Below are positions 1-64,000 of a stretch of 64,000 nucleotides of DNA, in pieces. Origin of the DNA: Mangrovimonas aestuarii (lineage in GTDB: Bacteria; Bacteroidota; Bacteroidia; Flavobacteriales; Flavobacteriaceae). Under the pieces are notes generated by a model. It did not search any database. It saw only the letters and a list, made by a program, of their open reading frames with translations, and was not told the DNA's origin. Within the stretch, counting starts at the first letter, position 1. The number at the start of each line of letters is the position of its first letter. The translations under genes were made by a program, and so were the position numbers. The stretch lies in NCBI RefSeq assembly GCF_028767185.1, contig NZ_JARACK010000004.1, positions 186,001 to 250,000 on the forward strand, given 5' to 3'.

Positions 1-252
1 AATCAACCTGTCAAGTTGTTGGATTTTATTGAAGCTATTGAAAAAGAAACGGGTATTGCAGCTGAAAAACTAATGATGCCTATGCAACCTGGTGATGTTG
101 AAAAGACTTGGGCTGATGGAACAGCATTAACTGTCGATTTCAACTATACTCCAAAAGTACCACTTATAGTTGGAGTTTATAAATTTATATCATGGTATAG
201 GACTTATTTTAAAATAGCTCTTGAATTACAAAACAGTGAAAACACAAAATAA
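1..252 (+). CDS. C-terminal end of a UDP-sugar 4-epimerase-like extended SDR (5' truncated by window)
   Basis: The reading frame is open from the first base and ends at a TAA at 250-252, so only the last 83 residues are seen. The stretch MMPMQPGDVEKTWAD, followed by a tyrosine-containing segment and a final VGVYKFISWYRTYF, is the typical C-terminus of UDP-glucuronate 4-epimerase-like enzymes of the CapI/LspL type. These extended short-chain dehydrogenases act on UDP-sugars in the cytoplasm. The NAD-binding and catalytic parts lie upstream of the window, so the exact substrate cannot be judged. Its last bases overlap the start of the flippase gene, so it probably belongs to the same operon. 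Confidence 0.8.
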   Translation, partial: NQPVKLLDFIEAIEKETGIAAEKLMMPMQPGDVEKTWADGTALTVDFNYTPKVPLIVGVYKFISWYRTYFKIALELQNSENTK

Positions 253-1678
253 GAACTTAAAACAAAAGTCAAAAGCTGGTTTAATCTGGGACTTGTCAGG
301 TACTTTTGTTCGACAAATTGCAACCTTTGTCGTTTCCATAATACTTGCAAGAATTCTTATACCCGAAGATTTTGGGGTAGTTGGTTTGGCGCTAGCTTTT
401 ATTACCATCAGTAGTGTTTTTATTGATGTGGGATTTACGGATGGTTTAATACAAAAAAAAGAAGTTGACGATATAACCTATTCCTCTATTTTTTACACCA
501 ATTTAGTATTGAGCTTATTACTAGGCTTATCAATTTTTTTATTGTCACCAGTACTTGGAAGGTTTTTTGGCAGCCAAGAAGTAGTGAGCATATTGAAATA
601 TTTGGCTATAATACCTCCGATAGGGGCTTTGGGTAAGGTTCATGCTGCAATGTTAACAAGAGGCTTGCGCTTTAAATCTTTAACTCTAAGAGATATTTTT
701 GCAACTCTTTTTGGTGGTGTGGTTGGAATTGTTTGTGCGCTTAATGGTTTTGGTGTATTTAGTTTGGTTTGGCAACAAATAACAGCTGCTTTAATTGGGG
801 CTATTATGCTATGGTTTGGAACAGGGTGGATTCCAAAGGCACAATTTTCATGGAAAAGTGTAAGGGGGTTGTTATCCTTTTCGAGTTTTGTTTTTTTTGA
901 TCAAGCACTTAGACAGGTTTTTCTGAAAATAGATACCTTATTCATTGGTAAGGTTTTTTCACCTGTAACACTAGGTTTTTATTCAAGGGCTGAATCATTA
1001 AATTCACAGATTACCAATTACTCTTCAAGTAGTTTAAGAAAGGTTATGTTTCCTATACTAAGCTCTATTCAAGAAGATGATGAACAATTTCAAAGAGTCT
1101 ATTATAAGGTATTTGATTTTGCGACATTTCTTTCTTCTACACTTTTAGGAGTACTATTTTTTCTAAGCGATCAGATAATTGTCTTCCTTTTAGGGAGTAA
1201 ATGGATCCCAAGTATTGTTTTGTTCCAAATATTAATATTTAGAACTCTCTTCGCACCTCACGGAGCATTAATGGGAAAGTCTCTATTAAGTAAAGGGTAT
1301 TCCAGGGTTAAGTTTAACCTAAGTTTAATTCAAAGGCTTGTTTTATTGTTACCAATGTTAGTGGGTTTGTTTTTTGGAATTAAGATTTTTGCTTCTGCCG
1401 TTGTTTTTGGTTCTTTTTTAGGTTTTATACTTTATTCATGGGCGGTAGATAAATATTTGAATCTCAGTTTCAAAAGGCAGATTTTAGGGTTTTTATACCC
1501 AATGTTACCATTCTTTATTTTAATATTATTTAAGGCATTTGTTTTTAATGGTTTAAATTCTATTTATTATGCCCTAATTTTCATAGGTTTTCATTTTACA
1601 TTTTTGTTATTAACCAAACACAACGGATTTTTATTTGGTAGACAAGAATTAACAAAACTGATTAAAAAACGAATTTAA
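236..1678 (+). CDS. Wzx-type polysaccharide flippase (MOP superfamily)
   Basis: This integral membrane protein of about 480 residues has some 12-14 hydrophobic segments. The N-terminal pattern, SKAGLIWDLSGTFVRQ followed by ARILIPEDFGVVGLA, is typical of lipopolysaccharide/teichuronic-acid flippases of the WzxC/TuaB group. Such proteins turn undecaprenyl-pyrophosphate-linked repeat units across the inner membrane. No ATG lies near the start. The frame can begin at GTG 236 (chosen, giving MKTQNKN) or TTG 221, and both overlap the preceding epimerase gene. It is the only flippase seen in the window and pairs functionally with the EpsG-like polymerase at 5.9 kb. The family call is firm; the transported unit is unknown. 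Confidence 0.87.
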   Translation: MKTQNKNLKQKSKAGLIWDLSGTFVRQIATFVVSIILARILIPEDFGVVGLALAFITISSVFIDVGFTDGLIQKKEVDDITYSSIFYTNLVLSLLLGLSIFLLSPVLGRFFGSQEVVSILKYLAIIPPIGALGKVHAAMLTRGLRFKSLTLRDIFATLFGGVVGIVCALNGFGVFSLVWQQITAALIGAIMLWFGTGWIPKAQFSWKSVRGLLSFSSFVFFDQALRQVFLKIDTLFIGKVFSPVTLGFYSRAESLNSQITNYSSSSLRKVMFPILSSIQEDDEQFQRVYYKVFDFATFLSSTLLGVLFFLSDQIIVFLLGSKWIPSIVLFQILIFRTLFAPHGALMGKSLLSKGYSRVKFNLSLIQRLVLLLPMLVGLFFGIKIFASAVVFGSFLGFILYSWAVDKYLNLSFKRQILGFLYPMLPFFILILFKAFVFNGLNSIYYALIFIGFHFTFLLLTKHNGFLFGRQELTKLIKKRI

Positions 1679-1681
1679 TTT

Positions 1682-2380
1682 ATGATAGTATCCCATAAAC
1701 ATAAATTTATCTTTATTAAACCTCAAAAAACAGCAGGGACTTCGGTAGAATTATTGTTGTCACGGATTTGTGGTCCAGACGATATTATTACACCTTTAGG
1801 TTATGATCCAGACCCTAATGTAAGGGAGAAAAACAACGCTAAGCAACCTCAAAACTTCAAGAGAGCTAAGGCTTTTAAGGAATGGGAAATGCGAGATGTA
1901 TACTATATGGTTAAAAAACTTAAAAGTCCAAATCAAAATTACATAGAGCATTTAACAGCGCAACAAATAAAGGATTACGTAGGCGACGATATATGGAATT
2001 CTTATTATAAAATTTCTATAGTTAGAAATCCATGGGATCATGCTATTTCTATGTATGAATGGATGGCGAAATATAATTATGAAAAAGTATCAAGTATTTC
2101 ATTTGAAGTATTTCTTCGCGAAAAATATAGGTTATTATGGCCTTTTTATAGTGTTAATAATATCTTTGATATCGATTTTATGTTGAGATTCGAAAATTTG
2201 CAAGATGGAATAAATAGTTTAGAAGAAAAATTTCCATTGGAAAATCTACAGCTACCTGTCACAAAAAATAAAGTTAGAAAGCAGAAAAATTTTTCTGATT
2301 ATTTTGATACAGGAACTAAGGATTTAGTTAGAGAACAAAACTTAAATATAATTGAAAGATTCAGTTATAGTTTTCCATAA
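1682..2380 (+). CDS. Sulfotransferase family protein (Sulfotransfer_2-like)
   Basis: The 232-residue protein begins with a 5'-phosphosulfate-binding loop, KPQKTAGTS, at residues 13-21. A matching 3'-phosphate-binding segment, SIVRNPWDHAISMYEW, lies near residues 112-127. This pair of motifs is the signature of PAPS-dependent carbohydrate sulfotransferases. The enzyme is expected to move sulfate from PAPS to a sugar hydroxyl in the cytoplasm before or during repeat-unit assembly. It sits 3 bases after the flippase stop, and its TAA overlaps the ATG of the next gene (TAATG), so the genes are co-transcribed. It is the first of six sulfotransferase-like genes in the locus. Acceptor sugar and position cannot be read from sequence. 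Confidence 0.83.
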   Translation: MIVSHKHKFIFIKPQKTAGTSVELLLSRICGPDDIITPLGYDPDPNVREKNNAKQPQNFKRAKAFKEWEMRDVYYMVKKLKSPNQNYIEHLTAQQIKDYVGDDIWNSYYKISIVRNPWDHAISMYEWMAKYNYEKVSSISFEVFLREKYRLLWPFYSVNNIFDIDFMLRFENLQDGINSLEEKFPLENLQLPVTKNKVRKQKNFSDYFDTGTKDLVREQNLNIIERFSYSFP

Positions 2381-2862
2381 TGAGTTTATTGCTTACAGTT
2401 TATAGGTTTATTTTTTCAAGGATTGAAAAAAGTCTAGAAAAGGATATTAAAAAAAGGTATAATCTAGATAGTTCCGTAAGGTTATATAATCCATTAATCA
2501 CAAAATTAACGGGAAATATTTTTATCAATAAAAATAGTTATATAAATAGTGGAAGGTTGCTTACAGGCAAGCAATCAAAAATTATAATTGGATATAATTG
2601 CGCTATAGGCCACAATGTAACTATATCTAGTATTACTCATGATTTATTACAACCCACAGGCCCAGATTTAAAGCATTTGGAGGCAGATATTAAAATAGGA
2701 AATAATGTTTGGATTGGGAGTAATGTATTTATTAAAGAAGGGATAACTATAGGTGATAATTGTATTGTTGGCGCTAATTCAGTAGTAACCAAAAGTTTCC
2801 CAAGTGATTCTATAATTGGGGGAATACCTGCTTCTTTGATTCGAAAGACAAGCCTCTTATAA
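2380..2862 (+). CDS. Hexapeptide-repeat (LbH) O-acyltransferase
   Basis: The 160-residue protein has the isoleucine/valine-spaced hexapeptide repeats of a left-handed beta helix, seen in IKIGNNVWIGSNVFIKEG and ITIGDNCIVGANSVVTK. It ends with GGIPASLIRK, as in CatB/NodL/LacA-type acetyltransferases. A histidine in SSITHDLL is a likely catalytic base. Such enzymes acetylate sugar hydroxyls or amines from acetyl-CoA. Its start codon overlaps the stop of the upstream sulfotransferase by one base, implying translational coupling. It could be the N-acetyltransferase for the 4-amino sugar made by the LegB/LegC-like pair, but O-acetylation of a repeat unit fits as well. Confidence 0.85.
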   Translation: MSLLLTVYRFIFSRIEKSLEKDIKKRYNLDSSVRLYNPLITKLTGNIFINKNSYINSGRLLTGKQSKIIIGYNCAIGHNVTISSITHDLLQPTGPDLKHLEADIKIGNNVWIGSNVFIKEGITIGDNCIVGANSVVTKSFPSDSIIGGIPASLIRKTSLL

Positions 2863-2907
2863 TTATCAAATTTTTATATCCCTCAATAAAAGTAATTTTA
2901 ATCAATA

Positions 2908-3771
2908 ATGAACTTTTCTAGGATGGGACATTTTGAAACTCTCCCTAAAATCATTTGGACTTATTGGCATCAAGGTTTTGAAAATGCTCCTTGGGTTGTG
3001 CAGCGTTGTATTGAGCAATTAAAGCTATTGCATTCCGATTGGGAGATTCATTTATTGGATGCCAAAAACATTCATGAATATGCGAAGCCCCTTCCTATTA
3101 GGGAGGAAGTTGTAGATAATATGCTTCTCCAACATCGTTCAGATTTATTAAGAACACAACTTCTTATTACTTATGGAGGAGTTTGGATAGACCCAACAGT
3201 ATACTGTAAAGTACCACTAAGCGACTGGTTATATAATCATATGGCGTCTGGTTTGTTTTTATATAAAAACCCAGGCAGGGATCGTATTATTTCAAATTGG
3301 TTTATAGCATCAAAGTCTAATAATATTCTGTTAAAACAGCTTTATAAAAAGTTGTGTGATTATTGGAATGAAAACAATTTTAGAAATATTAGTGACAAAA
3401 AACCTTCCAAATTTGAAAAAAATATTTACCGCATAGTAAATAGACGCCCAGCTTGGACTAGGATTTGGTTTACCCGTTTAATGCTTAAAGTTATTAAGTT
3501 CAGGCCATATATGGTTTATCACTATGCGTTTTATGAGTTGATAAAAACAGATAAGGTGTGCAATGAAATTTGGAGTAACACGAATTCTTTACCTGCTTCA
3601 AAACCCCATAAATTACAACGTTTGGGCTTATTAAGTCCAATGAATGAAGAAGCAAAAAAATGGATTGAAGGTAAAGATCCTGAGCTATTTAAATTAACAT
3701 GGAGGCTTAAGGAAGAGGCTGCTTTTTCTGGTTCAACTATTGAATATTTGTTCAACCATTCACAAGCATAA
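2908..3771 (+). CDS. Capsular polysaccharide synthesis protein (Caps_synth, GT32-like)
   Basis: The 287-residue protein starts with the typical KIIWTYWHQGFENAPWVV and then has LLRTQLLITYGGVWIDPTV near residues 80-98. That segment holds the aspartate of the DxD-like nucleotide-sugar motif of Caps_synth/GT32-like glycosyltransferases. It probably adds one sugar of the repeat unit at the inner face of the cytoplasmic membrane. A second in-frame ATG five codons downstream (2923) could be the true start. It lies 45 bases after the acyltransferase gene in the same direction. Donor and acceptor are unknown. Confidence 0.83.
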   Translation: MNFSRMGHFETLPKIIWTYWHQGFENAPWVVQRCIEQLKLLHSDWEIHLLDAKNIHEYAKPLPIREEVVDNMLLQHRSDLLRTQLLITYGGVWIDPTVYCKVPLSDWLYNHMASGLFLYKNPGRDRIISNWFIASKSNNILLKQLYKKLCDYWNENNFRNISDKKPSKFEKNIYRIVNRRPAWTRIWFTRLMLKVIKFRPYMVYHYAFYELIKTDKVCNEIWSNTNSLPASKPHKLQRLGLLSPMNEEAKKWIEGKDPELFKLTWRLKEEAAFSGSTIEYLFNHSQA

Positions 3772-3799
3772 CAGTGCTAGGATTTAACTAAAAAGATGT

Positions 3800-4498
3800 A
3801 TGACGATTAAAACACAACCAAAAATAATCTGCATAGGATGGCATAAAACAGGAACAACAACAATGGGCGCAGCTCTCTTAAAGTTGGGATACTCAGTAGT
3901 AGGTGCACGTTTGGATTTGGCTGAATCCTTGTTAAGAGGAAATGTTTCAAATTCTATACTAGTAGCCCAGGAGTATAACGCCCTGCAGGATGTGCCATGG
4001 ATGGCTATGTACAAGGAGTTGGATAAAGCTTATCCTAACAGTAAATTCATATTAACGGTTAGGGATGAAGATAAGTGGTTATATAGTGCAAAAAAACATT
4101 TTGGTAAAGATTATACAGCAATGAGAGAATGGCTGTATGGCAAGGGTGTTCTAGACGGGAATGAAGCATTATATCTGGACAGGTATAGAAAACATTATGA
4201 GGATGTTTATGATTATTTTAAGGATAGACCTGATGACTTGTTGATTATGGATTTTAAGGCGGGAGATGGTTGGGAAAAGCTATGCGGTTTTTTAAACTGT
4301 GCTGTTCCACAAAGTAATTTTCCACATTCAAATAAAGGAAAGCACAATTATAATTTTTACGATAAGTGCCTTGCGTTTATTAGGTTTAATACCCCAAAGA
4401 GGTTAAGGGATTTAAGGGTTAAACTATTAATTTATTTAAGAGGAAGTGATTATAGGGACAAATTCAACAATAAGAAATACAATAAAAATAAGGGTTAA
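3800..4498 (+). CDS. Sulfotransferase-like protein (Sulfotransfer_4 type)
   Basis: The 232-residue protein opens with IICIGWHKTGTTTMGAAL, a clear 5'-phosphosulfate loop with its lysine at residue 16. SKFILTVRDEDKWLYS near residues 81-96 supplies the arginine of the 3'-phosphate site. The arrangement matches the branch of the sulfotransferase fold that includes uncharacterised bacterial members as well as carbohydrate enzymes. Its similarity to the other five sulfotransferase-like genes here is limited to these motifs, so they do not look like recent duplicates. It ends 12 bases before the next sulfotransferase-like gene. Sulfation of a cell-surface glycan is inferred from context. Confidence 0.75.
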   Translation: MTIKTQPKIICIGWHKTGTTTMGAALLKLGYSVVGARLDLAESLLRGNVSNSILVAQEYNALQDVPWMAMYKELDKAYPNSKFILTVRDEDKWLYSAKKHFGKDYTAMREWLYGKGVLDGNEALYLDRYRKHYEDVYDYFKDRPDDLLIMDFKAGDGWEKLCGFLNCAVPQSNFPHSNKGKHNYNFYDKCLAFIRFNTPKRLRDLRVKLLIYLRGSDYRDKFNNKKYNKNKG

Positions 4499-4510
4499 TT
4501 TTATTTTAGT

Positions 4511-5587
4511 ATGAAATTATATTTGCACATTGGTACTGAAAAAACAGGGAGCTCTTATGTACAGACCTTATTGTCGAAGAATAGAACCCAATTAGAGTCT
4601 CATGGTTATTACTTTCCTGGAGCAGGAAAACACGAACAGCAAATGTTGGCAGGAAAGATATCAGCAGGAAATGGAGTGGAGCTTAAAAATACGTTGTGTA
4701 AGCCTAAAGAGAATCTTGAAAAGTTATTATTAGACTATATTAAAAAGGCTAAAGAAAAGTCATGTGATAAAATCGTAATATCAAATGAAAATCTGATAGA
4801 ATCCCTTTCAGATGCTAAAGTTTTAAAACAACTTGTGAATAGCTGTAAGGTTTTAAATCTTGAAATTGGAGAGGTACTGTTAGTATTGAGAGACCCAATA
4901 GATCAAGCCCTATCACTTTATAAACATCGAGCCAAAAACGGTAATATAGCAATCATTGACAAATGGTTAAAAACGGGATATGATCTCCCTATTTATTTAA
5001 AAGGATTTTTAGAGAATATTTCACGAGAGTCACTTAAAATTACCGTTAGAAAGTTTAAAAAAGAAAAGCTTTTTCTCGAAAACGTTTTTTTTAATGATTG
5101 GTTAAAAGTAGGTAATCCAGTAGTTAGTCACATAAAACCTGTAAACCCTTCGCTTACTCTGAGTGAACTTTATTTTTTAAAAGAGTTGAGAAAAGCAGAC
5201 CCTTATTTGGTAAAAAAGGCTTACCAAGCTTTTTTAAGCATGGAGATTACTGAGAAGAAGAAGGATAAGCAATTGGAAAAAGCATACAGAATGGTTATTT
5301 CGAACCATCTAGAAGGCTATAATAGGGTATGGCTCAATATGAACGACTTTTTACAAGAGAATGAAAAAATTGATATACCTATTAGCTTTAATAAAGGTCA
5401 AGATAATTTTGAAGACGCACTTGAGTATACCCCAAAACAGGTTCAGGTAATGACATCTTTAATTGCAGATTCAAAAAAGATAAAAGTAAAAGTAGATAGA
5501 ATGCTATACAGTATTAAGCAATTTATTATAGGAGTTACACCAAGACCTTTTCTAGACTTTTACATAAAGATAAAGTATTCAGCTTAA
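4511..5587 (+). CDS. Sulfotransferase-like protein, 358 residues
   Basis: The N-terminus, LYLHIGTEKTGSSYVQTLL, is a recognisable phosphosulfate-binding loop. EVLLVLRDPIDQALSLYKHR around residues 121-140 fits the 3'-phosphate-binding strand and helix. The protein is longer than classical bacterial carbohydrate sulfotransferases. Its C-terminal 150 residues, rich in lysine and glutamate, show no family I recognise, so the call rests on the two cofactor motifs. It follows the preceding sulfotransferase gene by 12 bases. A stem-loop (5615-5657) lies just after its stop. A divergent P-loop kinase-like role cannot be excluded. Confidence 0.65.
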   Translation: MKLYLHIGTEKTGSSYVQTLLSKNRTQLESHGYYFPGAGKHEQQMLAGKISAGNGVELKNTLCKPKENLEKLLLDYIKKAKEKSCDKIVISNENLIESLSDAKVLKQLVNSCKVLNLEIGEVLLVLRDPIDQALSLYKHRAKNGNIAIIDKWLKTGYDLPIYLKGFLENISRESLKITVRKFKKEKLFLENVFFNDWLKVGNPVVSHIKPVNPSLTLSELYFLKELRKADPYLVKKAYQAFLSMEITEKKKDKQLEKAYRMVISNHLEGYNRVWLNMNDFLQENEKIDIPISFNKGQDNFEDALEYTPKQVQVMTSLIADSKKIKVKVDRMLYSIKQFIIGVTPRPFLDFYIKIKYSA

Positions 5588-5614
5588 ATAGATACTATAC
5601 TTACAGATAAAGTG

Positions 5615-5657
5615 ATAAAACAGAAAAAAATTACACGAAGAAATTTTTCTGTTTTAT
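5615..5657 (+). terminator. Stem-loop after the third sulfotransferase gene, possible terminator or attenuator
   Basis: A perfect 14-base inverted repeat (left arm 5615-5628, right arm 5644-5657, core ACAGAAAAA / TTTTTCTGT) encloses a 15-base loop. There is no long T-tract after it, so it may only weaken transcription into the downstream genes or protect the mRNA end. Confidence 0.45.
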
Positions 5658-5699
5658 TAAAAAGTAAGTAGAGTCTTAGTGAGCAAAAAAAATCATTTG

Positions 5700-5921
5700 A
5701 TGAAATTGAGAGTACTTTTCGTCACTCCTACTGCATTTGTATTGAATGCAGGAGAAGTTCAACGAACAATATTTAATAATTGTAAATATTTTTCTGAAAC
5801 AGAAGGTAGTGTGTATAACTATTCAGCCAATAGTTTAAGGCATGTAAAGGTTGGATATGGAACTTTACACTATCCAAATCTAGTGGATAACTTTCGAAAA
5901 CAATTGAAGCATTATGAATAG
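5700..5921 (+). pseudogene. Truncated glycosyltransferase remnant (N-terminal fragment)
   Basis: The frame encodes only about 73 residues from ATG 5700 (an upstream GTG at 5679 is also in frame). It begins with MKLRVLFVTPTAF and an NAGEVQRTIFNN stretch that resembles the first Rossmann strand and GG-Q-R loop of GT4-type glycosyltransferases. It then changes to sequence I do not recognise and stops, so the whole donor-binding domain is missing. The usual GGVQR reads GEVQR here. The frame overlaps the start of the EpsG-like gene by 8 bases. The best reading is the remains of a glycosyltransferase gene lost by an internal deletion during cluster rearrangement. A genuine small protein is less likely. 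Confidence 0.5.
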
Positions 5922-7194
5922 AGCTCTTTTCTATAATTCCTTAATGATGCTTTTTTCTCCGGTTGTAGGTTTAGTCTATGGGCTGAAACGCAGTTTCGAC
6001 TCTTCTTATAAGAGGAAATTGTTGACCTTGTTTATAACAATTTTTGGTTCAGTAATTACAATTTCCGAAAGTAATGATGGGTATCGACATTGGCAAAATG
6101 TATATTTTCATTATATGGATTTATCATTAGGTAAGTTCATTTCTGAATGTTGGGAAATTATCTCGTTCAAATCGAATATTAATATCCAAGAAGATTTATA
6201 TATTCACTTTTTGTCGTATATAACAGGGGCAGTTTTGGGTGTTCCTTGGTTGTTTTTTGTTTTTGTAGCTTTTATTTATGGTTATTTTTTTTCTGGATCA
6301 GTTTTTCGTTTAATCCAATTATCTAAAGGAAGAAACTACGGTCGAATATTTTATTTTTTTTTAATTGTTTTTTTATTGTGGAAAGGTCTAGAGGGCATTA
6401 ATTCCATAAGAACCTGGACAGGCGGATGGGTACTTTTTTATGCATGTTTGAGTTATTACCAAACTAAAAAGAAAAAGTATCTTTTATTAATGTTTGTACC
6501 ACCTTATATCCACATTGGGTACTTTGCTATGACCATTCCTGCATGGATTGTTTTGTTTCTAGGTGTTAGGCATAAGCTATACGTTATTTTATTTTGCTTA
6601 TCTTTTGTAACAACAATATTTGACCATGGATCAGTAATTAAACAGCTTCAAACGACTGAAGTAGGGGCAGATAAGGTAAGGAGTTACCAAGTAGAAGAAC
6701 AAAGAACCTCTGATTATTATCTAGATCAATATTCGGGCAGTACTTGGTACTTGAAACTATTTGCATTGGGCGTTCAAAACTGGGGTGTGAATATCTTGGC
6801 TTTTTCCCTGATTTTTTTTGGTGTATACAAAAGAATGAACTTGCTTGAGAGCCATTTGTTTTCCATTGGTTTACTTACCAAAGTGCTCTCCAATGCATCA
6901 TGGTTTTTATTTGCTTTACAGAACAGGACAGCCATTATTACAGGACTTTTTATTTTGGCAAGTTTTTTACTGGTTTGGCAAAGAGGGGGATTTACTTCTA
7001 TAGCAAAACATAAAGCCAAATTATTGAGATTTTCTTTTATTTTGTCTTTTATACTGCTTATTCCATTTGTGATATATAAAATAGCGGGAATGATTTATTT
7101 TTTAAGTATCAATTTGTTTTTATTGCCATTCATACCTTGGTTTGACTCTTCCCTAAACTATTCAGTTAGGGAGTTTTTATCTTTCCTGTTATGA
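5914..7194 (+). CDS. EpsG/Wzy-like polysaccharide polymerase
   Basis: The 426-residue membrane protein has roughly ten transmembrane segments. It carries the EpsG-family arrangement of a serine/asparagine-rich loop (ITISESNDGYRHWQNVYF) and a central motif GINSIRTWTGGWVLFYACLS, followed by YIHIGYFAM. EpsG/Wzy proteins join lipid-linked repeat units at the outer face of the inner membrane. It is the only polymerase candidate in the window and forms a set with the Wzx flippase at its start and the Wza/Wzc pair at 33-36 kb. The start ATG overlaps the glycosyltransferase remnant by 8 bases. Polymerases are highly variable, so specificity cannot be predicted. Confidence 0.78.
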   Translation: MNRALFYNSLMMLFSPVVGLVYGLKRSFDSSYKRKLLTLFITIFGSVITISESNDGYRHWQNVYFHYMDLSLGKFISECWEIISFKSNINIQEDLYIHFLSYITGAVLGVPWLFFVFVAFIYGYFFSGSVFRLIQLSKGRNYGRIFYFFLIVFLLWKGLEGINSIRTWTGGWVLFYACLSYYQTKKKKYLLLMFVPPYIHIGYFAMTIPAWIVLFLGVRHKLYVILFCLSFVTTIFDHGSVIKQLQTTEVGADKVRSYQVEEQRTSDYYLDQYSGSTWYLKLFALGVQNWGVNILAFSLIFFGVYKRMNLLESHLFSIGLLTKVLSNASWFLFALQNRTAIITGLFILASFLLVWQRGGFTSIAKHKAKLLRFSFILSFILLIPFVIYKIAGMIYFLSINLFLLPFIPWFDSSLNYSVREFLSFLL

Positions 7195-7389
7195 TAGAAT
7201 ACTTCAAAAAGTATCCAAAAGTGTGTCATTGTTTAAAAGAAGTAAAAGCCTGAATTGAAAATGACAATTCGATTGTAATATCCAATTAACCTAATTATTG
7301 ACAAAGGAAAACTCATGTTTGAGGTCGAAATGTTACATGAGGCCTAACATTTTATAGGTTTACATTATTAGATAGCAAACATTTAAATT

Positions 7390-8565
7390 ATGACCAATAT
7401 ACTATTTATAGCTTCTTTTCCCATTGAACCTAAAAAAGGAGGTGTCCAGAGAGTAACCCATATTTTAACAGAGGAATTTCTTAAAAGAGGGGCAAAGGTA
7501 TTTTATCTTTCTCTTGGGAAAATGGATGCAGATTTTAAATTTAATACAGAGCAATTTGTATTACCTAATACAAATCAACTATGGTCTGGAGAGAATATAA
7601 GCTTTTCAAAAAATCTCATTAAAGAAAAAAAAATAGAGGTTATTATAAACCAAACAGGGGTTTATAAAGCTAAAATGAATTTTGTGTATGAGATTAAGCC
7701 TAAAGGGGTGAGATTAATAACAGTACACCATAATTGCTTAATAGGTTTAAATAAAAATTACAGAAATATAAGATTAGGAAACACCAATACAAAATCTATT
7801 TTTAATGCTATTGATTTTCGATTGGTTTGGGAGGTATTAAAGTTTTTAAATAAAAAAAAGCAAGCTAAATTGCTTAAAAATGCAATTGATAAATCAGATA
7901 AACTTGCATTGTTATCTGAAAGCTATATTAAAGAATTGGAATATTATTTGACTTATTTTGATGAGAGTAAAATAGTGGCAATGCCAAACCCTGCTTCATT
8001 TGAAACAAATGAAAATATATCATTTGATGAAAAAGAGAATAGAATTGTTTATGTTGGCCGTTTAAGTATAACTCAAAAAAGAGTTGAAAAATTACTTCTT
8101 TTATGGGAGGGAATTTATCAGAAATATCCAAGTTGGCAATTTGATATTTTAGGAGATGGACCGGCAAAACAATTTTTATTAGACGAAATAAAGAAAAGAG
8201 GCCTAAAGAGAATAACCATACATGGTACTCAAGACCCGAAACTATTTTTGGCAAAGGCTAAATTATTTGTGATGACCTCTGATTTTGAAGGGTTCCCTAT
8301 GGTATTGCCAGAAGCCCAATCTTACGGAGTAGTACCTGTTGCTTTTAATACTTTTGGAGCTATAAGTGATGTAATACAACATCAAGAAACGGGCTTAGTA
8401 ATTAAAGAAGAAGACATACAATCATACATTATGAGTTTACAGGAATTAATGAGTGATCAGGAAAAGCTCAAAGCAATGAGTGCTAAGGTTCAAAAGATGC
8501 CTTCAAAATATAAAGTAAGACATATAGCAGATAATTGGATTAAATTAATTAATGATTTAAACTGA
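7390..8565 (+). CDS. Glycosyltransferase family 4 protein
   Basis: The 391-residue protein shows the two-domain GT-B pattern. An N-terminal glycine-rich loop, KKGGVQRVTHIL, lies at residues 17-28. A C-terminal donor site starts with VYVGRLSITQKRVEKLL and includes DFEGFPMVLPEAQSYG near residues 298-313, with the conserved E-x7-E pair. GT4 enzymes are retaining glycosyltransferases that use nucleotide-sugar donors at the membrane. It is preceded by about 195 bases of AT-rich sequence without a gene and followed by 190 bases of the same kind, so it may carry its own promoter, although I could not identify one. Confidence 0.87.
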   Translation: MTNILFIASFPIEPKKGGVQRVTHILTEEFLKRGAKVFYLSLGKMDADFKFNTEQFVLPNTNQLWSGENISFSKNLIKEKKIEVIINQTGVYKAKMNFVYEIKPKGVRLITVHHNCLIGLNKNYRNIRLGNTNTKSIFNAIDFRLVWEVLKFLNKKKQAKLLKNAIDKSDKLALLSESYIKELEYYLTYFDESKIVAMPNPASFETNENISFDEKENRIVYVGRLSITQKRVEKLLLLWEGIYQKYPSWQFDILGDGPAKQFLLDEIKKRGLKRITIHGTQDPKLFLAKAKLFVMTSDFEGFPMVLPEAQSYGVVPVAFNTFGAISDVIQHQETGLVIKEEDIQSYIMSLQELMSDQEKLKAMSAKVQKMPSKYKVRHIADNWIKLINDLN

Positions 8566-8754
8566 TTAAAGTAAGGTTCTGTTTCTTTAGTCTAAGAAAT
8601 AGACTTATTTAACAGGATTTGATTCCCATAACAAAGAGAAGAAAAAGTGAGTGTTATAATATTAGGGATATAGTCATTATAATTTTTTATTTGAAACTTA
8701 GGAAGTATCTCTTTTTTAGAATAATTACATATAAATTTATTTTAATTGACATTG

Positions 8755-9900
8755 ATGAAACTCAAATCTAAAATTAGGCAAAATCTTATAAATATGCCTG
8801 GTTGGAGAACTAAACGCAAAATAGTAGTTATTGAAAGTGACGATTGGGGGAGTATAAGAATGCCAAATAGGGATGCGTATAATAATTTATATAAGCAGTC
8901 TGATTTTATTAAAAACAATCCTTACTGCAGGTTTGACACTTTGGCTTCATCAACAGATTTAGAGGCTTTGTTTGAAGTGCTTTTAAAGCACAAAGATAAA
9001 AATAACAGACCAGGTGTAATAACTGCTAATACAGTTGTTGCCAATCCGAATTTTCAAAGAATTGCCAAATCAAATTATGAGAAGTATAATTATGAGCCTT
9101 TTACAGAAACTCTAAAGAGTTATTACCCTAATGAGGATACATGGGGTATTTGGAAGCAGGGTATTAGTCATAATGTTTTTCACCCCCAATTTCATGGCAG
9201 GGAACATGTAAATGTACTGTTATGGTTTAAGTTATTAAAGGATAAAGATCCTATAGCAATGAAATCCTTTATTCAATTATGTTGGATTATACCTCCAATG
9301 CAGACAAAACCAACAAGGGATATTCAAGCATCATATGATATTGATTCAGATCAGGGGAGAGTATTTATTACACAGGCAGTTAAGGAAGGGTTGGAATTGT
9401 TTGAGAGACTATTTGGATATAAATCTGAATCCTTTATTGCCAATAATTTTATATGGGATAAAGAGGTTGAAAATGTTTTAAATAAAGGAGGAGTGCGGTT
9501 TATACAGGGTATGAAATACCAGAAACTTCCAGTGGTCTATAATCATGAGAAAAGAAAAATGGTTCGACATTATTTAGGAGCAACAAACGAACACAAGCAA
9601 ACTTACCTTGTAAGGAATTGTGTGTTTGAACCTTCGCAATACCCAGCCTCGTTCAATTCATTAAAATCTTGTTTGGCTGATATTGAGAATGCTTTTTTTT
9701 GGAATAAACCAGCAATAATAACGACACATCGTCTTAATTTTATTGGTGGTTTGGAAGAAAATAATAGGAGAAACAATTTAAGAACATTTAATACTCTTCT
9801 AAAAGAAATGTTGAAAAGATGGCCCGATATTGAGTTTATGACCTCTGATGAACTGGGGCGATATATTGAAATATCAAAAAGTAAAGAATTACAAAGTTAG
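8755..9900 (+). CDS. Polysaccharide deacetylase-like protein, paralogue 1
   Basis: The 381-residue protein has VVIESDDWGSIRM near residues 25-37, which resembles the first (DD) motif of NodB-type deacetylases. HPQFHGREH at about 143-151 could supply metal-binding histidines, and THRLNFIGG lies near residue 324. These fit a (beta/alpha)7 deacetylase-like fold, though the family is distant from classical NodB enzymes. It shares these blocks with the gene at 15.1 kb, so the locus holds two diverged copies. The ATG at 8755 is preferred over an upstream TTG at 8746. There is no signal peptide, which suggests action in the cytoplasm on lipid-linked or nucleotide sugars. N- or O-deacetylation is inferred only. 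Confidence 0.65.
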   Translation: MKLKSKIRQNLINMPGWRTKRKIVVIESDDWGSIRMPNRDAYNNLYKQSDFIKNNPYCRFDTLASSTDLEALFEVLLKHKDKNNRPGVITANTVVANPNFQRIAKSNYEKYNYEPFTETLKSYYPNEDTWGIWKQGISHNVFHPQFHGREHVNVLLWFKLLKDKDPIAMKSFIQLCWIIPPMQTKPTRDIQASYDIDSDQGRVFITQAVKEGLELFERLFGYKSESFIANNFIWDKEVENVLNKGGVRFIQGMKYQKLPVVYNHEKRKMVRHYLGATNEHKQTYLVRNCVFEPSQYPASFNSLKSCLADIENAFFWNKPAIITTHRLNFIGGLEENNRRNNLRTFNTLLKEMLKRWPDIEFMTSDELGRYIEISKSKELQS

Positions 9901-9914
9901 ATTCGTCTTGTATT

Positions 9915-10793
9915 ATGAATTCCAACAAAGAATTACAAGTTATATATATTGCTGGCAATGGTCATTCAGGTTCAACGCTGTTAGATATCATGCTCGGAAA
10001 TGCTTCAAACGACATTTTTAGTGCCGGTGAACTAAGTTTTATTGTCAGGGATTCCATAATGGAAGAATACTGTTCCTGTAAAACTTTAATTCCTAAATGT
10101 GATATTTGGGCAGCCATTTTTGCAGAATGGGAGAGAAAAAGAAAAGTTAGCTACAAAGAGTATCAATCACTACGACATAAATTTGAGAGAAATAAGACCT
10201 TACTTCGATTATTAAAGAATATTTATTTTCCGGGAGAGGATTTTAAGGCATATTTATTAGCAACAAAAGCCTTGTTTTATGCCATTCATAAGGTAACAGG
10301 AGCAAATATTATAATAGATTCTTCTAAAAATGCAGGAAGAATTCCCATACTAAAGAGAATAGTCGACACTCAGGTAATTCATATTTGTAGAGATTTTAAA
10401 GGGGTCTTGAATTCGGCAAAAAAAGCTTCAAAAAAAGATATTGAAGCAGGTGTTGAGGAGGACTTTCCTGTACGAGGGTCAAAAAAAACATTAATCGACT
10501 GGATTTTAAATAATACGTTATGTGAATTTTTTTGTCGTGGAGTAAAGCACTATAAACTCAAGTACGCTGTTTACATAAAACATCCTGATGAGTTAATCAA
10601 AATCAATCCAATTTTTGAGGGTTTACAAAGCAAAGCTCCATACAGTGCACCACATATGCTTGCGGGAAATAAGATGAGGTTAAATCAACAAATAAAGGTA
10701 GATTCTAATTTAGGCTTTTCTTGTAGTAGATTAAGTAGTAGGCAGTTGGCTGTGTCTAGGATTGTGGATAAAGTGTTTTGGTTTTGGAGTTAA
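9915..10793 (+). CDS. Sulfotransferase family protein
   Basis: The 292-residue protein has YIAGNGHSGSTLLDIMLG near residues 11-28, the phosphosulfate loop in its G-x-x-x-S-G-S-T form. VIHICRDFKGVLNS near residue 154 carries the 3'-phosphate arginine, and IIIDSSKNAGRIPIL lies just before it. This layout is common in bacterial Sulfotransfer_1/3-like enzymes. It follows the first deacetylase-like gene by 14 bases and precedes a GT4 gene by 29. This grouping of deacetylase, sulfotransferase and glycosyltransferase suggests that a sugar is exposed, sulfated and extended in turn. That order is an inference. Confidence 0.8.
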   Translation: MNSNKELQVIYIAGNGHSGSTLLDIMLGNASNDIFSAGELSFIVRDSIMEEYCSCKTLIPKCDIWAAIFAEWERKRKVSYKEYQSLRHKFERNKTLLRLLKNIYFPGEDFKAYLLATKALFYAIHKVTGANIIIDSSKNAGRIPILKRIVDTQVIHICRDFKGVLNSAKKASKKDIEAGVEEDFPVRGSKKTLIDWILNNTLCEFFCRGVKHYKLKYAVYIKHPDELIKINPIFEGLQSKAPYSAPHMLAGNKMRLNQQIKVDSNLGFSCSRLSSRQLAVSRIVDKVFWFWS

Positions 10794-10822
10794 TAACCTC
10801 ATGATAATGATTTATTTAAAAT

Positions 10823-11983
10823 ATGAAAAAGTCTGAAAATGAATCTTCTCTCAAAAGAAGAAAATTATTGATCGTTATGCCGTCTTTAGTAGGAGGTGGT
10901 GCAGAGCGGGTACTCATTAATCTTTTAAAGCTTATTGACATAAATAAATATGAAGTTGACTTATTTGTTGTTGAACACAAAGGAGAACTTTGGCCACAAG
11001 TTCCAAAAGAAGTTAATAAGTATTTGATTTTTCCTTCTGTTATATTATCGAAACTCTCTTCGTATTTATATCGTCGTTTTGGAGTGAATTTATTAATTAA
11101 ACTACACGGAAAAAAAATTAAAGGAAATTATGATGTAGGGATTTCTTTTCTAGACAGTATCCACACTGAATTTTTATTTCATAACGATGCAAAAATAAAC
11201 AAAAGAGTTACTGTTATACATAGCAGCTATAAATCCTACTCGAATAAGTCGAGGTTTATAAAAGGAAAATACAAGAAAGTAATAAAAAAAAGACTAAAAC
11301 AATTAGATACAATTATTTCTGTTTCCCATGAGGGGTTATTGGAGTTTAAGGAAATGCTAGGAGAATATAAAGACATGAGGGTTATTTACAATCCAATCAA
11401 TGCTCGAGATATAATAAAAAAATCTAGTAGCAACATTCCTATAAAAGTTGAGGGGGAAATTTTGAATTTTATAGCAATAGGCAGTTTAATTCCTGTTAAA
11501 GGTTTTGATATGTTGATTAGTGCTGCAAAAATATTAAAAGATAAAGGGTTTAAGTTTAGGATAAATATACTGGGAGAGGGTTTTTTAAGGAAGGAATTAG
11601 AATCTCAAATACAATTATCTGAATTAAATGATTGTGTGTTTTTAAAAGGTTTTATTCCAAATCCTTACCCATGGTTACTCCATTCAGATGTTTTAGTGAT
11701 GTCATCAGAATCGGAAGGATTACCTACTGTTCTGTGCGAAGCTTTAATTTTAGGAAAACCGACTATTACACCAAATGTACCAGGTTGTAGAGAGGTAGTT
11801 GACTACGGGAATTCAGGATTAATGTTTGATCGTAATGCTAGTCAATTGGCTAGTGCCATGCAAGTATTTATTGAAGATAAAAGTAAAATGGCGTATTATG
11901 CAGAGAAATCCAAAGAACGTTCAATCATATTTAATGACAAATCTGCAGTAGAGCAGTATATGCAAGTTTTTGATCAAGACTGA
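10823..11983 (+). CDS. Glycosyltransferase family 4 protein
   Basis: The 386-residue GT-B protein has the acceptor-side loop PSLVGGGAERVLINLL at residues 20-35. Its donor site runs from LNFIAIGSLIPVKGFDMLI to MSSESEGLPTVLCEALILG near residue 294, with the E-x7-E catalytic/donor motif intact. The GGGAERV loop is typical of GT4 enzymes of capsule clusters. It follows the sulfotransferase gene in the same direction with 29 bases between. Donor sugar is unknown. Confidence 0.88.
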   Translation: MKKSENESSLKRRKLLIVMPSLVGGGAERVLINLLKLIDINKYEVDLFVVEHKGELWPQVPKEVNKYLIFPSVILSKLSSYLYRRFGVNLLIKLHGKKIKGNYDVGISFLDSIHTEFLFHNDAKINKRVTVIHSSYKSYSNKSRFIKGKYKKVIKKRLKQLDTIISVSHEGLLEFKEMLGEYKDMRVIYNPINARDIIKKSSSNIPIKVEGEILNFIAIGSLIPVKGFDMLISAAKILKDKGFKFRINILGEGFLRKELESQIQLSELNDCVFLKGFIPNPYPWLLHSDVLVMSSESEGLPTVLCEALILGKPTITPNVPGCREVVDYGNSGLMFDRNASQLASAMQVFIEDKSKMAYYAEKSKERSIIFNDKSAVEQYMQVFDQD

Positions 11984-12088
11984 GGTTTAAATTTTAAGGG
12001 AACCTTTAGCCTTTTATAGTCATCTGCATAAGAAATATTTTATAAGGCATTTTAAATTAAACAATCAAATTATTAATACAGTTAAAGT

Positions 12089-12724
12089 ATGCTCTTTTCG
12101 AAAACAGGGAATTTTATTTTTATAGCAAACCCAAAAACAGGGACCACTTCTTTTCAAAAAAGCATAAAAAAAATAGACCATAGTGCAATTATTAACTCAT
12201 ACTATTTAGATGATAGGGCTATTAAAATACCAGAACACGCAACAGCTGACAAAATAAAGCAAAAGCTTGGGGACCAATGCTACAATAAGCATAAAAAAAT
12301 ATGTTTTGTAAGGCATCCTTATGAAAAAGTGGTTTCAGCCTATTTTTTTCTTAACAATGGGGATCCTCTTACAAAAGGGACTATATGGAGCTATAACTCA
12401 AATTTAAGAATATTTTTAAAGGCACTAAAAACACAAGTGGCTATTTATTTTGCAAAGCTAACACCGTTCCAATTATGGTCTTTAGTCTATAACTATAAAA
12501 AGAATATTGATTATATCGCAGACGATAATGGTACCATCATAGTTAATCATATATGCAGGCTTGAGAACCTTTCAGAAGATTTAAATCAGGTATTTAATGA
12601 TATTTCATATTCGTTAAAGTCTGAATTTAACCTGAATAGGATTAATACATCAAAGCATAAGTCTGTTGATTTATATTTTCAAAATAGTGGCATAAGTTAC
12701 TGTTTGATAAAAAGTACAGAATAG
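12089..12724 (+). CDS. Sulfotransferase family protein, short form
   Basis: The 211-residue protein has FIANPKTGTTSFQKSI at residues 11-26 as phosphosulfate loop. KICFVRHPYEKVVSAYFF near residues 70-87 supplies the 3'-phosphate site. It is similar in layout to the first sulfotransferase gene (1.7 kb) but shorter. The C-terminus is not obviously truncated, since a conserved-looking CRLENLSEDLNQVF block, the equivalent of MLRFENLQDG in the first copy, is present near residue 155. It is flanked by about 105 bases upstream and 85 downstream without genes. Membership of the Sulfotransfer_2 group is likely. Confidence 0.75.
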   Translation: MLFSKTGNFIFIANPKTGTTSFQKSIKKIDHSAIINSYYLDDRAIKIPEHATADKIKQKLGDQCYNKHKKICFVRHPYEKVVSAYFFLNNGDPLTKGTIWSYNSNLRIFLKALKTQVAIYFAKLTPFQLWSLVYNYKKNIDYIADDNGTIIVNHICRLENLSEDLNQVFNDISYSLKSEFNLNRINTSKHKSVDLYFQNSGISYCLIKSTE

Positions 12725-12809
12725 AAATGCAGTTTTATAAATTTCTTCAATCCAGTGAAATGAGTTTGAATGATCTATATGGAAAGTCAATAAATTCATT
12801 AATTAATTT

Positions 12810-13943
12810 ATGAAACTACTTATTAATACAGCGACAACCCATAAAGGAGGTGGCGTGCAAGTAGCTCTGTCTTTTATACAGTCGTGTAAAGCCTATCATT
12901 CACACGAATTTATAGTAGTTTTGGGTGTTACAATAGGAGGATTGATTGATCAATCGACATTCCCCGATAATTTTAGGTTTTACCAATTGTCTTATAGGCC
13001 AGCTGAAAAGGTGTTGTCTTTTGAGGATCAGGCAAAGGTTTTAAAAGAGATAGAATTAAACGAAAATCCAGATGTGGTTTTTACAACTTCAGGACCTTCA
13101 TATTGGCGCCCCAAAAGGCCTCATTTAATGGGGTATAATTTACCTCATTATATATATCAGGACTCTCCTTATTTTTCTAAAATAGGGGTGTCAAATAGAC
13201 TGAAGTGGAAATTTAAAGGTAAATTGATAAAATATTTTACCAAACGGGATGCAGATGCTTATGTGGTCCAAACAGAAGATGTTAACTCTAGATTGCAGAA
13301 TTGGCTAAAAACAAATAAACCAGTTTATACTGTAAGTAACACTTACAGCAATAATTACAATAACTCAGAATTTACATCTGATCAATTGCTTCTCCCTCAA
13401 TTAAAGAACAACGAATTTCGTTTTTTAATTTTAAGTGCGTATTATGCTCATAAAAATATAGAGGTATTAAATGAGGTTATTCCGTTACTAGAGGCTTATG
13501 GTGGAGATATAAAGTTTGTTACAACATTAACTGAAAATCAATTCGAAAATGTTTTTAATGAAAGCATAAGGTCATCAATAATCAATATAGGGCCACAAAG
13601 GCCCGAAGATTGTCCGCAACTATATAAAGAATGTCATGCCATTTTCTTACCTACTCTGTTAGAATGCTTTTCTGCATCCTATGCTGAAGCCATGAAAATG
13701 AAGCGACCTATTGTTACTACTAATCTTGGCTTTGCAAAATCTATATGTGGTAGCGCAGCACTTTACTATAATCCATTAAGTGCAGAGGATGCTGCCAATC
13801 AGATAATAAGTTTAATGACTAATAATGAACTAAAAGAGGGGCTGCTTAAAGCGGCAGATTTGGAAATAACCAAATTCAGTTCTGCGGAAGAACGCGCAAG
13901 AAAATACATTAATATTTGTTTGGAATTATTAAATAATGGATAA
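12810..13943 (+). CDS. Glycosyltransferase family 4 protein
   Basis: The 377-residue protein begins MKLLINTATTHKGGGVQVAL, a glycine-rich acceptor loop. It has a donor-binding segment FLPTLLECFSASYAEAMKM near residues 279-297, where the usual E-G-F-P is E-C-F-S but the second glutamate is kept. The variant is common in GT4 proteins of flavobacterial O-antigen-like clusters, as far as I recall. Its end overlaps the next glycosyltransferase gene by 8 bases, so the two are translationally coupled and probably act one after the other on the same repeat unit. Confidence 0.84.
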   Translation: MKLLINTATTHKGGGVQVALSFIQSCKAYHSHEFIVVLGVTIGGLIDQSTFPDNFRFYQLSYRPAEKVLSFEDQAKVLKEIELNENPDVVFTTSGPSYWRPKRPHLMGYNLPHYIYQDSPYFSKIGVSNRLKWKFKGKLIKYFTKRDADAYVVQTEDVNSRLQNWLKTNKPVYTVSNTYSNNYNNSEFTSDQLLLPQLKNNEFRFLILSAYYAHKNIEVLNEVIPLLEAYGGDIKFVTTLTENQFENVFNESIRSSIINIGPQRPEDCPQLYKECHAIFLPTLLECFSASYAEAMKMKRPIVTTNLGFAKSICGSAALYYNPLSAEDAANQIISLMTNNELKEGLLKAADLEITKFSSAEERARKYINICLELLNNG

Positions 13944-15096
13944 GAGAAAAATTGTCATTTTAAACCAAGCAGCTAACTATCTGACTGTCGGTTTTGCAAA
14001 TGCTTTTTTAAAGGAGTTTGATGAAGTTGTTTTAATAACGGGTTCAATACATATTCAGGGAGAGGAACTTGATTCTGGGGTAAAAGTTCATAAGATTAAT
14101 CCTTGGAGAGAAAATCCATCATGGAAAAAAGCATCCTCATATATATTAGCTTTATTTAGGATGTGGTGGTTACTAATGACCTGTTATAGAAAACATGAAG
14201 TATTTTTTGTGTCAGTACCTCCGATGGGGTATCTACTAAATTTGATAGTACCTCATCGCTTTAGTATGGTTATTTGGGATGTTTATCCCGATGTTTTTAA
14301 AATTACAGGTATGCAAGAGAGCCATTTTGTCTATAAAGCTTGGACATGGCTAAATAGAAGGTCTTTTAGAAAAGCCTATAAACTATTTACTATTAGTGAA
14401 AAAATGGCCGAGTTGCTTGTACAGTATGTGAATAAAAATAAAATAGTCATTCAACCCATATGGTCAATATTTCAAGAAAATACTAAGATTGAAAAGTCGG
14501 TCAATAAGTTTATAGCTTTGCATGATTTGGAAAATAAATTCGTCGTTCAGTATTCTGGAAATATTGGGCTAACTCATAATGTTGAAGCTTTAATAGATAT
14601 TGCCGAAGCATTAAAGGATGAGTCTGAAATTATGTTTCAAATCATTGGCCGAGGTCCTAGAAAAAAGTATTTGGAAGAATTGGTAAAGGAACGACAATTG
14701 CCCAATTGTACATTTCTGCCATTTCAATCTGATGAAATGTTTCCATACTCCTTATCTGCAGCAGATTTAGGGGTGGTTATATTGGATGAAAAAACAAGTA
14801 AGGGAAGTGTGCCCAGTAAATCGTATAATTTAATGAGTTATGGCATCCCTTCATTATATATAGCGTCAAAAGATAGTCAATTAGGTGTTTATTCTAAGAA
14901 TTATAATCACGCAAAGCTTTTTACTAAGGCAGAATTGAAAGATGCTGCGAATTTCGTCAAAGAGCTTTCTGTTAATTCAAATTTACATCAAACTCTAAGT
15001 GCAAATGCAGTTAAGGCATCAATGGACTTTAAAAGGAATAATGCTGATATATTTGTTGAAGAATATTTAAATGAGAATGAGGCAATTTTTAACTAA
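13936..15096 (+). CDS. Glycosyltransferase family 4 protein (WbuB-like)
   Basis: The 386-residue protein has a GT-B fold pattern with a hydrophobic stretch around residues 65-90 that may bind the membrane. Its donor site, KGSVPSKSYNLMSYGIPSL, lies near residues 286-304. The P-S-K-x-Y-x-x-M-x-x-G-x-P signature is that of WbuB-like GT4 enzymes, many of which transfer N-acetylated amino sugars. It overlaps both neighbours: 8 bases with the upstream glycosyltransferase and 26 bases with the downstream deacetylase-like gene. That arrangement points to a tight functional unit. Confidence 0.85.
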   Translation: MDKRKIVILNQAANYLTVGFANAFLKEFDEVVLITGSIHIQGEELDSGVKVHKINPWRENPSWKKASSYILALFRMWWLLMTCYRKHEVFFVSVPPMGYLLNLIVPHRFSMVIWDVYPDVFKITGMQESHFVYKAWTWLNRRSFRKAYKLFTISEKMAELLVQYVNKNKIVIQPIWSIFQENTKIEKSVNKFIALHDLENKFVVQYSGNIGLTHNVEALIDIAEALKDESEIMFQIIGRGPRKKYLEELVKERQLPNCTFLPFQSDEMFPYSLSAADLGVVILDEKTSKGSVPSKSYNLMSYGIPSLYIASKDSQLGVYSKNYNHAKLFTKAELKDAANFVKELSVNSNLHQTLSANAVKASMDFKRNNADIFVEEYLNENEAIFN

Positions 15097-16207
15097 TAAT
15101 ATTAAAAATGTTTATGGTTGGAGAACCAACCGTAAAATAGTAGTAATATCTGTGGATGATTATGGGAATGTCAGGTTAAATTCAAAGATAGCCCGTGAAA
15201 AAATGGATAAAGCAGGTCTTAAAGTGCACACGAGGTTTGATGCATTAGATGCATTAGAAACTCGAGAAGATTTAGAAGCTTTGTTTGAAGTCCTGTCTTC
15301 TGTAAGAGATAAAAATGATAGGCATGCGGTTTTTACTCCTTTTGCCATGCCATGTAATATAAATTTCGATGCTATGGCAGAAAACAATTATGAAGAATAT
15401 GAATATGAGCTTTTACCTGTTACATATCAAAAATTAAGTGTTCAAGACCCAAAAGCTTACGAAGATACTTGGAATCTTTGGTTACAAGGAATAAAAGAAG
15501 GTTTTTTGAAACCTCAGTTTCATGGGCGTGAACATTTTAATCTGAAAGTGTTTGAAGAGAAATTACAAAAACGAGATATTGAACTATTAACCTCTTTAAA
15601 AAATCATTCTTATACAAGTATTTCTAATACAGGATATTCTACTATAGGTTATACGGCTGCCTTTGAATTTTGGGAATTTGACGAAAATATAAGGTTCAAA
15701 AAAATAATAGAAGAAGGTCTTAATGCTTTTGAGCAAGTATATGGTTATAGAGCAATTCACTTTAACCCGCCAGGCGGTAGAGAACACCCTATTATTCATC
15801 AATATTTAAAAGATAATGGTATTGAATATATGGATACTCCTTTTATAAAACAAGAACATCAAGGAAAAGGAAAGTTTAAAAAAATATTTAACTATACTGG
15901 GAAATCAAATCATATAAATATGATTTATCAGGTACGTAATGTAGTATTTGAGCCAACGAATAATCGAGGATTTGACTGGGTAGAATATTCATTTAAGCAG
16001 ATTGAAAGTGCTTTCAGGTTTGGGCGTCCGGCAATTGTAAGTACTCATCGTATAAATTTTAGTGGTCATATAGTAGAGGAGAATAGAAAAATTGGATTAA
16101 ACGCTTTGGGGAAGTTACTAACTAAAATAGTAAATAAATGGCCTGAGGTTGAATTTATGACAGCAGATCAATTAGGAGATGTTATAGCTGCAAATAAAAG
16201 TAATTAG
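15071..16207 (+). CDS. Polysaccharide deacetylase-like protein, paralogue 2
   Basis: The 378-residue protein is a diverged copy of the protein encoded at 8.8 kb. It shares NVYGWRTNRKIVVIS-DDYG (against NMPGWRTKRKIVVIE-DDWG), the block PQFHGREHFN near residue 147 and the C-terminal PAIVSTHRINFSGH. The double aspartate and the histidines of the FHGREH block could bind a metal, as in NodB-family deacetylases. The gene begins inside the end of the WbuB-like glycosyltransferase gene (ATG 15071 or 15077). A deacetylase acting on the N-acetyl sugar that this transferase adds would fit but is not shown. Confidence 0.65.
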   Translation: MRMRQFLTNNIKNVYGWRTNRKIVVISVDDYGNVRLNSKIAREKMDKAGLKVHTRFDALDALETREDLEALFEVLSSVRDKNDRHAVFTPFAMPCNINFDAMAENNYEEYEYELLPVTYQKLSVQDPKAYEDTWNLWLQGIKEGFLKPQFHGREHFNLKVFEEKLQKRDIELLTSLKNHSYTSISNTGYSTIGYTAAFEFWEFDENIRFKKIIEEGLNAFEQVYGYRAIHFNPPGGREHPIIHQYLKDNGIEYMDTPFIKQEHQGKGKFKKIFNYTGKSNHINMIYQVRNVVFEPTNNRGFDWVEYSFKQIESAFRFGRPAIVSTHRINFSGHIVEENRKIGLNALGKLLTKIVNKWPEVEFMTADQLGDVIAANKSN

Positions 16208-16212
16208 AATTT

Positions 16213-17514
16213 ATGAGTTTTTTTGAGAGCCTTAGGCAAGGGACATTTTCATTCATTGATACTTTTAAGGGGAAGCCTTTAAAAAAACATTTAGAGGATA
16301 TTAAAAAGGGATTTGGTCATGTCACATCTAATGATCACTTATTGCATATCTTAAAACATGCCAAGGATACAACAGATTTTTATAAAAGTGAAAATCCACA
16401 AAGTGGAATAGAATCATTTCCTGTTATAAATAAATCCATTTTAAAAGATCATACCTCTGGGTTTTTATCTGATAGATTTAAATTGGATGAGTTAATACCT
16501 ACGATTACGAGTGGATCTACGGGAACACCTTTTAAAAGTTATCAAAATAAAAACAAAAAACTAAGGAATACAGCCGATACAATTTTTTTTGCTCATTTAA
16601 CAGGATATGATGTTGGCAATAAATTATATTATTTTAAAATATGGAGCAGAAATAATAGAAAAACGAAGTTCTTGCAAAAAGTACAGAATGTAGTTCCAAT
16701 AGATGTTTTAGACTTAAAGAAAAATGCAGGTCAAATAATTAAAAAGCTTAATAGAAATACAAACAGCATAAGTCTTTTAGGTTATGTATCAGCTTTTGAA
16801 ACACTGTATAAATGGTTAATGGAAAATCCAAATATTTCCATTAATGCTAAAATAAATTCGGCAATAACAATGTCTGAAGGTTTGGATCTAGAAACGAAGA
16901 GATTGCTGCAGAAAAAGTTTAATTGTGATATTTATTCAAGATATTCTAATGTAGAAAATGGAATTTTGGCACAGCAAATTCCTGGAAGTGGAGAATGTTT
17001 TCTGATTAATACAATGAGTTATTATTTTGAAATTTTAGACATTGAAACAGACAAAGTATTACCTTATGGTTCGTTAGGTAGGATTGTTGTTACTGATTTG
17101 TATAATGAAGCTATGCCGTTTATACGATATGACACTGGAGACATAGGTGAAATTGAAATAAAGAAGATAGAAGGGAAAGACTATCATGTATTAAGCAAAA
17201 TAGAGGGAAGAAAGCTAGATCAAATTTTCAACACCAAGGGAGAATTAATATCATCTTATATAGTTTATAAAAACATGTGGCAATATACAGAAATTGAACA
17301 GTACCAATTTGTGCAGGAAGATATTAATAAATATTCTTTGAAAATTAGTTTGAAAGGTGAATTTAGAAGACAAGATCAATTGATTAATGAATTTAAGTCT
17401 TATTTAGGAGAGGATGCAAAACTTTCAATAAAATATGTTGATGAAATTCCCTTGTTGGATTCTGGGAAAAGAAAAAAAGTAGTTAACCTAATGAAGCTAA
17501 AACAAGGTAATTAA
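16213..17514 (+). CDS. CapK/PaaK-like adenylate-forming enzyme
   Basis: The 433-residue protein has the phosphate-binding loop TSGSTGTPFKSYQ at residues 99-111. IYSRYSNVENGILAQQ near residue 240 and MPFIRYDTGDIGEIE near 301 carry the Y-G-x-x-E-like and R-Y-D-T-G-D motifs of phenylacetate-CoA-ligase-like adenylating enzymes. CapK-type members are frequent in capsule loci, where they are thought to activate a carboxylic acid for transfer to a sugar or to a carrier. No acyl carrier protein was seen nearby. It follows the second deacetylase-like gene by 5 bases, so a deacetylate-then-reacylate step is an attractive inference. Confidence 0.8.
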   Translation: MSFFESLRQGTFSFIDTFKGKPLKKHLEDIKKGFGHVTSNDHLLHILKHAKDTTDFYKSENPQSGIESFPVINKSILKDHTSGFLSDRFKLDELIPTITSGSTGTPFKSYQNKNKKLRNTADTIFFAHLTGYDVGNKLYYFKIWSRNNRKTKFLQKVQNVVPIDVLDLKKNAGQIIKKLNRNTNSISLLGYVSAFETLYKWLMENPNISINAKINSAITMSEGLDLETKRLLQKKFNCDIYSRYSNVENGILAQQIPGSGECFLINTMSYYFEILDIETDKVLPYGSLGRIVVTDLYNEAMPFIRYDTGDIGEIEIKKIEGKDYHVLSKIEGRKLDQIFNTKGELISSYIVYKNMWQYTEIEQYQFVQEDINKYSLKISLKGEFRRQDQLINEFKSYLGEDAKLSIKYVDEIPLLDSGKRKKVVNLMKLKQGN

Positions 17515-17558
17515 AGTCAATATTTTTAATTGAAAATCAATTATTAAAACTCAGATTT

Positions 17559-18515
17559 ATGGAAATTAACTATTGGAGTAAAATATATATAGCAGGTCAC
17601 TGTGGTATGGTAGGTAGTGCCATTTGGCGTAGTCTGGAAAAGAAAGGATATACCAATTTAATTGGTCGGACGAGTAAAGAACTTGATTTAAGAAACCAGT
17701 TGGCAGTAGAAACGTTTTTTAGAAGCGAACAGCCTGATGTTATTATTGATGCTGCTGCACGTGTGGGAGGTATTTTGGCTAATAATGATTATCCTTATCA
17801 GTTTTTAATGGAGAACATGCAAATCCAGAATAATTTAATTGACAGCTCTCTAAAAAGTGATGTCAACAAGTTTATTTTTTTAGGATCATCCTGTATATAT
17901 CCGAAATTTGCACCCCAGCCACTAAAAGAATCCTATTTACTTACTGATAGTCTGGAACCAACTAATGAGTGGTATGCCATCGCAAAGATTTCAGGTGTTA
18001 AGGCTTGTCAGGCTATAAGAAAACAATACGGCAAAGACTATGTCAGTTTAATGCCAACAAATTTGTATGGCCCATACGATAACTTCGATTTAAAAACATC
18101 ACATGTTTTACCGGCCATGATTAGAAAGTTTCATGAAGCCAAGGAAAATGGTCATCAAGCTGTGGAATTATGGGGGAGTGGTTCTCCAATGCGTGAATTT
18201 TTACATGTTGAGGATTTAGCCGAAGCGGTTGTATTTGCTTTGGAGAATACCTTGGAAGACTACCTTTATAATGTGGGTACAGGAGTGGATTTAAGCATTA
18301 AATCCTTGGCAGAGAAAATACAAAAGGCTGTTGATCACCAAGGCGAAATTATTTGGGATAGTTCAAAACCTGATGGGACTCCAAGAAAGTTATTGGATGT
18401 ATCAAAGTTAGAGGAACAGGGGTGGAGAAGTTCTATTGTATTGGATGAAGGCATTAAACAAACCTACAAGTGGTTTTTGGCGCATCAGGATAGTTTTAAG
18501 GAAGTAAAGTTGTAA
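17559..18515 (+). CDS. fcl: GDP-L-fucose synthase
   Basis: The 318-residue extended SDR has the NADP-binding loop AGHCGMVGSAIW at residues 12-23. It also has FLGSSCIYPKFAPQPL around the catalytic cysteine and serine (about 106-121), YAIAKISG with the catalytic Tyr and Lys near 139 and 143, and the family pattern LMPTNLYGPYDNFD. The enzyme epimerises and reduces GDP-4-keto-6-deoxy-mannose to GDP-L-fucose. Its partner gmd lies downstream, the reverse of the usual gmd-fcl order, and is separated by a 583-base gap filled with repeats. Together they show that the cell can make GDP-L-fucose for this glycan. Confidence 0.95.
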   Translation: MEINYWSKIYIAGHCGMVGSAIWRSLEKKGYTNLIGRTSKELDLRNQLAVETFFRSEQPDVIIDAAARVGGILANNDYPYQFLMENMQIQNNLIDSSLKSDVNKFIFLGSSCIYPKFAPQPLKESYLLTDSLEPTNEWYAIAKISGVKACQAIRKQYGKDYVSLMPTNLYGPYDNFDLKTSHVLPAMIRKFHEAKENGHQAVELWGSGSPMREFLHVEDLAEAVVFALENTLEDYLYNVGTGVDLSIKSLAEKIQKAVDHQGEIIWDSSKPDGTPRKLLDVSKLEEQGWRSSIVLDEGIKQTYKWFLAHQDSFKEVKL

Positions 18516-19098
18516 TGTCGTTTATTTGTTATTCTGGCTATAAGCTGTAGGCTTTAGGCGATAGGCTGTGTGCTTAAGGTTGTGTTAGATACATTATGAG
18601 GTTTCCGCTTTCGGGGGAATTGAAATATTTGATAGGTTAATTTTGAGTTGGCCTTGTTCTCGATACTATTTTTACACTTCATTTCATTTCGTGAAAAATC
18701 ACTCCTTTAGACTTGCAATGTTATTTTGTGAATTTAAAAACAAGGCAGAACACTCATTTTTTAGGATAAACGTCAATAAAAACTGTTGCTATACATCTAT
18801 ATAAAACAAAACACTTTTATAACAATTCAATTATGATAGTTTGTTATACATTTGGGATGTTGTTTGGAATAGTAAGTGAATTTAACGAGTATTGGGTAAA
18901 GAAAATAGATCGCTTTGCTTCTAGAGTTTAGAAGATAGACACTTTTTAGGTTTTGTTGATGTTGTATTTTACAAAACCAATTGATGAACAGTGGATAGAG
19001 AACAATGATTATAAGCATCGAAATAGTACAGATGCATTAAAATAAATAAGTAAAATAAAAATGTTGCCAAGCAAGGGTAACAAAAACATATTGATGAG
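18516..19098. repeat. Repeat-bearing gap between fcl and gmd
   Basis: No gene is seen in these 583 bases. The left part holds three dispersed repeat types that recur in other gaps of this window. These are an AAGCTGTAGGCTTTAGGCGA stretch (18546-18571), a CATTATGAGGTTTCCGCTTT element (18590-18620), and a hairpin element with the flanks TTCTCGATAC and CACTC (18657-18704). The right part is AT-rich, with a weak TACATTTG box at 18847-18854 that lacks a clear -33 partner. Confidence 0.6.
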
Positions 19099-20244
19099 AT
19101 GAAAACTGCTCTAATAACAGGAATAACAGGACAAGATGGTGCCTATTTAGCAGAATTATTATTGGAAAAAGGCTATATGGTTCATGGAATAAAGCGACGC
19201 TCTTCTTTATTCAACACTGATAGAATAGACCATTTATACCAAGATCCACATGCTGATAATGTTCGCTTGAAACTGCATTATGGGGATTTGACTGATTCTA
19301 TGAACCTGACAAGAATCATTCAAGAAACCCAACCTGATGAGATCTATAATTTGGCGGCGATGAGCCATGTTAAGGTGTCTTTTGATACGCCTGAATATAC
19401 TGCTAATGCCGATGGGATTGGTACTTTAAGGATATTGGAAGCTGTACGCCTTTTGGGCTTGGAAAAAAAGACCAAGATTTATCAAGCCTCGACTTCTGAA
19501 CTTTATGGTTTGGTGCAAGCTGTTCCACAAAGTGAGACGACACCATTTTACCCACGCTCTCCCTATGCTGTTGCTAAGCTTTATGCGTATTGGATTACTG
19601 TTAACTATAGGGAAGCTTACGATATGTTTGCCTGTAATGGGATATTATTTAACCATGAGTCGCCATTACGAGGAGAAACGTTTGTGACTCGTAAAATCAC
19701 AAGGGCAGTAGCTAAGATTGCCTTGGGGTTACAGGAAGAATTCTTTATGGGGAATCTAGACGCCAAGCGTGATTGGGGTCATGCCAAAGATTATGTGGAA
19801 GCGATGTGGCGTATGCTACAACAAGATACTCCCGAAGATTTTGTGATTGCTACAGGCCAAACTACCAAAGTTAGAGACTTTATCATTATGGCATTTGCAG
19901 AGCTTGGTATCGGATTGAGGTTTGAAGGAAGTGGTGTTGATGAGCAAGCATTTGTTGATTCAATTGATTTTGAATTATTTACTTCCAAAACGGGTGTTGA
20001 AAAATCTGAGTGTCAATTAAGTCTTGGTAAAAGGGTGCTGAGTATTGATCCTAAATATTTCAGGCCTACAGAAGTTGAGTTGTTAATTGGTGATGCTACA
20101 AAGGCTCAAAATAAGTTGGGATGGAAACCTAAATACGATTTACCAGCTTTAGTTAGTGAAATGATAGCTTCTGATGTATTGTTGTTTAAAAAGGACTTAC
20201 AGCTTAAGAAAAGTGGATATTCTATTTTAAATCAAGCGGAATAA
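19099..20244 (+). CDS. gmd: GDP-mannose 4,6-dehydratase
   Basis: The 381-residue SDR begins with [19 protein letters not shown], contains [25 protein letters not shown], and [15 protein letters not shown] with catalytic Tyr 156 and Lys 160, and has [17 protein letters not shown]. All are hallmarks of Gmd. It converts GDP-D-mannose to GDP-4-keto-6-deoxy-D-mannose, the substrate of Fcl. It sits downstream of fcl across a repeat-rich gap. The codon use looks more ordinary and GC is higher than in the sulfotransferase-like genes upstream. Confidence 0.96.
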
Positions 20245-20429
20245 CAATATTCATTGTAAAGTAGTAGTAACTTATAATGGTTTAGGGGGAATGATTACGA
20301 TTAAGATAGACATAAGGTAGTTTAACAGCCTCTAATTGATCAAGGTGTCGAACCTTTATATTTATGAATATAAGAAGGCTTAATTTTAGCCTTTTAAAAT
20401 TTACTTTATAGGTCTCTTAAAGTATTAAT

Positions 20430-21515
20430 ATGAAGAAAAAATTAAATATACTTATTACAGGAGTTGGTGGACCAACCCCGAGAAGTTTTGCCAGATCTTT
20501 GAAGGAATTAGGAAATTATGCTGAGTATAACTTAATCGGTACAGATATAACACCATATGCCGTTGGGCATTATCAATCATCCATTTTTGATAAATCCTTT
20601 TTAACAAAGCCATCATCAGATAGAGGTTATTGGGAGGAGATGGAGCGATTGATAAAGGATGAAAATATTGATATAGCTGTAATTCTACCAGAACAAGAAG
20701 TGTTTACTTGGAGTAAGAGGCAGGCGGAAGGGACTTTGCCGTGTAAAGCATTGATACCACCTTTAGAAGCTGCTTCTAATCTGATAGATAAAGGTATTTT
20801 ATCTGAAGCATTAAAAGATACAGGGTTGGTTCCTAATTACGTTTTGATTGATGCTACAAGTCCAAGCCTTAAAGAAGATACTGAAGCTAATTTAAATTAT
20901 CCTTATTGGATAAGATCTGCTACTGGTTCGTCTGGATTGGGATCTTTTAAAATCAACAATTTTTCTGATCTGGAACGTTGGATTGCAATAAATCAAGATA
21001 TTGATAATTTTATAGCCAGTGATTATTTGCCTGGTAGAAATTTAGCATGTAAAATGCTCTATTATGAAGGTGAATTAATTCGTTCTGCTTGTGCCGAACG
21101 TGTTAATTATATCATGGCTAAAGTTAGTCCATCTGGAATAACCGGTAACACATCATTCGGTAGGCTAATAAATGACTCCAGAGCTTTTGAGGTGTCAAAA
21201 AAAGCTATGGACATTATTTTTGGGCTTACAAACACTAAAAAACATGGTTTTTATACAGTAGATCTGAAAGAGGATATAAATGGTAATCCATTAATTACTG
21301 AAATAAATGTGCGTCATGTAGCATTTACACAATGTTTTTCTGCAGGAGGGGCTAATTTCTGTGAGGATACAATCAGACTTTTGGATCAAGATTCATCATT
21401 AGATAAGACTTTTATGTCATATAAGTTTGAAGAGGGGTTAATCTTTCTGAGAGATGTAGATGAGCGTCCAATTGTTATGAAAGAGTCGTTATTATTAGAG
21501 CCTTTTTCTAAATAG
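20430..21515 (+). CDS. ATP-grasp domain protein (carbamoyl-phosphate-synthase-like)
   Basis: The 361-residue protein has an N-terminal Rossmann-like preATP-grasp domain starting ILITGVGGPTPRSFARSL. It continues with an ATP-grasp core that includes YPYWIRSATGSSGLGSFK (about residues 156-173), FIASDYLPGRNLACKML and the metal-binding acidic segment ITEINVRHV near residue 289. Such enzymes couple ATP hydrolysis to ligation of a carboxylate to an amine. In a capsule cluster the natural guess is attachment of an amino acid or similar acid to an amino sugar. It lies between gmd (185-base gap with a weak 6-base stem at 20375-20393) and a sugar transferase gene 30 bases downstream. The function is inferred only. 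Confidence 0.75.
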   Translation: MKKKLNILITGVGGPTPRSFARSLKELGNYAEYNLIGTDITPYAVGHYQSSIFDKSFLTKPSSDRGYWEEMERLIKDENIDIAVILPEQEVFTWSKRQAEGTLPCKALIPPLEAASNLIDKGILSEALKDTGLVPNYVLIDATSPSLKEDTEANLNYPYWIRSATGSSGLGSFKINNFSDLERWIAINQDIDNFIASDYLPGRNLACKMLYYEGELIRSACAERVNYIMAKVSPSGITGNTSFGRLINDSRAFEVSKKAMDIIFGLTNTKKHGFYTVDLKEDINGNPLITEINVRHVAFTQCFSAGGANFCEDTIRLLDQDSSLDKTFMSYKFEEGLIFLRDVDERPIVMKESLLLEPFSK

Positions 21516-21545
21516 TCATAAATTTCAAAATTCATCTTTGATGTT

Positions 21546-22241
21546 ATGAAAAGGATATTGGATATAGTCATTCCACTTGTAATTCTAATTGTCATTTCCC
21601 CCCTTCTTTTAATTATCATTTTACTGCTCAAGTTTACAGGAGAAGGAGAGGTGTTTTACCTTCAGGAACGTATGGGTAAAGATAATAACCCATTTTACAT
21701 TTATAAGTTTGCAACCATGCTTAAAAATAGCCCTAATATGGGCGGCAAAACTATTACGGTGCGTAATGATCCTAGAATAACACCAATAGGGAAATGGTTG
21801 CGCATATCTAAATTTAACGAGCTACCACAATTGTTTAATGTTGTTAAAGGTGATATGTCTTTGGTAGGACCTCGTCCGCTTTTAAAAACAAGTTTTTTAA
21901 AATACACACCAGATGTGCAAAATATTATTTATAAAAATACTCCTGGTGTAACAGGAATAGGCTCATTGGTATTTCGTGATGAGGAGAAGTTGGTTTCTAT
22001 GTATAAGGATTTAGGAAAGGATCCAATGGATTATTACCGCCAACACATTTACCCGTATAAAGGGCAGCTTGAAACATGGTACTATAAAAATAATTCCATT
22101 TTGGTTGATTTAAAAATTATTATGTTAACAACATGGTCATTAATTAATTCAGATTCAGATTTGGTTTTTAAGATTTTTAAGGATTTGCCTCCTAAGCCAT
22201 ACGAGTTGACAGTTTCTGGGATTGAACAAATAGCCTCATAA
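21546..22241 (+). CDS. PglC-like sugar transferase (monotopic phosphoglycosyl transferase), copy 1
   Basis: The 231-residue protein has a single N-terminal hydrophobic hairpin (residues about 6-30). The bacterial-sugar-transferase core follows: FYLQERMGKDNNPFYIYKFA, RNDPRITPIGKWLR, KFNELPQLFNVVKGDMSLVG and PRPLL. The family moves a sugar 1-phosphate from a UDP-sugar to undecaprenyl phosphate to start glycan assembly. At the catalytic Asp-Glu dyad known from Campylobacter PglC this protein reads Asn-Glu (FNELPQ). The region after the core, GIGSLVFRDEE, also differs from the usual GLWQ-type end. A paralogue is encoded at 28.5 kb. The likely substrate is the UDP-4-amino sugar made by the LegB/LegC-like pair. 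Confidence 0.88.
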   Translation: MKRILDIVIPLVILIVISPLLLIIILLLKFTGEGEVFYLQERMGKDNNPFYIYKFATMLKNSPNMGGKTITVRNDPRITPIGKWLRISKFNELPQLFNVVKGDMSLVGPRPLLKTSFLKYTPDVQNIIYKNTPGVTGIGSLVFRDEEKLVSMYKDLGKDPMDYYRQHIYPYKGQLETWYYKNNSILVDLKIIMLTTWSLINSDSDLVFKIFKDLPPKPYELTVSGIEQIAS

Positions 22242-22271
22242 ATTGAAAATAGTTTAAATACTTTTTATAGC

Positions 22272-23660
22272 ATGTTATTTAACTCATTAGATTTTGCCCT
22301 GTTTTTACCAATAGTATTTGTACTCTATTGGTTTGTAGCAAACAAAAATTTAAAACTTCAAAATTTTTTAATAGTAGTCGCGAGTTACTATTTTTATGGT
22401 TGTTGGGACTGGCGGTTTTTGTCACTTATTGTGTTCAGCACATTAGTGGATTATAGTATAGGTGTAAGGCTTTCCAAAGAAAATAATTTGGTTAGACGAA
22501 AGGTCTTATTATGGACTAGTATTTTAGTGAATTTAGGTTTTTTGGGCTTTTTTAAATATTATAATTTCTTTCTAGAAAACTTTATAGCTAGTTTTTCACT
22601 TTTTGGGCTAGATTTCCACGCCAATACTCTTAACATTATTTTACCAGTTGGGATAAGCTTTTACACATTTCAGACTTTGAGTTATACCATTGATGTCTAT
22701 AGACGAAAACTGGAGCCTACAAAGGATGTTATTGCTTTTGCGGCTTTTGTTAGCTTTTTTCCTCAATTGGTGGCTGGACCAATTGAGCGCGCAACACATT
22801 TATTGCCTCAAATACTTAACAAACGAAAATTTAATAGCCTAAAAGCTATTGAAGGAATAAAGTTTATTATTTATGGGTTTTTCTTGAAAATATTTATAGC
22901 TGATACCTTGGCTCCTGTAGTTGATGAAATATTTTCTAATTATGAATCTGTATCAGGAGGCACTTTGATGTTAGGGGCTATTTTCTTTTCTATTCAGATT
23001 TATGGTGATTTTAGTGGGTATTCAAAAATAGCGAGAGGGGTTTCAAAGCTTTTTGGTTTTGAGCTCATGGAAAATTTCGATTTTCCATATTTCTCAAGGA
23101 GTATTGGAGAGTTTTGGAGAAAGTGGCATATTTCTCTAAATACATGGTTTCGTGATTATTTGTACATTCCATTAGGTGGCTCTCGTCTTAGTAAATATAG
23201 GAGTGTTCTAAATGTGTTTATTATTTTCTTGGTTTCTGGTTTTTGGCATGGTGCGAATTGGACTTTTATTGCTTGGGGATTCATTCACGCAAGTTTGTTT
23301 ATTCCTTCATTTATTCTAGGAACCAATAGAAAGCATGTAGATTCATTGGAATTAAAGAGTATGGGTTTTATTGAGTTGAGTAGCATATTCCAAATAATGA
23401 TTACTTATTTAGTTGTCACATTTGCATGGATTTTTTTCCGTTCAGAAAACATTACTCAAGCTTTATACATTGTTAAGCATATCAATTTCGAATTCGACAG
23501 TTTTCACAATTTTTTGTGGGTAATTTTTATTTGTATTTTGTTTGACTTTTTATTAATGCAAAGGAAATATGAAAAGTTTATTTACCCATTGATGGTAGGG
23601 GCAATAATCGCAGCTAGTTTTTCGAGTTCAAAGTCTGAGTTTATTTACTTTCAATTTTAG
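22272..23660 (+). CDS. MBOAT family O-acyltransferase (AlgI-like)
   Basis: The 462-residue membrane protein has about eleven transmembrane segments. It carries the MBOAT signatures FWRKWHISLNTWFRDYLYIP (His near 286) and SGFWHGANWTFIAWG with the catalytic histidine near residue 326. AlgI-like proteins pass an acetyl group from the cytoplasm across the inner membrane to a periplasmic partner that esterifies the polysaccharide. The next gene, 5 bases downstream, encodes an SGNH-type protein and is the obvious partner. It sits 30 bases after the sugar transferase gene. O-acetylation of the mature polymer is inferred. Confidence 0.9.
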   Translation: MLFNSLDFALFLPIVFVLYWFVANKNLKLQNFLIVVASYYFYGCWDWRFLSLIVFSTLVDYSIGVRLSKENNLVRRKVLLWTSILVNLGFLGFFKYYNFFLENFIASFSLFGLDFHANTLNIILPVGISFYTFQTLSYTIDVYRRKLEPTKDVIAFAAFVSFFPQLVAGPIERATHLLPQILNKRKFNSLKAIEGIKFIIYGFFLKIFIADTLAPVVDEIFSNYESVSGGTLMLGAIFFSIQIYGDFSGYSKIARGVSKLFGFELMENFDFPYFSRSIGEFWRKWHISLNTWFRDYLYIPLGGSRLSKYRSVLNVFIIFLVSGFWHGANWTFIAWGFIHASLFIPSFILGTNRKHVDSLELKSMGFIELSSIFQIMITYLVVTFAWIFFRSENITQALYIVKHINFEFDSFHNFLWVIFICILFDFLLMQRKYEKFIYPLMVGAIIAASFSSSKSEFIYFQF

Positions 23661-23665
23661 AGCGT

Positions 23666-24550
23666 ATGTTTAAAAAAATCAAGTATTTCGTTTTAGTTTG
23701 CCTTTCTTTTACTCTATCAATGGAGTTTTTAGGCTATCTTAAAGTTAATGATAATAAATTGAGAGTGAATGATAAGAGTCATTCGTACTTTAATGAAAAG
23801 AATACGAAAGATGTTTATTTTGTTGGAGACAGTTATGCGAGTACCAATTATGTGAAGGAAAGTTACCCTGTTATTTTCAAAAATTATTTTAAATCAATAG
23901 GGTGGAATTTCACTGACTTATCGAGAGCAGGTACAGAACTAAATTATCACAAGCCCATACTTGATTCACTAAGTGACATTAAACCTGAGCTTATTATTTA
24001 CTATTATAATATAAGCGATGTGGTATCGCTAAATGATAGTATTCTTCTATTAAACGATAAAAATGTGTCACTTCAGAATAAAGTTGTTGATAAGAAAGAA
24101 AGAGGTAATAGCTTAAAGAGAATAATGAATAGAGCTTATAATGATTCAGAAACTATATTACTGCTTAAAAAGATTGCACAATATTCTTCTTTAATTCTTA
24201 CAGATAGGCATTTAGCAGGGACACCTGCAAATAAATTCCCAATGGAGAATAAAAGACAGGAAAAGAAATTAAAAGATTTTTTCTCTTCAATTACAGCTGA
24301 GAACGTTATCATATTGATAAATACACCCTTTTATGCAGGTGAAAAAGTTAAAATGTGGGAACAATACAATATGTTCAATAATATGGAAACAAGCGATAAT
24401 TGTTTTCTAGTTCAGGCTGTTGATATAATAGATGATTCAAAGTATGCCGTTTCTTGGAGAAATGGACATCCTAATCAAGAGGCTATTAAGGTTATTGCTG
24501 ATAGCTTGATAAATAAAATAGAAGAATTGAGAATAAAAAAACAGAATTGA
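23666..24550 (+). CDS. SGNH-hydrolase-like O-acetylation partner protein
   Basis: The 294-residue protein has an N-terminal hydrophobic anchor (residues about 7-23), then VYFVGDSYAS with Asp 55 and Ser 56, and near the C-terminus WRNGHPNQEA with His 268. The G-D-S block and the late histidine form the serine and histidine parts of an SGNH/GDSL active site. A protein of this kind placed directly behind an AlgI-like gene is usually the periplasmic acetyl-transferring or esterase component, like AlgJ/AlgX. Sequence similarity to those named proteins is weak, so the role rests on active-site motifs and the neighbour. Confidence 0.65.
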   Translation: MFKKIKYFVLVCLSFTLSMEFLGYLKVNDNKLRVNDKSHSYFNEKNTKDVYFVGDSYASTNYVKESYPVIFKNYFKSIGWNFTDLSRAGTELNYHKPILDSLSDIKPELIIYYYNISDVVSLNDSILLLNDKNVSLQNKVVDKKERGNSLKRIMNRAYNDSETILLLKKIAQYSSLILTDRHLAGTPANKFPMENKRQEKKLKDFFSSITAENVIILINTPFYAGEKVKMWEQYNMFNNMETSDNCFLVQAVDIIDDSKYAVSWRNGHPNQEAIKVIADSLINKIEELRIKKQN

Positions 24551-24585
24551 TGGTTTTTCTTTTTTTCTATAAATAATTTATTATT

Positions 24586-25728
24586 ATGATACCATTATCA
24601 ATACCACAACTCGAAGGTAACGAATGGACCTATGTAAAGGAATGTTTGGACACTGGTTGGATTTCCTCTGCAGGTAACTATGTGAACCAATTTGAACAAA
24701 TGGTAGCCGATTATGCTGGAGCCAAGCATGGTGTAGCCTGTATGAACGGTACTGTAGGATTGCACATTGCTTTACAATTGGTAGGTGTTACAGCTAACGA
24801 CCATGTTATTGCACCCAATATTACGTTTATTGCTACCCTAAACGCCATAAAATATACTGGAGCTAGTCCGATTTTGATGGATGTGAATACTGGGAATTGG
24901 CAGATGGATTTAGATTTGTTAGAACAGTTTTTGGCTAGTTCAACATATACTAAGGAAGTCGATGGAAAACCTTATACTTTTAATGCATCAACCAATAAAC
25001 GAATTGCAGCTATTATGCCGGTTCATGTTCTTGGGAATATAGGAGATATGGAGCGATTGACAGTAGTTGCCAAACATTACCACATAGAAGTAGTAGAGGA
25101 CAGTACTGAAGCCCTTGGATCTTTATTTAAAAAGAAACATGCCGGTACGTTTGGTAAGTTTGGCGTATTCAGTTTTAATGGGAATAAGATTATTTCTACT
25201 GGCGGTGGCGGTGTGATTGTGACCGATGATGAAGCATTGGCAAAAAAAGCGAAGCACTTGACCACTCAAGCAAAATCCTCTGCAATGGATTATATTCATG
25301 ATGAAATTGGTTATAACTACCGTTTGGTAAATGTGTTAGCAGCCATAGGGGTGGCGCAGATGGAGACTTTTCCTAAGTTGTTGGGAAATAAACAACGCAT
25401 GGATGCTTTTTACCGTAAAGCGTTAACCGGGGTTGGAGATATTCAGTTTCAGCAGGTGTCAGTTGATGTGAATCCAAACTGTTGGTTGTTTACCTTTAGT
25501 ACGTCTCGTATGCGAGAGTTACTGGCTTATTTGAATGAAAAAGGGGTACAGTCGCGTCCGTTTTGGATGCCGATGAATCAGTTGGAGATGTTTAAAAAGG
25601 ATATTTATATCAGTGATTCAGATGTGTCTTCTACCATATATGATACCTGTATTAGTATACCGAGTTCGGCGGGGATAAGTCAGGAGGAGATGGAGACGGT
25701 TGTGATGACGATCAAGAGTTTCTATTAA
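24586..25728 (+). CDS. PLP-dependent sugar aminotransferase (DegT/DnrJ/EryC1 family, LegC-like)
   Basis: The 380-residue protein has the family start IPLSIPQLEGNEWTYVKECL and GWISSAGNYVNQFE, then APNITFIATLNAI, VVEDSTEALGS, and the PLP lysine 201 in FSFNGNKIISTGGGG. It transfers an amino group from glutamate to C4 of a UDP-4-keto-6-deoxy sugar. The overall pattern is closest to LegC, the partner of LegB in UDP-4-amino-4,6-dideoxy-GlcNAc formation, and a LegB-like dehydratase is encoded at 27.1 kb. No genes for the later legionaminate steps are seen, so the product is probably used directly as an amino sugar. The two partner genes are split by a sulfotransferase gene. Confidence 0.88.
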   Translation: MIPLSIPQLEGNEWTYVKECLDTGWISSAGNYVNQFEQMVADYAGAKHGVACMNGTVGLHIALQLVGVTANDHVIAPNITFIATLNAIKYTGASPILMDVNTGNWQMDLDLLEQFLASSTYTKEVDGKPYTFNASTNKRIAAIMPVHVLGNIGDMERLTVVAKHYHIEVVEDSTEALGSLFKKKHAGTFGKFGVFSFNGNKIISTGGGGVIVTDDEALAKKAKHLTTQAKSSAMDYIHDEIGYNYRLVNVLAAIGVAQMETFPKLLGNKQRMDAFYRKALTGVGDIQFQQVSVDVNPNCWLFTFSTSRMRELLAYLNEKGVQSRPFWMPMNQLEMFKKDIYISDSDVSSTIYDTCISIPSSAGISQEEMETVVMTIKSFY

Positions 25729-25901
25729 TAATGTATGTTTTTTACATCGTTAATTTTTTAGATGCAAATATGCTTATTTACTGATGTCATATTTCATGAA
25801 AATATTTCTATGGAGCGCGTGATAAAATAAAAAATCAAATACTTTTAATTTTAACTAGCTCTAAAACAATTAATTTTTTTAGATTTTAATAAAAATTGTG
25901 A

Positions 25902-26906
25902 ATGGATAAAAATAATAGTAGTTCTTGGCGTTTAAATTTGAAAAAAAAAGGAAAGAAAAATTATGATCTTTTTGTTATTGCACCTCTTCTAAAAACAAAA
26001 AAGTTCAATTCTACAGAGAGTATTGTAATTTTTAGTGAAGCCAGAGGCGGAAGTACTTGGTTAATGGAAATGTTGAGGGACAGTTTGGATTTATGCATTA
26101 ATTGGGAGCCATTGCATCCTGAACTTGGAGCGGTACCCAAAGATTACAGTTTGGGGAACAGACCATTTATAATAGAAAATGATCCAAATTTTCGGTATAA
26201 AGAACTTTTTAAGGACATATTTGAATTTAAAACACATGCATTTTGGAATAGGAAGTATTTAACTTTGACGCAATTAATAAGAGGAAAACAAGTCTTAGTC
26301 AAGTTTGTTAGAGCTAATTTATTGGTGCCTTATATATTAAAAAATTTCAATTTTAAATACCCACCTATTTTTTTATTGCGCCACCCAATAGATGTATGCT
26401 TATCAAAAATTAGAGTAAATCACAAATCTCTTGTAAATACCCATGAAATGGAAATACCAAATTGGTTAAACAATGATAGGTTTGTTAAACATAAAGATTA
26501 TGTTGATAAATTAGAAACAAGATTAGAAAAGGAAATAGCTGTTTGGTGCATAAACAATGCTCCAGTATTAAATAAGTTAGCATATTACAACCTTCATACT
26601 ATTTTTTACTCAGACATATTGATAGATCCTAAAAAGGAGATGGAAAAATTATTTATTAACTATCAGATAGATAATTATGAAGAGAAACTAAGTAAAATCA
26701 ATTTTAGAAAGGCAAGTTCTACCAACAATAGGAAGGGGTTTGGTTATCAAAGTGACGTTACGGGGCAATTGTATAAAAATTTTGAAGCACTTGATCTAGA
26801 GATGAAAAATAGGATTCAAGAAATTTTTGATTATTTCGATTTAAAGGTATTTACAGCTTATTCTCCTCTACCAGAAAAAGAGTTTTTAAAGTTACATCAA
26901 GGTTAA
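25902..26906 (+). CDS. Sulfotransferase family protein
   Basis: The 334-residue protein has IVIFSEARGGSTWLMEMLRD near residues 40-59, a good phosphosulfate loop of the R-G-G-S-T-W type. PPIFLLRHPIDVCLSKI near residue 154 gives the 3'-phosphate site. It is the best match in the window to the classical Sulfotransfer_1/3 pattern. The gene and its flanks (173 bases upstream, 146 downstream) are more AT-rich than the LegC- and LegB-like genes on either side. This suggests it was inserted between two genes that are normally adjacent. It is the sixth and last sulfotransferase-like gene of the locus. Confidence 0.82.
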   Translation: MDKNNSSSWRLNLKKKGKKNYDLFVIAPLLKTKKFNSTESIVIFSEARGGSTWLMEMLRDSLDLCINWEPLHPELGAVPKDYSLGNRPFIIENDPNFRYKELFKDIFEFKTHAFWNRKYLTLTQLIRGKQVLVKFVRANLLVPYILKNFNFKYPPIFLLRHPIDVCLSKIRVNHKSLVNTHEMEIPNWLNNDRFVKHKDYVDKLETRLEKEIAVWCINNAPVLNKLAYYNLHTIFYSDILIDPKKEMEKLFINYQIDNYEEKLSKINFRKASSTNNRKGFGYQSDVTGQLYKNFEALDLEMKNRIQEIFDYFDLKVFTAYSPLPEKEFLKLHQG

Positions 26907-27052
26907 TTTGTAATCTGGCATTAATAGGGTTTGGCGATTGTCTTAATTTATCTGCTCAATATAAAAAAGAATTAAAATTGATTGTTAAACCAAAACAATT
27001 GTAAAACAATTACAAGGGAGCTTAGTATACTCAAAACGATAAGTAATAACTA

Positions 27053-28264
27053 ATGAACTTAATAGACATACCAAATTTTATAAATACCTATATCACCAAG
27101 AGACAAGAGAGTTTGTTTGCTAAGGATATAGAAGCAAATAGAGAACTGTTAACAGACCGTATTCAAGGAAAATCGGTGCTGGTGATTGGTGGCGCTGGAA
27201 CTATTGGTTCTTCGTATATACGAGCGATTCTTCAGTTCAAGCCCTCAAAGTTATACGTTGTGGATACCAACGAGAATGGATTAACGGAATTGACTCGTCA
27301 GTTACGCTCGGATGCCAATATGTATATGCCCGAGGATTATAAAACCTATCCGATGAATTTTGGGGATGCGGTGTTCGAAAAAATGTTCAAGGCTGAAGGC
27401 CCTTTCCATATTGTAGCCAATTTTGCAGCCCATAAACATGTGCGCAGTGAGAAAGATAAGTACTCCATAGAGGCGATGATTGATAATAATGTGTTTAAAG
27501 CTAAAGCATTTTTGGATTTGTTGGTGGAGCACAAACCAGAACGCTTCTTTTGTGTGTCGACCGATAAGGCGGCGAACCCAGTAAACGTTATGGGAGCCAG
27601 TAAGAAGTTGATGGAGGAAACTATCATGGCATATTCTGATACATTACAGATTACAACCGCTCGATTTGCCAATGTGGCTTTTTCCAATGGATCACTATTG
27701 GCTGGGTATATAGAGCGCTTGTTTAAAAATCAACCGATATCCTGCCCTGCCGATGTAAAGCGTTTTTTTGTGTCGCCAGAAGAAAGTGGACAGATATGCA
27801 TGTTGGCTTGTATGTTGGGGGAGTCTTCAGATATTTATTTCCCTAAACTAGAGGAGGAAGAAATGGCATACTTTAAGGAGATTACTTTGGATTTCTTTAA
27901 AGCCTCTAACCGCCAGATATTAGAGTGCAGTACTGAAGTTGAGGCTAAGCAAATGGCTTTAAAACTGACGGATCAGGATCCTTATCCAGTTTTCTTTTTT
28001 AAATCGGATACCTCTGGTGAAAAGCTTTATGAAGAGTTTTATACTGACAGTGATGTTGTAGATATGTTAACTCACGACTCCTTGGGGGTTGTTAAAAATG
28101 CAAGAAAGTTAGCATTAGGAGATATTGAATCGACCATTGAAGAGTTAAAAACATTGATGGATTCAGGGGATTATGATAAGGCTAAGATTGTAAGTGCATT
28201 AAAAAAGCACCTTCCAGATTTTGAGCATATAGAGACGGGGAAGAGTTTGGATCAGAAAATGTAA
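27053..28264 (+). CDS. UDP-GlcNAc 4,6-dehydratase-like enzyme (LegB/FlaA1 family)
   Basis: The 403-residue protein has the NAD(P)-binding loop VLVIGGAGTIGSSYI near residues 42-56. FAAHKHVRSEKD and VSTDKAANPVNVMGASKKL follow, where the usual SDR tyrosine is replaced by methionine while Asp-Lys and the distal lysine are kept, as in FlaA1/PglF/LegB. It converts a UDP-N-acetylhexosamine to its 4-keto-6-deoxy form, the substrate of the aminotransferase at 24.6 kb. Unlike PglF it lacks N-terminal membrane segments, so it is the soluble form. It is followed by a 269-base gap containing repeats and then the second PglC-like gene. Confidence 0.88.
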   Translation: MNLIDIPNFINTYITKRQESLFAKDIEANRELLTDRIQGKSVLVIGGAGTIGSSYIRAILQFKPSKLYVVDTNENGLTELTRQLRSDANMYMPEDYKTYPMNFGDAVFEKMFKAEGPFHIVANFAAHKHVRSEKDKYSIEAMIDNNVFKAKAFLDLLVEHKPERFFCVSTDKAANPVNVMGASKKLMEETIMAYSDTLQITTARFANVAFSNGSLLAGYIERLFKNQPISCPADVKRFFVSPEESGQICMLACMLGESSDIYFPKLEEEEMAYFKEITLDFFKASNRQILECSTEVEAKQMALKLTDQDPYPVFFFKSDTSGEKLYEEFYTDSDVVDMLTHDSLGVVKNARKLALGDIESTIEELKTLMDSGDYDKAKIVSALKKHLPDFEHIETGKSLDQKM

Positions 28265-28533
28265 TTATTTTCGCGAATTCGGGTATTTGCAAAATCGCGA
28301 ATCTGCGAAATAAAATAAACTATCCAATTCTACTTTGAAAGAATGGATGTTTGGCATTCCGCTTCTTCTCGATACATCCAGACAGCGGCTGGACACTCGA
28401 AGTGACGCTTGGGGGAGTTTTGAAGTTAGTTCGTTATTTCAATTTATACGGTTTCTCAAATATTATTTCTCACTAAAACAAAATGAAAAACAATTATAAT
28501 CTATAACGGTTATTCAAAAATTTAATTCAAACT
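28265..28533. repeat. Gap with a TCGCGAAT repeat and a TTCTCGATAC hairpin element
   Basis: Two copies of TCGCGAAT (28271-28278 and 28295-28302) lie within outer arms TTTCGC / GCGAAA. A hairpin element follows at 28366-28406 with flanks TTCTCGATAC and CACTCGAAGTGAC and the inner stem TCCAG / CTGGA. No gene is seen. Confidence 0.6.
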
Positions 28534-29205
28534 ATGTATAAAGCCTTTAAACGACTATGTGATATTCTGATTTCAGGAATATTGCTAATTATTTTATCTC
28601 CATTGTTAATTCCGATAATTATTGGGTTATTGTTAACTGGAGAGGGGTATGTTTGGTATAAACAAAAACGAATTGGATTTAAAAATAAGCCATTTCTAAT
28701 ATGGAAGTTTGCTACCATGCTCAAGGACAGTCCGAATATGAAGGGAGGGGTTATCACAACAAAGAGAGACCCAAGAATTACGCCAATGGGCGGTTTTTTA
28801 CGACATAGCAAAATTAATGAGTTACCACAACTGATCAATATTTTTAAAGGCGATATGAGTATTGTGGGGCCTAGACCTCTGATGCCCGTTAGTTTTGAAA
28901 CTTATCCGGAAGAGGTGCAAAGAGTAATATACAATGTAAAACCAGGATTGACCGGTATAGGATCCATCATTTTTCGTGATGAGGAAGAGTTGATCACACA
29001 GGCTAAGGAACGGGGAGAGGACACTTGGGATTTTTATGCCAATAAAATTTACCCGTTTAAAGGTATTGTAGAGCAGTGGTATCAAGCTAATGTTTCTATG
29101 TTAACAGACATAAAGATAATTTTTATAACCGCCTGGGTGATTTTGTTCCCCAGTAGCGATATTGTCTACAAATGGTTTAGAGATTTGCCTGAACGGCAGT
29201 TTTAA
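28534..29205 (+). CDS. PglC-like sugar transferase (monotopic phosphoglycosyl transferase), copy 2
   Basis: The 223-residue protein has one N-terminal hydrophobic hairpin and the core blocks VWYKQKRIGFKNKPFLIWKF, KRDPRITPMGGFLRHSK, INELPQLINIFKGDMSIVG and PRPL. It is a paralogue of the protein encoded at 21.5 kb. Like that protein it has Asn-Glu at the position of the catalytic Asp-Glu dyad of PglC, and an unusual GIGSIIFRDEEELI segment. It probably loads a UDP-amino sugar onto undecaprenyl phosphate. A strong intrinsic terminator follows the stop codon directly, so this is the last gene of the long operon that begins upstream of the window. Confidence 0.88.
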   Translation: MYKAFKRLCDILISGILLIILSPLLIPIIIGLLLTGEGYVWYKQKRIGFKNKPFLIWKFATMLKDSPNMKGGVITTKRDPRITPMGGFLRHSKINELPQLINIFKGDMSIVGPRPLMPVSFETYPEEVQRVIYNVKPGLTGIGSIIFRDEEELITQAKERGEDTWDFYANKIYPFKGIVEQWYQANVSMLTDIKIIFITAWVILFPSSDIVYKWFRDLPERQF

Positions 29206-29211
29206 AAAAAA

Positions 29212-29236
29212 AGCACCTTTATAGGTGCTTTTTTTG
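29212..29236 (+). terminator. Intrinsic terminator after the second PglC-like gene
   Basis: The stem AGCACCT / AGGTGCT (29212-29218 and 29223-29229) with a 4-base loop is followed by a run of seven T. It begins 7 bases after the stop codon and marks the end of the biosynthetic operon. Confidence 0.9.
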
Positions 29237-29377
29237 CTTTAGGCGGTAGGCTGTAAGCTTTGTATGAAGTTGTGAAGACGTTAAATCGTTGACCATTGTG
29301 ATTCTGACTTGACAGCTGTCAAATGTGTCTGCCTATTAAAAGTGTATATTCTTTTACTTATTCTTAGGGGTAGGAAT

Positions 29378-29419
29378 CAAAATGTCATTTACCCCGCCCC
29401 TAAAGGGAGAGACATTTTG
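29378..29419 (+). repeat. Long-loop hairpin repeat, family 1, copy a
   Basis: Arms CAAAATGTC (29378-29386) and GACATTTTG (29411-29419) are perfectly complementary and enclose the conserved core CCCCNNCCCTAAAGGG. Confidence 0.75.
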
Positions 29420-29518
29420 TTTGTTTCAATCTGTGCAATCGGTCAGGTGTTTGAACTTTAAAGTACATTAATATAAGTAACCAGTATTTATTTTAATTTA
29501 TAACAGCTAGTTATTTGA

Positions 29519-29556
29519 GCTTTTGACACCCTTTAGGGTTAGGGGAAATCAAAAGC
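29519..29556 (-). repeat. Long-loop hairpin repeat, family 1, copy with swapped outer stem
   Basis: On the minus strand this copy has the family core TTTCCCC, two bases, ACCCTAAAGGGTGT, but its outer arms are GCTTTTGA / TCAAAAGC in place of CAAAATGTCA / TGACATTTTG. Pairing is perfect although the arm sequence is entirely different. Confidence 0.65.
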
Positions 29557-29951
29557 GAAAAAAACTAAAGCTAAATGGTCTTTTCAAAGTTTATAAATAG
29601 GCTGGTAGAGCAGAACAAATCTTTGAATGGAGAAGAGACTGCTTCGGCTTCCTAGCGTTGCAGTGACATTACTTTTTTGTGGTAGCGTTTCTCCGTAGTA
29701 CTCCATAGACACTTAATGGATACTTCATGGTTAGTATATGGAAGAGTTTATTATTCTTTGAAGAAACCATGAGAAGCAAGTTGTGATTTATTTCTTTTGA
29801 AAATTAATGATTTCGACTGCGCTCAATCTGACAGGGGGTACTTTTAAGAAGGTCTCTATTTTCTTTAAGCAATAGGCTCTAGTTCCTTGTTATAATATTG
29901 GTTACATTATGAGATATCTACTTTCGTGAGTATTATTTAGTAAGTTGATAT

Positions 29952-29993
29952 CAAAATGTCAATTCCCCCGACCCTAAATGGAGGTACATTTTG
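29952..29993 (+). repeat. Long-loop hairpin repeat, family 1, imperfect copy
   Basis: Left arm CAAAATGTC and right arm TACATTTTG differ from full pairing at one base. The core reads CCCCCGACCCTAAATGG, so this copy looks decayed. Confidence 0.6.
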
Positions 29994-30225
29994 GTTAGTT
30001 GTTATAGAGGTATTCGATTTTTCATTAAATGATAGTGTGTTTAATAGCATTAAGAATTAAGATATTGTTATTTCTAGGAAGTTTAGCGTTAGGAAGGTTT
30101 ATATGTTAAAAATTATGTTAATTTAGCAACCTCAAGAGTTGTTATAGCGGTCAGTATAATGTGACATAGTGTGACACAGTGTTACTTAAGAACTATTGCT
30201 CAGCTATATAATTAAAGAGAAACAT

Positions 30226-31356
30226 ATGGGTGAGAACCAGATTGTGATATATGCATTGTTATTGGGTGTTGGCGCATTTGCTCTTACCTATATGATGCTA
30301 CCACGAATTATACATTTGGTATCTCATAAAAACTTAATGGATGATCCTATTGATCGTAGTTCTCATGAAAAGAAGACCCCTACATTAGGTGGCGTTGCTT
30401 TTTATATCACTTTGATTTTTGGATTGTTTGTTCTTCGGATTTTTGACACTTCCGACGAGGCTTTTTTCATGATTCCTGCTTTGACCATTTTGTTTTTAAT
30501 AGGGTTGAAAGATGATTTAATTGTGTTGAAACCCAGTGTTAAATTAGGGGCTCAAATTCTTGCCAGTGGCTTTATTTTATTGAACCCTTCTTTTGCGATT
30601 AAAAGTCTTAATGGGTTTCTAGGGGTATATGAAATACCCTATTCTGTATATCTACTAATGGGACTATTTATTATGATAGTCATTATCAATGCCTACAATT
30701 TAATTGATGGTATAGATGGATTAGCAGGCCTGGTAGGGATTGTTGTTCTCTCTTCGTTTTCTTGTATTTTCTTTTTGGCTAACGCCATGTTTTATGCGCT
30801 TTTATGTTTTACACTTATAGGTGCATTAGTAGCCTTTTTAAGATTTAATTTTTCTAAGGACAGGAAAATATTTATGGGAGATACAGGGTCTTTAATTGTG
30901 GGGTTTGTTATTAGCGTGTTGACCATGAAGTTTTTAGAGTTAAAACCGATGGCCTATTCTGAAATTCCATTTTTATTAAAAAATGCCCCTTTGATAGCCA
31001 TTAGTATTTTAATTGTACCCTTGTTGGATACTGGTAGAGTGTTTGCTTTGAGGTTATCGAAGAAAAGGTCTCCATTTTCACCAGATAGAAACCATATTCA
31101 TCATATTCTAATTGATTATACAGGAATGAGCCATAAAAAGGCCAGTTTAATAATTAGTGGATGCAATCTATTATTTATTCTATTAATGGTAGCCATTAGT
31201 TCGGAGGTTGGTGAAGAATGGGGTTTGTTGTTACTTTTGTTATTTATTGCTGCTCTGAATTATCTGTTTTTTCGTTTAAATTATAGCTTTGGTAATTTAA
31301 GGCGAAAATTACGTTGGAAACAGGTTTTAAGCTCTTTTACCAATTTAAAAGTATAA
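30226..31356 (+). CDS. WecA/MraY-like undecaprenyl-phosphate sugar-1-phosphate transferase, copy 1
   Basis: The polytopic membrane protein of about 376 residues has the family blocks KKTPTLGGVAFY, IGLKDDLIVL with the conserved aspartate pair, YNLIDGIDGLAG, KIFMGDTGSLIVGF and PDRNHIHHIL with the metal-binding histidines. It transfers a sugar 1-phosphate from a UDP-sugar, usually UDP-GlcNAc, to undecaprenyl phosphate. ATG 30226 is preferred over TTG 30196. It lies alone between two AT-rich gaps, so it probably has its own promoter. A paralogue follows at 31.8 kb. Confidence 0.9.
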   Translation: MGENQIVIYALLLGVGAFALTYMMLPRIIHLVSHKNLMDDPIDRSSHEKKTPTLGGVAFYITLIFGLFVLRIFDTSDEAFFMIPALTILFLIGLKDDLIVLKPSVKLGAQILASGFILLNPSFAIKSLNGFLGVYEIPYSVYLLMGLFIMIVIINAYNLIDGIDGLAGLVGIVVLSSFSCIFFLANAMFYALLCFTLIGALVAFLRFNFSKDRKIFMGDTGSLIVGFVISVLTMKFLELKPMAYSEIPFLLKNAPLIAISILIVPLLDTGRVFALRLSKKRSPFSPDRNHIHHILIDYTGMSHKKASLIISGCNLLFILLMVAISSEVGEEWGLLLLLLFIAALNYLFFRLNYSFGNLRRKLRWKQVLSSFTNLKV

Positions 31357-31772
31357 CTCCAATCTAGTTTTCTGTAAATTTTTTTACTTCAGAGAGAAAT
31401 TAATAAAGTACTTCTTCTTTTTACCAAACTTTATTCTTTATTAAGAATTATCTTACTTTTTCATTTTTTAGACTAGATTCCTTTAATTTAGACATAACTG
31501 AATTTTTCTAACAGAAGTGTTTTTATTTTAGGCAAGCTAAGTATCTGTTGATTTCTTCTGGTTTGTGTTGCCAAAATAAAGCTTTTCTAATGCAGAATTG
31601 CCATAATTATGTCAATTTACTCTAATAAAAGGTAGTTTTTTGTCTCAATATGTATTTATTATTTGAGAAAGTTATTTTACTATTAGATTATATTATAGTT
31701 ATTTTATTTAAATAGAGATTGTTAGTTTACTGTTTAATAGTATCTTTGGTTTGCTATTAATCAGTTGGTTAC
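31357..31772. other. AT-rich gap between the two WecA-like genes
   Basis: No gene or dispersed repeat is seen in these 416 bases. The right end carries a good Bacteroidota-type promoter (31719-31748). Confidence 0.5.
31719..31748 (+). promoter_or_regulatory. Bacteroidota-type promoter for the second WecA-like gene
   Basis: A TTG at 31719-31721 is followed after 19 bases by TATCTTTG at 31741-31748. This matches the TTTG / TAnnTTTG consensus of the primary sigma factor of Bacteroidota. Transcription would start about 20 bases before ATG 31773. Confidence 0.6.
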
Positions 31773-32858
31773 ATGTTTGAGCTTTACACTTTTGATCATA
31801 TTGTTCCTTGGCTTGTTTTGACATTAGCCTTAGTATTGGCCTTTTCAGCAACTTATTTAGTACTTCCCAGTATAATACTCATAAGTAAGGTTAAAAATTT
31901 AATGGATGCACCGAACGGAAGAAAGATACATGTTAATAGTGTGCCTACTCTAGGCGGTGTAGGTATTTTTTTTGGAATAGCTATGGCCTTATCGATATGC
32001 GGTGCTTTTATTGAAGCAAAATCGCTTTTTCCTCTTTTAGGGGCGTTGATTATTATTTGTATGATTGGTGTTAAGGATGATTTATTGATTATTACTCCTA
32101 AAAGTAAATTTTTGGCTCAGATTGCAGCCACACTGTTAATGTTTTTTTTAGAAGAGAGCAGGGTGATTGGATTTTCGGGTATTTTTGGAATTCAAGAGCT
32201 CCCTTATCTGTTATCATTATTCTTCACGTTTTTCCTTTATCTACTTATTATAAATGCTATAAATTTAATAGATGGTATTGATGGTTTGGCTGGTAGTGTG
32301 GGCATTTGTTCGAGTGTTGTCTACGTTTTTTTGTTTATTCAAAACAAGCAATGGGAGATGGCATTAGCTTCATGTGCTGTCATTGGGGCATTGATTCCTT
32401 TTTTGATGTATAACTTTTCTAAGGACAATAAAATATTCATGGGTGATACCGGCTCTCTTGTGCTGGGGTTCATGTTGGCATTTCAGACTGTAGGCTTCTT
32501 GGGGTACAATCAACAAACGGCTGATGCTTTATATCATTCATCAGCTCCCATAGTTGCCATAGCAATCCTCTTTTTCCCCTTACTTGACACTTTAAGAATT
32601 ATTTTCGTTCGTAGCTTTTTGCAAAGAAGGAATCCCTTTAAGGCCGATACCAATCACATCCATCATAGAATGCTTCGATTGGGATTAACTCACAAACAGA
32701 CTACATTTTTAACGTGTTTGGCAACAGTTTTTATTATAATAGTGGCTTTTCAATGTTGTAGTTTTAGTTGGCCCTGGCATTTACTGACTGTTCTTGTGTT
32801 TGGGGGGGTATTGTTTGCTTTACCCTTTTACATTAAAGAAAATTCGCTTAAAAATTAG
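31773..32858 (+). CDS. WecA/MraY-like undecaprenyl-phosphate sugar-1-phosphate transferase, copy 2
   Basis: The 361-residue membrane protein has VPTLGGVGIFFG, IGVKDDLLII, INLIDGIDGLAG, KIFMGDTGSLVLGF and ADTNHIHHRML, the complete set of WecA-type motifs. It is clearly a paralogue of the preceding gene but well diverged. A second initiating enzyme of this class beside two PglC-like enzymes suggests that more than one glycan is started from this region, or that one copy serves a different donor. It is preceded by its own promoter and followed by the promoter region of the export genes. Confidence 0.9.
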   Translation: MFELYTFDHIVPWLVLTLALVLAFSATYLVLPSIILISKVKNLMDAPNGRKIHVNSVPTLGGVGIFFGIAMALSICGAFIEAKSLFPLLGALIIICMIGVKDDLLIITPKSKFLAQIAATLLMFFLEESRVIGFSGIFGIQELPYLLSLFFTFFLYLLIINAINLIDGIDGLAGSVGICSSVVYVFLFIQNKQWEMALASCAVIGALIPFLMYNFSKDNKIFMGDTGSLVLGFMLAFQTVGFLGYNQQTADALYHSSAPIVAIAILFFPLLDTLRIIFVRSFLQRRNPFKADTNHIHHRMLRLGLTHKQTTFLTCLATVFIIIVAFQCCSFSWPWHLLTVLVFGGVLFALPFYIKENSLKN

Positions 32859-32911
32859 TTGTTTTAGAATATTTAGGATTTAACCTTTTCATGCTCGATT
32901 GCTCACTGTTT

Positions 32912-32940
32912 TATAGTAATATTTAGGACAGATTACTATA
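32912..32940. promoter_or_regulatory. Candidate operator upstream of the export operon
   Basis: A perfect 9-base inverted repeat, TATAGTAAT (32912-32920) and ATTACTATA (32932-32940), has half-site centres 20 bases apart, which is two helical turns. It lies about 30 bases upstream of the -33 element of the wza promoter, a suitable place for an activator. Confidence 0.4.
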
Positions 32941-32971
32941 TGCGTTAACCGTTATAAATATAACTAAAGGC

Positions 32972-33002
32972 TTTGCACTTCTGTCAATTGCCGTTATATT
33001 TG
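32972..33002 (+). promoter_or_regulatory. Bacteroidota-type promoter of the wza-wzc operon
   Basis: TTTG at 32972-32975 and TATATTTG at 32995-33002 are separated by 19 bases, an excellent match to the TTTG / TAnnTTTG consensus. The start codon at 33024 would follow a leader of about 15 bases. Confidence 0.75.
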
Positions 33003-33023
33003 CCTTTGGTTAAATAGAATGGA

Positions 33024-33794
33024 ATGAAAATACAATCCCTACTACCTCTTGTAGTTGGCTTAATGCTCACAGTATCTTGTGCTTCTAAAAAGGAAGTGCT
33101 TTATTTTCAGGATGCTAATTCTGCTCCCAGCACTGTAACAGCAACAAATACAAAAATACAAGTCAATGACATCCTTAATATTACGGTTTCTGCTTTGGTT
33201 TTAGAAACGGCTCTACCTTATAATATTCAAAATTTCGGATCTGATATAGGTGGGAATAGTCAAGAACTATTGAAACTAAAAGGGTATTTGGTTACTGAAG
33301 AACTTACAATTACTTTTCCAGTATTAGGCACGTTAGATGTAAGTAATAAAACTACAGAAGAATTAGAAGTATATATCGAAGATATTTTAGAAACAGGAGG
33401 GCATCTTAAAGACCCTGTTGTTAGTGTAAGAATTTTAAATACTAAAGTTACCATCTTGGGAGAAGTGAGGCAACCTGGAACCTATGGATTTACCGAGAAG
33501 CGTATTACATTGCCACAAGCTCTAGGTTATGCAGGGGATATGACCATTAATGGATTTCGCGAAGATGTTTTGGTAATTCGAGAAATAGATGGAATACGTA
33601 CCATTGGACATGTAGATATGACCACAACTACTTGGTTTGACAGTCCTTATTATTATGTGAAACCAAATGATGTTATTGTTGTAAATCCAAATGGACCAAA
33701 GATTAAGAAGGCAGGATTTATAGGTGATGTTGCAACGGTATTAACCTTAACCTCTGTTATGTTGAGTGCCATTGTTTTAATTACAAGAATTTAG
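33024..33794 (+). CDS. Wza-like polysaccharide export lipoprotein
   Basis: The 256-residue protein starts with a lipoprotein signal peptide ending VGLMLTVSCAS, with the lipid-carrying cysteine at about residue 23. It continues with the Poly_export domain (IQVNDILNITV) and an SLBB-type segment (VTILGEVRQPGTYGF, then RITLPQALGYAGDMT). A C-terminal hydrophobic segment (TVLTLTSVMLSAIVLI) could anchor it. Such proteins form the outer-membrane export channel for capsule or exopolysaccharide. It is followed after 5 bases by the Wzc-like gene and has its own promoter. It is shorter than E. coli Wza, as usual in Bacteroidota. Confidence 0.9.
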   Translation: MKIQSLLPLVVGLMLTVSCASKKEVLYFQDANSAPSTVTATNTKIQVNDILNITVSALVLETALPYNIQNFGSDIGGNSQELLKLKGYLVTEELTITFPVLGTLDVSNKTTEELEVYIEDILETGGHLKDPVVSVRILNTKVTILGEVRQPGTYGFTEKRITLPQALGYAGDMTINGFREDVLVIREIDGIRTIGHVDMTTTTWFDSPYYYVKPNDVIVVNPNGPKIKKAGFIGDVATVLTLTSVMLSAIVLITRI

Positions 33795-33799
33795 AGAAT

Positions 33800-36184
33800 A
33801 TGAGCGATACCAAAATGCAAACCTCTTTTAATATTGACGAAGACAGACTTGATATTAAGGAAGAAATCATTAAATACTCTCGACATTGGCTTTGGTTCTT
33901 GTTGAGTGCAGCTCTTTGTATTTCCTTGGCAGGACTTTATTTGCGTTATACAGCAGAGACTTATAAGACGGTTGCCAAAATAAAGATCTTAGATGAGTCA
34001 AAGGGGTTGGAGCTCCCAATGGATGCTATGGGATTATTCAAAGGATCCAAAATCAATTTAGAGAACGAAATAGAGGTGCTGAAATCGTACCGATTACTGG
34101 AGAAGGTTGTTAAAGAGTTAAATTTGAACACAAAATACTTTTCTGTAGGACGATTTAAAACTACAGAGTTGTGGGGTGCTCCATTTAAAACTGTGCTTTT
34201 AAGGGATATAGATAGTATAGGTTCAGGGCTTACTTTTGCCTTTAAATTTCAAGAGAATACTATTTCTATTTCTAATGAGGAAGGAAAGTATCCAGAGTTG
34301 TCATTCAATTCGTTTGATGAATTAAATCAATCAGATAAATTACCTTTTTTGTTTACCATTTTAGATGAAGAGGACTTTAAAAAATATGAAAATGGGGACA
34401 TAATTTTAAAGTTTAGCCCAACTTACTCTTCTGTAACTTCATTGTCTGATAAGCTATCCATTTCACCTGTGGGGAAAAGTAGTGAGATTTTATCCTTATC
34501 AATTATTGGAACCAATCGCCAAAAATCTGAGGTTATTATCAATGCTATCGTTGATCAGTTTAATCTGGATGGTATAAGGGATCGTCAATTGGTTTCTCAG
34601 CGAACTATTGATTTTGTAGATGACCGGTTTGTATATCTTGCCAAGGAATTGGATTCTATTGAAATTGACAAAAAAGAATTTAAACAAAAAAATAATCTTA
34701 TTTATATAGAAGCCGATGCAGCAATGAGTTTAGAGAAAGAGGCTGTTTCTGAAGAGGAGGTCTTTAAAATGGATACGCAAATTGCATTGGCTAACCTGTT
34801 AGAGCAGTCCCTCGATAATGAAGGTGAATATAGTAGTTTGTTACCAGCCAACATAGGATTAGAAAGCACTAATATTAATGGACTGATAGGCGATTATAAC
34901 ACGACTGTTTTAGAGCGAGACAAGTTTATCAGTAGTGGAGGAGAGAACAACCCAACCGTTTTAGTACTTAATAGGCGTCTGAAAGATCTAGACAACAATA
35001 TTAGTCAGTCTGTAAAAGCATACAAAGAGCAGCTGGAGGTGTCACTTTCCAAATTGACCAAACAAAAGCGACAAGCATCGGGAGTGGTTTCCAGTATGCC
35101 TGAGAAGGAGAAGTTGTTACGTGCCATAGAGCGTCAGCAAAAAATTAAGGAAACATTATATTTATTATTACTTCAAAAACGAGAAGAAGCAGCAATAAAC
35201 TTAGCTGTTACAGCTCCATCAATAAAAGTCGTGGATTATGGACTGACGGGAAGAACACCAGTGTCACCCAAACCTAAAGTTGTTTATATGGGAGCTCTTT
35301 TATTGGGGCTGTTACTCCCTTTCGGAACACTATACATCAAAAATTTATTGGATACCAAGATTCACAATAAACAGGACGTGGAAAAAGAGGTGCCAAATGT
35401 ACCTGTAGTAGCAGAAATTCCATTTATTGATGATGATCGTAAATTATTCAAGGATCCTCATGATCGTTCTGTTCTCGCTGAAGCCTTTCGTATTTTAAGT
35501 ACAAATATTAACTATATTGTTTCTCCAATAGTAGATAGTAAACGAGGAAAGATAATATACACGACATCAACGATAAAGGGAGAGGGAAAAACCTTTGTGT
35601 CGATGAATTTGGCACTTGCCTTTGCCAGTTTGAACAAAAAGACCTTATTAGTAGGGGCCGATTTAAGAAACCCTCAAATTCATACTTACTTAAAATCTAA
35701 ACGTCAAAGAAAGGGATTGGCAGATTATTTACATAAACCCGAATTAGACTGGAAAGAGCTCATTATAGAAAACCCATTTACTCCTAATGAGGATGTGTTA
35801 TTGTCTGGAACCATTCCACCTAATCCACCTGAGTTGTTGACTAATGGAAGGTTTGAGAAGTTTCTTGATGAGGTTCGCGATGTGTACGATTATATCATTA
35901 TTGATACTGCACCAACAATCTTAGTTACCGATACCTTATTGATTTCTAAGCATGCCGATGCTACTTTGTTTGTTGCCAGGGCAGATTATACAGAACGTAA
36001 ATTATTAGAGTTTTCGAAGGATCTCATCAGGCAGAATAAGTTAAATAATGTGGCCTATGTTGTAAATAACGTAGGAGCACAAAGTTCGTCTCAAGGCTAT
36101 GGTTATAACTATGGTTATGGGTACGGTTATGGCGCAGATAGCTTTAATAGGCCTTGGTATAAGCGTTTGTTTGGGAGGGGGTAG
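33800..36184 (+). CDS. Wzc-like polysaccharide co-polymerase and tyrosine autokinase
   Basis: The 794-residue protein has an N-terminal Wzz domain with a first membrane segment (about residues 35-50) and a long coiled-coil periplasmic part. A second membrane segment lies near residue 495, followed by a cytoplasmic BY-kinase domain. The kinase shows Walker A TSTIKGEGKTFVSMNLA near residue 586, Walker A' LLVGADLRNPQ and Walker B DYIIIDTAPTILVTD. The C-terminal tail is a tyrosine cluster, GYGYNYGYGYGYGADSF, the expected autophosphorylation site. It controls chain length and export together with the Wza-like protein. The matching phosphatase gene (cpsB-like) lies beyond a repeat-filled gap on the opposite strand. 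A terminator follows at 36330. Confidence 0.93.
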   Translation: MSDTKMQTSFNIDEDRLDIKEEIIKYSRHWLWFLLSAALCISLAGLYLRYTAETYKTVAKIKILDESKGLELPMDAMGLFKGSKINLENEIEVLKSYRLLEKVVKELNLNTKYFSVGRFKTTELWGAPFKTVLLRDIDSIGSGLTFAFKFQENTISISNEEGKYPELSFNSFDELNQSDKLPFLFTILDEEDFKKYENGDIILKFSPTYSSVTSLSDKLSISPVGKSSEILSLSIIGTNRQKSEVIINAIVDQFNLDGIRDRQLVSQRTIDFVDDRFVYLAKELDSIEIDKKEFKQKNNLIYIEADAAMSLEKEAVSEEEVFKMDTQIALANLLEQSLDNEGEYSSLLPANIGLESTNINGLIGDYNTTVLERDKFISSGGENNPTVLVLNRRLKDLDNNISQSVKAYKEQLEVSLSKLTKQKRQASGVVSSMPEKEKLLRAIERQQKIKETLYLLLLQKREEAAINLAVTAPSIKVVDYGLTGRTPVSPKPKVVYMGALLLGLLLPFGTLYIKNLLDTKIHNKQDVEKEVPNVPVVAEIPFIDDDRKLFKDPHDRSVLAEAFRILSTNINYIVSPIVDSKRGKIIYTTSTIKGEGKTFVSMNLALAFASLNKKTLLVGADLRNPQIHTYLKSKRQRKGLADYLHKPELDWKELIIENPFTPNEDVLLSGTIPPNPPELLTNGRFEKFLDEVRDVYDYIIIDTAPTILVTDTLLISKHADATLFVARADYTERKLLEFSKDLIRQNKLNNVAYVVNNVGAQSSSQGYGYNYGYGYGYGADSFNRPWYKRLFGRG

Positions 36185-36329
36185 TTGGCTTTAAGCTCTA
36201 GGCTTACTGCTTGTGAAGTTGTAAAGCTGTAAAGTTGGTTTGTGGATCCTTGCTTTAGGTTCTAAGTTATAGATTATTAGGTTTTTAGAATTGTATGTTT
36301 AATTTTGAACATGAAATCAAAAAAGATAT

Positions 36330-36356
36330 AGACATTCCTTTTGGGATGTCTTTTTT
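36330..36356 (+). terminator. Intrinsic terminator of the wza-wzc operon
   Basis: Arms AGACATTCC (36330-36338) and GGGATGTCT (36343-36351), with one G-U pair and a TTTT loop, are followed by six T. It lies about 145 bases after the wzc stop. Confidence 0.8.
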
Positions 36357-36625
36357 GTTTTGTCTACAAATCATTAGTGGTTCCGTTTTTGAGAGGCTTT
36401 AAAGATTTTAAGCCGTGTCAATCTTTTAAAAAAGGGCTTAGGTGCATGCTTATATTTTACTTTCTTTAGTAAAAGATTGCCACACTCCACTTTGTTGCGT
36501 TCGCAATGACAGTTCATTGTTTGTATCTCCATACCTATGCCAGTTAAAATGGCGTTCTGTGACCTTAATTTGTGGTTACATAATGGGATACCCGATTTCA
36601 CAGGTACTAAGTTGTGAATTGTGAC

Positions 36626-36667
36626 CAAAATGTCATTTTCCCCGACCCTAAAAGGTGTGACATTTTG
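36626..36667 (+). repeat. Long-loop hairpin repeat, family 1, tandem unit A
   Basis: Perfect 10-base arms CAAAATGTCA (36626-36635) and TGACATTTTG (36658-36667) enclose TTTTCCCCGACCCTAAAAGG and a few further bases. Confidence 0.75.
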
Positions 36668-36811
36668 TTAGATAGTCTTGAGGAGTAGGTCAGCTGGTTG
36701 TATTCTAGTTAGTAAATCTGTTAATTAGAGATAGGTTATTGGTGTTAGCTTTAATAAGAAGCGTTCTCTTTTTCTTTGTAATTCAAATAGTTAGTTAGTA
36801 GGGTGACCTTG

Positions 36812-36846
36812 TTCTCGATACAAAATCCTAACGGATTTCACTCGAA
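36812..36846 (+). repeat. TTCTCGATAC hairpin repeat, family 2, tandem unit A
   Basis: The flanks TTCTCGATAC and CACTCGAA enclose the inner stem AAATCC (36823-36828) / GGATTT (36833-36838) with loop TAAC. Confidence 0.7.
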
Positions 36847-36973
36847 CCCTAAAAGGCCAGGCTGACGGTTATGGAGCTCTAAGCTTTAGGCTTGCTGTTT
36901 GTGAAGGCGTTAAGCTGTAAAGTTGGATTTGGCTGTAAGATGATGTTATAATTATGGTTACATCATTAGAGAC

Positions 36974-37015
36974 CAAAATGTCATTTTCCCCGACCCTAAA
37001 GGGTGTGACATTTTG
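36974..37015 (+). repeat. Long-loop hairpin repeat, family 1, tandem unit B
   Basis: Perfect 10-base arms CAAAATGTCA (36974-36983) and TGACATTTTG (37006-37015) enclose a core with CCCCGACCCTAAAGGG. Confidence 0.75.
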
Positions 37016-37160
37016 TTAAATAGTCTTGAGGGGTAGGTTAGCTGATTGTATTCTAGTAGGTAAATCTGTTAATAAGAGATTGGTTATAGGGGTTAGATAT
37101 AACATGATGGGGTTCCCGCTTTCGCTGGAATTCAAATTGTTAGTTAGTAGGATAACCTTG

Positions 37161-37195
37161 TTCTCGATACAAAATTCTAACGAATTTCACTCGAA
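37161..37195 (+). repeat. TTCTCGATAC hairpin repeat, family 2, tandem unit B
   Basis: The flanks are the same as in unit A, but the inner stem is AAATTC (37172-37177) / GAATTT (37182-37187), so both arms changed together and pairing is kept. Confidence 0.7.
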
Positions 37196-37496
37196 CCCTA
37201 AAAGGGGAGGCTGACGGTTATGGAGCTCTAAGCATTAGGCTTACTGTCTATGAAGCTGTTAAGTTCTAAAATTGAAAAGTTGATTAATGACTTTAAGTTA
37301 ATATCATAGAGTGCGTTCAGTTAAGTGTACCATTCTGAATGTTTTTAGAACCTCATTTAACAAAGAAAATGTACTGAGAACCTGAAAAAGTTCATATTGA
37401 CGTCCTACACTCTCACAACTTTTATTGTTTATTGATGAACTAGATATTTTATAAACTTTATCTCGATGTTCTCTTACGGTTTATGATTTATTTTTA

Positions 37497-38231
37497 TTAT
37501 TTAATAAGACTATTATTTTCCATAGCCTTTTGAAGGGCATCCGTTTTTTTTAGAAGAACCGGTTTGTTGAATGCGTTAATATGGTTTAGATGATGGATAT
37601 CACTACCAGTATAATCAATAAATCCTTCGTTAAGGAGTTTTTCTGCCGTTTTATAAATACTCTTTCCATAGTAGCCAACAGTAGAGAGCAAATTAACTTG
37701 AAACAAACATCCTGTTTGTTTCAGTTTTTCATATTGTTTAAAATTGTTGTGATAAAAACGATAGCGTTCTGGATGGGCTAAAATTGGTATATAGCCTTGG
37801 TGTTGTAGTTCAAATATATACTCATAGAGGCCCATAGGTGGATTTAAATAGGACATTTCTACAAGGACATAGTTATCCTTAATAGTTAATAATTTCTCGT
37901 TTTCTAGCCTATTCATTAAAGCGGGGTCCAATAAATATTCCGAAGCACAGCGTAGGTTAAGTTGTTTACTTAACAGTGGTAACCCTTGTCTTGCATTGAT
38001 TAAGGCTTGTTCAATAGATTCTTTGGTACTATCCCATACATTTGGAAGTGTATGTGGGGTTCCAATAACCGTTTCAAAACCAAAACCACTCATAGCCTTT
38101 AAAAGTATTTTGGTATCTGAAATAGACTGTGCCCCGTCATCTATTTGAGGGAGAATATGTGAATGAATGTCCACATAGTTATTGGGAATAAGGTTTGCTA
38201 ATTCAGGTTTTTTCTTAAAACTAAAGCGCAT
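37497..38231 (-). CDS. CpsB/YwqE-type tyrosine-protein phosphatase (PHP domain)
   Basis: The 244-residue protein has the PHP metal-binding blocks YVDIHSHILPQIDDGAQS at residues 18-35, IGTPHTLPNVW and ILAHPERYRFY, and the late histidine pair in DYTGSDIHHLNH. This is the manganese-dependent phosphotyrosine phosphatase of capsule systems, which reverses Wzc/CpsD autophosphorylation in the cytoplasm. It is convergent with wzc across the 1.3-kb repeat gap, so the kinase and phosphatase genes are not in one operon here. Length and motifs match the family well. Confidence 0.92.
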   Translation of the reverse strand: MRFSFKKKPELANLIPNNYVDIHSHILPQIDDGAQSISDTKILLKAMSGFGFETVIGTPHTLPNVWDSTKESIEQALINARQGLPLLSKQLNLRCASEYLLDPALMNRLENEKLLTIKDNYVLVEMSYLNPPMGLYEYIFELQHQGYIPILAHPERYRFYHNNFKQYEKLKQTGCLFQVNLLSTVGYYGKSIYKTAEKLLNEGFIDYTGSDIHHLNHINAFNKPVLLKKTDALQKAMENNSLIK

Positions 38232-38307
38232 TTATTTTGGGAAAATTAAATTAATGAGTGTTTTAAGAGGAAAAGTAATTAGGAGGATGAGGAGCTAAGG
38301 TTTAACT

Positions 38308-38336
38308 AAAATGGCTGCCTATAGGCAGCCATTTTT
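38308..38336 (-). terminator. Intrinsic terminator after the outer-membrane barrel gene
   Basis: Perfect 12-base arms AAAATGGCTGCC (38308-38319) and GGCAGCCATTTT (38324-38335) with loop TATA. The A- and T-rich ends allow termination on either strand. It serves the minus-strand gene ending at 38355. Confidence 0.88.
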
Positions 38337-38354
38337 AATTTATGAAATGATTGT

Positions 38355-38921
38355 TTAAATTTTGTACAAAAGACCTGCTGAATACTCAAAGTGGTTATTT
38401 GCTAACGGATAGTCATCTGGGTTCAGGGCGAATTTTCCAAGTCCTTGTAGGCGAATTCCAAATTTTGGACTTATCCAAAATCTAGCCCCACCTCCAAAAG
38501 TGAATGCTGTATTAGTTTCGTCAACGATAAAAAGGCTTACACCTCCACTAGCGTATAGATCCAACCAGTTCCAGTCTAAGAATAATTCGTCGAAGTAAAA
38601 TTTAAACGCTGTGTCTGAAGCAAAATATACACGATCGTCAAATTCTCTAAATCCAGAAGCATTTGGGCGGTCTGATTTTTCCATTTTGTTTAATGAGAAC
38701 ATTTGTTCGATAGCAAAAAGTGACGATAGATTGTATTCAGCTGAAGCGTAGAACGGATTACCTATGGCCCAATAGTCGAGACCATCTCCAAAAGGTTCTA
38801 CAAGATCACTGTTATCAATAAAGGTAACTCCTGCACTTAAAGTCCAATCTCCTTTTTCATGCTGTGCAAATGTTGCAAAGGATGCAAATATTAATGCTAA
38901 AAATAGTAAAGTCTTTTTCAT
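38355..38921 (-). CDS. Small outer-membrane beta-barrel protein, function unknown
   Basis: The 188-residue protein has a clear signal peptide (MKKTLLFLALIFASFATFAQ, cleaved after residue 20). It then shows alternating hydrophobic beta strands such as WTLSAGVTFI, FYASAEYNL, LYASGGVSLF and FTFGGGARFW. A final aromatic strand ends FEYSAGLLYKI. This is the pattern of an eight-stranded OmpA/OmpW-like porin-family barrel. It stands alone between two terminator or gap regions. Nothing in the neighbourhood identifies a ligand. Confidence 0.8.
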   Translation of the reverse strand: MKKTLLFLALIFASFATFAQHEKGDWTLSAGVTFIDNSDLVEPFGDGLDYWAIGNPFYASAEYNLSSLFAIEQMFSLNKMEKSDRPNASGFREFDDRVYFASDTAFKFYFDELFLDWNWLDLYASGGVSLFIVDETNTAFTFGGGARFWISPKFGIRLQGLGKFALNPDDYPLANNHFEYSAGLLYKI

Positions 38922-39032
38922 TTGGTTAAGTTTAATTTTATAACTGCTAGTAGTAATTGTTAGTGATTAAATTAGATGATAAAATTATATGTTTTAAGGT
39001 ACGAATAAAATTCTTACCGATGTATTGCGTAT

Positions 39033-39698
39033 TTATACGTTAACTAACGTACTTAGGTCCTCTATAGTTTTAGTTGGTTCGTTGCTTTTGAAAACAAAAC
39101 TTCCTGCTACGAGAACATCTGCTCCTGCATCCACAAGTGCTTTGGCATTGTCACTTGTTACTCCACCATCAATCTCAATTAGGGTTTTAGCCCCTTTTCT
39201 ATAGATAAGTTCTTTTAGTTGTTTTACTTTATCATATGTGTTCTCAATAAACTTTTGTCCTCCAAACCCAGGATTTACACTCATTAAACACACTAAGTCT
39301 ATGTCATTAATAGTGTCTTCGAGGACATTAATGTTTGTATGAGGGTTTAAAGCAACACCAGCTTTCATGCCTTCGGCCTTGATAGCTTGAAGTGTTCTGT
39401 GAAGGTGGGTGCAAGCTTCGTAGTGCACGGTTAGATTGTTACTTCCTAAATCGGCAAATGTTTTAATATAACGATCAGGATCTACAATCATTAAATGCAC
39501 ATCGATTGTTTTATTGGCATGTTTGGCTATGGCATCTAAAACAGGCATCCCAAATGAGATGTTGGGTACAAATACACCATCCATGATATCAATGTGGAAC
39601 CAATCGGCTTTACTATCGTTGACCATTTCAACATCACGTTGCAGATTTGCAAAATCGGCTGCAAGGATGGAAGGGGCAATTAGTTTTTTGCTCATCAT
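39033..39698 (-). CDS. rpe: Ribulose-phosphate 3-epimerase
   Basis: The 221-residue TIM-barrel protein contains IAPSILAADFANL, WFHIDIMDGVFVPNISFG, VDVHLMIVDP, LMSVNPGFGGQKFI and IEIDGGVTSDNA. These include the metal-binding histidines and the two catalytic aspartates. It interconverts ribulose 5-phosphate and xylulose 5-phosphate in the pentose phosphate pathway. The second codon is also ATG, so the start may be one residue later. A possible -7 box (TATCTTTG read on the minus strand) lies at 39719-39726. Confidence 0.97.
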   Translation of the reverse strand: MMSKKLIAPSILAADFANLQRDVEMVNDSKADWFHIDIMDGVFVPNISFGMPVLDAIAKHANKTIDVHLMIVDPDRYIKTFADLGSNNLTVHYEACTHLHRTLQAIKAEGMKAGVALNPHTNINVLEDTINDIDLVCLMSVNPGFGGQKFIENTYDKVKQLKELIYRKGAKTLIEIDGGVTSDNAKALVDAGADVLVAGSFVFKSNEPTKTIEDLSTLVNV

Positions 39699-39718
39699 TT
39701 GTTGTAAAATAGTTTTTA

Positions 39719-39726
39719 CAAAGATA
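39719..39726 (-). promoter_or_regulatory. Possible -7 box for rpe
   Basis: Read on the minus strand the sequence is TATCTTTG, matching TAnnTTTG, about 21 bases upstream of the rpe start. No clear -33 element was found. Confidence 0.4.
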
Positions 39727-40036
39727 GTGAAAGGATTTTTGATTTTTGAAATTGTTTTAAGGCAATAGGCTGTAGGCTTTATGCAGTAGGTTATTTATTT
39801 TTTATAGTTGTGAAGCTGTGATGAGGTAAAGGTGTTAAGTTGTAAATTAGAGGTTTTTCTTTGGTAATGCGTCTTTGCGATGCTTTAAGCTGTAAGCTTT
39901 AGGCGATAGGCTTACTGTGTGTCGAGGTGTTAAGTCGTGAAGTTGTAAAGTTGGATTACGGCTTTAAGCTTATGTAATATTTGGTTTTATACCATGAGGT
40001 ACCCGCATTCGCAGCTACTAAGTTGTGAATTGAGAC

Positions 40037-40079
40037 CAAAATGTCATTTTCCCCGACCCTAAAGGGAGTGACATTTTTG
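40037..40079 (+). repeat. Long-loop hairpin repeat, family 1, copy e
   Basis: Arms CAAAATGTCA (40037-40046) and TGACATTTTTG (40069-40079), with one extra T, enclose TTTTCCCCGACCCTAAAGGG. Confidence 0.75.
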
Positions 40080-40160
40080 TGTTTGGTTTGGGATTGGAGA
40101 GGTTAGGTGAGGTTTCCGTTTTTGTGAGAATTGGAATTGTTAGTTGGTATGATAGCCTTG

Positions 40161-40200
40161 TTCTCGATACAAAATCCTAACGGATTTCACTCGAACTGAC
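40161..40200 (+). repeat. TTCTCGATAC hairpin repeat, family 2
   Basis: The flanks TTCTCGATAC (40161-40170) and CACTCGAACTGAC (40188-40200) enclose the stem AAATCC / GGATTT with loop TAAC. Confidence 0.7.
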
Positions 40201-40382
40201 AGCGGTTATAGTAAGCTGTAAGCTTTGTGGTAGGATGTATGGTTATGAAAATGTTATAGGCGATTGGCTTAAGGTCTTATTCTAGATACATTTTCTGAAC
40301 GCTGTCGATTATAGAAAACACTTGAACAGACAACTTTGAAATGGGGGATTTGAGAGGGAAGTCATTTAAGGTTATGCAAGAA

Positions 40383-40414
40383 AAAATAAACCCCCGGTAA
40401 TCAGCCGAGGGTTC
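40383..40414 (-). terminator. Intrinsic terminator of rpoD
   Basis: On the minus strand the sequence reads GAACCCTCGG, a 7-base loop, CCGGGGGTTT and then a T-rich run. It lies about 58 bases beyond the rpoD stop codon. Confidence 0.75.
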
Positions 40415-40471
40415 TTTCATCAATCAAAAAACGAACAGTTATGATAACTGTTTGTTACTGTTATCAAGCAG

Positions 40472-41335
40472 TTATCCTAAATATGTTTTTAGGATTTTAC
40501 TTCTAGACGTATGTTTTAAGCGACGAATCGCTTTTTCTTTAATCTGTCTTACACGTTCACGTGTTAAGTCGAATGTTTCTCCAATTTCTTCCAAAGTCAT
40601 AGGATGTTGGTTTCCCAAACCAAAATACAAGCGAATCACATCTGCTTCACGAGGTGTTAGGGTTTCCAATGCACGCTCAATTTCAGTGCGTAAAGAATCG
40701 TGTAAAAGATCCCTGTCTGGATTTGGAGATTCCCCACTGTTCAAAACATCGTATAGGTTAGAATCTTCACCTTCAACCAAAGGCGCATCCATACTTACGT
40801 GGCGGCCAGAGTTTTTCATAGACTCCTTAACGTCGTTCACGGTCATATCCAATTCCTTGGCTATTTCCTCAGCACTTGGAGGACGCTCATGAGATTGCTC
40901 TAGAAAAGCGAAAGTTTTGTTGATCTTATTGATCGATCCAATCTTATTCAGAGGCAAACGAACGATTCTAGATTGTTCTGCCAAAGCCTGAAGGATGGAT
41001 TGACGGATCCACCATACAGCATATGAAATGAATTTAAATCCACGGGTTTCATCAAAACGTTGAGCGGCTTTAATAAGTCCTAAATTCCCTTCGTTGATCA
41101 AGTCCGGTAAGGTTAAACCTTGGTTCTGGTATTGTTTGGCTACAGATACCACAAAACGTAAGTTGGCTTTGGTAAGCTTTTCTAAAGCGACTTGGTCTCC
41201 AGCTTTAATACGCTGAGCCAATTCAACTTCTTCGTCTGCGGTAATTAAGTCAACTTTTCCTATTTCTTGCAAATACTTATCTAGCGAAGCCGTTTCACGA
41301 TTGGTAACCTGCTTCGTAATTTTAAGTTGTCTCAT
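40472..41335 (-). CDS. rpoD: Primary RNA polymerase sigma factor (RpoD/SigA)
   Basis: The 287-residue protein has sigma region 1.2 ([20 protein letters not shown]), region 2 with [20 protein letters not shown] and [19 protein letters not shown], region 3, and region 4 with the helix-turn-helix [20 protein letters not shown]. It is the short form without region 1.1 or a long non-conserved region, as is normal for the primary sigma factor of Bacteroidota. That factor reads the TAnnTTTG promoters found around it. A terminator follows 58 bases after the stop. Confidence 0.97.
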
Positions 41336-41425
41336 TTAAGAAAGTCTGTGTTATAAAATGAATAATGGGTTGCTACATGGTTATACGTAAACCGAAAACA
41401 AAATGTTACACACCTTTGAGAAAAA

Positions 41426-41800
41426 TTAAATTTTAATAGGTGTTTTGTCGTTCAGGTTGATGTGATTCAGCATCTCATTGGTAAATTTGTAATGTCCTCT
41501 TGTGGTTATAATTCTAAAGCTATGCGACTTTAAGCCACTAAGCGTGTTTAGGAATAACCATTTGGATTTCAGTAAATTAGGTCGAGACGATTTTAAGCTT
41601 AGGTCAAAAATATGTTTTCGACCTTCTTTTTCTGCTACAATGTCTGGTGTAATGCTAATATCACTGCCTTTTTTTAAATAGGATTTGGGAGTTTCGTACC
41701 CTTCCATATCGGCCTTGATGTTGTTGAACCCATGATTTTTCAAATATGATACACAGTCTTCCAAGAATGTTGCATATTTTTTTTTGTCCGAATAAATCAT
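41426..41800 (-). CDS. Hypothetical protein, 124 residues
   Basis: From ATG 41800 the product starts MIYSDKKKYATFLEDCVSYL. A longer start at 41857 would add 19 hydrophobic residues without signal-peptide character. The central part, SDISITPDIVAEKEG and KHIFDLSLKSS, has an aspartate followed by an acidic-strand-lysine arrangement reminiscent of the PD-(D/E)xK nuclease fold. The spacing is not canonical (D-L-S-L-K), so I do not assign nuclease activity. It lies between the GT2 gene and rpoD, all on the minus strand. Confidence 0.6.
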   Translation of the reverse strand: MIYSDKKKYATFLEDCVSYLKNHGFNNIKADMEGYETPKSYLKKGSDISITPDIVAEKEGRKHIFDLSLKSSRPNLLKSKWLFLNTLSGLKSHSFRIITTRGHYKFTNEMLNHINLNDKTPIKI

Positions 41801-41907
41801 AGCTATTAAATTAATGAAAAAATTAAACAAAAGCAAATTAGGGTTTATGTTTAACATGTGTTGCAGCTTAAAAGACAGAATGTTGTGATTGAGTCATTCT
41901 CTCCTTT

Positions 41908-43281
41908 TTATCTTTTTTCGGTAAGCCCCCTGGTTAGCCACCCTCTTCTATTTGCTGTTGCAAGCGCATAAGGAGTAATCCAAAATAAGCCAAAGGTGTA
42001 TAAAATACTATAGGTATAGGCCCAAATAGCTTCCTTTATCTCATATTTGGACGAATAGAAAATCATCGAAAATGTAGAGGTTGCCAGAATACTCACTAAT
42101 GTAGACCCTAAAAACAGTAAGGGATGCGTTAAAACAAATGATAACATGAATATCATAAATGGAATGCTCATCAATATTCTTGAAGACTGGCTTAAAAAAA
42201 GTAGTCTACTTCCAAATTTATTGCCTTCCCTAAAGTTGGTAAATACATATTTAGCCATAGCGATATTTTCTCTGACGTTACTACGTCCCCATCTGATGAA
42301 CATCTTATATAGGTCTTTATATTCTTCGGGTACATTGGTGTAAGCCACGGCATTTTTTTGGAACAAGACATGTTTCCCCTGCTTTAAAATCATGTTGGTC
42401 ATAGCGCGGTCTTCACCTATATCTGATGGTTGCCCCATGAATGTCTGATTGATCCACTCCGGTAGGCAGTTGTGGACAGCAGTTTTTTTATAGGCAGCCA
42501 ATGCTCCCGGCGTACATAGTACAGAATTTAAAGTGCTTTCTGCAGATCGCACAAACTCAAAGCTCATGACAAAGCTTACGTCTAACATTTTTGGAAGTAA
42601 TTCCTTTTTGTTGTTCAAAACCCTAATGTTTCCTGCAACAGCTCCACAGTTTTCATTAGTAACAAAAGGGCTTACCAGATTTCGAAGCGTGTTTGGTTCC
42701 ACTACAGAATCACTGTCTACGGTGACGAAGATGTCTCCAGTTCCCAAATTAAAACCACGGTACAAAGCATGGCGCTTTCCTTGATTTTTAGGTTGTTTGT
42801 AAATATCCAAGCGATCGTCTAATCTTTTTTTAGCATCTATCATCCAATCCCAGGTATCATCTAAGCTTCCGTCGTCTATAGCTATAATCTGCAACTTTTT
42901 TTTGGGGTAATCACTCTTCGATAAACTAATTAAAGTATCCCAAACATGCTTGCCTTCATTGTAGGCAGGCACTATCACTGTGCAGCTTGGTAGCTCTTCA
43001 TCTGTTACAGATTTAATAGGTTTGTACTTGAAATATTTATAAGCAATAAAAATGAAGTAGGCTATTTTAAATATAAACAACAAGGAAGCTATTGTGAGGA
43101 AGGTAGCTATAATAATGTTTTGTCTTCCAGCTTCATTAAGCAGTTCATAATCGCTGTAGAATACCGACAATAAATATATGCCTAACAAGATGAGAATGAA
43201 GGTTCCTATTAGGTAGAGTATGTTATTTGAATTATAGTTAGTGGTCTTTAATTTATTAAGGGTAAGTTTAATGGTCTTCAT
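41908..43281 (-). CDS. Membrane glycosyltransferase family 2 (hyaluronan synthase/NodC-like)
   Basis: The protein of about 457 residues (ATG 43281 preferred, 43296 possible) has two N-terminal membrane segments. The GT-A domain carries the processive motifs SCTVIVPAYNEGKHVWDTL, IAIDDGSLDDTWDWM, VTVDSDSVVEP, DIGEDRAMTNMIL and MFIRWGRSNVREN. Two to four C-terminal membrane segments follow. DDG, DSD, GED and R-W are the signature of beta-glycan synthases such as hyaluronan synthase, NodC and IcaA. It is not part of the sulfotransferase-rich locus and may make a separate extracellular glycan. Partners for export are not obvious next to it. Confidence 0.85.
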   Translation of the reverse strand: MKTIKLTLNKLKTTNYNSNNILYLIGTFILILLGIYLLSVFYSDYELLNEAGRQNIIIATFLTIASLLFIFKIAYFIFIAYKYFKYKPIKSVTDEELPSCTVIVPAYNEGKHVWDTLISLSKSDYPKKKLQIIAIDDGSLDDTWDWMIDAKKRLDDRLDIYKQPKNQGKRHALYRGFNLGTGDIFVTVDSDSVVEPNTLRNLVSPFVTNENCGAVAGNIRVLNNKKELLPKMLDVSFVMSFEFVRSAESTLNSVLCTPGALAAYKKTAVHNCLPEWINQTFMGQPSDIGEDRAMTNMILKQGKHVLFQKNAVAYTNVPEEYKDLYKMFIRWGRSNVRENIAMAKYVFTNFREGNKFGSRLLFLSQSSRILMSIPFMIFMLSFVLTHPLLFLGSTLVSILATSTFSMIFYSSKYEIKEAIWAYTYSILYTFGLFWITPYALATANRRGWLTRGLTEKR

Positions 43282-43296
43282 CTGTCGTTCTATCAT

Positions 43297-43655
43297 TTAG
43301 GTTAACACGTTGGTTTTGTGTTTTCTAGATATACGGTGATAGATTTTGGATGGATTTTTTTTTTGATTATTTTAAGATAAAAGTTTTTAAATCGTAGGAA
43401 AGTGAATGTTAATAATCACATATGTCCGGTAAAGAGCCTAGACCGCTTCGCTGTTAGAAAATAGAATTTAAACAAAAAATTAACTAGCGAACAAACAGTT
43501 TAATATCGCACTAAGATGTGTTTTGATGTTCGTACCTATCGCACTCTCTCATTTTAATATTATAGAAGGGTGCAGTTTAGAAACAAGAGTGAATCTATAG
43601 AGTATATGGACGTTTTTCTATCTGCAGATTTTTTTACGCAGACTAAAATGGTAAA
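43297..43655. other. Gap upstream of the GT2 gene
   Basis: About 360 bases without a gene. The only recognisable item is a short AGACCGCTTCGCTGTTAGA stretch (43439-43457) that resembles other palindromic repeats of the region. Otherwise I see nothing. Confidence 0.4.
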
Positions 43656-43689
43656 AAAAGCCTCAAATAAAAATTTATTTGAGGCTTTT
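43656..43689 (-). terminator. Intrinsic terminator of pnp
   Basis: Arms AAAAGCCTCAAATAAA (43656-43671) and TTTATTTGAGGCTTTT (43674-43689) pair perfectly. It lies 23 bases after the pnp stop codon and could also act on the plus strand. Confidence 0.88.
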
Positions 43690-43711
43690 GAAATATTACG
43701 AATAGAGCATA

Positions 43712-45943
43712 TTACTCATTCTTATCTTCTCTAGGTTTTCTGTCGTCACGACGATTGTCTCTTCGGTGTCCAACTTTTTTTCCGTCTTTGTCATTTCTTG
43801 GCGGTCTTTCCTTGAAGCCTTCAGGCTTAGGAAGGATAGCCTTTCTAGATACCTTTTCACGTTTTGTCTTCGGGTCGAATCCGAAGTATTTCACGTCTAT
43901 TATATCGCCTAAGTTCAATACGTCGGTTACATTGTTAGTACGTTCCCATGCCATTTCGGAGATGTGAAGTAATTGTTCGTTACCAGGTGCATCTGTAAAT
44001 TCAACTACGGCTCCAAAATCAAGAATCTTAACCACCTTAACTTCGTAAATGCTGCCAACTTCAGGTTTGAATAATAAGGAGTCGATTTTTGCTAGAACAG
44101 CATCAATGCCTTCAGACCCAACACCTAAAACTTCTACAATACCTTCTTCTGTCACAGGGTCTTCATTGATAACGATAGTAGTACCTGTTTCTTTTTGCAA
44201 TTCCTGAATAACTTTTCCACCAGGACCAATTAAGGCGCCAATAAACTCATTAGGAATACGTCTTGTAACCATTTTAGGAGCGTGCGGTTTCACATCTGCA
44301 TTTGGTTGAGCGATTGTGTCTGTCAGCTTCTCTAAAATATGTAGACGCCCATCGCGTGCTTGTTTTAGTGCATTCACTAAAATTTCGTATGATAAGCCTT
44401 TTACTTTAATGTCCATTTGACAGGCCGTGATACCGTCTGCAGTACCCGTTACCTTAAAGTCCATATCACCTAAATGATCTTCATCTCCTAAAATATCTGA
44501 CAAGACCGCATATTTGCCAGAATCCGCATCAGAAATTAGTCCCATAGCGATTCCTGAAACAGGTTTTTTAAGCGTAACACCAGCATCCATTAAGGCCATA
44601 GTACCAGAACAAACTGTTGCCATTGAAGACGATCCGTTGGATTCCAATACTTCAGAAACGACTCTTACAGTATAAGGGAAATCGTCCGGTATCATACCTT
44701 TTAAGGCACGTTGTGCTAAGTTTCCGTGTCCTACTTCACGACGTGATGTACCACGAATTGGTCGTGCTTCACCTGTTGAAAAAGGAGGGAAGTTATAGTG
44801 TAAATAGAAACGCTCTTCTCCTTCAAAAGAAGGCATATCGATTTGATTAGCTTCACGAGAAGTTCCTAATGTTACTGTCGCCAATGCTTGGGTTTCCCCG
44901 CGGGTAAAGATAGCAGAGCCGTGTGTAGATGGCAGGTAATCTACCTCACACCAAATCGGTCTAATTTCGTCGGTCTTACGTCCGTCTAAGCGCAACCCTT
45001 CGTTTAAGGTTAAATCGCGTACCGCTGCTTTTTCGGCTTTGCTGTAATATTTAGAGATTAACCCGCCCAGGTCTTCTAGTTCTTCTTCAGAGAAGGTTGC
45101 GATAATTTCCTCTTTAATTTCAGCAAATGCAGCGCCGCGTTCGTGTTTTGAAGAGCCTGATTTTGCAACGGCATACACTTTATCGTAGGCCATATCGTGA
45201 ATTTTTTGAGCTAAATCAGCATCTTCGCGTTCTGGCTCATATTCACGGGTTTCTTTTTTTCCAAAAGCTTCAGCCAATCTTAACTGAGCAGCACATTGTA
45301 CTTTTATAGCTTCGTGTGCAAACTTGATGGCTTCGGTCATTTCTTCTTCAGAAATCTCATCCATTTCACCTTCTACCATCATAACCGAGTCTGCAGATGC
45401 TCCAATCATCATATCGATGTCTGATTCTTCTAATTGGGCACGAGTAGGGTTGATGATAAACTCTCCATTAATACGACCAACTCTGGCTTCAGAAATGGCA
45501 CATTCAAAAGGGAAGTCTGATAGCTGAATAGCCGCAGAAGCTGCTAATCCAGCCATTGCATCTGGCATCACATCTTCGTCATGCGACATTAATTGAATCA
45601 TCACCTGGGTTTCACTATGATAATCTTTTGGGAATAATGGACGCAAAACTCGGTCTACAAGACGCATCGTTAATACTTCTCCATCGCTTGGTCTTGCTTC
45701 TCTTTTGAAGAACCCACCCGGGTAACGTCCTGCGGCAGCAAATTTCTCACGGTAATCTACCGTTAATGGTAAGAAATCAACATCACTTTGTTTATAGTTG
45801 GAAACGACTGTACATAATAACATACATTTTCCTGATTGTACTACAACCGAGCCGTGTGCCTGTTTGGCCAATTTACCGGTTTCGATGGAAATTTGTCTAC
45901 CATCACCAAGGTCGATGACCTCTTTAAAAACTTGTGGAATCAT
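43712..45943 (-). CDS. pnp: Polyribonucleotide nucleotidyltransferase (PNPase)
   Basis: The 743-residue protein has two RNase PH-like cores. The first begins [19 protein letters not shown]; the second carries [17 protein letters not shown] and [22 protein letters not shown] domain follows ([20 protein letters not shown]), then an S1 domain ([15 protein letters not shown]) and a basic, charged tail. It degrades RNA from the 3' end using phosphate, and with the degradation machinery matures and turns over mRNA. Its gene follows rpsO on the same strand with an rpsO terminator between, the classical rpsO-pnp arrangement. Confidence 0.98.
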
Positions 45944-46117
45944 AAATTTTTTGTTCTAATTAAACATTGGTTTCCGTCTTACCAGACGGACAGGGTTGTG
46001 TTGTTGTGTAGTTGTTGTTTTGTACCAATGAAAAACTATGGAAAGCTCTTTTTTTTGTATAGATAGTTGTTAGTTGGTTAGTTCAGTGAAAAGTAGTGAT
46101 TTTGTAGCGTTAAAACA

Positions 46118-46146
46118 AAAAACCACGCCAAAAGGCGTGGTTTTTC
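46118..46146 (-). terminator. Intrinsic terminator of rpsO
   Basis: Perfect 12-base arms AAAAACCACGCC (46118-46129) and GGCGTGGTTTTT (46134-46145) with an AAAA loop. It lies just after the rpsO stop and before pnp, so pnp probably depends on read-through or its own promoter. Confidence 0.9.
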
Positions 46147-46152
46147 TTGAGA

Positions 46153-46422
46153 TTATTTTCTCAATCCTAATTCTTTTACAATTGCACGGTATCTCATGAT
46201 ATCCTTTTTCATAAGGTAATCAAGTAAAGAACGACGCTTACCTACCAATTTTACCAATGAACGCTCAGTGTTGAAATCCTTACGGTTTTTCTTTAAGTGC
46301 CCAGTCAGGTGATTGATACGGTGAGTGAATAATGCAATTTGTCCTTCAGCAGACCCGGTATCGTTTTTTCCTTTTCCGTGTTTTGCGAAGATTTCTTCTT
46401 TAACCTCTTTAGTTAAATACAT
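46153..46422 (-). CDS. rpsO: 30S ribosomal protein S15
   Basis: The 89-residue protein has the S15 core GSAEGQIALFTHRINHLTGH, then HLKKNRKDFNTERSLVKLVG and KRRSLLDYLMKKD, at the standard length of 89 residues. It binds the central domain of 16S rRNA early in small-subunit assembly. It is followed by an intrinsic terminator and pnp. A -7 box (TATATTTG on the minus strand) at 46476-46483 would give a leader of about 50 bases. Confidence 0.98.
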   Translation of the reverse strand: MYLTKEVKEEIFAKHGKGKNDTGSAEGQIALFTHRINHLTGHLKKNRKDFNTERSLVKLVGKRRSLLDYLMKKDIMRYRAIVKELGLRK

Positions 46423-46475
46423 GCCAATATTGTTTTAATGATTTTTATGTATTTGAAAGTCTTTCTTTCAAGCGG

Positions 46476-46483
46476 CAAATATA
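46476..46483 (-). promoter_or_regulatory. -7 box of rpsO
   Basis: On the minus strand the sequence is TATATTTG, an exact TAnnTTTG match, 53 bases upstream of the rpsO start. The -33 element is not clear. Confidence 0.55.
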
Positions 46484-46967
46484 GTGATTTTTGGTTACTT
46501 AGTATTTGGTTGTTTGATTTATTATGTTTTTTGCCATAAGCCGTTTTATTGTAAAGTTGTTAAGGTATAAAATTGTTAAGTTGAGATTAGTGAAAAGTTG
46601 AATGGTTGATTTGAGACATTATTTAATTCATCTGTTCTTTTAAAGAGGGACTGCTTTTTATTTTTGATGCTGGTTATAATATCAGCTGAAGGGATTTGTT
46701 AAGGAAGACGATTAGTTGTAAAGTTGGTAAGTTTTTATTGTTGAGTTTATGGTTTATATAAAAAATGTCATTTTCCCCAACCCTAAAGGGAGTGACATTT
46801 TTTTATTGTTGAATAGGTGGGATATTGATATATGCAATAAGCTTTTTTAATGTAAAGTTGTTAAGGTGTAAAATTTTTAAGATGTGATTGTTGGGTTGTA
46901 AATAGAATGATTAAGGGTGTATGGCTCTACAATTCAGGTGTGCAATTTTTGTCGAAAGTTTTCGTTG
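46484..46967. repeat. Repeat-bearing gap upstream of rpsO
   Basis: No gene. It holds GTAAAGTTGTTAAGGTATAA-type degenerate stretches (46550-46585 and 46850-46885) and one family 1 hairpin (46761-46802). Confidence 0.55.
46761..46802 (+). repeat. Long-loop hairpin repeat, family 1, copy f
   Basis: Arms AAAAATGTCA (46761-46770) and TGACATTTTT (46793-46802) pair perfectly. The outermost pair is A-T where other copies have C-G. The core is TTTTCCCCAACCCTAAAGGG. Confidence 0.75.
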
Positions 46968-46975
46968 TATATTTG
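46968..46975 (+). promoter_or_regulatory. -7 box of the lipoprotein gene, inside a small inverted repeat
   Basis: TATATTTG at 46968-46975 lies 25 bases before ATG 47000. A 7-base inverted repeat, TGTGCAA (46939-46945) and TTGCACA (46973-46979), brackets the promoter and could bind a repressor. Confidence 0.5.
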
Positions 46976-46999
46976 CACAAAACTTAAAACCCCCAAAGA

Positions 47000-47848
47000 A
47001 TGAAAAAAAATCTATTTAAAGCAAGTATGGTTTCAGCTATATTCGCTTTTTCGCTAGCTTTTACTGGCTGTAGTAAGGAAGACACTTTATCCGAACAAAA
47101 TCAGAATCAAGAGCAGAACATGGTCGAGGTAGTTTTGGCTGCGCAGATGGATCAAATAACTACGAGTATTGAAGACTTGATTATTGAAACCTACCAGAAT
47201 CAAGAAAGTGAAACTTCCAGGCAAAACACAGAAAACCAGGTAATGAACTCAGATTGCATGTCAATTTCTGCAGTTATCCAAGCGGGGTTCAAACAGGTGA
47301 CCATTGATTTTGGAAATGAAGGGTGTTCTATAAATGGATATGTTTATAAAGGAAAGATAATCATGACCTACGATCCAGACCTTGAGGCCATGGAAGACAG
47401 TATAAATTATACCCTCGAGGACTTTTACTTTGATGGGATTAACATTGATGGGAGTAGCAATATTTTAAGGCAATTATCCAATGAAAATGGTAATCCTCAA
47501 TTTACACATACTGTAGATTTAACGGTAAGTTGGCCAAATGGTATGCAAGCCACACGTGATGGACAGGTTGTAAGAGAATGGGTGGAAGGTTTTGCAAGTG
47601 GTAGTTTTCAAGACAATGTATTTGAAGTTACTGGTTACTGGGATGCAAACTTCGTAAATGGAAATTCGCATACTTATGAAGTGCTTACTCCTCTTAGGAG
47701 AGAAGCTACTTGTTGGTACTTTGTGAGTGGAACACTTGATGTAGAACGCCCAAATTTTGGAGGTGTACTTGATTATGGAAGCGGAGAATGTGATAATCAA
47801 GCAGTTTTTACCTTAAACAGTGGTGTTGACGTTAATGTAACTTTGTAA
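47000..47848 (+). CDS. Putative lipoprotein, function unknown
   Basis: The 282-residue protein has a lipoprotein signal peptide ending AFSLAFTGCSK, with the cysteine at residue 24. A glutamine- and asparagine-rich linker (residues about 30-40) and a helical segment follow. The C-terminal half is built of beta strands, such as KIIMTYDPDLEAM, FYFDGINIDGSSNI and RDGQVVREWVEGFASGSF. I do not recognise a family. The strand-rich part with repeated edge strands suggests a lipocalin- or barrel-like surface lipoprotein. It is a single-gene unit, with a promoter in front and a strong terminator behind. Confidence 0.75.
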   Translation: MKKNLFKASMVSAIFAFSLAFTGCSKEDTLSEQNQNQEQNMVEVVLAAQMDQITTSIEDLIIETYQNQESETSRQNTENQVMNSDCMSISAVIQAGFKQVTIDFGNEGCSINGYVYKGKIIMTYDPDLEAMEDSINYTLEDFYFDGINIDGSSNILRQLSNENGNPQFTHTVDLTVSWPNGMQATRDGQVVREWVEGFASGSFQDNVFEVTGYWDANFVNGNSHTYEVLTPLRREATCWYFVSGTLDVERPNFGGVLDYGSGECDNQAVFTLNSGVDVNVTL

Positions 47849-47871
47849 AAGTTAACCTTTAAATTGAGTTG

Positions 47872-47914
47872 AAAACAAAAAGGGTGTTCGTATATGGAAC
47901 ACCCTTTTTGTTTT
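47872..47914. terminator. Bidirectional terminator between the lipoprotein and the PNGase F-like gene
   Basis: Perfect 18-base arms (47872-47889 and 47897-47914; core AAAAAGGGTGTTC / GAACACCCTTTTT) with a 7-base loop lie between two convergent genes. A-rich and T-rich ends suit both directions. Confidence 0.9.
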
Positions 47915-47925
47915 TAAAAATTATT

Positions 47926-50442
47926 TTATTCTATTACCAATCTTTTGGTTTGAATAACTTTAGATCCGTTTTTCAAACTTACTAAATAAACTCCAGCTTT
48001 TCCTGATAGATCCATTTGAATGGACGATTCACCTTGGTATACTGCCTTACTCATTATGTGTCTTCCAAGTAAATCATGGATTTCAATATTGTCTACTTTT
48101 GATTGAGGCTGAAAGTCAACAAAGAATTTTCCACCAGAAGGGTTCGGATATAAATGCATGTTGTTTGAGAATCCTATGTGCTCTTCAATGCTTAAATTAT
48201 TTTCGGCAGGTAAGTTTGCATAAGAAATTAAATAGGAATTTACAATCAAGTGAGGGTTGAAGCCTTCATTGCAATTGTCGCAAGTTACTCCTGTTATACA
48301 GTCTGGGTTGTTTGGATGACAATAGTCGTTGTAGGATTCATCGAATACATAATCTAAATCGATACTGTTGCTATTAATAAAAGCAGTCATATCAAAATCG
48401 AAATACTGTGCAATGGTTCCTGGGCACCATCCAGCTCTATTGTATTGCCAAGTTCCAGCTTGTGGGCTGCAGTTATCTGGGTTAGGGTTACAAATAACCC
48501 AATTGTTTTGAGTGAAGGTTTGTTGTCCATTTACCCAAATATGGTGGGTATTATTGCTAAATTCTGCTGCGTTGCTTGTGTTCATGGCTCCCCATCCATG
48601 TCCAGTAGATACTAGTTTTATTTTTGCGGTTTGAGTGCCTTCAGAAAACGTTAGGTTGAAATCTTCTGTAGGTTGTAAGTTGGCCATATCTCCGAACTGA
48701 TAGGTTTGGTTCCAAAGCTTTTTTACTGTACTGTAAGGGTAGTTAGGAGTGCCAGCTTGGTAATTTAACTGAAGCGTATATAAAAAGCCATTACCTGTAG
48801 TTCCCAGGTTTACCCTGAATTTTGTTCGTCCGCTTAACAGAGACATGAAATCGGTAAGGTCTATTTGGTGCTGGCAGCTAACACCATATGGGGTAATATA
48901 TCTAATGATATTGTACCATTCACCATCTTTTCCTAAAACTTCAATTGAGGAAACTCTATCCCAAGGGTCGCACCCTCCATTGGGGCAATCAATAAATAAG
49001 GTAGCGGTAATTTGGTTAAAAGCACCAGTATAACTTGGTAAATCTGTTTCTACGGTTACAGATGGTACATCTGCATACACCCAAACATCGTCTGTAGCCA
49101 ATACAGTTTGTGTTGTAGCGTTTTGGTTTAAGTTAAAAGTAGTGGTTTGATTCCCTGCAGCCCCAAAATTGTTAGTTGATGTAACAACTAAATTATGGCT
49201 TCCCCATGATGTAGGAGTCCACCAGCCTGTATAGTGGCCATTTCCATAATTTGTTAATTCAACATTTTCACCGTCAACTGAAGCAGATACACTTTCTATG
49301 GAGAATACATCTGTGTATTCAATACCTACTTTAAATGCAATTTGAATGGGAGTTAAGGAAGAGGCATATGCTGTTCCTGCTAATGGATGTAACGTTTCTG
49401 TTTGGGCTAAATTTAAGTTAGGGTCTACAACCGGAAAGGTCACAAATACATCGGGAGCTGGCAGATAATTTTCATCTCCTGATTGGCTAGCCTTAACCGT
49501 TACCTCACCAGCTAAACCAGTTAGAGTTACAATATTTCCATTAACAGTGGCAGGGCCTGAAATAATCTCGTAGCTAATGGGCAAGTTAGAGTTAACTGTT
49601 GCCTGAAGCGAAAAAGGATCATCTGTTGTAATTTTTGTTCCAACAAGAGGAAAGTCGATGGCTTGAAAATTACTATCCAAAATTCCACTGAAGTTTGAAG
49701 TGCTTCCTGTTAAGGCAAAGTTGTTTAAATCGGCATTCTTGTTAGCGGTGTTACTAAAATCCAATAATTGGGAAATACCGCTGTTGTTACCATCGGGTGT
49801 ACCTTGGTTAAACTTATAATAAAGTTCTAGATTCGCTTCGTCTCCATTGAGTTCGTTGTTCATCATATTTTGGATTTCCGATTGCGTTAAAGCCTTACTC
49901 CACAATGAAACTTCGTCTGATCTTCCTTGAAGCAGAAAATTATACCCAGCTAAAATACACTTACCAATAGTGAAGGGTCTGTTTGTAGATGAAAAGGTAC
50001 CAGAAGCTGTACTACTACCAATAGAAACTCCGTTAAGGAATATCTCTACTGTATTTTGGTTAAATACCCAAGCAAAATGTTGCCATTGTCCTGCCTGAAT
50101 GATGCCCTCAGCGGTAGTAACTTGATGTAGCCCAGTGGTAGTTACCAATCTACATTGAAGTTTACCGTTACCTAATTGAATGAGGTACATTTCTCCACTA
50201 CCCGTTCCCCCACCGCGAATACTCATCATGCCTTGACCGTAGCCTAGGACATCTGAGTAAAACCAGCCAGCCATGGAAATAGTATTATTGCCATTTACAA
50301 ACTGGGCACCATTAGGTAATGAAACATAATCGTCTACACCATCGAAATGCAAATATTGATTTGATTGAGAAAACCCTAAAAGCGTTGTAAGCGATAGGGT
50401 TACTAGTATTAGTACTCTTTTTTTGATATGAATATTTTTCAT
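47926..50442 (-). CDS. Secreted LamG / PNGase F-like protein with T9SS type A sorting domain
   Basis: The 838-residue protein (ATG 50442 gives signal peptide MKNIHIKKRVLILV...LGFSQ; a longer frame upstream adds no signal) has a LamG-like lectin domain (about residues 25-190). An Ig-like region and a PNGase F-like module (about 445-745) follow, then a T9SS type A sorting domain (LYPNPSGGKFFVDF to the end). The PNGase part shows CPNGGCDPWDRV, WYNIIRYITPYGV, STGHGWG, AAEF and NRAGWCPG. These match blocks I recall from the Elizabethkingia enzyme, including the equivalents of Asp60, Glu206 and Arg248. Residues matching Glu118 and Trp120 appear replaced. It probably removes glycans from glycoproteins outside the cell, perhaps with altered specificity. 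Confidence 0.82.
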   Translation of the reverse strand: MKNIHIKKRVLILVTLSLTTLLGFSQSNQYLHFDGVDDYVSLPNGAQFVNGNNTISMAGWFYSDVLGYGQGMMSIRGGGTGSGEMYLIQLGNGKLQCRLVTTTGLHQVTTAEGIIQAGQWQHFAWVFNQNTVEIFLNGVSIGSSTASGTFSSTNRPFTIGKCILAGYNFLLQGRSDEVSLWSKALTQSEIQNMMNNELNGDEANLELYYKFNQGTPDGNNSGISQLLDFSNTANKNADLNNFALTGSTSNFSGILDSNFQAIDFPLVGTKITTDDPFSLQATVNSNLPISYEIISGPATVNGNIVTLTGLAGEVTVKASQSGDENYLPAPDVFVTFPVVDPNLNLAQTETLHPLAGTAYASSLTPIQIAFKVGIEYTDVFSIESVSASVDGENVELTNYGNGHYTGWWTPTSWGSHNLVVTSTNNFGAAGNQTTTFNLNQNATTQTVLATDDVWVYADVPSVTVETDLPSYTGAFNQITATLFIDCPNGGCDPWDRVSSIEVLGKDGEWYNIIRYITPYGVSCQHQIDLTDFMSLLSGRTKFRVNLGTTGNGFLYTLQLNYQAGTPNYPYSTVKKLWNQTYQFGDMANLQPTEDFNLTFSEGTQTAKIKLVSTGHGWGAMNTSNAAEFSNNTHHIWVNGQQTFTQNNWVICNPNPDNCSPQAGTWQYNRAGWCPGTIAQYFDFDMTAFINSNSIDLDYVFDESYNDYCHPNNPDCITGVTCDNCNEGFNPHLIVNSYLISYANLPAENNLSIEEHIGFSNNMHLYPNPSGGKFFVDFQPQSKVDNIEIHDLLGRHIMSKAVYQGESSIQMDLSGKAGVYLVSLKNGSKVIQTKRLVIE

Positions 50443-50480
50443 ATTGTTTTGGTTATGGTTTTTGTTATTAAAAAAGAGAC

Positions 50481-50488
50481 CAAATATA
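50481..50488 (-). promoter_or_regulatory. -7 box of the PNGase F-like gene
   Basis: TATATTTG on the minus strand, 39 bases before ATG 50442. Its position inside the longer reading frame supports the shorter start. No clear -33 element. Confidence 0.5.
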
Positions 50489-50536
50489 GATTGTCCAATA
50501 CACTCTAGGATTTTGTTAACTGTTGTTAACAACAAA

Positions 50537-50563
50537 AAAAGGGAGTCTTGTGGACTCCCTTTT
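50537..50563 (-). terminator. Intrinsic terminator of accD
   Basis: Arms AAAAGGGAGTC (50537-50547) and GACTCCCTTTT (50553-50563) with loop TTGTG lie 24 bases after the accD stop. Confidence 0.85.
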
Positions 50564-50586
50564 GATAATTTTTTAAGTAATACTGC

Positions 50587-51444
50587 TTAAGCTCTTATCG
50601 GTTGATTCATGATCAAGTCGATGTAAAGGTTTACTTTGTTTTTAAGGTCTTTTCTATGAGTGATAAAATCAAGGAAGCCATGCTCTAGCAGGAATTCTGC
50701 TGTCTGGAAACCTTCAGGAAGTTCCTGACCTGTAGTATCTCTTACCACACGTGGTCCGGCAAAACCAATCAATGCTCCTGGTTCACTAATATTGATGTCG
50801 CCCAACATTGCAAACGAAGCGGTAGTACCTCCTGTTGTTGGATCGGTACAAAGGGAGATATAAGGTAGTTTAGCTTCTGCCAACTGAGCCAGTTTAACAG
50901 AAGTTTTAGCTAACTGCATCAACGAAAGAGCAGCCTCCATCATACGAGCACCTCCAGATTTGGAGATAATCATAAAAGGGAGTTTATTTTTTAAGGCATA
51001 GTCGGCAGCACGAGCTATTTTTTCACCAACTACGCTACCCATAGATCCTCCAATAAAGGCAAAGTCCATACAGGCAACAACTAAATCCTGACCTTTGGAT
51101 TTACCAACGGCAGTACGAACAGCATCTTTAAGTTTTGTTTTTTCCTGAGCAGCTTTTAAGCGCACTGGATATTTTTTAGTGTCTTCAAACTTCAACGGGT
51201 CTTTTGAAGTAAGGTTTTCATCCAACTCGGTAAATTCGTTGTTGTCGAACAATATTTCAAAATATTCCTTACTTCCTATACGTACGTGATAACCATCTTC
51301 TGGGCTTACATAAAAATTACGTTCCAGCTCGTCGGTATCAACGATTTTTCCAGTTGGAGTTTTATACCACAATCCTTTAGGAGTGTCTTTTTTCTCCTCG
51401 GTGGTTGTGGTTATTCCTTTTGTTTTTCTTTTAAACCAAGCCAT
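50587..51444 (-). CDS. accD: Acetyl-CoA carboxylase carboxyltransferase, beta subunit
   Basis: The 285-residue protein contains the carboxyltransferase core [59 protein letters not shown] and [20 protein letters not shown]. With AccA it transfers carboxyl from biotin carboxyl carrier protein to acetyl-CoA, starting fatty acid synthesis. The N-terminal zinc-ribbon cysteines of the E. coli enzyme (two C-x-x-C pairs) are absent: the corresponding segment reads [17 protein letters not shown] and [12 protein letters not shown]. As far as I recall other flavobacterial AccD proteins share this. A -7 box lies at 51513-51520. Confidence 0.95.
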
Positions 51445-51512
51445 AGTCTTGTTTTTCTTTAAATAGTACTCAGTGATTTACCAAGTAATAAAGTCATGTT
51501 TTATTTGGAGGG

Positions 51513-51520
51513 CAAATATA
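51513..51520 (-). promoter_or_regulatory. -7 box of accD
   Basis: TATATTTG on the minus strand, directly after the fba stop codon and about 69 bases before the accD start, so accD is likely transcribed apart from fba. Confidence 0.55.
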
Positions 51521-51521
51521 G

Positions 51522-52589
51522 TTATAATGTGTTTACATTATTTAAATCTTCAAAAGCCTTTTTTAAGCGCTCAACAAAAGCCAATTCTCCTTTACGCAAC
51601 CAAACTCTTGGGTCGTAGTGCTTTTTGTTTGGCACATCCTCACCTTCTGGGTTGCCAATTTGCGATTCTAAGTAAGGTGCCATATTCTTAAAATAATCGC
51701 GAACTCCGGTCATAAAAGCATATTGCATATCGGTATCGATATTCATTTTAATTACACCATAACCAATGGCTTCACGAATTTCTTCAACTGAAGACCCTGA
51801 ACCACCATGGAATACAAAATCGATGTGATTATTACCTACGCCATATTTCTCTGAAATATACTCTTGAGAATTTTTTAGGATTTTAGGAGTCAATTTTACA
51901 TTTCCTGGTTTGTATACTCCGTGTACATTTCCAAACGCTGCAGCAATTGTGAATTGGTCACTTACTTTGCTTAATTCTTCATAAGCATAAGCTACTTCTT
52001 CAGGTTGGGTGTACAATTTAGAATCGTCAACATCTGTGTTGTCTACCCCATCTTCCTCACCACCGGTGATTCCTAATTCTATTTCTAAGGTCATACCCAT
52101 TTTGCTCATACGCTCAAGGTATTTTTTACAGATTTCAATGTTCTCTTCCAAGGGTTCTTCAGAAAGGTCGATCATGTGAGAACTATATAAAGGCTTACCT
52201 GTTTCTTTATAAAATTGTTCACCAGCATCTAAAAGACCGTCTATCCAAGGTAATAATTTTTTCGCACAATGGTCTGTATGAAGGATTACAGGAACACCAT
52301 AAGCTTCTGCCATTAGGTGTACGTGTTTAGCTCCTGCAACACAACCAGCAATAGCTGCTTTTTGGTTTTCATTACTTAATCCTTTACCGGCATTGAAAAC
52401 ACCACCTCCGTTAGAAAACTGAATGATAACAGGTGCATTAAGTGCTGCTGCAGTTTCCAATACACCATTGATACTGCTAGAGCCAACAACGTTTACTGCA
52501 GGTAATGCAAATTGTTTTTCTTTAGCTAGTTTGAAAATTTCTTGGACCTCACGCCCTGTCGCCACTCCTGGTTTTATATTGTGCGCCAT
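51522..52589 (-). CDS. fbaA: Class II fructose-bisphosphate aldolase
   Basis: The 355-residue protein starts at ATG 52589 (MAHNIKPGVATGREVQEIF). The open frame runs further upstream, but that part has no homology to aldolases. It has VPVILHTDHCAKKLLPW with the catalytic aspartate and a zinc histidine, then ELGITGGEEDGVDN, FGNVHGVYKPGNVKL, and the phosphate-binding FVFHGGSGSS and MNIDTDMQYA. It splits fructose 1,6-bisphosphate in glycolysis and gluconeogenesis. Length and motifs match the E. coli FbaA type. A possible -7 box (TATTTTTG on the minus strand) is at 52619-52626. Confidence 0.96.
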   Translation of the reverse strand: MAHNIKPGVATGREVQEIFKLAKEKQFALPAVNVVGSSSINGVLETAAALNAPVIIQFSNGGGVFNAGKGLSNENQKAAIAGCVAGAKHVHLMAEAYGVPVILHTDHCAKKLLPWIDGLLDAGEQFYKETGKPLYSSHMIDLSEEPLEENIEICKKYLERMSKMGMTLEIELGITGGEEDGVDNTDVDDSKLYTQPEEVAYAYEELSKVSDQFTIAAAFGNVHGVYKPGNVKLTPKILKNSQEYISEKYGVGNNHIDFVFHGGSGSSVEEIREAIGYGVIKMNIDTDMQYAFMTGVRDYFKNMAPYLESQIGNPEGEDVPNKKHYDPRVWLRKGELAFVERLKKAFEDLNNVNTL

Positions 52590-52641
52590 GTTTTTCTTTA
52601 TTAGGTTGTTTAGGAGAACAAAAATAAGAAAATAATACGGC

Positions 52642-55167
52642 TTAGAAAGGGTAATTGATACCGATATTATAAACCGCACTTCCAAAGTTATAATCATTAA
52701 ACCAGCGATCGTTTATAGGGTAGGTAGGATCGTAGGTTTTAAAACCGATATCAAAGCGGAATACAACAAACCCAAAGTCGTATCGGAGTCCAAAGCCAGA
52801 TCCCAATGCAATATCTTCCAATGATTTTAAACTGGTAAATGTAGAGGCTTCGTCTGTAATGTTGTCGAGGACATTCCAAATATTGCCAGCATCAACAAAA
52901 AAAGCACCGTTGAGGTCTCCAAGCAGATTAAATCGTGTCTCAAGATTGAACGCAATTTTTAAGTTGGCTTCATTAAAGTCGTTATACGAACGGGTTCTAC
53001 CGGGGCCAAGGCTATAGGCTGTCCAAGCTCTATTGTCGTTTGTCCCTCCAGCAAAGAAACTCTTTGAAAAAGGAATGTTATCTGAGTTTCCGTAGGGTAT
53101 GGCAATCCCAAAAAAGGAACGAAAAGCAAGTACACGTTTACCGCCGAGATCCCAGTGTTTAATGTAGTCCAGTTCGGTTTTAACATATTGTGAGAAAGGA
53201 ACATTCAATAATTCGTATTTGCCATTTTCGTTTTTTTGCTCATTCAGTAATTTAAAACCAGAGGATAACAAATTCCCTGCTAGTTCCAGCTTAAGTCGCA
53301 GATTGTAAAAGTTCTCGTCAAAAAAACTTCTACGACTATCTTTAAAGTAGGTAAAACTTGATGATACGATAAGGTTATTTTCGGTAAGGCGTTGTTCTCG
53401 TTCGTCAATGTCGTTAACCGTTTCTATTTGATCTTCAGTCATGCCCGGTGGAGGGTTATCGCTTAAAACAGTATTTATAAACTGGTTTGTTCCGTTGGGA
53501 ATACCAAGATTTTCATCAGGCCCGATATATCCAATGTCCTTTGCAACATTGTTCAAGGATTGATAGGAGCTTTGATAAACATTAAAATAATTATCAGGGT
53601 TAAGGTTTCTAACATACTGGATGTTAAATAAATCCAGTCGATTGGTGATTCGTCTAGAAGGTTGCCATTTATAATTGAAAGTCCCGGTGATGGTTTGTTT
53701 GTCAAGACCAACATTGGTCTGGCTGGTTACCCCCATACTTATTCTAGTGGAGGGAAGCATGTATTTAGGTATAAGCTTGTCTGTTTTTACAGGGAATAAA
53801 AGACGAGGAATGTTTAAGGATAAATCGGCACCGAGTTCGCGTATGTCAAAAAAAGGATCTTCATCACTTTTGGTGTCTTTGGATGCACCAATAGATCCGT
53901 AAAGCGATAGTTGTAAAGTTTCTGCCCCTTTAAAAACATTCCTTGACAATACACTTGGACTAAATGAAATACCCAAAGCTTGAATGTTGCTTTGAGAGAC
54001 CTCTGAGGTTAAGTTTAAGTTGAATTTTTCCAGCGGACTTAGGTAAATATTAACCGTAAGTGTGACATCTGTGTTTTCAATGTATTCAATGTTTGGGTAT
54101 TTGAATGTTTTTAACTCACTTAAATGGCGATATGTTCTTGTGCGATCAATATCCCGGAATATTTTACCAGGACTAATGAAAACAGCATTGGTTATAGCTT
54201 TGGGTTTGTATTTTAATTTATCTACGGTATATATATTGTAACCATCATAATTAATCGTATCTCTAATGGTTGCGTTGCGATTTTCATGTGAGAAGTCTGG
54301 GTAAATGTTAACTTCTTTTACGGTATAAATTTTAAAGTCGACATGAGACGTTGAGTCCAGTGTTTTTATCGTGCGATCCTGAATTCTAATTTCGACATTG
54401 GCCTTTTTTGTTTTACCAATGGTATCTACACTAAAGCGTATGTATTCCTGACTGAAATGAAATACACCGTTATTTCTAAAAGAAGTGGTTAACCTTTCAC
54501 GTTCTTTTTCAAAATTGGTTGAACGATATTGTTCTCCAGATTTTATGAGGGATTTCTTTATTGTTTTTTGATATAATGAGTCGATAATGGGGCTTTTAAT
54601 CTGGGTTGAAATGGTATCTAGCTTGTAAGCTGCTCCCGTGTTTACATTGTATATTACGTTAGCCTTTTTATGTGCAACAGAGTCTATTGAATATTCTACT
54701 TGAGCATCGAACCATCCGTTGTTGAAAAAAAATGCTTTGAGGCGGTTGGCCGATTTTTCAGCTTTGTTATCATCAATAATAACTGGAGCCTCACCTTTTT
54801 CTTTCAGCCATTGATTGAACTTTATTTTCGATTGAATTAGCCGTTGGTGTTGTTTTTTTGACAAAAAAGCCTCTGTACGCTTTAAATGTTTAGGGTTGTG
54901 TTCCATCCTTTCTTTAAGTATGGAATCAATGTTAGGTCTTGCCGAATTATATACATGAAGTTTTATTGGTATTCCAAGTAGGGTTTTGTTGGGATGTTGT
55001 ATAATAATATTATTAACACTGTCCTTTTTGTTAACGGTATTGTTTACGTAAAGCGTGTTTTTAGTTAGCAATTCTTGATCATTGCTAACCCTTTTTACAG
55101 AATTACAGGACGTGTAAAGTCCTGTAATTATCATAAATAATACTATTTTTGAGAGCTGATTTTTCAA
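52642..55167 (-). CDS. tamL: Omp85-family translocation and assembly lipoprotein (TamL-like)
   Basis: The protein of about 841 residues is best started at TTG 55167, giving MKNQLSKIVLFMIITGLYTSC, a lipoprotein signal peptide with the cysteine at residue 21. The frame itself runs back to TTG 55215. Periplasmic POTRA-like repeats follow (for example FFNNGWFDAQVEYSID and FRNNGVFHFSQEYIRFS). The C-terminal half is an Omp85 barrel with FFAGGTNDNRAWTAYSLGPG, LGDLNGAFFVDAGNIW and GSGFGLRYDFGFVVFRFDIG. A lipidated TamA-like protein is a recognised feature of Bacteroidota. It is expected to work with TamB in moving proteins or lipids to the outer membrane. BamA itself is probably encoded elsewhere. 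Confidence 0.85.
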   Translation of the reverse strand: MKNQLSKIVLFMIITGLYTSCNSVKRVSNDQELLTKNTLYVNNTVNKKDSVNNIIIQHPNKTLLGIPIKLHVYNSARPNIDSILKERMEHNPKHLKRTEAFLSKKQHQRLIQSKIKFNQWLKEKGEAPVIIDDNKAEKSANRLKAFFFNNGWFDAQVEYSIDSVAHKKANVIYNVNTGAAYKLDTISTQIKSPIIDSLYQKTIKKSLIKSGEQYRSTNFEKERERLTTSFRNNGVFHFSQEYIRFSVDTIGKTKKANVEIRIQDRTIKTLDSTSHVDFKIYTVKEVNIYPDFSHENRNATIRDTINYDGYNIYTVDKLKYKPKAITNAVFISPGKIFRDIDRTRTYRHLSELKTFKYPNIEYIENTDVTLTVNIYLSPLEKFNLNLTSEVSQSNIQALGISFSPSVLSRNVFKGAETLQLSLYGSIGASKDTKSDEDPFFDIRELGADLSLNIPRLLFPVKTDKLIPKYMLPSTRISMGVTSQTNVGLDKQTITGTFNYKWQPSRRITNRLDLFNIQYVRNLNPDNYFNVYQSSYQSLNNVAKDIGYIGPDENLGIPNGTNQFINTVLSDNPPPGMTEDQIETVNDIDEREQRLTENNLIVSSSFTYFKDSRRSFFDENFYNLRLKLELAGNLLSSGFKLLNEQKNENGKYELLNVPFSQYVKTELDYIKHWDLGGKRVLAFRSFFGIAIPYGNSDNIPFSKSFFAGGTNDNRAWTAYSLGPGRTRSYNDFNEANLKIAFNLETRFNLLGDLNGAFFVDAGNIWNVLDNITDEASTFTSLKSLEDIALGSGFGLRYDFGFVVFRFDIGFKTYDPTYPINDRWFNDYNFGSAVYNIGINYPF

Positions 55168-55205
55168 ATACGGCCTATTATTCAAATCAAAAATACATTT
55201 TTTGA

Positions 55206-55937
55206 ATGTTATCAAAAAATCAAATAAAACATATCGTTCGGCTAAAACAAAAAAAGTACAGACAGCAGGAAGGACTGTTTGTGGCTGAAGGAGTTAAGGT
55301 AATTGAAGAGTTGCTAGAATCCTCATTGGAACTTGTTCATATCTATTCAGTTAAGCATCTTAATTATGATGAACAAAAGGAAACATTGATAAGTGAGGCT
55401 GAGCTCAAGAAAATCAGTTTTCTCACAACTCCCAATCAAGCATTAGCAGTTTTTAAGATTCCAACATTAAAAGGGGTAGATTTAAGTGAGTTGGTAGTGG
55501 CTCTTGACGATGTTAGGGATCCCGGTAATTTAGGGACAATTATAAGACTCTGCGATTGGTTTGGAATAAAGGATTTGATTTGTAGTAAGGCTACAGTAGA
55601 TTGTTATAATCCTAAGGTAATACAGGCTACAATGGGGTCTATAGCGAGGGTGAACATTTCTTATTTGGATCTCGAAAGTTTTCTTAAGGATGTGAATGTG
55701 CCTGTTTTTGGTGCATTTATGGAAGGTGATAATGTTTATGGACAGTCTTTGCCCAGAAAAGGAGTGCTTGTTATGGGAAATGAAGCCAATGGTATTTCTG
55801 AGGGTGTTGAAGAAACAGTAACAAGCAAGTTGACTATTCCCAGGTTTGGACAATTACAAGCCACAGAGAGTTTAAATGTAGCTACGGCAACAGCCATTTT
55901 GTTAAGCGAGTTTAAACGGCGCTCTATTGAAATGTAA
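55206..55937 (+). CDS. TrmH/SpoU-family RNA 2'-O-methyltransferase
   Basis: The 243-residue protein has an N-terminal substrate-binding domain (LFVAEGVKVIEELLES). A SPOUT methyltransferase domain follows, with motif 1 DDVRDPGNLGTIIRLC, motif 2 GVLVMGNEANGIS and motif 3 ESLNVATATAILLSEF. It methylates the ribose of rRNA or tRNA; RlmB-like activity on 23S rRNA is the usual annotation, but the target cannot be read. It is divergent from tamL, with only 38 bases between the likely start codons. Its 3' end overlaps porT by 14 bases on the opposite strand. Confidence 0.92.
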   Translation: MLSKNQIKHIVRLKQKKYRQQEGLFVAEGVKVIEELLESSLELVHIYSVKHLNYDEQKETLISEAELKKISFLTTPNQALAVFKIPTLKGVDLSELVVALDDVRDPGNLGTIIRLCDWFGIKDLICSKATVDCYNPKVIQATMGSIARVNISYLDLESFLKDVNVPVFGAFMEGDNVYGQSLPRKGVLVMGNEANGISEGVEETVTSKLTIPRFGQLQATESLNVATATAILLSEFKRRSIEM

Positions 55938-56640
55938 AATTGATGAAAACACCACGTGTTTTCATGCTTTCCACATTACTTGTCCAAGGGCTGTTAGCTT
56001 GGCTATCTTGAACAATTTCGTTGTTAAAAGCAAAGATTCCTCTAATGGAAGGCGTGAATTTGAAGTAGTATAAGTAAAAATCTATACCAAATCCTATTTC
56101 ATAGAAGTACATGTTTTTCACAGTACGGAATTGTCCATTGAAATTGTCTTCAGGGTTCTTTTCGTTACTAGACAAGTTAATAGCAGTAGAAACACCTCCA
56201 ACCACAAATGGTTTGAAGTTGTTTAATCGCTTAGTAGAGAATTTCACCAAAAAGGGGAGATGTATATAAGTAGATTTAACTTCTCGTTCTAAGTCTGAAT
56301 CATTGAAATCCATTCCATCAAAATACGAAGGGTCGTAATTTAAAGTTCTGGTAGTAATGCAAAGTCCAGGTTCAATGCGAAAGTCGATATAATCATTAAG
56401 GCGCATGTCGCCAATTAGACCTACATTAAACCCCAAGGTTTTGGTTACGAGTATGTCTGGTTTGTCTGCATTGTAGTCAAAGTTAAAATCATAACTATTA
56501 AAACCAAGGTAGTATCCCCAGCTTAGGAACTTTTTGTCGAAGTTTTGGTTGTTTTGAACACGTTCTTTGCTAAACAATTGGGCAGACGCCGAATGGGAAA
56601 CCAAAAGAAAGGTTATAAAAGCAATGATGTAGTGTTTCAT
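55924..56640 (-). CDS. porT: Type IX secretion system protein PorT
   Basis: The 238-residue protein has a signal peptide (cleaved after SHSASA, about residue 20). Alternating strands of an eight-stranded outer-membrane barrel follow, with SWGYYLGFNSYDFNFDY, IDFRIEPGLCITTRTL, STYIHLPFLVKFSTKR and KPFVVGGVSTAINL. These are typical of PorT/SprT. PorT is needed for T9SS secretion and gliding. In Flavobacteria it commonly lies next to ubiE, and here its start is only 2 bases after the ubiE stop, so the two form an operon. Two T9SS cargo proteins are encoded within 8 kb. Confidence 0.88.
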   Translation of the reverse strand: MKHYIIAFITFLLVSHSASAQLFSKERVQNNQNFDKKFLSWGYYLGFNSYDFNFDYNADKPDILVTKTLGFNVGLIGDMRLNDYIDFRIEPGLCITTRTLNYDPSYFDGMDFNDSDLEREVKSTYIHLPFLVKFSTKRLNNFKPFVVGGVSTAINLSSNEKNPEDNFNGQFRTVKNMYFYEIGFGIDFYLYYFKFTPSIRGIFAFNNEIVQDSQANSPWTSNVESMKTRGVFINFTFQ

Positions 56641-56642
56641 AA

Positions 56643-57374
56643 TTACGATTTAGATGATGTGTAAATAGTTGCAACACCAAAGGTCTGCGGCCTATCTTCA
56701 ACATTTATAAACCCAATTTTACGTAAAATATTGTTTAGTTCCTCACCATAAGGAAAAACATTGGCTGATTCACTAAGGTAGTTGTAAGCGTCTCTATCTT
56801 TTGAGAACATACGCCCAATAGTTGGCAGTATGTATTTAGTATATATACCGTATCCTTGTTTAAAAGGTGTTTTGGTTGGAACGGAAGTTTCTAAAATTGA
56901 AAAAATGCCTCCTGGTTTAAGGATTCTAAGGATTTCAGTTAATCCTTTTTCAAGGTTTTCGAAATTACGCACCCCAAAGGCAACTGTTATGGCGTCGAAA
57001 GTATTGTCTTCAAACGGCATATCTTCAGAATCACCCAATACCATTTCAATACGATTCTCAAGGCCTTTCTTTTTTACTTTTTCTTTTCCCACATTAAGCA
57101 TTCCAGGGCTAATATCAAGACCTGTAATTTTTTCAGCTTGAGTTGATTCTGCCAGAGTTATGGCCAAATCACCTGTTCCAGTCGCAATATCAAGAATGGT
57201 TTTTGGTTTGGTTTGTTCTACCAGTGCGACCACTTTATTACGCCATTTAATATCTATGCCAAATGAGATGACACGGTTTAGACCATCGTAGTCTGAAGAG
57301 ATGGTGTCGAACATTTTGGTTACCTGTTCTTTTTTGCCTAAATCGCTGTCCTTATATGGGGTTATCTTGCTCAA
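56643..57374 (-). CDS. ubiE: Demethylmenaquinone/ubiquinone C-methyltransferase
   Basis: The 243-residue class I methyltransferase has the UbiE/MenG start KEQVTKMFDTISSDYDGLNR. The SAM motif LDIATGTGDLAITLA follows, then ITGLDISPGMLNVGKEK, VLGDSEDMPFEDNTFDAITV and FGVRNFENLEKGLTEILRIL. In a menaquinone-using member of the Bacteroidota it performs the last methylation of menaquinone synthesis. A -7 box TATATTTG (minus strand) at 57390-57397 lies 16 bases before the start codon, giving a very short leader. porT follows in the same operon. Confidence 0.96.
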   Translation of the reverse strand: MSKITPYKDSDLGKKEQVTKMFDTISSDYDGLNRVISFGIDIKWRNKVVALVEQTKPKTILDIATGTGDLAITLAESTQAEKITGLDISPGMLNVGKEKVKKKGLENRIEMVLGDSEDMPFEDNTFDAITVAFGVRNFENLEKGLTEILRILKPGGIFSILETSVPTKTPFKQGYGIYTKYILPTIGRMFSKDRDAYNYLSESANVFPYGEELNNILRKIGFINVEDRPQTFGVATIYTSSKS

Positions 57375-57389
57375 TGCTTAATTTTTTGG

Positions 57390-57397
57390 CAAATATA
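57390..57397 (-). promoter_or_regulatory. -7 box of ubiE-porT
   Basis: TATATTTG on the minus strand, an exact TAnnTTTG match, 15 bases upstream of the ubiE start codon. No clear -33 element. Confidence 0.55.
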
Positions 57398-57476
57398 CGC
57401 TATTGCCAGAGGATTAAGAAACTTGAAAACAAATAATTATATGGTATAAATCAGTAGGCAAAGTTTATTTTTGGAG

Positions 57477-57484
57477 TATATTTG
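57477..57484 (+). promoter_or_regulatory. -7 box of trkA-trkH
   Basis: TATATTTG 26 bases before ATG 57510. It overlaps the upstream extension of the reading frame and so decides for the shorter trkA start. Confidence 0.6.
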
Positions 57485-57509
57485 TTACTCTTTTTATGAT
57501 AAAACATCC

Positions 57510-58859
57510 ATGAAAATAATTATTGCTGGTGCTGGTGAAGTGGGATTTCATCTTGCAAAATTATTGTCTTATGAATCCCAGGAAATCACATTGATTGATA
57601 CCGATAAAGAAAGTTTGACATATGCCGAAAATCATTTGGATATTAAGGTGATTAAGGGGGATGCTACATCTATATCAATCTTAAAGGAGGGGCGCGTTGA
57701 AAACAGTGATTTGTTAATAGCGGTAACCTCTTCCGAGACTACGAACATTACTGTATGTGTACTCGCTAAACAATTGGGGGCTAAGCGAACTATTGCCCGC
57801 ATATCCAATACAGAGTTTATCCACCATAAGGAGCAAGTTGGTTTTACTGGTTTTGGCATTGATGAATTGATTTCTCCGGAATCGTTAGCGGCTTCCGAAA
57901 TAGAATTGTTGTTGGACCAATCTGCTTTTACCGACAGCTATGAATTTGAAGACGGAGCTCTTACTATGGTTGGGTTAAACCTTTCCAGAACGGCTTCCTT
58001 TGTAGGAAAAACCGTTAAAGAGGCTGCTCAGATTTTTCCTGAAATTCATTTTGTTCCTATAGCCATTCAAAGATTTGGAACACAATATACTATTATCCCC
58101 AGAGGTGATACCGAGTTTAGAGAGGGCGACAGTGTGTTTTTCATTACAAGTGAGGGTGGAGGAGAAGAGCTTTGTAAACTTACAGGGAAGATTAATGCCG
58201 AGATAAAACACGTTATGATTTTGGGAGGCAGTAAAATTGGTTATAAGTCGTCTCGTGATTTAAGCAAAAGTAGTTATAACGTAAAATTAATTGAGAGTAA
58301 CAAGGACAGAGCTTTTGATTTGGCAGATGAGTTGGAGGATGTGCTTGTTATTCATGGGGACGGACGTAATGTAGATCTTTTGGAAGAAGAAAACATTAGG
58401 GATATGGATGCTTTTATTGCTGTTACCGGTAATTCGGAAACTAATATAATGTCATGTTTGGTGGCAAAATCAAAAGGTGTTCCTAAAACAATTGCTCTAG
58501 TTGAGAATATGGACTATTTTGAGCTTTCTCAATCCATAGGTATAGATACCCTTATCAATAAGAAGCTTTTGGCGGCTAACAATATTTTTAGGCATGTTAG
58601 AAAGGGGGAAGTGGTAGCCATGACCCAATTAAACAACATGAATGCAGAGCTTTTGGAGTTTATGGTGAAGGCCTCTTCTAATATCTGTAACAAGCTTATT
58701 AAAAATGTTGATTTTCCTAGGTCGGCTATTATCGGAGGGGTAATCCGCAACGATGAAGGCTTTATCGCTTTAGGAGATTTTAGAATTCAGGAAGGCGACC
58801 GAGTAGTGGTGTGTTGTTTGCCACGTTCTATAAAGCAAGTTGAGAAATTATTCCTTTAA
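57510..58859 (+). CDS. trkA: Trk potassium uptake system NAD-binding protein TrkA
   Basis: The 449-residue protein begins MKIIIAGAGEVGFHLAKLL, the first NAD-binding Rossmann fold. It carries two complete RCK repeats: LIDTDKESLTYAENH with VIKGDATS in the first, and MILGGSKIGYKSSRDL, KLIESNKDRAFDLADEL and VIHGDGRNVDLL in the second. Each ends with a TrkA-C domain (FVGKTVKEAAQIFPE in the first). It is the peripheral gating subunit of the Trk potassium transporter. ATG 57510 is chosen over an upstream TTG because the promoter box lies in between. trkH follows 3 bases later. Confidence 0.96.
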   Translation: MKIIIAGAGEVGFHLAKLLSYESQEITLIDTDKESLTYAENHLDIKVIKGDATSISILKEGRVENSDLLIAVTSSETTNITVCVLAKQLGAKRTIARISNTEFIHHKEQVGFTGFGIDELISPESLAASEIELLLDQSAFTDSYEFEDGALTMVGLNLSRTASFVGKTVKEAAQIFPEIHFVPIAIQRFGTQYTIIPRGDTEFREGDSVFFITSEGGGEELCKLTGKINAEIKHVMILGGSKIGYKSSRDLSKSSYNVKLIESNKDRAFDLADELEDVLVIHGDGRNVDLLEEENIRDMDAFIAVTGNSETNIMSCLVAKSKGVPKTIALVENMDYFELSQSIGIDTLINKKLLAANNIFRHVRKGEVVAMTQLNNMNAELLEFMVKASSNICNKLIKNVDFPRSAIIGGVIRNDEGFIALGDFRIQEGDRVVVCCLPRSIKQVEKLFL

Positions 58860-58862
58860 AAG

Positions 58863-60356
58863 ATGAAGCTTAACACTAAGATTATATTCCACTTTTTTGG
58901 ACTTTTATTGGTGTTTAACGGCGGCTTTATGCTGCTCTCTGCACTTATAAGTTTGATTTATCAAGATGGGGTTACTTTGGAGATTACTATGGCAGGTTTG
59001 ATGACTATTGTAATCGGTGCCATTAGTATGTATCTGACAAAGGATTACCACAAAGAACTTAATAAAAGGGACGGTTATTTGGTGGTGACCTTTGGTTGGA
59101 TTATTATGGCTTTGTCTGGAACCTTGCCCTATGTTTTTACCGATGCAATACCCAGTTTTACCAATGCCTTTTTTGAAACTATGTCGGGGTATACAACTAC
59201 TGGAGCAACCATTATAAATGATATTGAAGTGATGCCAGAAGGTGTGCTTTTTTGGCGTAGCTTGACGCACTGGATTGGTGGAATGGGTATTATTGTTCTG
59301 GCAATTGCGATACTTCCTTTGTTAGGGATTGGGGGCATGCAGTTATTTGCTGCCGAGGCACCAGGACCTAATGCCGATAAGCTGCATCCGAGAATTACCG
59401 ACACAGCTAAGCGTTTGTGGTTAATTTATGTAGGGTATACAGCGGCAGAGACTTTGTTGCTGAAACTGGCAGGAATGTCTTTTTTTGATGCCATTAATCA
59501 TGCGTTATCTACCTTGTCAACTGGAGGCTTCTCAACAAAGAATGCAAGTTTAGCCCATTGGAACCATGAGCCAATCATACAATATATCATTATTTTCTTT
59601 ATGTTCTTGGCAGGCTCCAATTTTGTTTTGAGTTACTTTGCCTTTAAGGGTAGGGTGCAAAAAGTTATTAAGGATGAGGAGTTTAAGTTGTATTTTAGAT
59701 TTGTAGCAATTTTCACCATAATTGCAGCACTTATTATCTATTTTAAGGCCGATGTTAGTACATCATCAATTCATCATCCAATGGTATGGGGTAGAGGTGA
59801 AAGTGCTTTCAGGCATGCCCTTTTTCAAGTGCTTACGGTTATTACTACCACAGGGTTTATTTCTGCAGATTATACTGTATGGACTCCTTTTTTAATGGTA
59901 TTCTTTTTTGGGTTGATGTTTTTGGGAGGTTCTGCAGGAAGTACGTCTGGAGGTATCAAAGTGGTTCGCCATTTAATGCTTATAAAAAATGGGTTTTTAG
60001 AGTTCAAGCGGACGCTTCATCCCAATGCGATTTTGCCTGTTAGGTATAATTCTCGAGCTATTCGAGGTAAGATTGTATTTAATATCCAAGCTTTTTTTAT
60101 TCTGTATATGTTGGCCTTTATTGTAGGCTCTTTGGTCTTTTCTATGCTAGGCATCGATTTTATGTCGGCTGTAGGTTTGGCGGCCTCAAGTCTTGGTAAT
60201 ATAGGTCCAGCATTGGGTAATTTTGGGCCAGTTGATAATTATGGGCAATTGCATAGTCTAGGTAAATGGTGGTGCAGTTTCCTTATGCTTATCGGTCGTT
60301 TGGAGTTGTTTACGGTTTTGATTCTTTTAACACCTTTCTTCTGGAGGAAGCGTTAA
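58863..60356 (+). CDS. trkH: Trk potassium uptake protein TrkH
   Basis: The 497-residue inner-membrane protein has the four P-loop-like repeats of the Ktr/Trk/HKT family, with TMSGYTTTGATII, LSTLSTGGFSTKNAS, TVITTTGFISADY and AASSLGNIGPALGNFG supplying the selectivity-filter glycines. It forms the channel through which potassium enters, gated by TrkA, whose gene ends 3 bases before. Length fits the family. It is convergent with the large T9SS cargo gene downstream. Confidence 0.96.
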   Translation: MKLNTKIIFHFFGLLLVFNGGFMLLSALISLIYQDGVTLEITMAGLMTIVIGAISMYLTKDYHKELNKRDGYLVVTFGWIIMALSGTLPYVFTDAIPSFTNAFFETMSGYTTTGATIINDIEVMPEGVLFWRSLTHWIGGMGIIVLAIAILPLLGIGGMQLFAAEAPGPNADKLHPRITDTAKRLWLIYVGYTAAETLLLKLAGMSFFDAINHALSTLSTGGFSTKNASLAHWNHEPIIQYIIIFFMFLAGSNFVLSYFAFKGRVQKVIKDEEFKLYFRFVAIFTIIAALIIYFKADVSTSSIHHPMVWGRGESAFRHALFQVLTVITTTGFISADYTVWTPFLMVFFFGLMFLGGSAGSTSGGIKVVRHLMLIKNGFLEFKRTLHPNAILPVRYNSRAIRGKIVFNIQAFFILYMLAFIVGSLVFSMLGIDFMSAVGLAASSLGNIGPALGNFGPVDNYGQLHSLGKWWCSFLMLIGRLELFTVLILLTPFFWRKR

Positions 60357-60396
60357 TGATAATTGATTCGTTTAACAAACATATCAAAAAAGTCTT

Positions 60397-63075
60397 TTAG
60401 CGAACTAAGCTAAAATGTCCTGTTTTTTCGTGTCTTTTATTGTTCTTGTCCATTAGGATAGCTTTGAACCAGTAGTCGGTAGCGTTTAGCTTTTTTCCAT
60501 TATAGATCCCATTCCAACCAATATTATTGTTCGAGTCTAGATCCATGATGAATAAAACTTTTCCATATCTGTCGTATATGCCGATGTCTACCCATAGGTA
60601 TAATTCCTCAGATAGACCCTGTATATGCCAATAATCATTGTAGTTGTCACCATTTGGCGAGAGTATTTTAGGGTATTTTATTAAAGACACCTCAGTTGTG
60701 ATAGTAGGCTCGCAGTTGTTTAAATCCCTAACATATACTGTATAAAGCCCAGGGTCTACATCGTTAAATGTGTAGCTGCTGCCTTGTCCCTCGTAATTAT
60801 TGCCGTCAAGGGAAAATTCATAAACGCTATTTCCACTAACAGTAACCGATATTTGGTTGTTGTCACTGCTTACTCCAACAAATGAAGGTGGTGATACACT
60901 GTCTATGGTAAATGTTTTGGTTAAGCTACATTCAATGTTGTTTTCATAAGTATAAACTGTTATTGTAAAAGTTCCGGTTTGATTGACTTCAAAGAAGCGT
61001 TGGTTTGAAAGGATGTTTCCTGAAGAATCACTCCATTCCCAATAGTCGTTTGTTGAGCCTCCATCTAATACTATAGGAGGCTGAAGGCTAGGGTCGCATA
61101 TAGTGTAGGAGTCTTGTAAATCCAGAAACATTTCAGGGTTAACAATAAGCTCTATTGGTTCTATCGCAAAGCAATCAAATTCATTGTTTGAAACTCTTAC
61201 CCAAATAGTTGTGGATGAAGATTCGAAAAAAAGGGATATTGGATTTGATGTGGTTTGAGCATCAATGAATGATTGGTAGTAAGTAAGGTCATATGATTCT
61301 GGAATGTCAAATTCATCACGAATAGCACTGCCTTTCTCAATTAAATTGAAAAGAGCTTCATCGTTTCCATTATTATCATCAGAATTCTCACAGGAATACA
61401 TGGGTGATATATCTCCTAGGTCGGTATATACAGCTTGTATAAAAAAACTACTAGACGAAGTGCAGTTCTCTGCACTTGTAATGCTAACAAAAATCTCTTG
61501 CGGATTGCTTAAGTTTAAATACTGCCCAGGGTTGCTTATTTCATTTGTTTGATTTACAAGGTCATCATAAGAGGTGTAAAAATCAAAATTATATTCGGAT
61601 GACACTGGGTTCGTTAGTTTATCTTCAATATTATTAAGGTTAAAGTATGAGACTTCATCATTATCCAAATCGCATTGAGAAAGGAATTCTCCAGGTTGAA
61701 GATCTGGGATAGGGTAAACTTCCAGAGATTCATAAAGCGTTGTTAAATGATTGTTTATAGATATTGTGGCTTCGACGACATAATGACCAGGTTCTGAATA
61801 TAGGTGGGAAGGTGTCATTGATGTATCTGTTGTTCCATCTCCAAAATCCCAAAAAATGGATTCGATTGGAGCATAGGTGTCTACGATAAAGTTTATTGGG
61901 GAAGAAACACAATCATTTCTTGTTATGATTCTGTTCCGTAAAAAGGAAGTAACAAAGTTAGGAAGTCCCTTTCTGGGGCCTTCGGGGCTAAGATCTATAC
62001 TTAACTCTTCAAAACCACAATCAGCATCCGGAGTCTCTGGGTTATTAATTACCCCAATTTTATTGGGTGATGAGGTTGAAACATATATTTTACCATTTCT
62101 AGCCAGCTGTAATGAAGCATATCTTAATTGAGCAGTTTCCTTGACCAGGGTTGGACTTGGAACCTCATTTTCTTCAGGAATATCATCCATCGAAAATTTA
62201 AAGAGATAACTGGTTGAGCTCGTATTTGATGTATAATACAGAATTTTTGAATCCTGTGAAAATTCAACGCCATATGGATTGCGCCCATGAAAGCCCTGGC
62301 CTGCAAAGATGGTGGTGGCATGACTTATTGAGTTTTCATTTAGGTCTAAATGATATAAATGAACATAATGCTGTGGAGCGACACCATAGTCAACAACTGC
62401 AATATATTTGCCGTTCGGTGAAATTTTTAAGCTCCCTTTAGGGGAGAAGTTTACTTGTTGGGTTGCAGTTATTGTTTCAATGTACAAACCATTTTCATCT
62501 ACTTTACAAATGAAAAAAGAATTAATAGGTGTGGTTTCAAGGTTGTTTAAACCTGCAAAGAACATGACTTTAATTGAGTTTGTCTCTGTATGATGGATTG
62601 CAGAGATTTTTTCTGAAGATGATTGGGTAAGGTAATTGTTTTTGGAGGTTACTTCACCCAATGAGTTTGAAGAGGAAAATTCAACAACCGAATAGTACAC
62701 ACCAGAATTAAATTCGCCAGAAGGGGTTACCCTTGTTGTGAACACATAGTAAACGCCTTCATGATTAGGTTTAGGGACAATAATACAAGATTGAGTATGA
62801 TTTGGATCACCAGCTAGCTCTTCGCCGTTTTCCATAATTTCATGATTCCAACTCCAAACCGTTTGTCCGTTGGTGTAAAATAGTAAGTTGCCATTGTGGT
62901 CTGAAATTGACGAGCACCCTTCTGGAGTGTCCATGTTACTATCGTGCTGGGGGGTGACGGTGTGATTGGCAAAGTTCAAACTAGCATAATTTCCAAAATA
63001 CCAATTATTAGTTTCGTTTTGCGAAATACATGTTAAGGAAAATAATAAGAAACTATGTAATATGTGTTTTAACAT
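60397..63075 (-). CDS. Large secreted protein with PKD domain and T9SS type B sorting domain
   Basis: The 892-residue protein has an N-terminal signal peptide (cleaved near residue 19, after CISQ). A beta-propeller-like region (about residues 25-370) follows, with repeated GNLLFYTNGQTVWSWN, KISPNGKYIAVVDYG and LQLARNGKIYVSTSS blocks. A PKD domain comes next (IESIFWDFGDGTTDTSMTPS). Several Ig-like segments follow, then a gliding-motility-associated C-terminal (CHU_C, type B) domain beginning KILSPNGDNYNDYWHIQGL. Such proteins are exported by the T9SS and displayed on the cell surface, often as adhesins. No catalytic motif was seen. Confidence 0.88.
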   Translation of the reverse strand: MLKHILHSFLLFSLTCISQNETNNWYFGNYASLNFANHTVTPQHDSNMDTPEGCSSISDHNGNLLFYTNGQTVWSWNHEIMENGEELAGDPNHTQSCIIVPKPNHEGVYYVFTTRVTPSGEFNSGVYYSVVEFSSSNSLGEVTSKNNYLTQSSSEKISAIHHTETNSIKVMFFAGLNNLETTPINSFFICKVDENGLYIETITATQQVNFSPKGSLKISPNGKYIAVVDYGVAPQHYVHLYHLDLNENSISHATTIFAGQGFHGRNPYGVEFSQDSKILYYTSNTSSTSYLFKFSMDDIPEENEVPSPTLVKETAQLRYASLQLARNGKIYVSTSSPNKIGVINNPETPDADCGFEELSIDLSPEGPRKGLPNFVTSFLRNRIITRNDCVSSPINFIVDTYAPIESIFWDFGDGTTDTSMTPSHLYSEPGHYVVEATISINNHLTTLYESLEVYPIPDLQPGEFLSQCDLDNDEVSYFNLNNIEDKLTNPVSSEYNFDFYTSYDDLVNQTNEISNPGQYLNLSNPQEIFVSITSAENCTSSSSFFIQAVYTDLGDISPMYSCENSDDNNGNDEALFNLIEKGSAIRDEFDIPESYDLTYYQSFIDAQTTSNPISLFFESSSTTIWVRVSNNEFDCFAIEPIELIVNPEMFLDLQDSYTICDPSLQPPIVLDGGSTNDYWEWSDSSGNILSNQRFFEVNQTGTFTITVYTYENNIECSLTKTFTIDSVSPPSFVGVSSDNNQISVTVSGNSVYEFSLDGNNYEGQGSSYTFNDVDPGLYTVYVRDLNNCEPTITTEVSLIKYPKILSPNGDNYNDYWHIQGLSEELYLWVDIGIYDRYGKVLFIMDLDSNNNIGWNGIYNGKKLNATDYWFKAILMDKNNKRHEKTGHFSLVR

Positions 63076-63354
63076 CTTTAAGATATAAAAACAGGAAAGT
63101 CATATAGTGGAATGATTTGAGGAATCAGGAGATAAAGATAGAAGGTTTTGTGGGATAAACGCTTTTTCTAGTAGAAAAGTACCGATATGCTATTTGGAAT
63201 TTATACTGTCTTAATGGATAAAGTCAGCTGGATTAGGTTAGGGTTAGATTAAGAAATTCTTTATTGATTACATGTAACATTGTAAGAATAGTTCTGGACT
63301 TATAAATATGCTGTAGTTTTCAAAATCAATTTTATCTACATTAAATCTTTAAAT
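63076..63354. other. Gap upstream of the T9SS type B gene
   Basis: About 280 bases without a gene or recognisable repeat. It presumably holds the promoter of the minus-strand gene, but no TAnnTTTG box was clear. Confidence 0.4.
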
Positions 63355-63387
63355 AAAAAAGCCATCTCAAAAAGAGATGGCTTTTTT
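63355..63387 (-). terminator. Intrinsic terminator of the aminotransferase gene
   Basis: Perfect 14-base arms AAAAAAGCCATCTC (63355-63368) and GAGATGGCTTTTTT (63374-63387) with an A-loop lie 22 bases after the stop codon. Confidence 0.9.
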
Positions 63388-63408
63388 ATTTATGATTATT
63401 TTCACTTT

Positions 63409-64000
63409 TTACTTGCTAAGTGCCTCTTTGATGCGTCTCATGGCTTCTTTAATTTGATCTTGTGAAGCAGCATAAGATATTCTCAAACAATTAGGGTTTC
63501 CAAAGGCTTCACCAGTAACGGTAGCTACATTCGCCTCTTCCAATAAGTACATTGATAAGTCTGAAGCGTTGTTTATGGTTATACCGTTAATCGTTTTTCC
63601 AAAGAAGTACGATACATTAGGGAATACATAAAAAGCACCTTCGGGCTTATTACAAATAAAGCCTTCAATACCGTTAAGAAGGTTTAAAATAAGGTCTCTA
63701 CGTTCTTTGAATTCATCGATCATGTATTTAACACGATCAGGCGATTCGTTTAAAGCCGTAATAACAGCGCGTTGTGCAATACAGTTGGTTCCGCTTGTTA
63801 TTTGCCCTTGAATTTTATTACAAGCTCGGGCAATCCAATCGGGAGCTCCTATATAACCAATACGCCATCCAGTCATAGCAAAAGCTTTAGATACCCCATT
63901 AACTGTAATGGTACGGTTGTACATGTCTTCAAACTGGGCAATGCTTTCATGTTTACCAACAAAGTTTATGTGCTCATAAATTTCATCGGAAACTATATAA
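63409..64000 (-). CDS. Aspartate-type class I aminotransferase, C-terminal part (5' end outside window)
   Basis: The frame is open to the window edge: the visible 197 residues start YIVSDEIYEHINF, well upstream of the internal ATG at 63924. The block TVNGVSKAFAMTGWRIGYIG holds the PLP-binding lysine and the fold-type-I S-K-x-x-x-x-x-G-x-R-x-G signature. NCLRISYAAS near the end supplies the carboxylate-binding arginine. It is typical of the bacterial aspartate aminotransferases of subgroup I-gamma. The N-terminal half, with the substrate-recognition loop, is not seen. Confidence 0.92.
   Translation of the reverse strand, partial: YIVSDEIYEHINFVGKHESIAQFEDMYNRTITVNGVSKAFAMTGWRIGYIGAPDWIARACNKIQGQITSGTNCIAQRAVITALNESPDRVKYMIDEFKERRDLILNLLNGIEGFICNKPEGAFYVFPNVSYFFGKTINGITINNASDLSMYLLEEANVATVTGEAFGNPNCLRISYAASQDQIKEAMRRIKEALSK

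Follow-up and report, generated by a model that had tools for sequence, protein, structure and literature searches.

A LamG-fused PNGase F-like protein of Mangrovimonas aestuarii with altered residues at the predicted glycan-core site

The PNGase F family comprises enzymes that cut N-glycans off proteins. PNGases are the standard tools for N-glycan release, and their specificity for the glycan core is a practical limit. The residues of PNGase F which we take to be its glycan contacts follow the later papers cited here; they are numbered as in PNGase F. In this type I enzyme the spot that a core alpha1,3-fucose would occupy is blocked by Glu118, according to PMC9522356. That paper gives Gly380 at this place in PNGF-II, G388 in the B. 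massiliensis enzyme and Asp in Bacteroides group 1, and presents Gly instead of Glu118 as the signature of core alpha1,3-fucose acceptance. The B. massiliensis enzyme is described there as cleaving plant and bee-venom glycoproteins, and the type II enzymes as bearing an N-terminal bowl-like domain.

In six characterised members of the superfamily the space beneath the chitobiose is open, and they were reported active on plant or invertebrate glycans and on core alpha1,3-fucosylated substrates (PMC12381499). RNase B and bee-venom phospholipase were substrates of most of the six, and PNGaseL cut everything it was given. In the same account a His/Glu pair is present in most of the six, PNGase F being the exception, and the aromatic platform of PNGaseL and PNGaseDr is supplied by another loop; we equate the 'lime green loop' of that account with the 118-120 loop of PNGase F. 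For the zebrafish acid PNGase Ngly2, PMC12753239 reports that W480A left only feeble activity. No LamG-fused PNGase was found in a search of open-access papers.

The window is a stretch of 64,000 nucleotides from contig NZ_JARACK010000004.1 of M. aestuarii, and translation of the reading frame considered here gives a protein of 838 residues, the features of which are collected in Table 1. The Laminin_G_3 profile scored 84.6 bits at residues 34-191 (curated Pfam cut-off 27.6) and LamG is the sole N-terminal Pfam domain above cut-off. N-glycanase_C (PF09113) matched at residues 590-691 with 52.4 bits (cut-off 25), and the C-terminus was matched by both Por_Secre_tail (PF18962, residues 764-837, 41.9 bits, cut-off 27) and TIGR04183 of NCBIfam (48.5 bits, cut-off 23). 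By these sorting-domain profiles the protein is a predicted T9SS type A cargo, and the original prediction of a LamG domain in front and a type A signal behind is borne out by Pfam and NCBIfam scores above their cut-offs. N-glycanase_N (PF09112) gave no match in the window protein at E values up to 1; among 29 aligned relatives, 12 matched it with an E value of 0.001 or lower. Both phmmer and the fold match cover this jelly-roll region. For the linker, Big_7 was matched in one relative (L073), though weakly and short of its cut-off (E 0.0012).

Table 1. Features of the gene and its product. Positions are those of the window; residue numbers are those of the 838-residue protein.
Feature	Residues	Window position	Strand	Basis
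CDS, LamG-fused PNGase F-like T9SS cargo		47926..50442	-	ORF translation
N-terminal signal peptide MKNIHIKKRVLILVTLSLTTLLGFSQ	1-~26	50365..50442	-	extent by eye; model helix 2-22
LamG domain (Laminin_G_3, PF13385)	34-191	49870..50343	-	profile match and model fold
Linker with beta-strand, Ig-like stretches	~260-440	49123..49665	-	model secondary structure
PNGase F-like catalytic domain of two jelly rolls	442-742	48217..49119	-	Pfam, phmmer, fold match
W494-D495-R496, equivalent to Trp59-Asp60-Arg61 (catalytic Asp)	494-496	48955..48963	-	MAFFT alignment
Reshaped loop	545-555	48778..48810	-	densest columns separating clade from sister
G547-T548-T549, equivalent to Glu118-Thr119-Trp120	547-549	48796..48804	-	MAFFT alignment
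H615, equivalent to Trp191	615	48598..48600	-	alignment; PMC12381499
E627-F628, equivalent to Glu206-Trp207 (E627, catalytic Glu)	627-628	48559..48564	-	alignment
R669-A-G-W672, equivalent to Arg248 to Trp251	669-672	48427..48438	-	alignment
Cysteine-rich signature CHPNNPDCITGVTCDNC	708-724	48271..48321	-	alignment of LamG clade and sister
T9SS type A C-terminal sorting domain	764-837	47932..48153	-	Pfam and NCBIfam

PNGase F came first when solved structures were searched by phmmer (E 3.8e-27 to 9.9e-27 for 3pms, 1pnf and 1pgs), 1pnf being aligned over residues 480-702 of the window protein with an E value of 8.1e-27; Ngly2 (9lwg) was matched in the same search at 2.8e-6. An AlphaFold2 model, the input of which included 29 rows of relatives of the window protein, had a mean pLDDT of 77.9 and a pTM of 0.58. 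PNGase F 1pgs was the top row in the comparison of this model with known folds (Z 33.2, rmsd 2.1 Å over 286 residues, chain range 4..314), compared with Z 28.0 for 9lwg, 24.8-25.6 for other PNGases and 17.7 for the best unrelated chain. The model thus contains the pair of adjacent jelly rolls that make up the PNGase F fold. The LamG part of the model matched LamG/pentraxin folds, best PAPP-A with Z 17.7. Two loops near the site, residues 586-590 and 617-621, were modelled with pLDDT below 50.

The fold and the residues Trp59, Asp60, Arg61, Glu206, Arg248 and Trp251 are common to the window protein and PNGase F of Elizabethkingia meningoseptica (type I; 1pnf, 1pgs, 3pms). The window protein differs in having Gly for Glu118, Thr for Trp120, His for Trp191 and Phe for Trp207, and in the added LamG domain, T9SS tail and Cys-rich segment at 708-724. 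It had been predicted that the equivalents of Asp60, Glu206 and Arg248 were conserved and that Glu118 and Trp120 were replaced, and the alignment showed all five positions to be right, with D495, E627 and R669 kept and G547 and T549 as the replacements. No Glu or Trp was found at the 118 and 120 places by sequence alignment of the window protein. The stretch from R543 to T549 is ungapped in the MAFFT alignments, and the 118-120 correspondence is therefore independent of gap placement. The segment in which the changes were predicted, VNLGTTGNGF, does carry the altered residues, but its letters are not fixed among orthologs: at 118 and 120 that of Neptunitalea sp. Y10 has Thr and Tyr. The changes of Trp191 to His and Trp207 to Phe are also present in 11 sister proteins, described below, and in 11 of 21 other compared rows; most of the non-type-I relatives in the comparison have His at the Trp191 place.

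The catalytic region was found in 65 of the 397 genomes of the same family that were searched. Twelve of the 397, the window's own included, hold the gene itself or a relative 61-79% identical to it, after which identity drops to 45-51% and then to 35% or less. No further match reaching 61% was found in 395 genomes of the order and 395 of the phylum (own-family ones included), the best other matches at these levels being 38% (among the matches listed) and 55% (G867). The named relative, from Neptunitalea sp. Y10 (Flavobacteriaceae), is 70% identical over the catalytic region and is the same protein as that of G564. A thirteenth genome with a protein of this kind, G1099, checked by motif only, has two identical inverted copies and a stated contamination of 7%, so that the second copy could stem from faulty assembly.

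LamG was identified in 12 aligned proteins by motif, and Pfam found it in 12 of the 29 members of alignment A1 (counted, not named). On a 44-row tree calculated without the loop columns the 12 fusions form one clade with support of 99/96. The rows are a chosen set which leaves out the class of about 1150 residues described below, 740-residue relatives and the type II sequences L132-L138 and L143; on it the LamG label requires one change, the aromatic at 120 two and the acid at 118 four. Within the LamG clade (n = 12) position 118 is Gly in nine proteins, Ser in two and Thr in one, ie acid in none, and position 120 is Gln in five, Thr in three, Ser in two and Tyr in two, ie ten of the 12 are without an aromatic. 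Trp59, Asp60, Arg61, the His at 191, Glu206, Arg248 and Trp251 are invariant in all 12.

The sister proteins (L076-L083, L094, L141 and L142) have catalytic domains 45-55% identical to that of the window protein, a T9SS tail and mostly the same Cys-rich signature, with another or no N-terminal domain instead of LamG (F5/8 type C in L094 and L077). C708, H709, P710, C715, C721 and C724 are invariant in the 23 aligned rows of clade and sister together. In these 11 proteins position 118 is Asp in eight and Glu, Gln and Ala in one each (acid in 9/11), and position 120 is always aromatic (Trp in eight, Tyr in two, Phe in one); L083 has Glu in place of Asp60. The other 21 rows have Glu (12) or another residue (nine) at 118 and Trp (17) or Tyr (four) at 120, so that within the chosen 44-row set all 32 rows outside the LamG clade keep an aromatic there. 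The alignment thus supports the altered 118 and 120 residues as a trait of the whole clade, not a one-off of the window protein.

Comparison of the LamG clade with its sister gave 28 fully separated columns out of 282. Six of these fall among the 11 columns of the loop at 545-555, against 22 of the 271 elsewhere (Fisher p 1.8e-4, falling to 4.0e-5 when the N-terminal strand, largely a gap in the sister, is removed), and 104 of 20000 shuffles gave any 11-column stretch that was equally dense. These values are to be read with the knowledge that the separating columns sit on one tree branch, and are not independent events, and that the loop was chosen after being seen, in a segment already named in the original prediction. 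In the hairpin of this loop F553 and Y555 are aromatic in 12/12 clade proteins.

Neither mark of a type I enzyme is present, the acid at 118 being G547 and the Trp at 191 being H615; the type II mark, Gly at 118, is there, G547 aligning with the Gly of VGNY/IGNY in L136 and L135, which are relatives of PNGF-II. The motif here is IGNY or VGNY in type II relatives, IGNW in the chain from B. massiliensis and IDTW in 4qhb, the group 1 chain from B. vulgatus; the sister clade with its Asp and Trp resembles the last of these. PNGF-II (4r4x/4r4z) and B035DRAFT_03341 of B. massiliensis (7zgn), ie type II or group 2, share with the window protein Gly at 118 and the His of the TGHG motif, but they keep Tyr or Trp at 120 and have an NVMEMAGQ-like segment, and the window protein is without both. 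This segment, with its substitute Glu, falls in a gap of the window row of the alignment; the Glu would be the published Glu418, its chain index of 390 fitting an offset of 28 (Gly380 is at index 351, offset 29). These two enzymes have a bowl-like N-terminal domain (PMC9522356), where in the window protein Pfam gives LamG alone above cut-off, and the model is less similar to them overall (Z 24.9). Ngly2, an active enzyme, is like the window protein in its non-acid residue at 118 (Ala), His546 at the Trp191 place and EF at 206-207 (PMC12753239). It is unlike it in having Trp480 at the Trp120 place (aligned with a numbering offset of 25), protease-associated and thioredoxin-like domains, and His for Arg61. 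PNGaseL of Flavobacterium akiainvivens and PNGaseDr are superfamily members, and PNGaseL has a T9SS signal, as does the window protein (PMC12381499); PNGaseL and PNGaseDr are likened to the LamG clade by these published descriptions and not by sequence.

Loss of Glu118 as a novelty in itself was considered and rejected in view of PMC9522356 and PMC12381499. It is a known variation, and the double loss of acid and aromatic is the new twist. Loss of the aromatic is the rarer of the two, with precedents in PNGaseL and PNGaseDr. As far as the tree shows, the LamG clade appears to have taken on the type II Gly independently, without the NVMEMAGQ-like segment and mostly without the aromatic. A substrate range different from that of PNGase F, as was predicted, is likely, because Gly in place of Glu118 is the signature of alpha1,3-fucose acceptance in PMC9522356. 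That the change at 118 is unusual in itself finds no support: 9 of the 21 comparison rows are without the acid, and the six open-site enzymes were reported active (PMC12381499).

A second class of LamG-PNGase proteins, about 1150 residues long, was also observed. All eight members have C-GEWD (the Trp59-Asp60 motif) near residue 75-110 and a [TS]PYG motif (TPYG in seven) some 530-540 residues further on, compared with a spacing of about 24 in PNGase F. LamG lies upstream of TPYG in 7/7 truncated members, and phmmer against PNGase F matched both halves in order, the first half weakly. In a model of one member (L161, mean pLDDT 65.6), residues 24..830 align with PNGase F 4..306 (Z 19.5, 3.4 Å, 263 residues), and residues 288-503 form a domain like LamG/pentraxin (Z 19.4 against PAPP-A). 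The spacing and the model together suggest that LamG is nested inside the catalytic jelly roll of this class, and, with the N-terminal LamG of the window protein, that LamG joined the PNGase F family in at least two ways. The 118-120 loop has Trp in three of the eight, Phe in one and no aromatic in four. In a wider alignment that took in this class, its members L014, L016 and L018 have Trp at 120, and L056 and L060 a gap there; since the first three have both LamG and Trp, fusion to LamG alone does not force loss of the aromatic.

The genome encodes three PNGase F-like genes, ie the window gene, a paralog of type I that keeps both Glu118 and Trp120 (L003), and L001, which is nearest in sequence to the B. 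vulgatus, B. massiliensis and PNGF-II chains. The window gene lies between pnp and accD/fba (neighbours were read by eye). This order recurs only around L149, L150 and L159, the nine others of the 13 contexts being different, and no shared glycan-degrading partner was noticed on reading the 13 neighbourhoods by eye. The glycoside hydrolase search covered three families, GH92, GH29 and GH20; no match to the three was found in the window's genome, and each had matches in 3 or 4 of the 14 genomes taken as controls. The absence of these three families leans towards a deglycosylation that opens proteins to proteases over one that feeds on the sugar.

The explanation which we hold to be the probable one, with some reserve, is that the protein is an active, T9SS-exported PNGase of the cell surface with an opened core-GlcNAc site, releasing core-decorated N-glycans. 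After export by the T9SS the enzyme would stay attached to the cell surface or be set free there, with LamG probably holding it on glycoconjugates, and the D495/E627 pair would hydrolyse the GlcNAc-Asn amide. Gly547 would remove the side chain that blocks core alpha1,3-fucose in type I, and no aromatic platform for the second GlcNAc and the beta-mannose is left in its usual loop. Together these two changes would free space around C3 of the first GlcNAc and weaken the hold on the second. Since Gly547 and the missing aromatic should open the core-GlcNAc site, release of core-decorated N-glycans is expected; these may be core alpha1,3-fucosylated glycans of the plant or invertebrate kind, besides or instead of mammalian ones, and the glycan may be removed to expose the protein to proteases and not to be eaten. 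Against this stands the substitute Glu of PNGF-II, which would take the role of Glu118 there and whose segment is a gap in the window protein. Moreover, as Ngly2 W480A is feeble (PMC12753239) and W480 corresponds to Trp120, ten of the 12 clade proteins may be weak unless another loop provides an aromatic.

The site may instead be merely open, giving a broad or high-mannose-preferring PNGase with no preference for core-modified glycans. The six tested members are a precedent, most of them cutting both RNase B and bee-venom phospholipase, PNGaseL cutting all substrates and two drawing their aromatic from another loop (PMC12381499), but Gly at 118 is closer to the type II enzymes that require alpha1,3-fucose than to a merely open site, and we regard this as rather unlikely. 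Ordinary type I specificity, with other residues filling the site and the substrate range of PNGase F, could draw on F553 and Y555, which might reach the glycan, and on the kept catalytic pair; it is hard to reconcile with a clade that has no acid at 118 in any of 12 proteins and a genome that already encodes L003, and is quite improbable. We give marginally less credence to a glycan-binding pseudoenzyme or adhesin, in which LamG and the jelly rolls would serve for attachment and nothing is cut. Such a role would suit the loss of acid and aromatic, the cluster of LamG ORFs in the genome, several with T9SS tails, and the lack of GH92, GH29 and GH20 there, but a dead enzyme has no need of Asp60, Glu206, Arg61, Arg248, Trp59 and Trp251, all invariant in 12/12.

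The original prediction had named algal N-glycans as a possibility. In its strongest form, the protein would be a specialist for algal or other marine core-modified N-glycans that no known PNGase accepts, steered to algal surfaces by LamG. The pairing of Gly, Ser or Thr at 118 with loss of the aromatic was unseen in the compared type I, type II and Bacteroides sequences, and a 2023 review states that CAZymes specific for algal N-glycans are 'yet to be discovered' (PMC10154615). Nothing found favours algae over plants, invertebrates or other sources, however, and the want of noticed glycan-degrading neighbours and of GH92, GH29 and GH20 in the genome also counts against it; we rate this specialist as the least probable reading of all. 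A more general idea, which is speculative and unlikely but less so than the type I, pseudoenzyme and algal readings, is that the LamG clade recognises the N-glycan core in a third manner, using neither Glu118 as in type I nor the substitute Glu with Tyr or Trp as in type II. Both contacts would have been lost in one step with the gain of LamG, the choice of substrate being passed partly to the lectin, and the enzymes would act on marine or algal core-modified N-glycans that known PNGases do not cut.

The active PNGase with an opened core site remains the preferred explanation. In genome G715 both kinds occur together: L073, with Gly and Ser at the two places, belongs to the LamG clade, and L142 to the close sister clade with its type I-like Asp and Trp. 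The two groups thus form a natural pair for finding the residues which set tolerance to core fucose. If the clade proteins are active, they may yield an enzyme for the core-modified glycans of algae or invertebrates.

At the position of the catalytic Asp60 (PNGase F numbering) a single departure was observed among the 44 aligned rows. This was in the sister-clade protein L083, from the genome G504, which has Glu there, in a WER motif.

The window's genome has two PNGase F-like paralogs besides the window gene, L001 and L003. L001 carries FGTTGAG at a place similar to that of Glu118 and Trp120 in L003. In the cluster of LamG ORFs from the same genome, the LamG domains are 31-37% identical to that of the window protein, and T9SS tails are present on some of the ORFs. 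The product of the 282-aa neighbour of the window gene has a lipoprotein-like start (FTGCSKED), and no relatives of it were found among the neighbours in the 12 other contexts compared.

Coordinates of the features.
Feature	Position	Strand	Remark
L003, PNGase F-like paralog	1396-3078	-	type I; Glu118 and Trp120 present
L001, PNGase F-like paralog	1483-3093	-	nearest chains: B. vulgatus, B. massiliensis, PNGF-II
Neighbour ORF, 282 aa	47000..47848	+	convergent with window gene
ORF cluster, several LamG domains	G000:C12:156938-168248
L146/L147, LamG-fused gene copies	G1099:C30:197645-198541 and 220340-221236		inverted relative to each other
L161, example of second-class LamG-PNGase	596-4024	-

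The copies L146 and L147 are identical in sequence and in their flanks, and lie in opposite orientation; this duplication is possibly an assembly artefact. The stated contamination of their genome is 7%.

A second class of LamG-PNGase, of about 1150 aa, was also observed (full-length members L160-L167). Its N-terminal jelly roll appears to be split, between the Trp-Asp and TPYG motifs, by an insert of approximately 530-540 residues containing a LamG domain.
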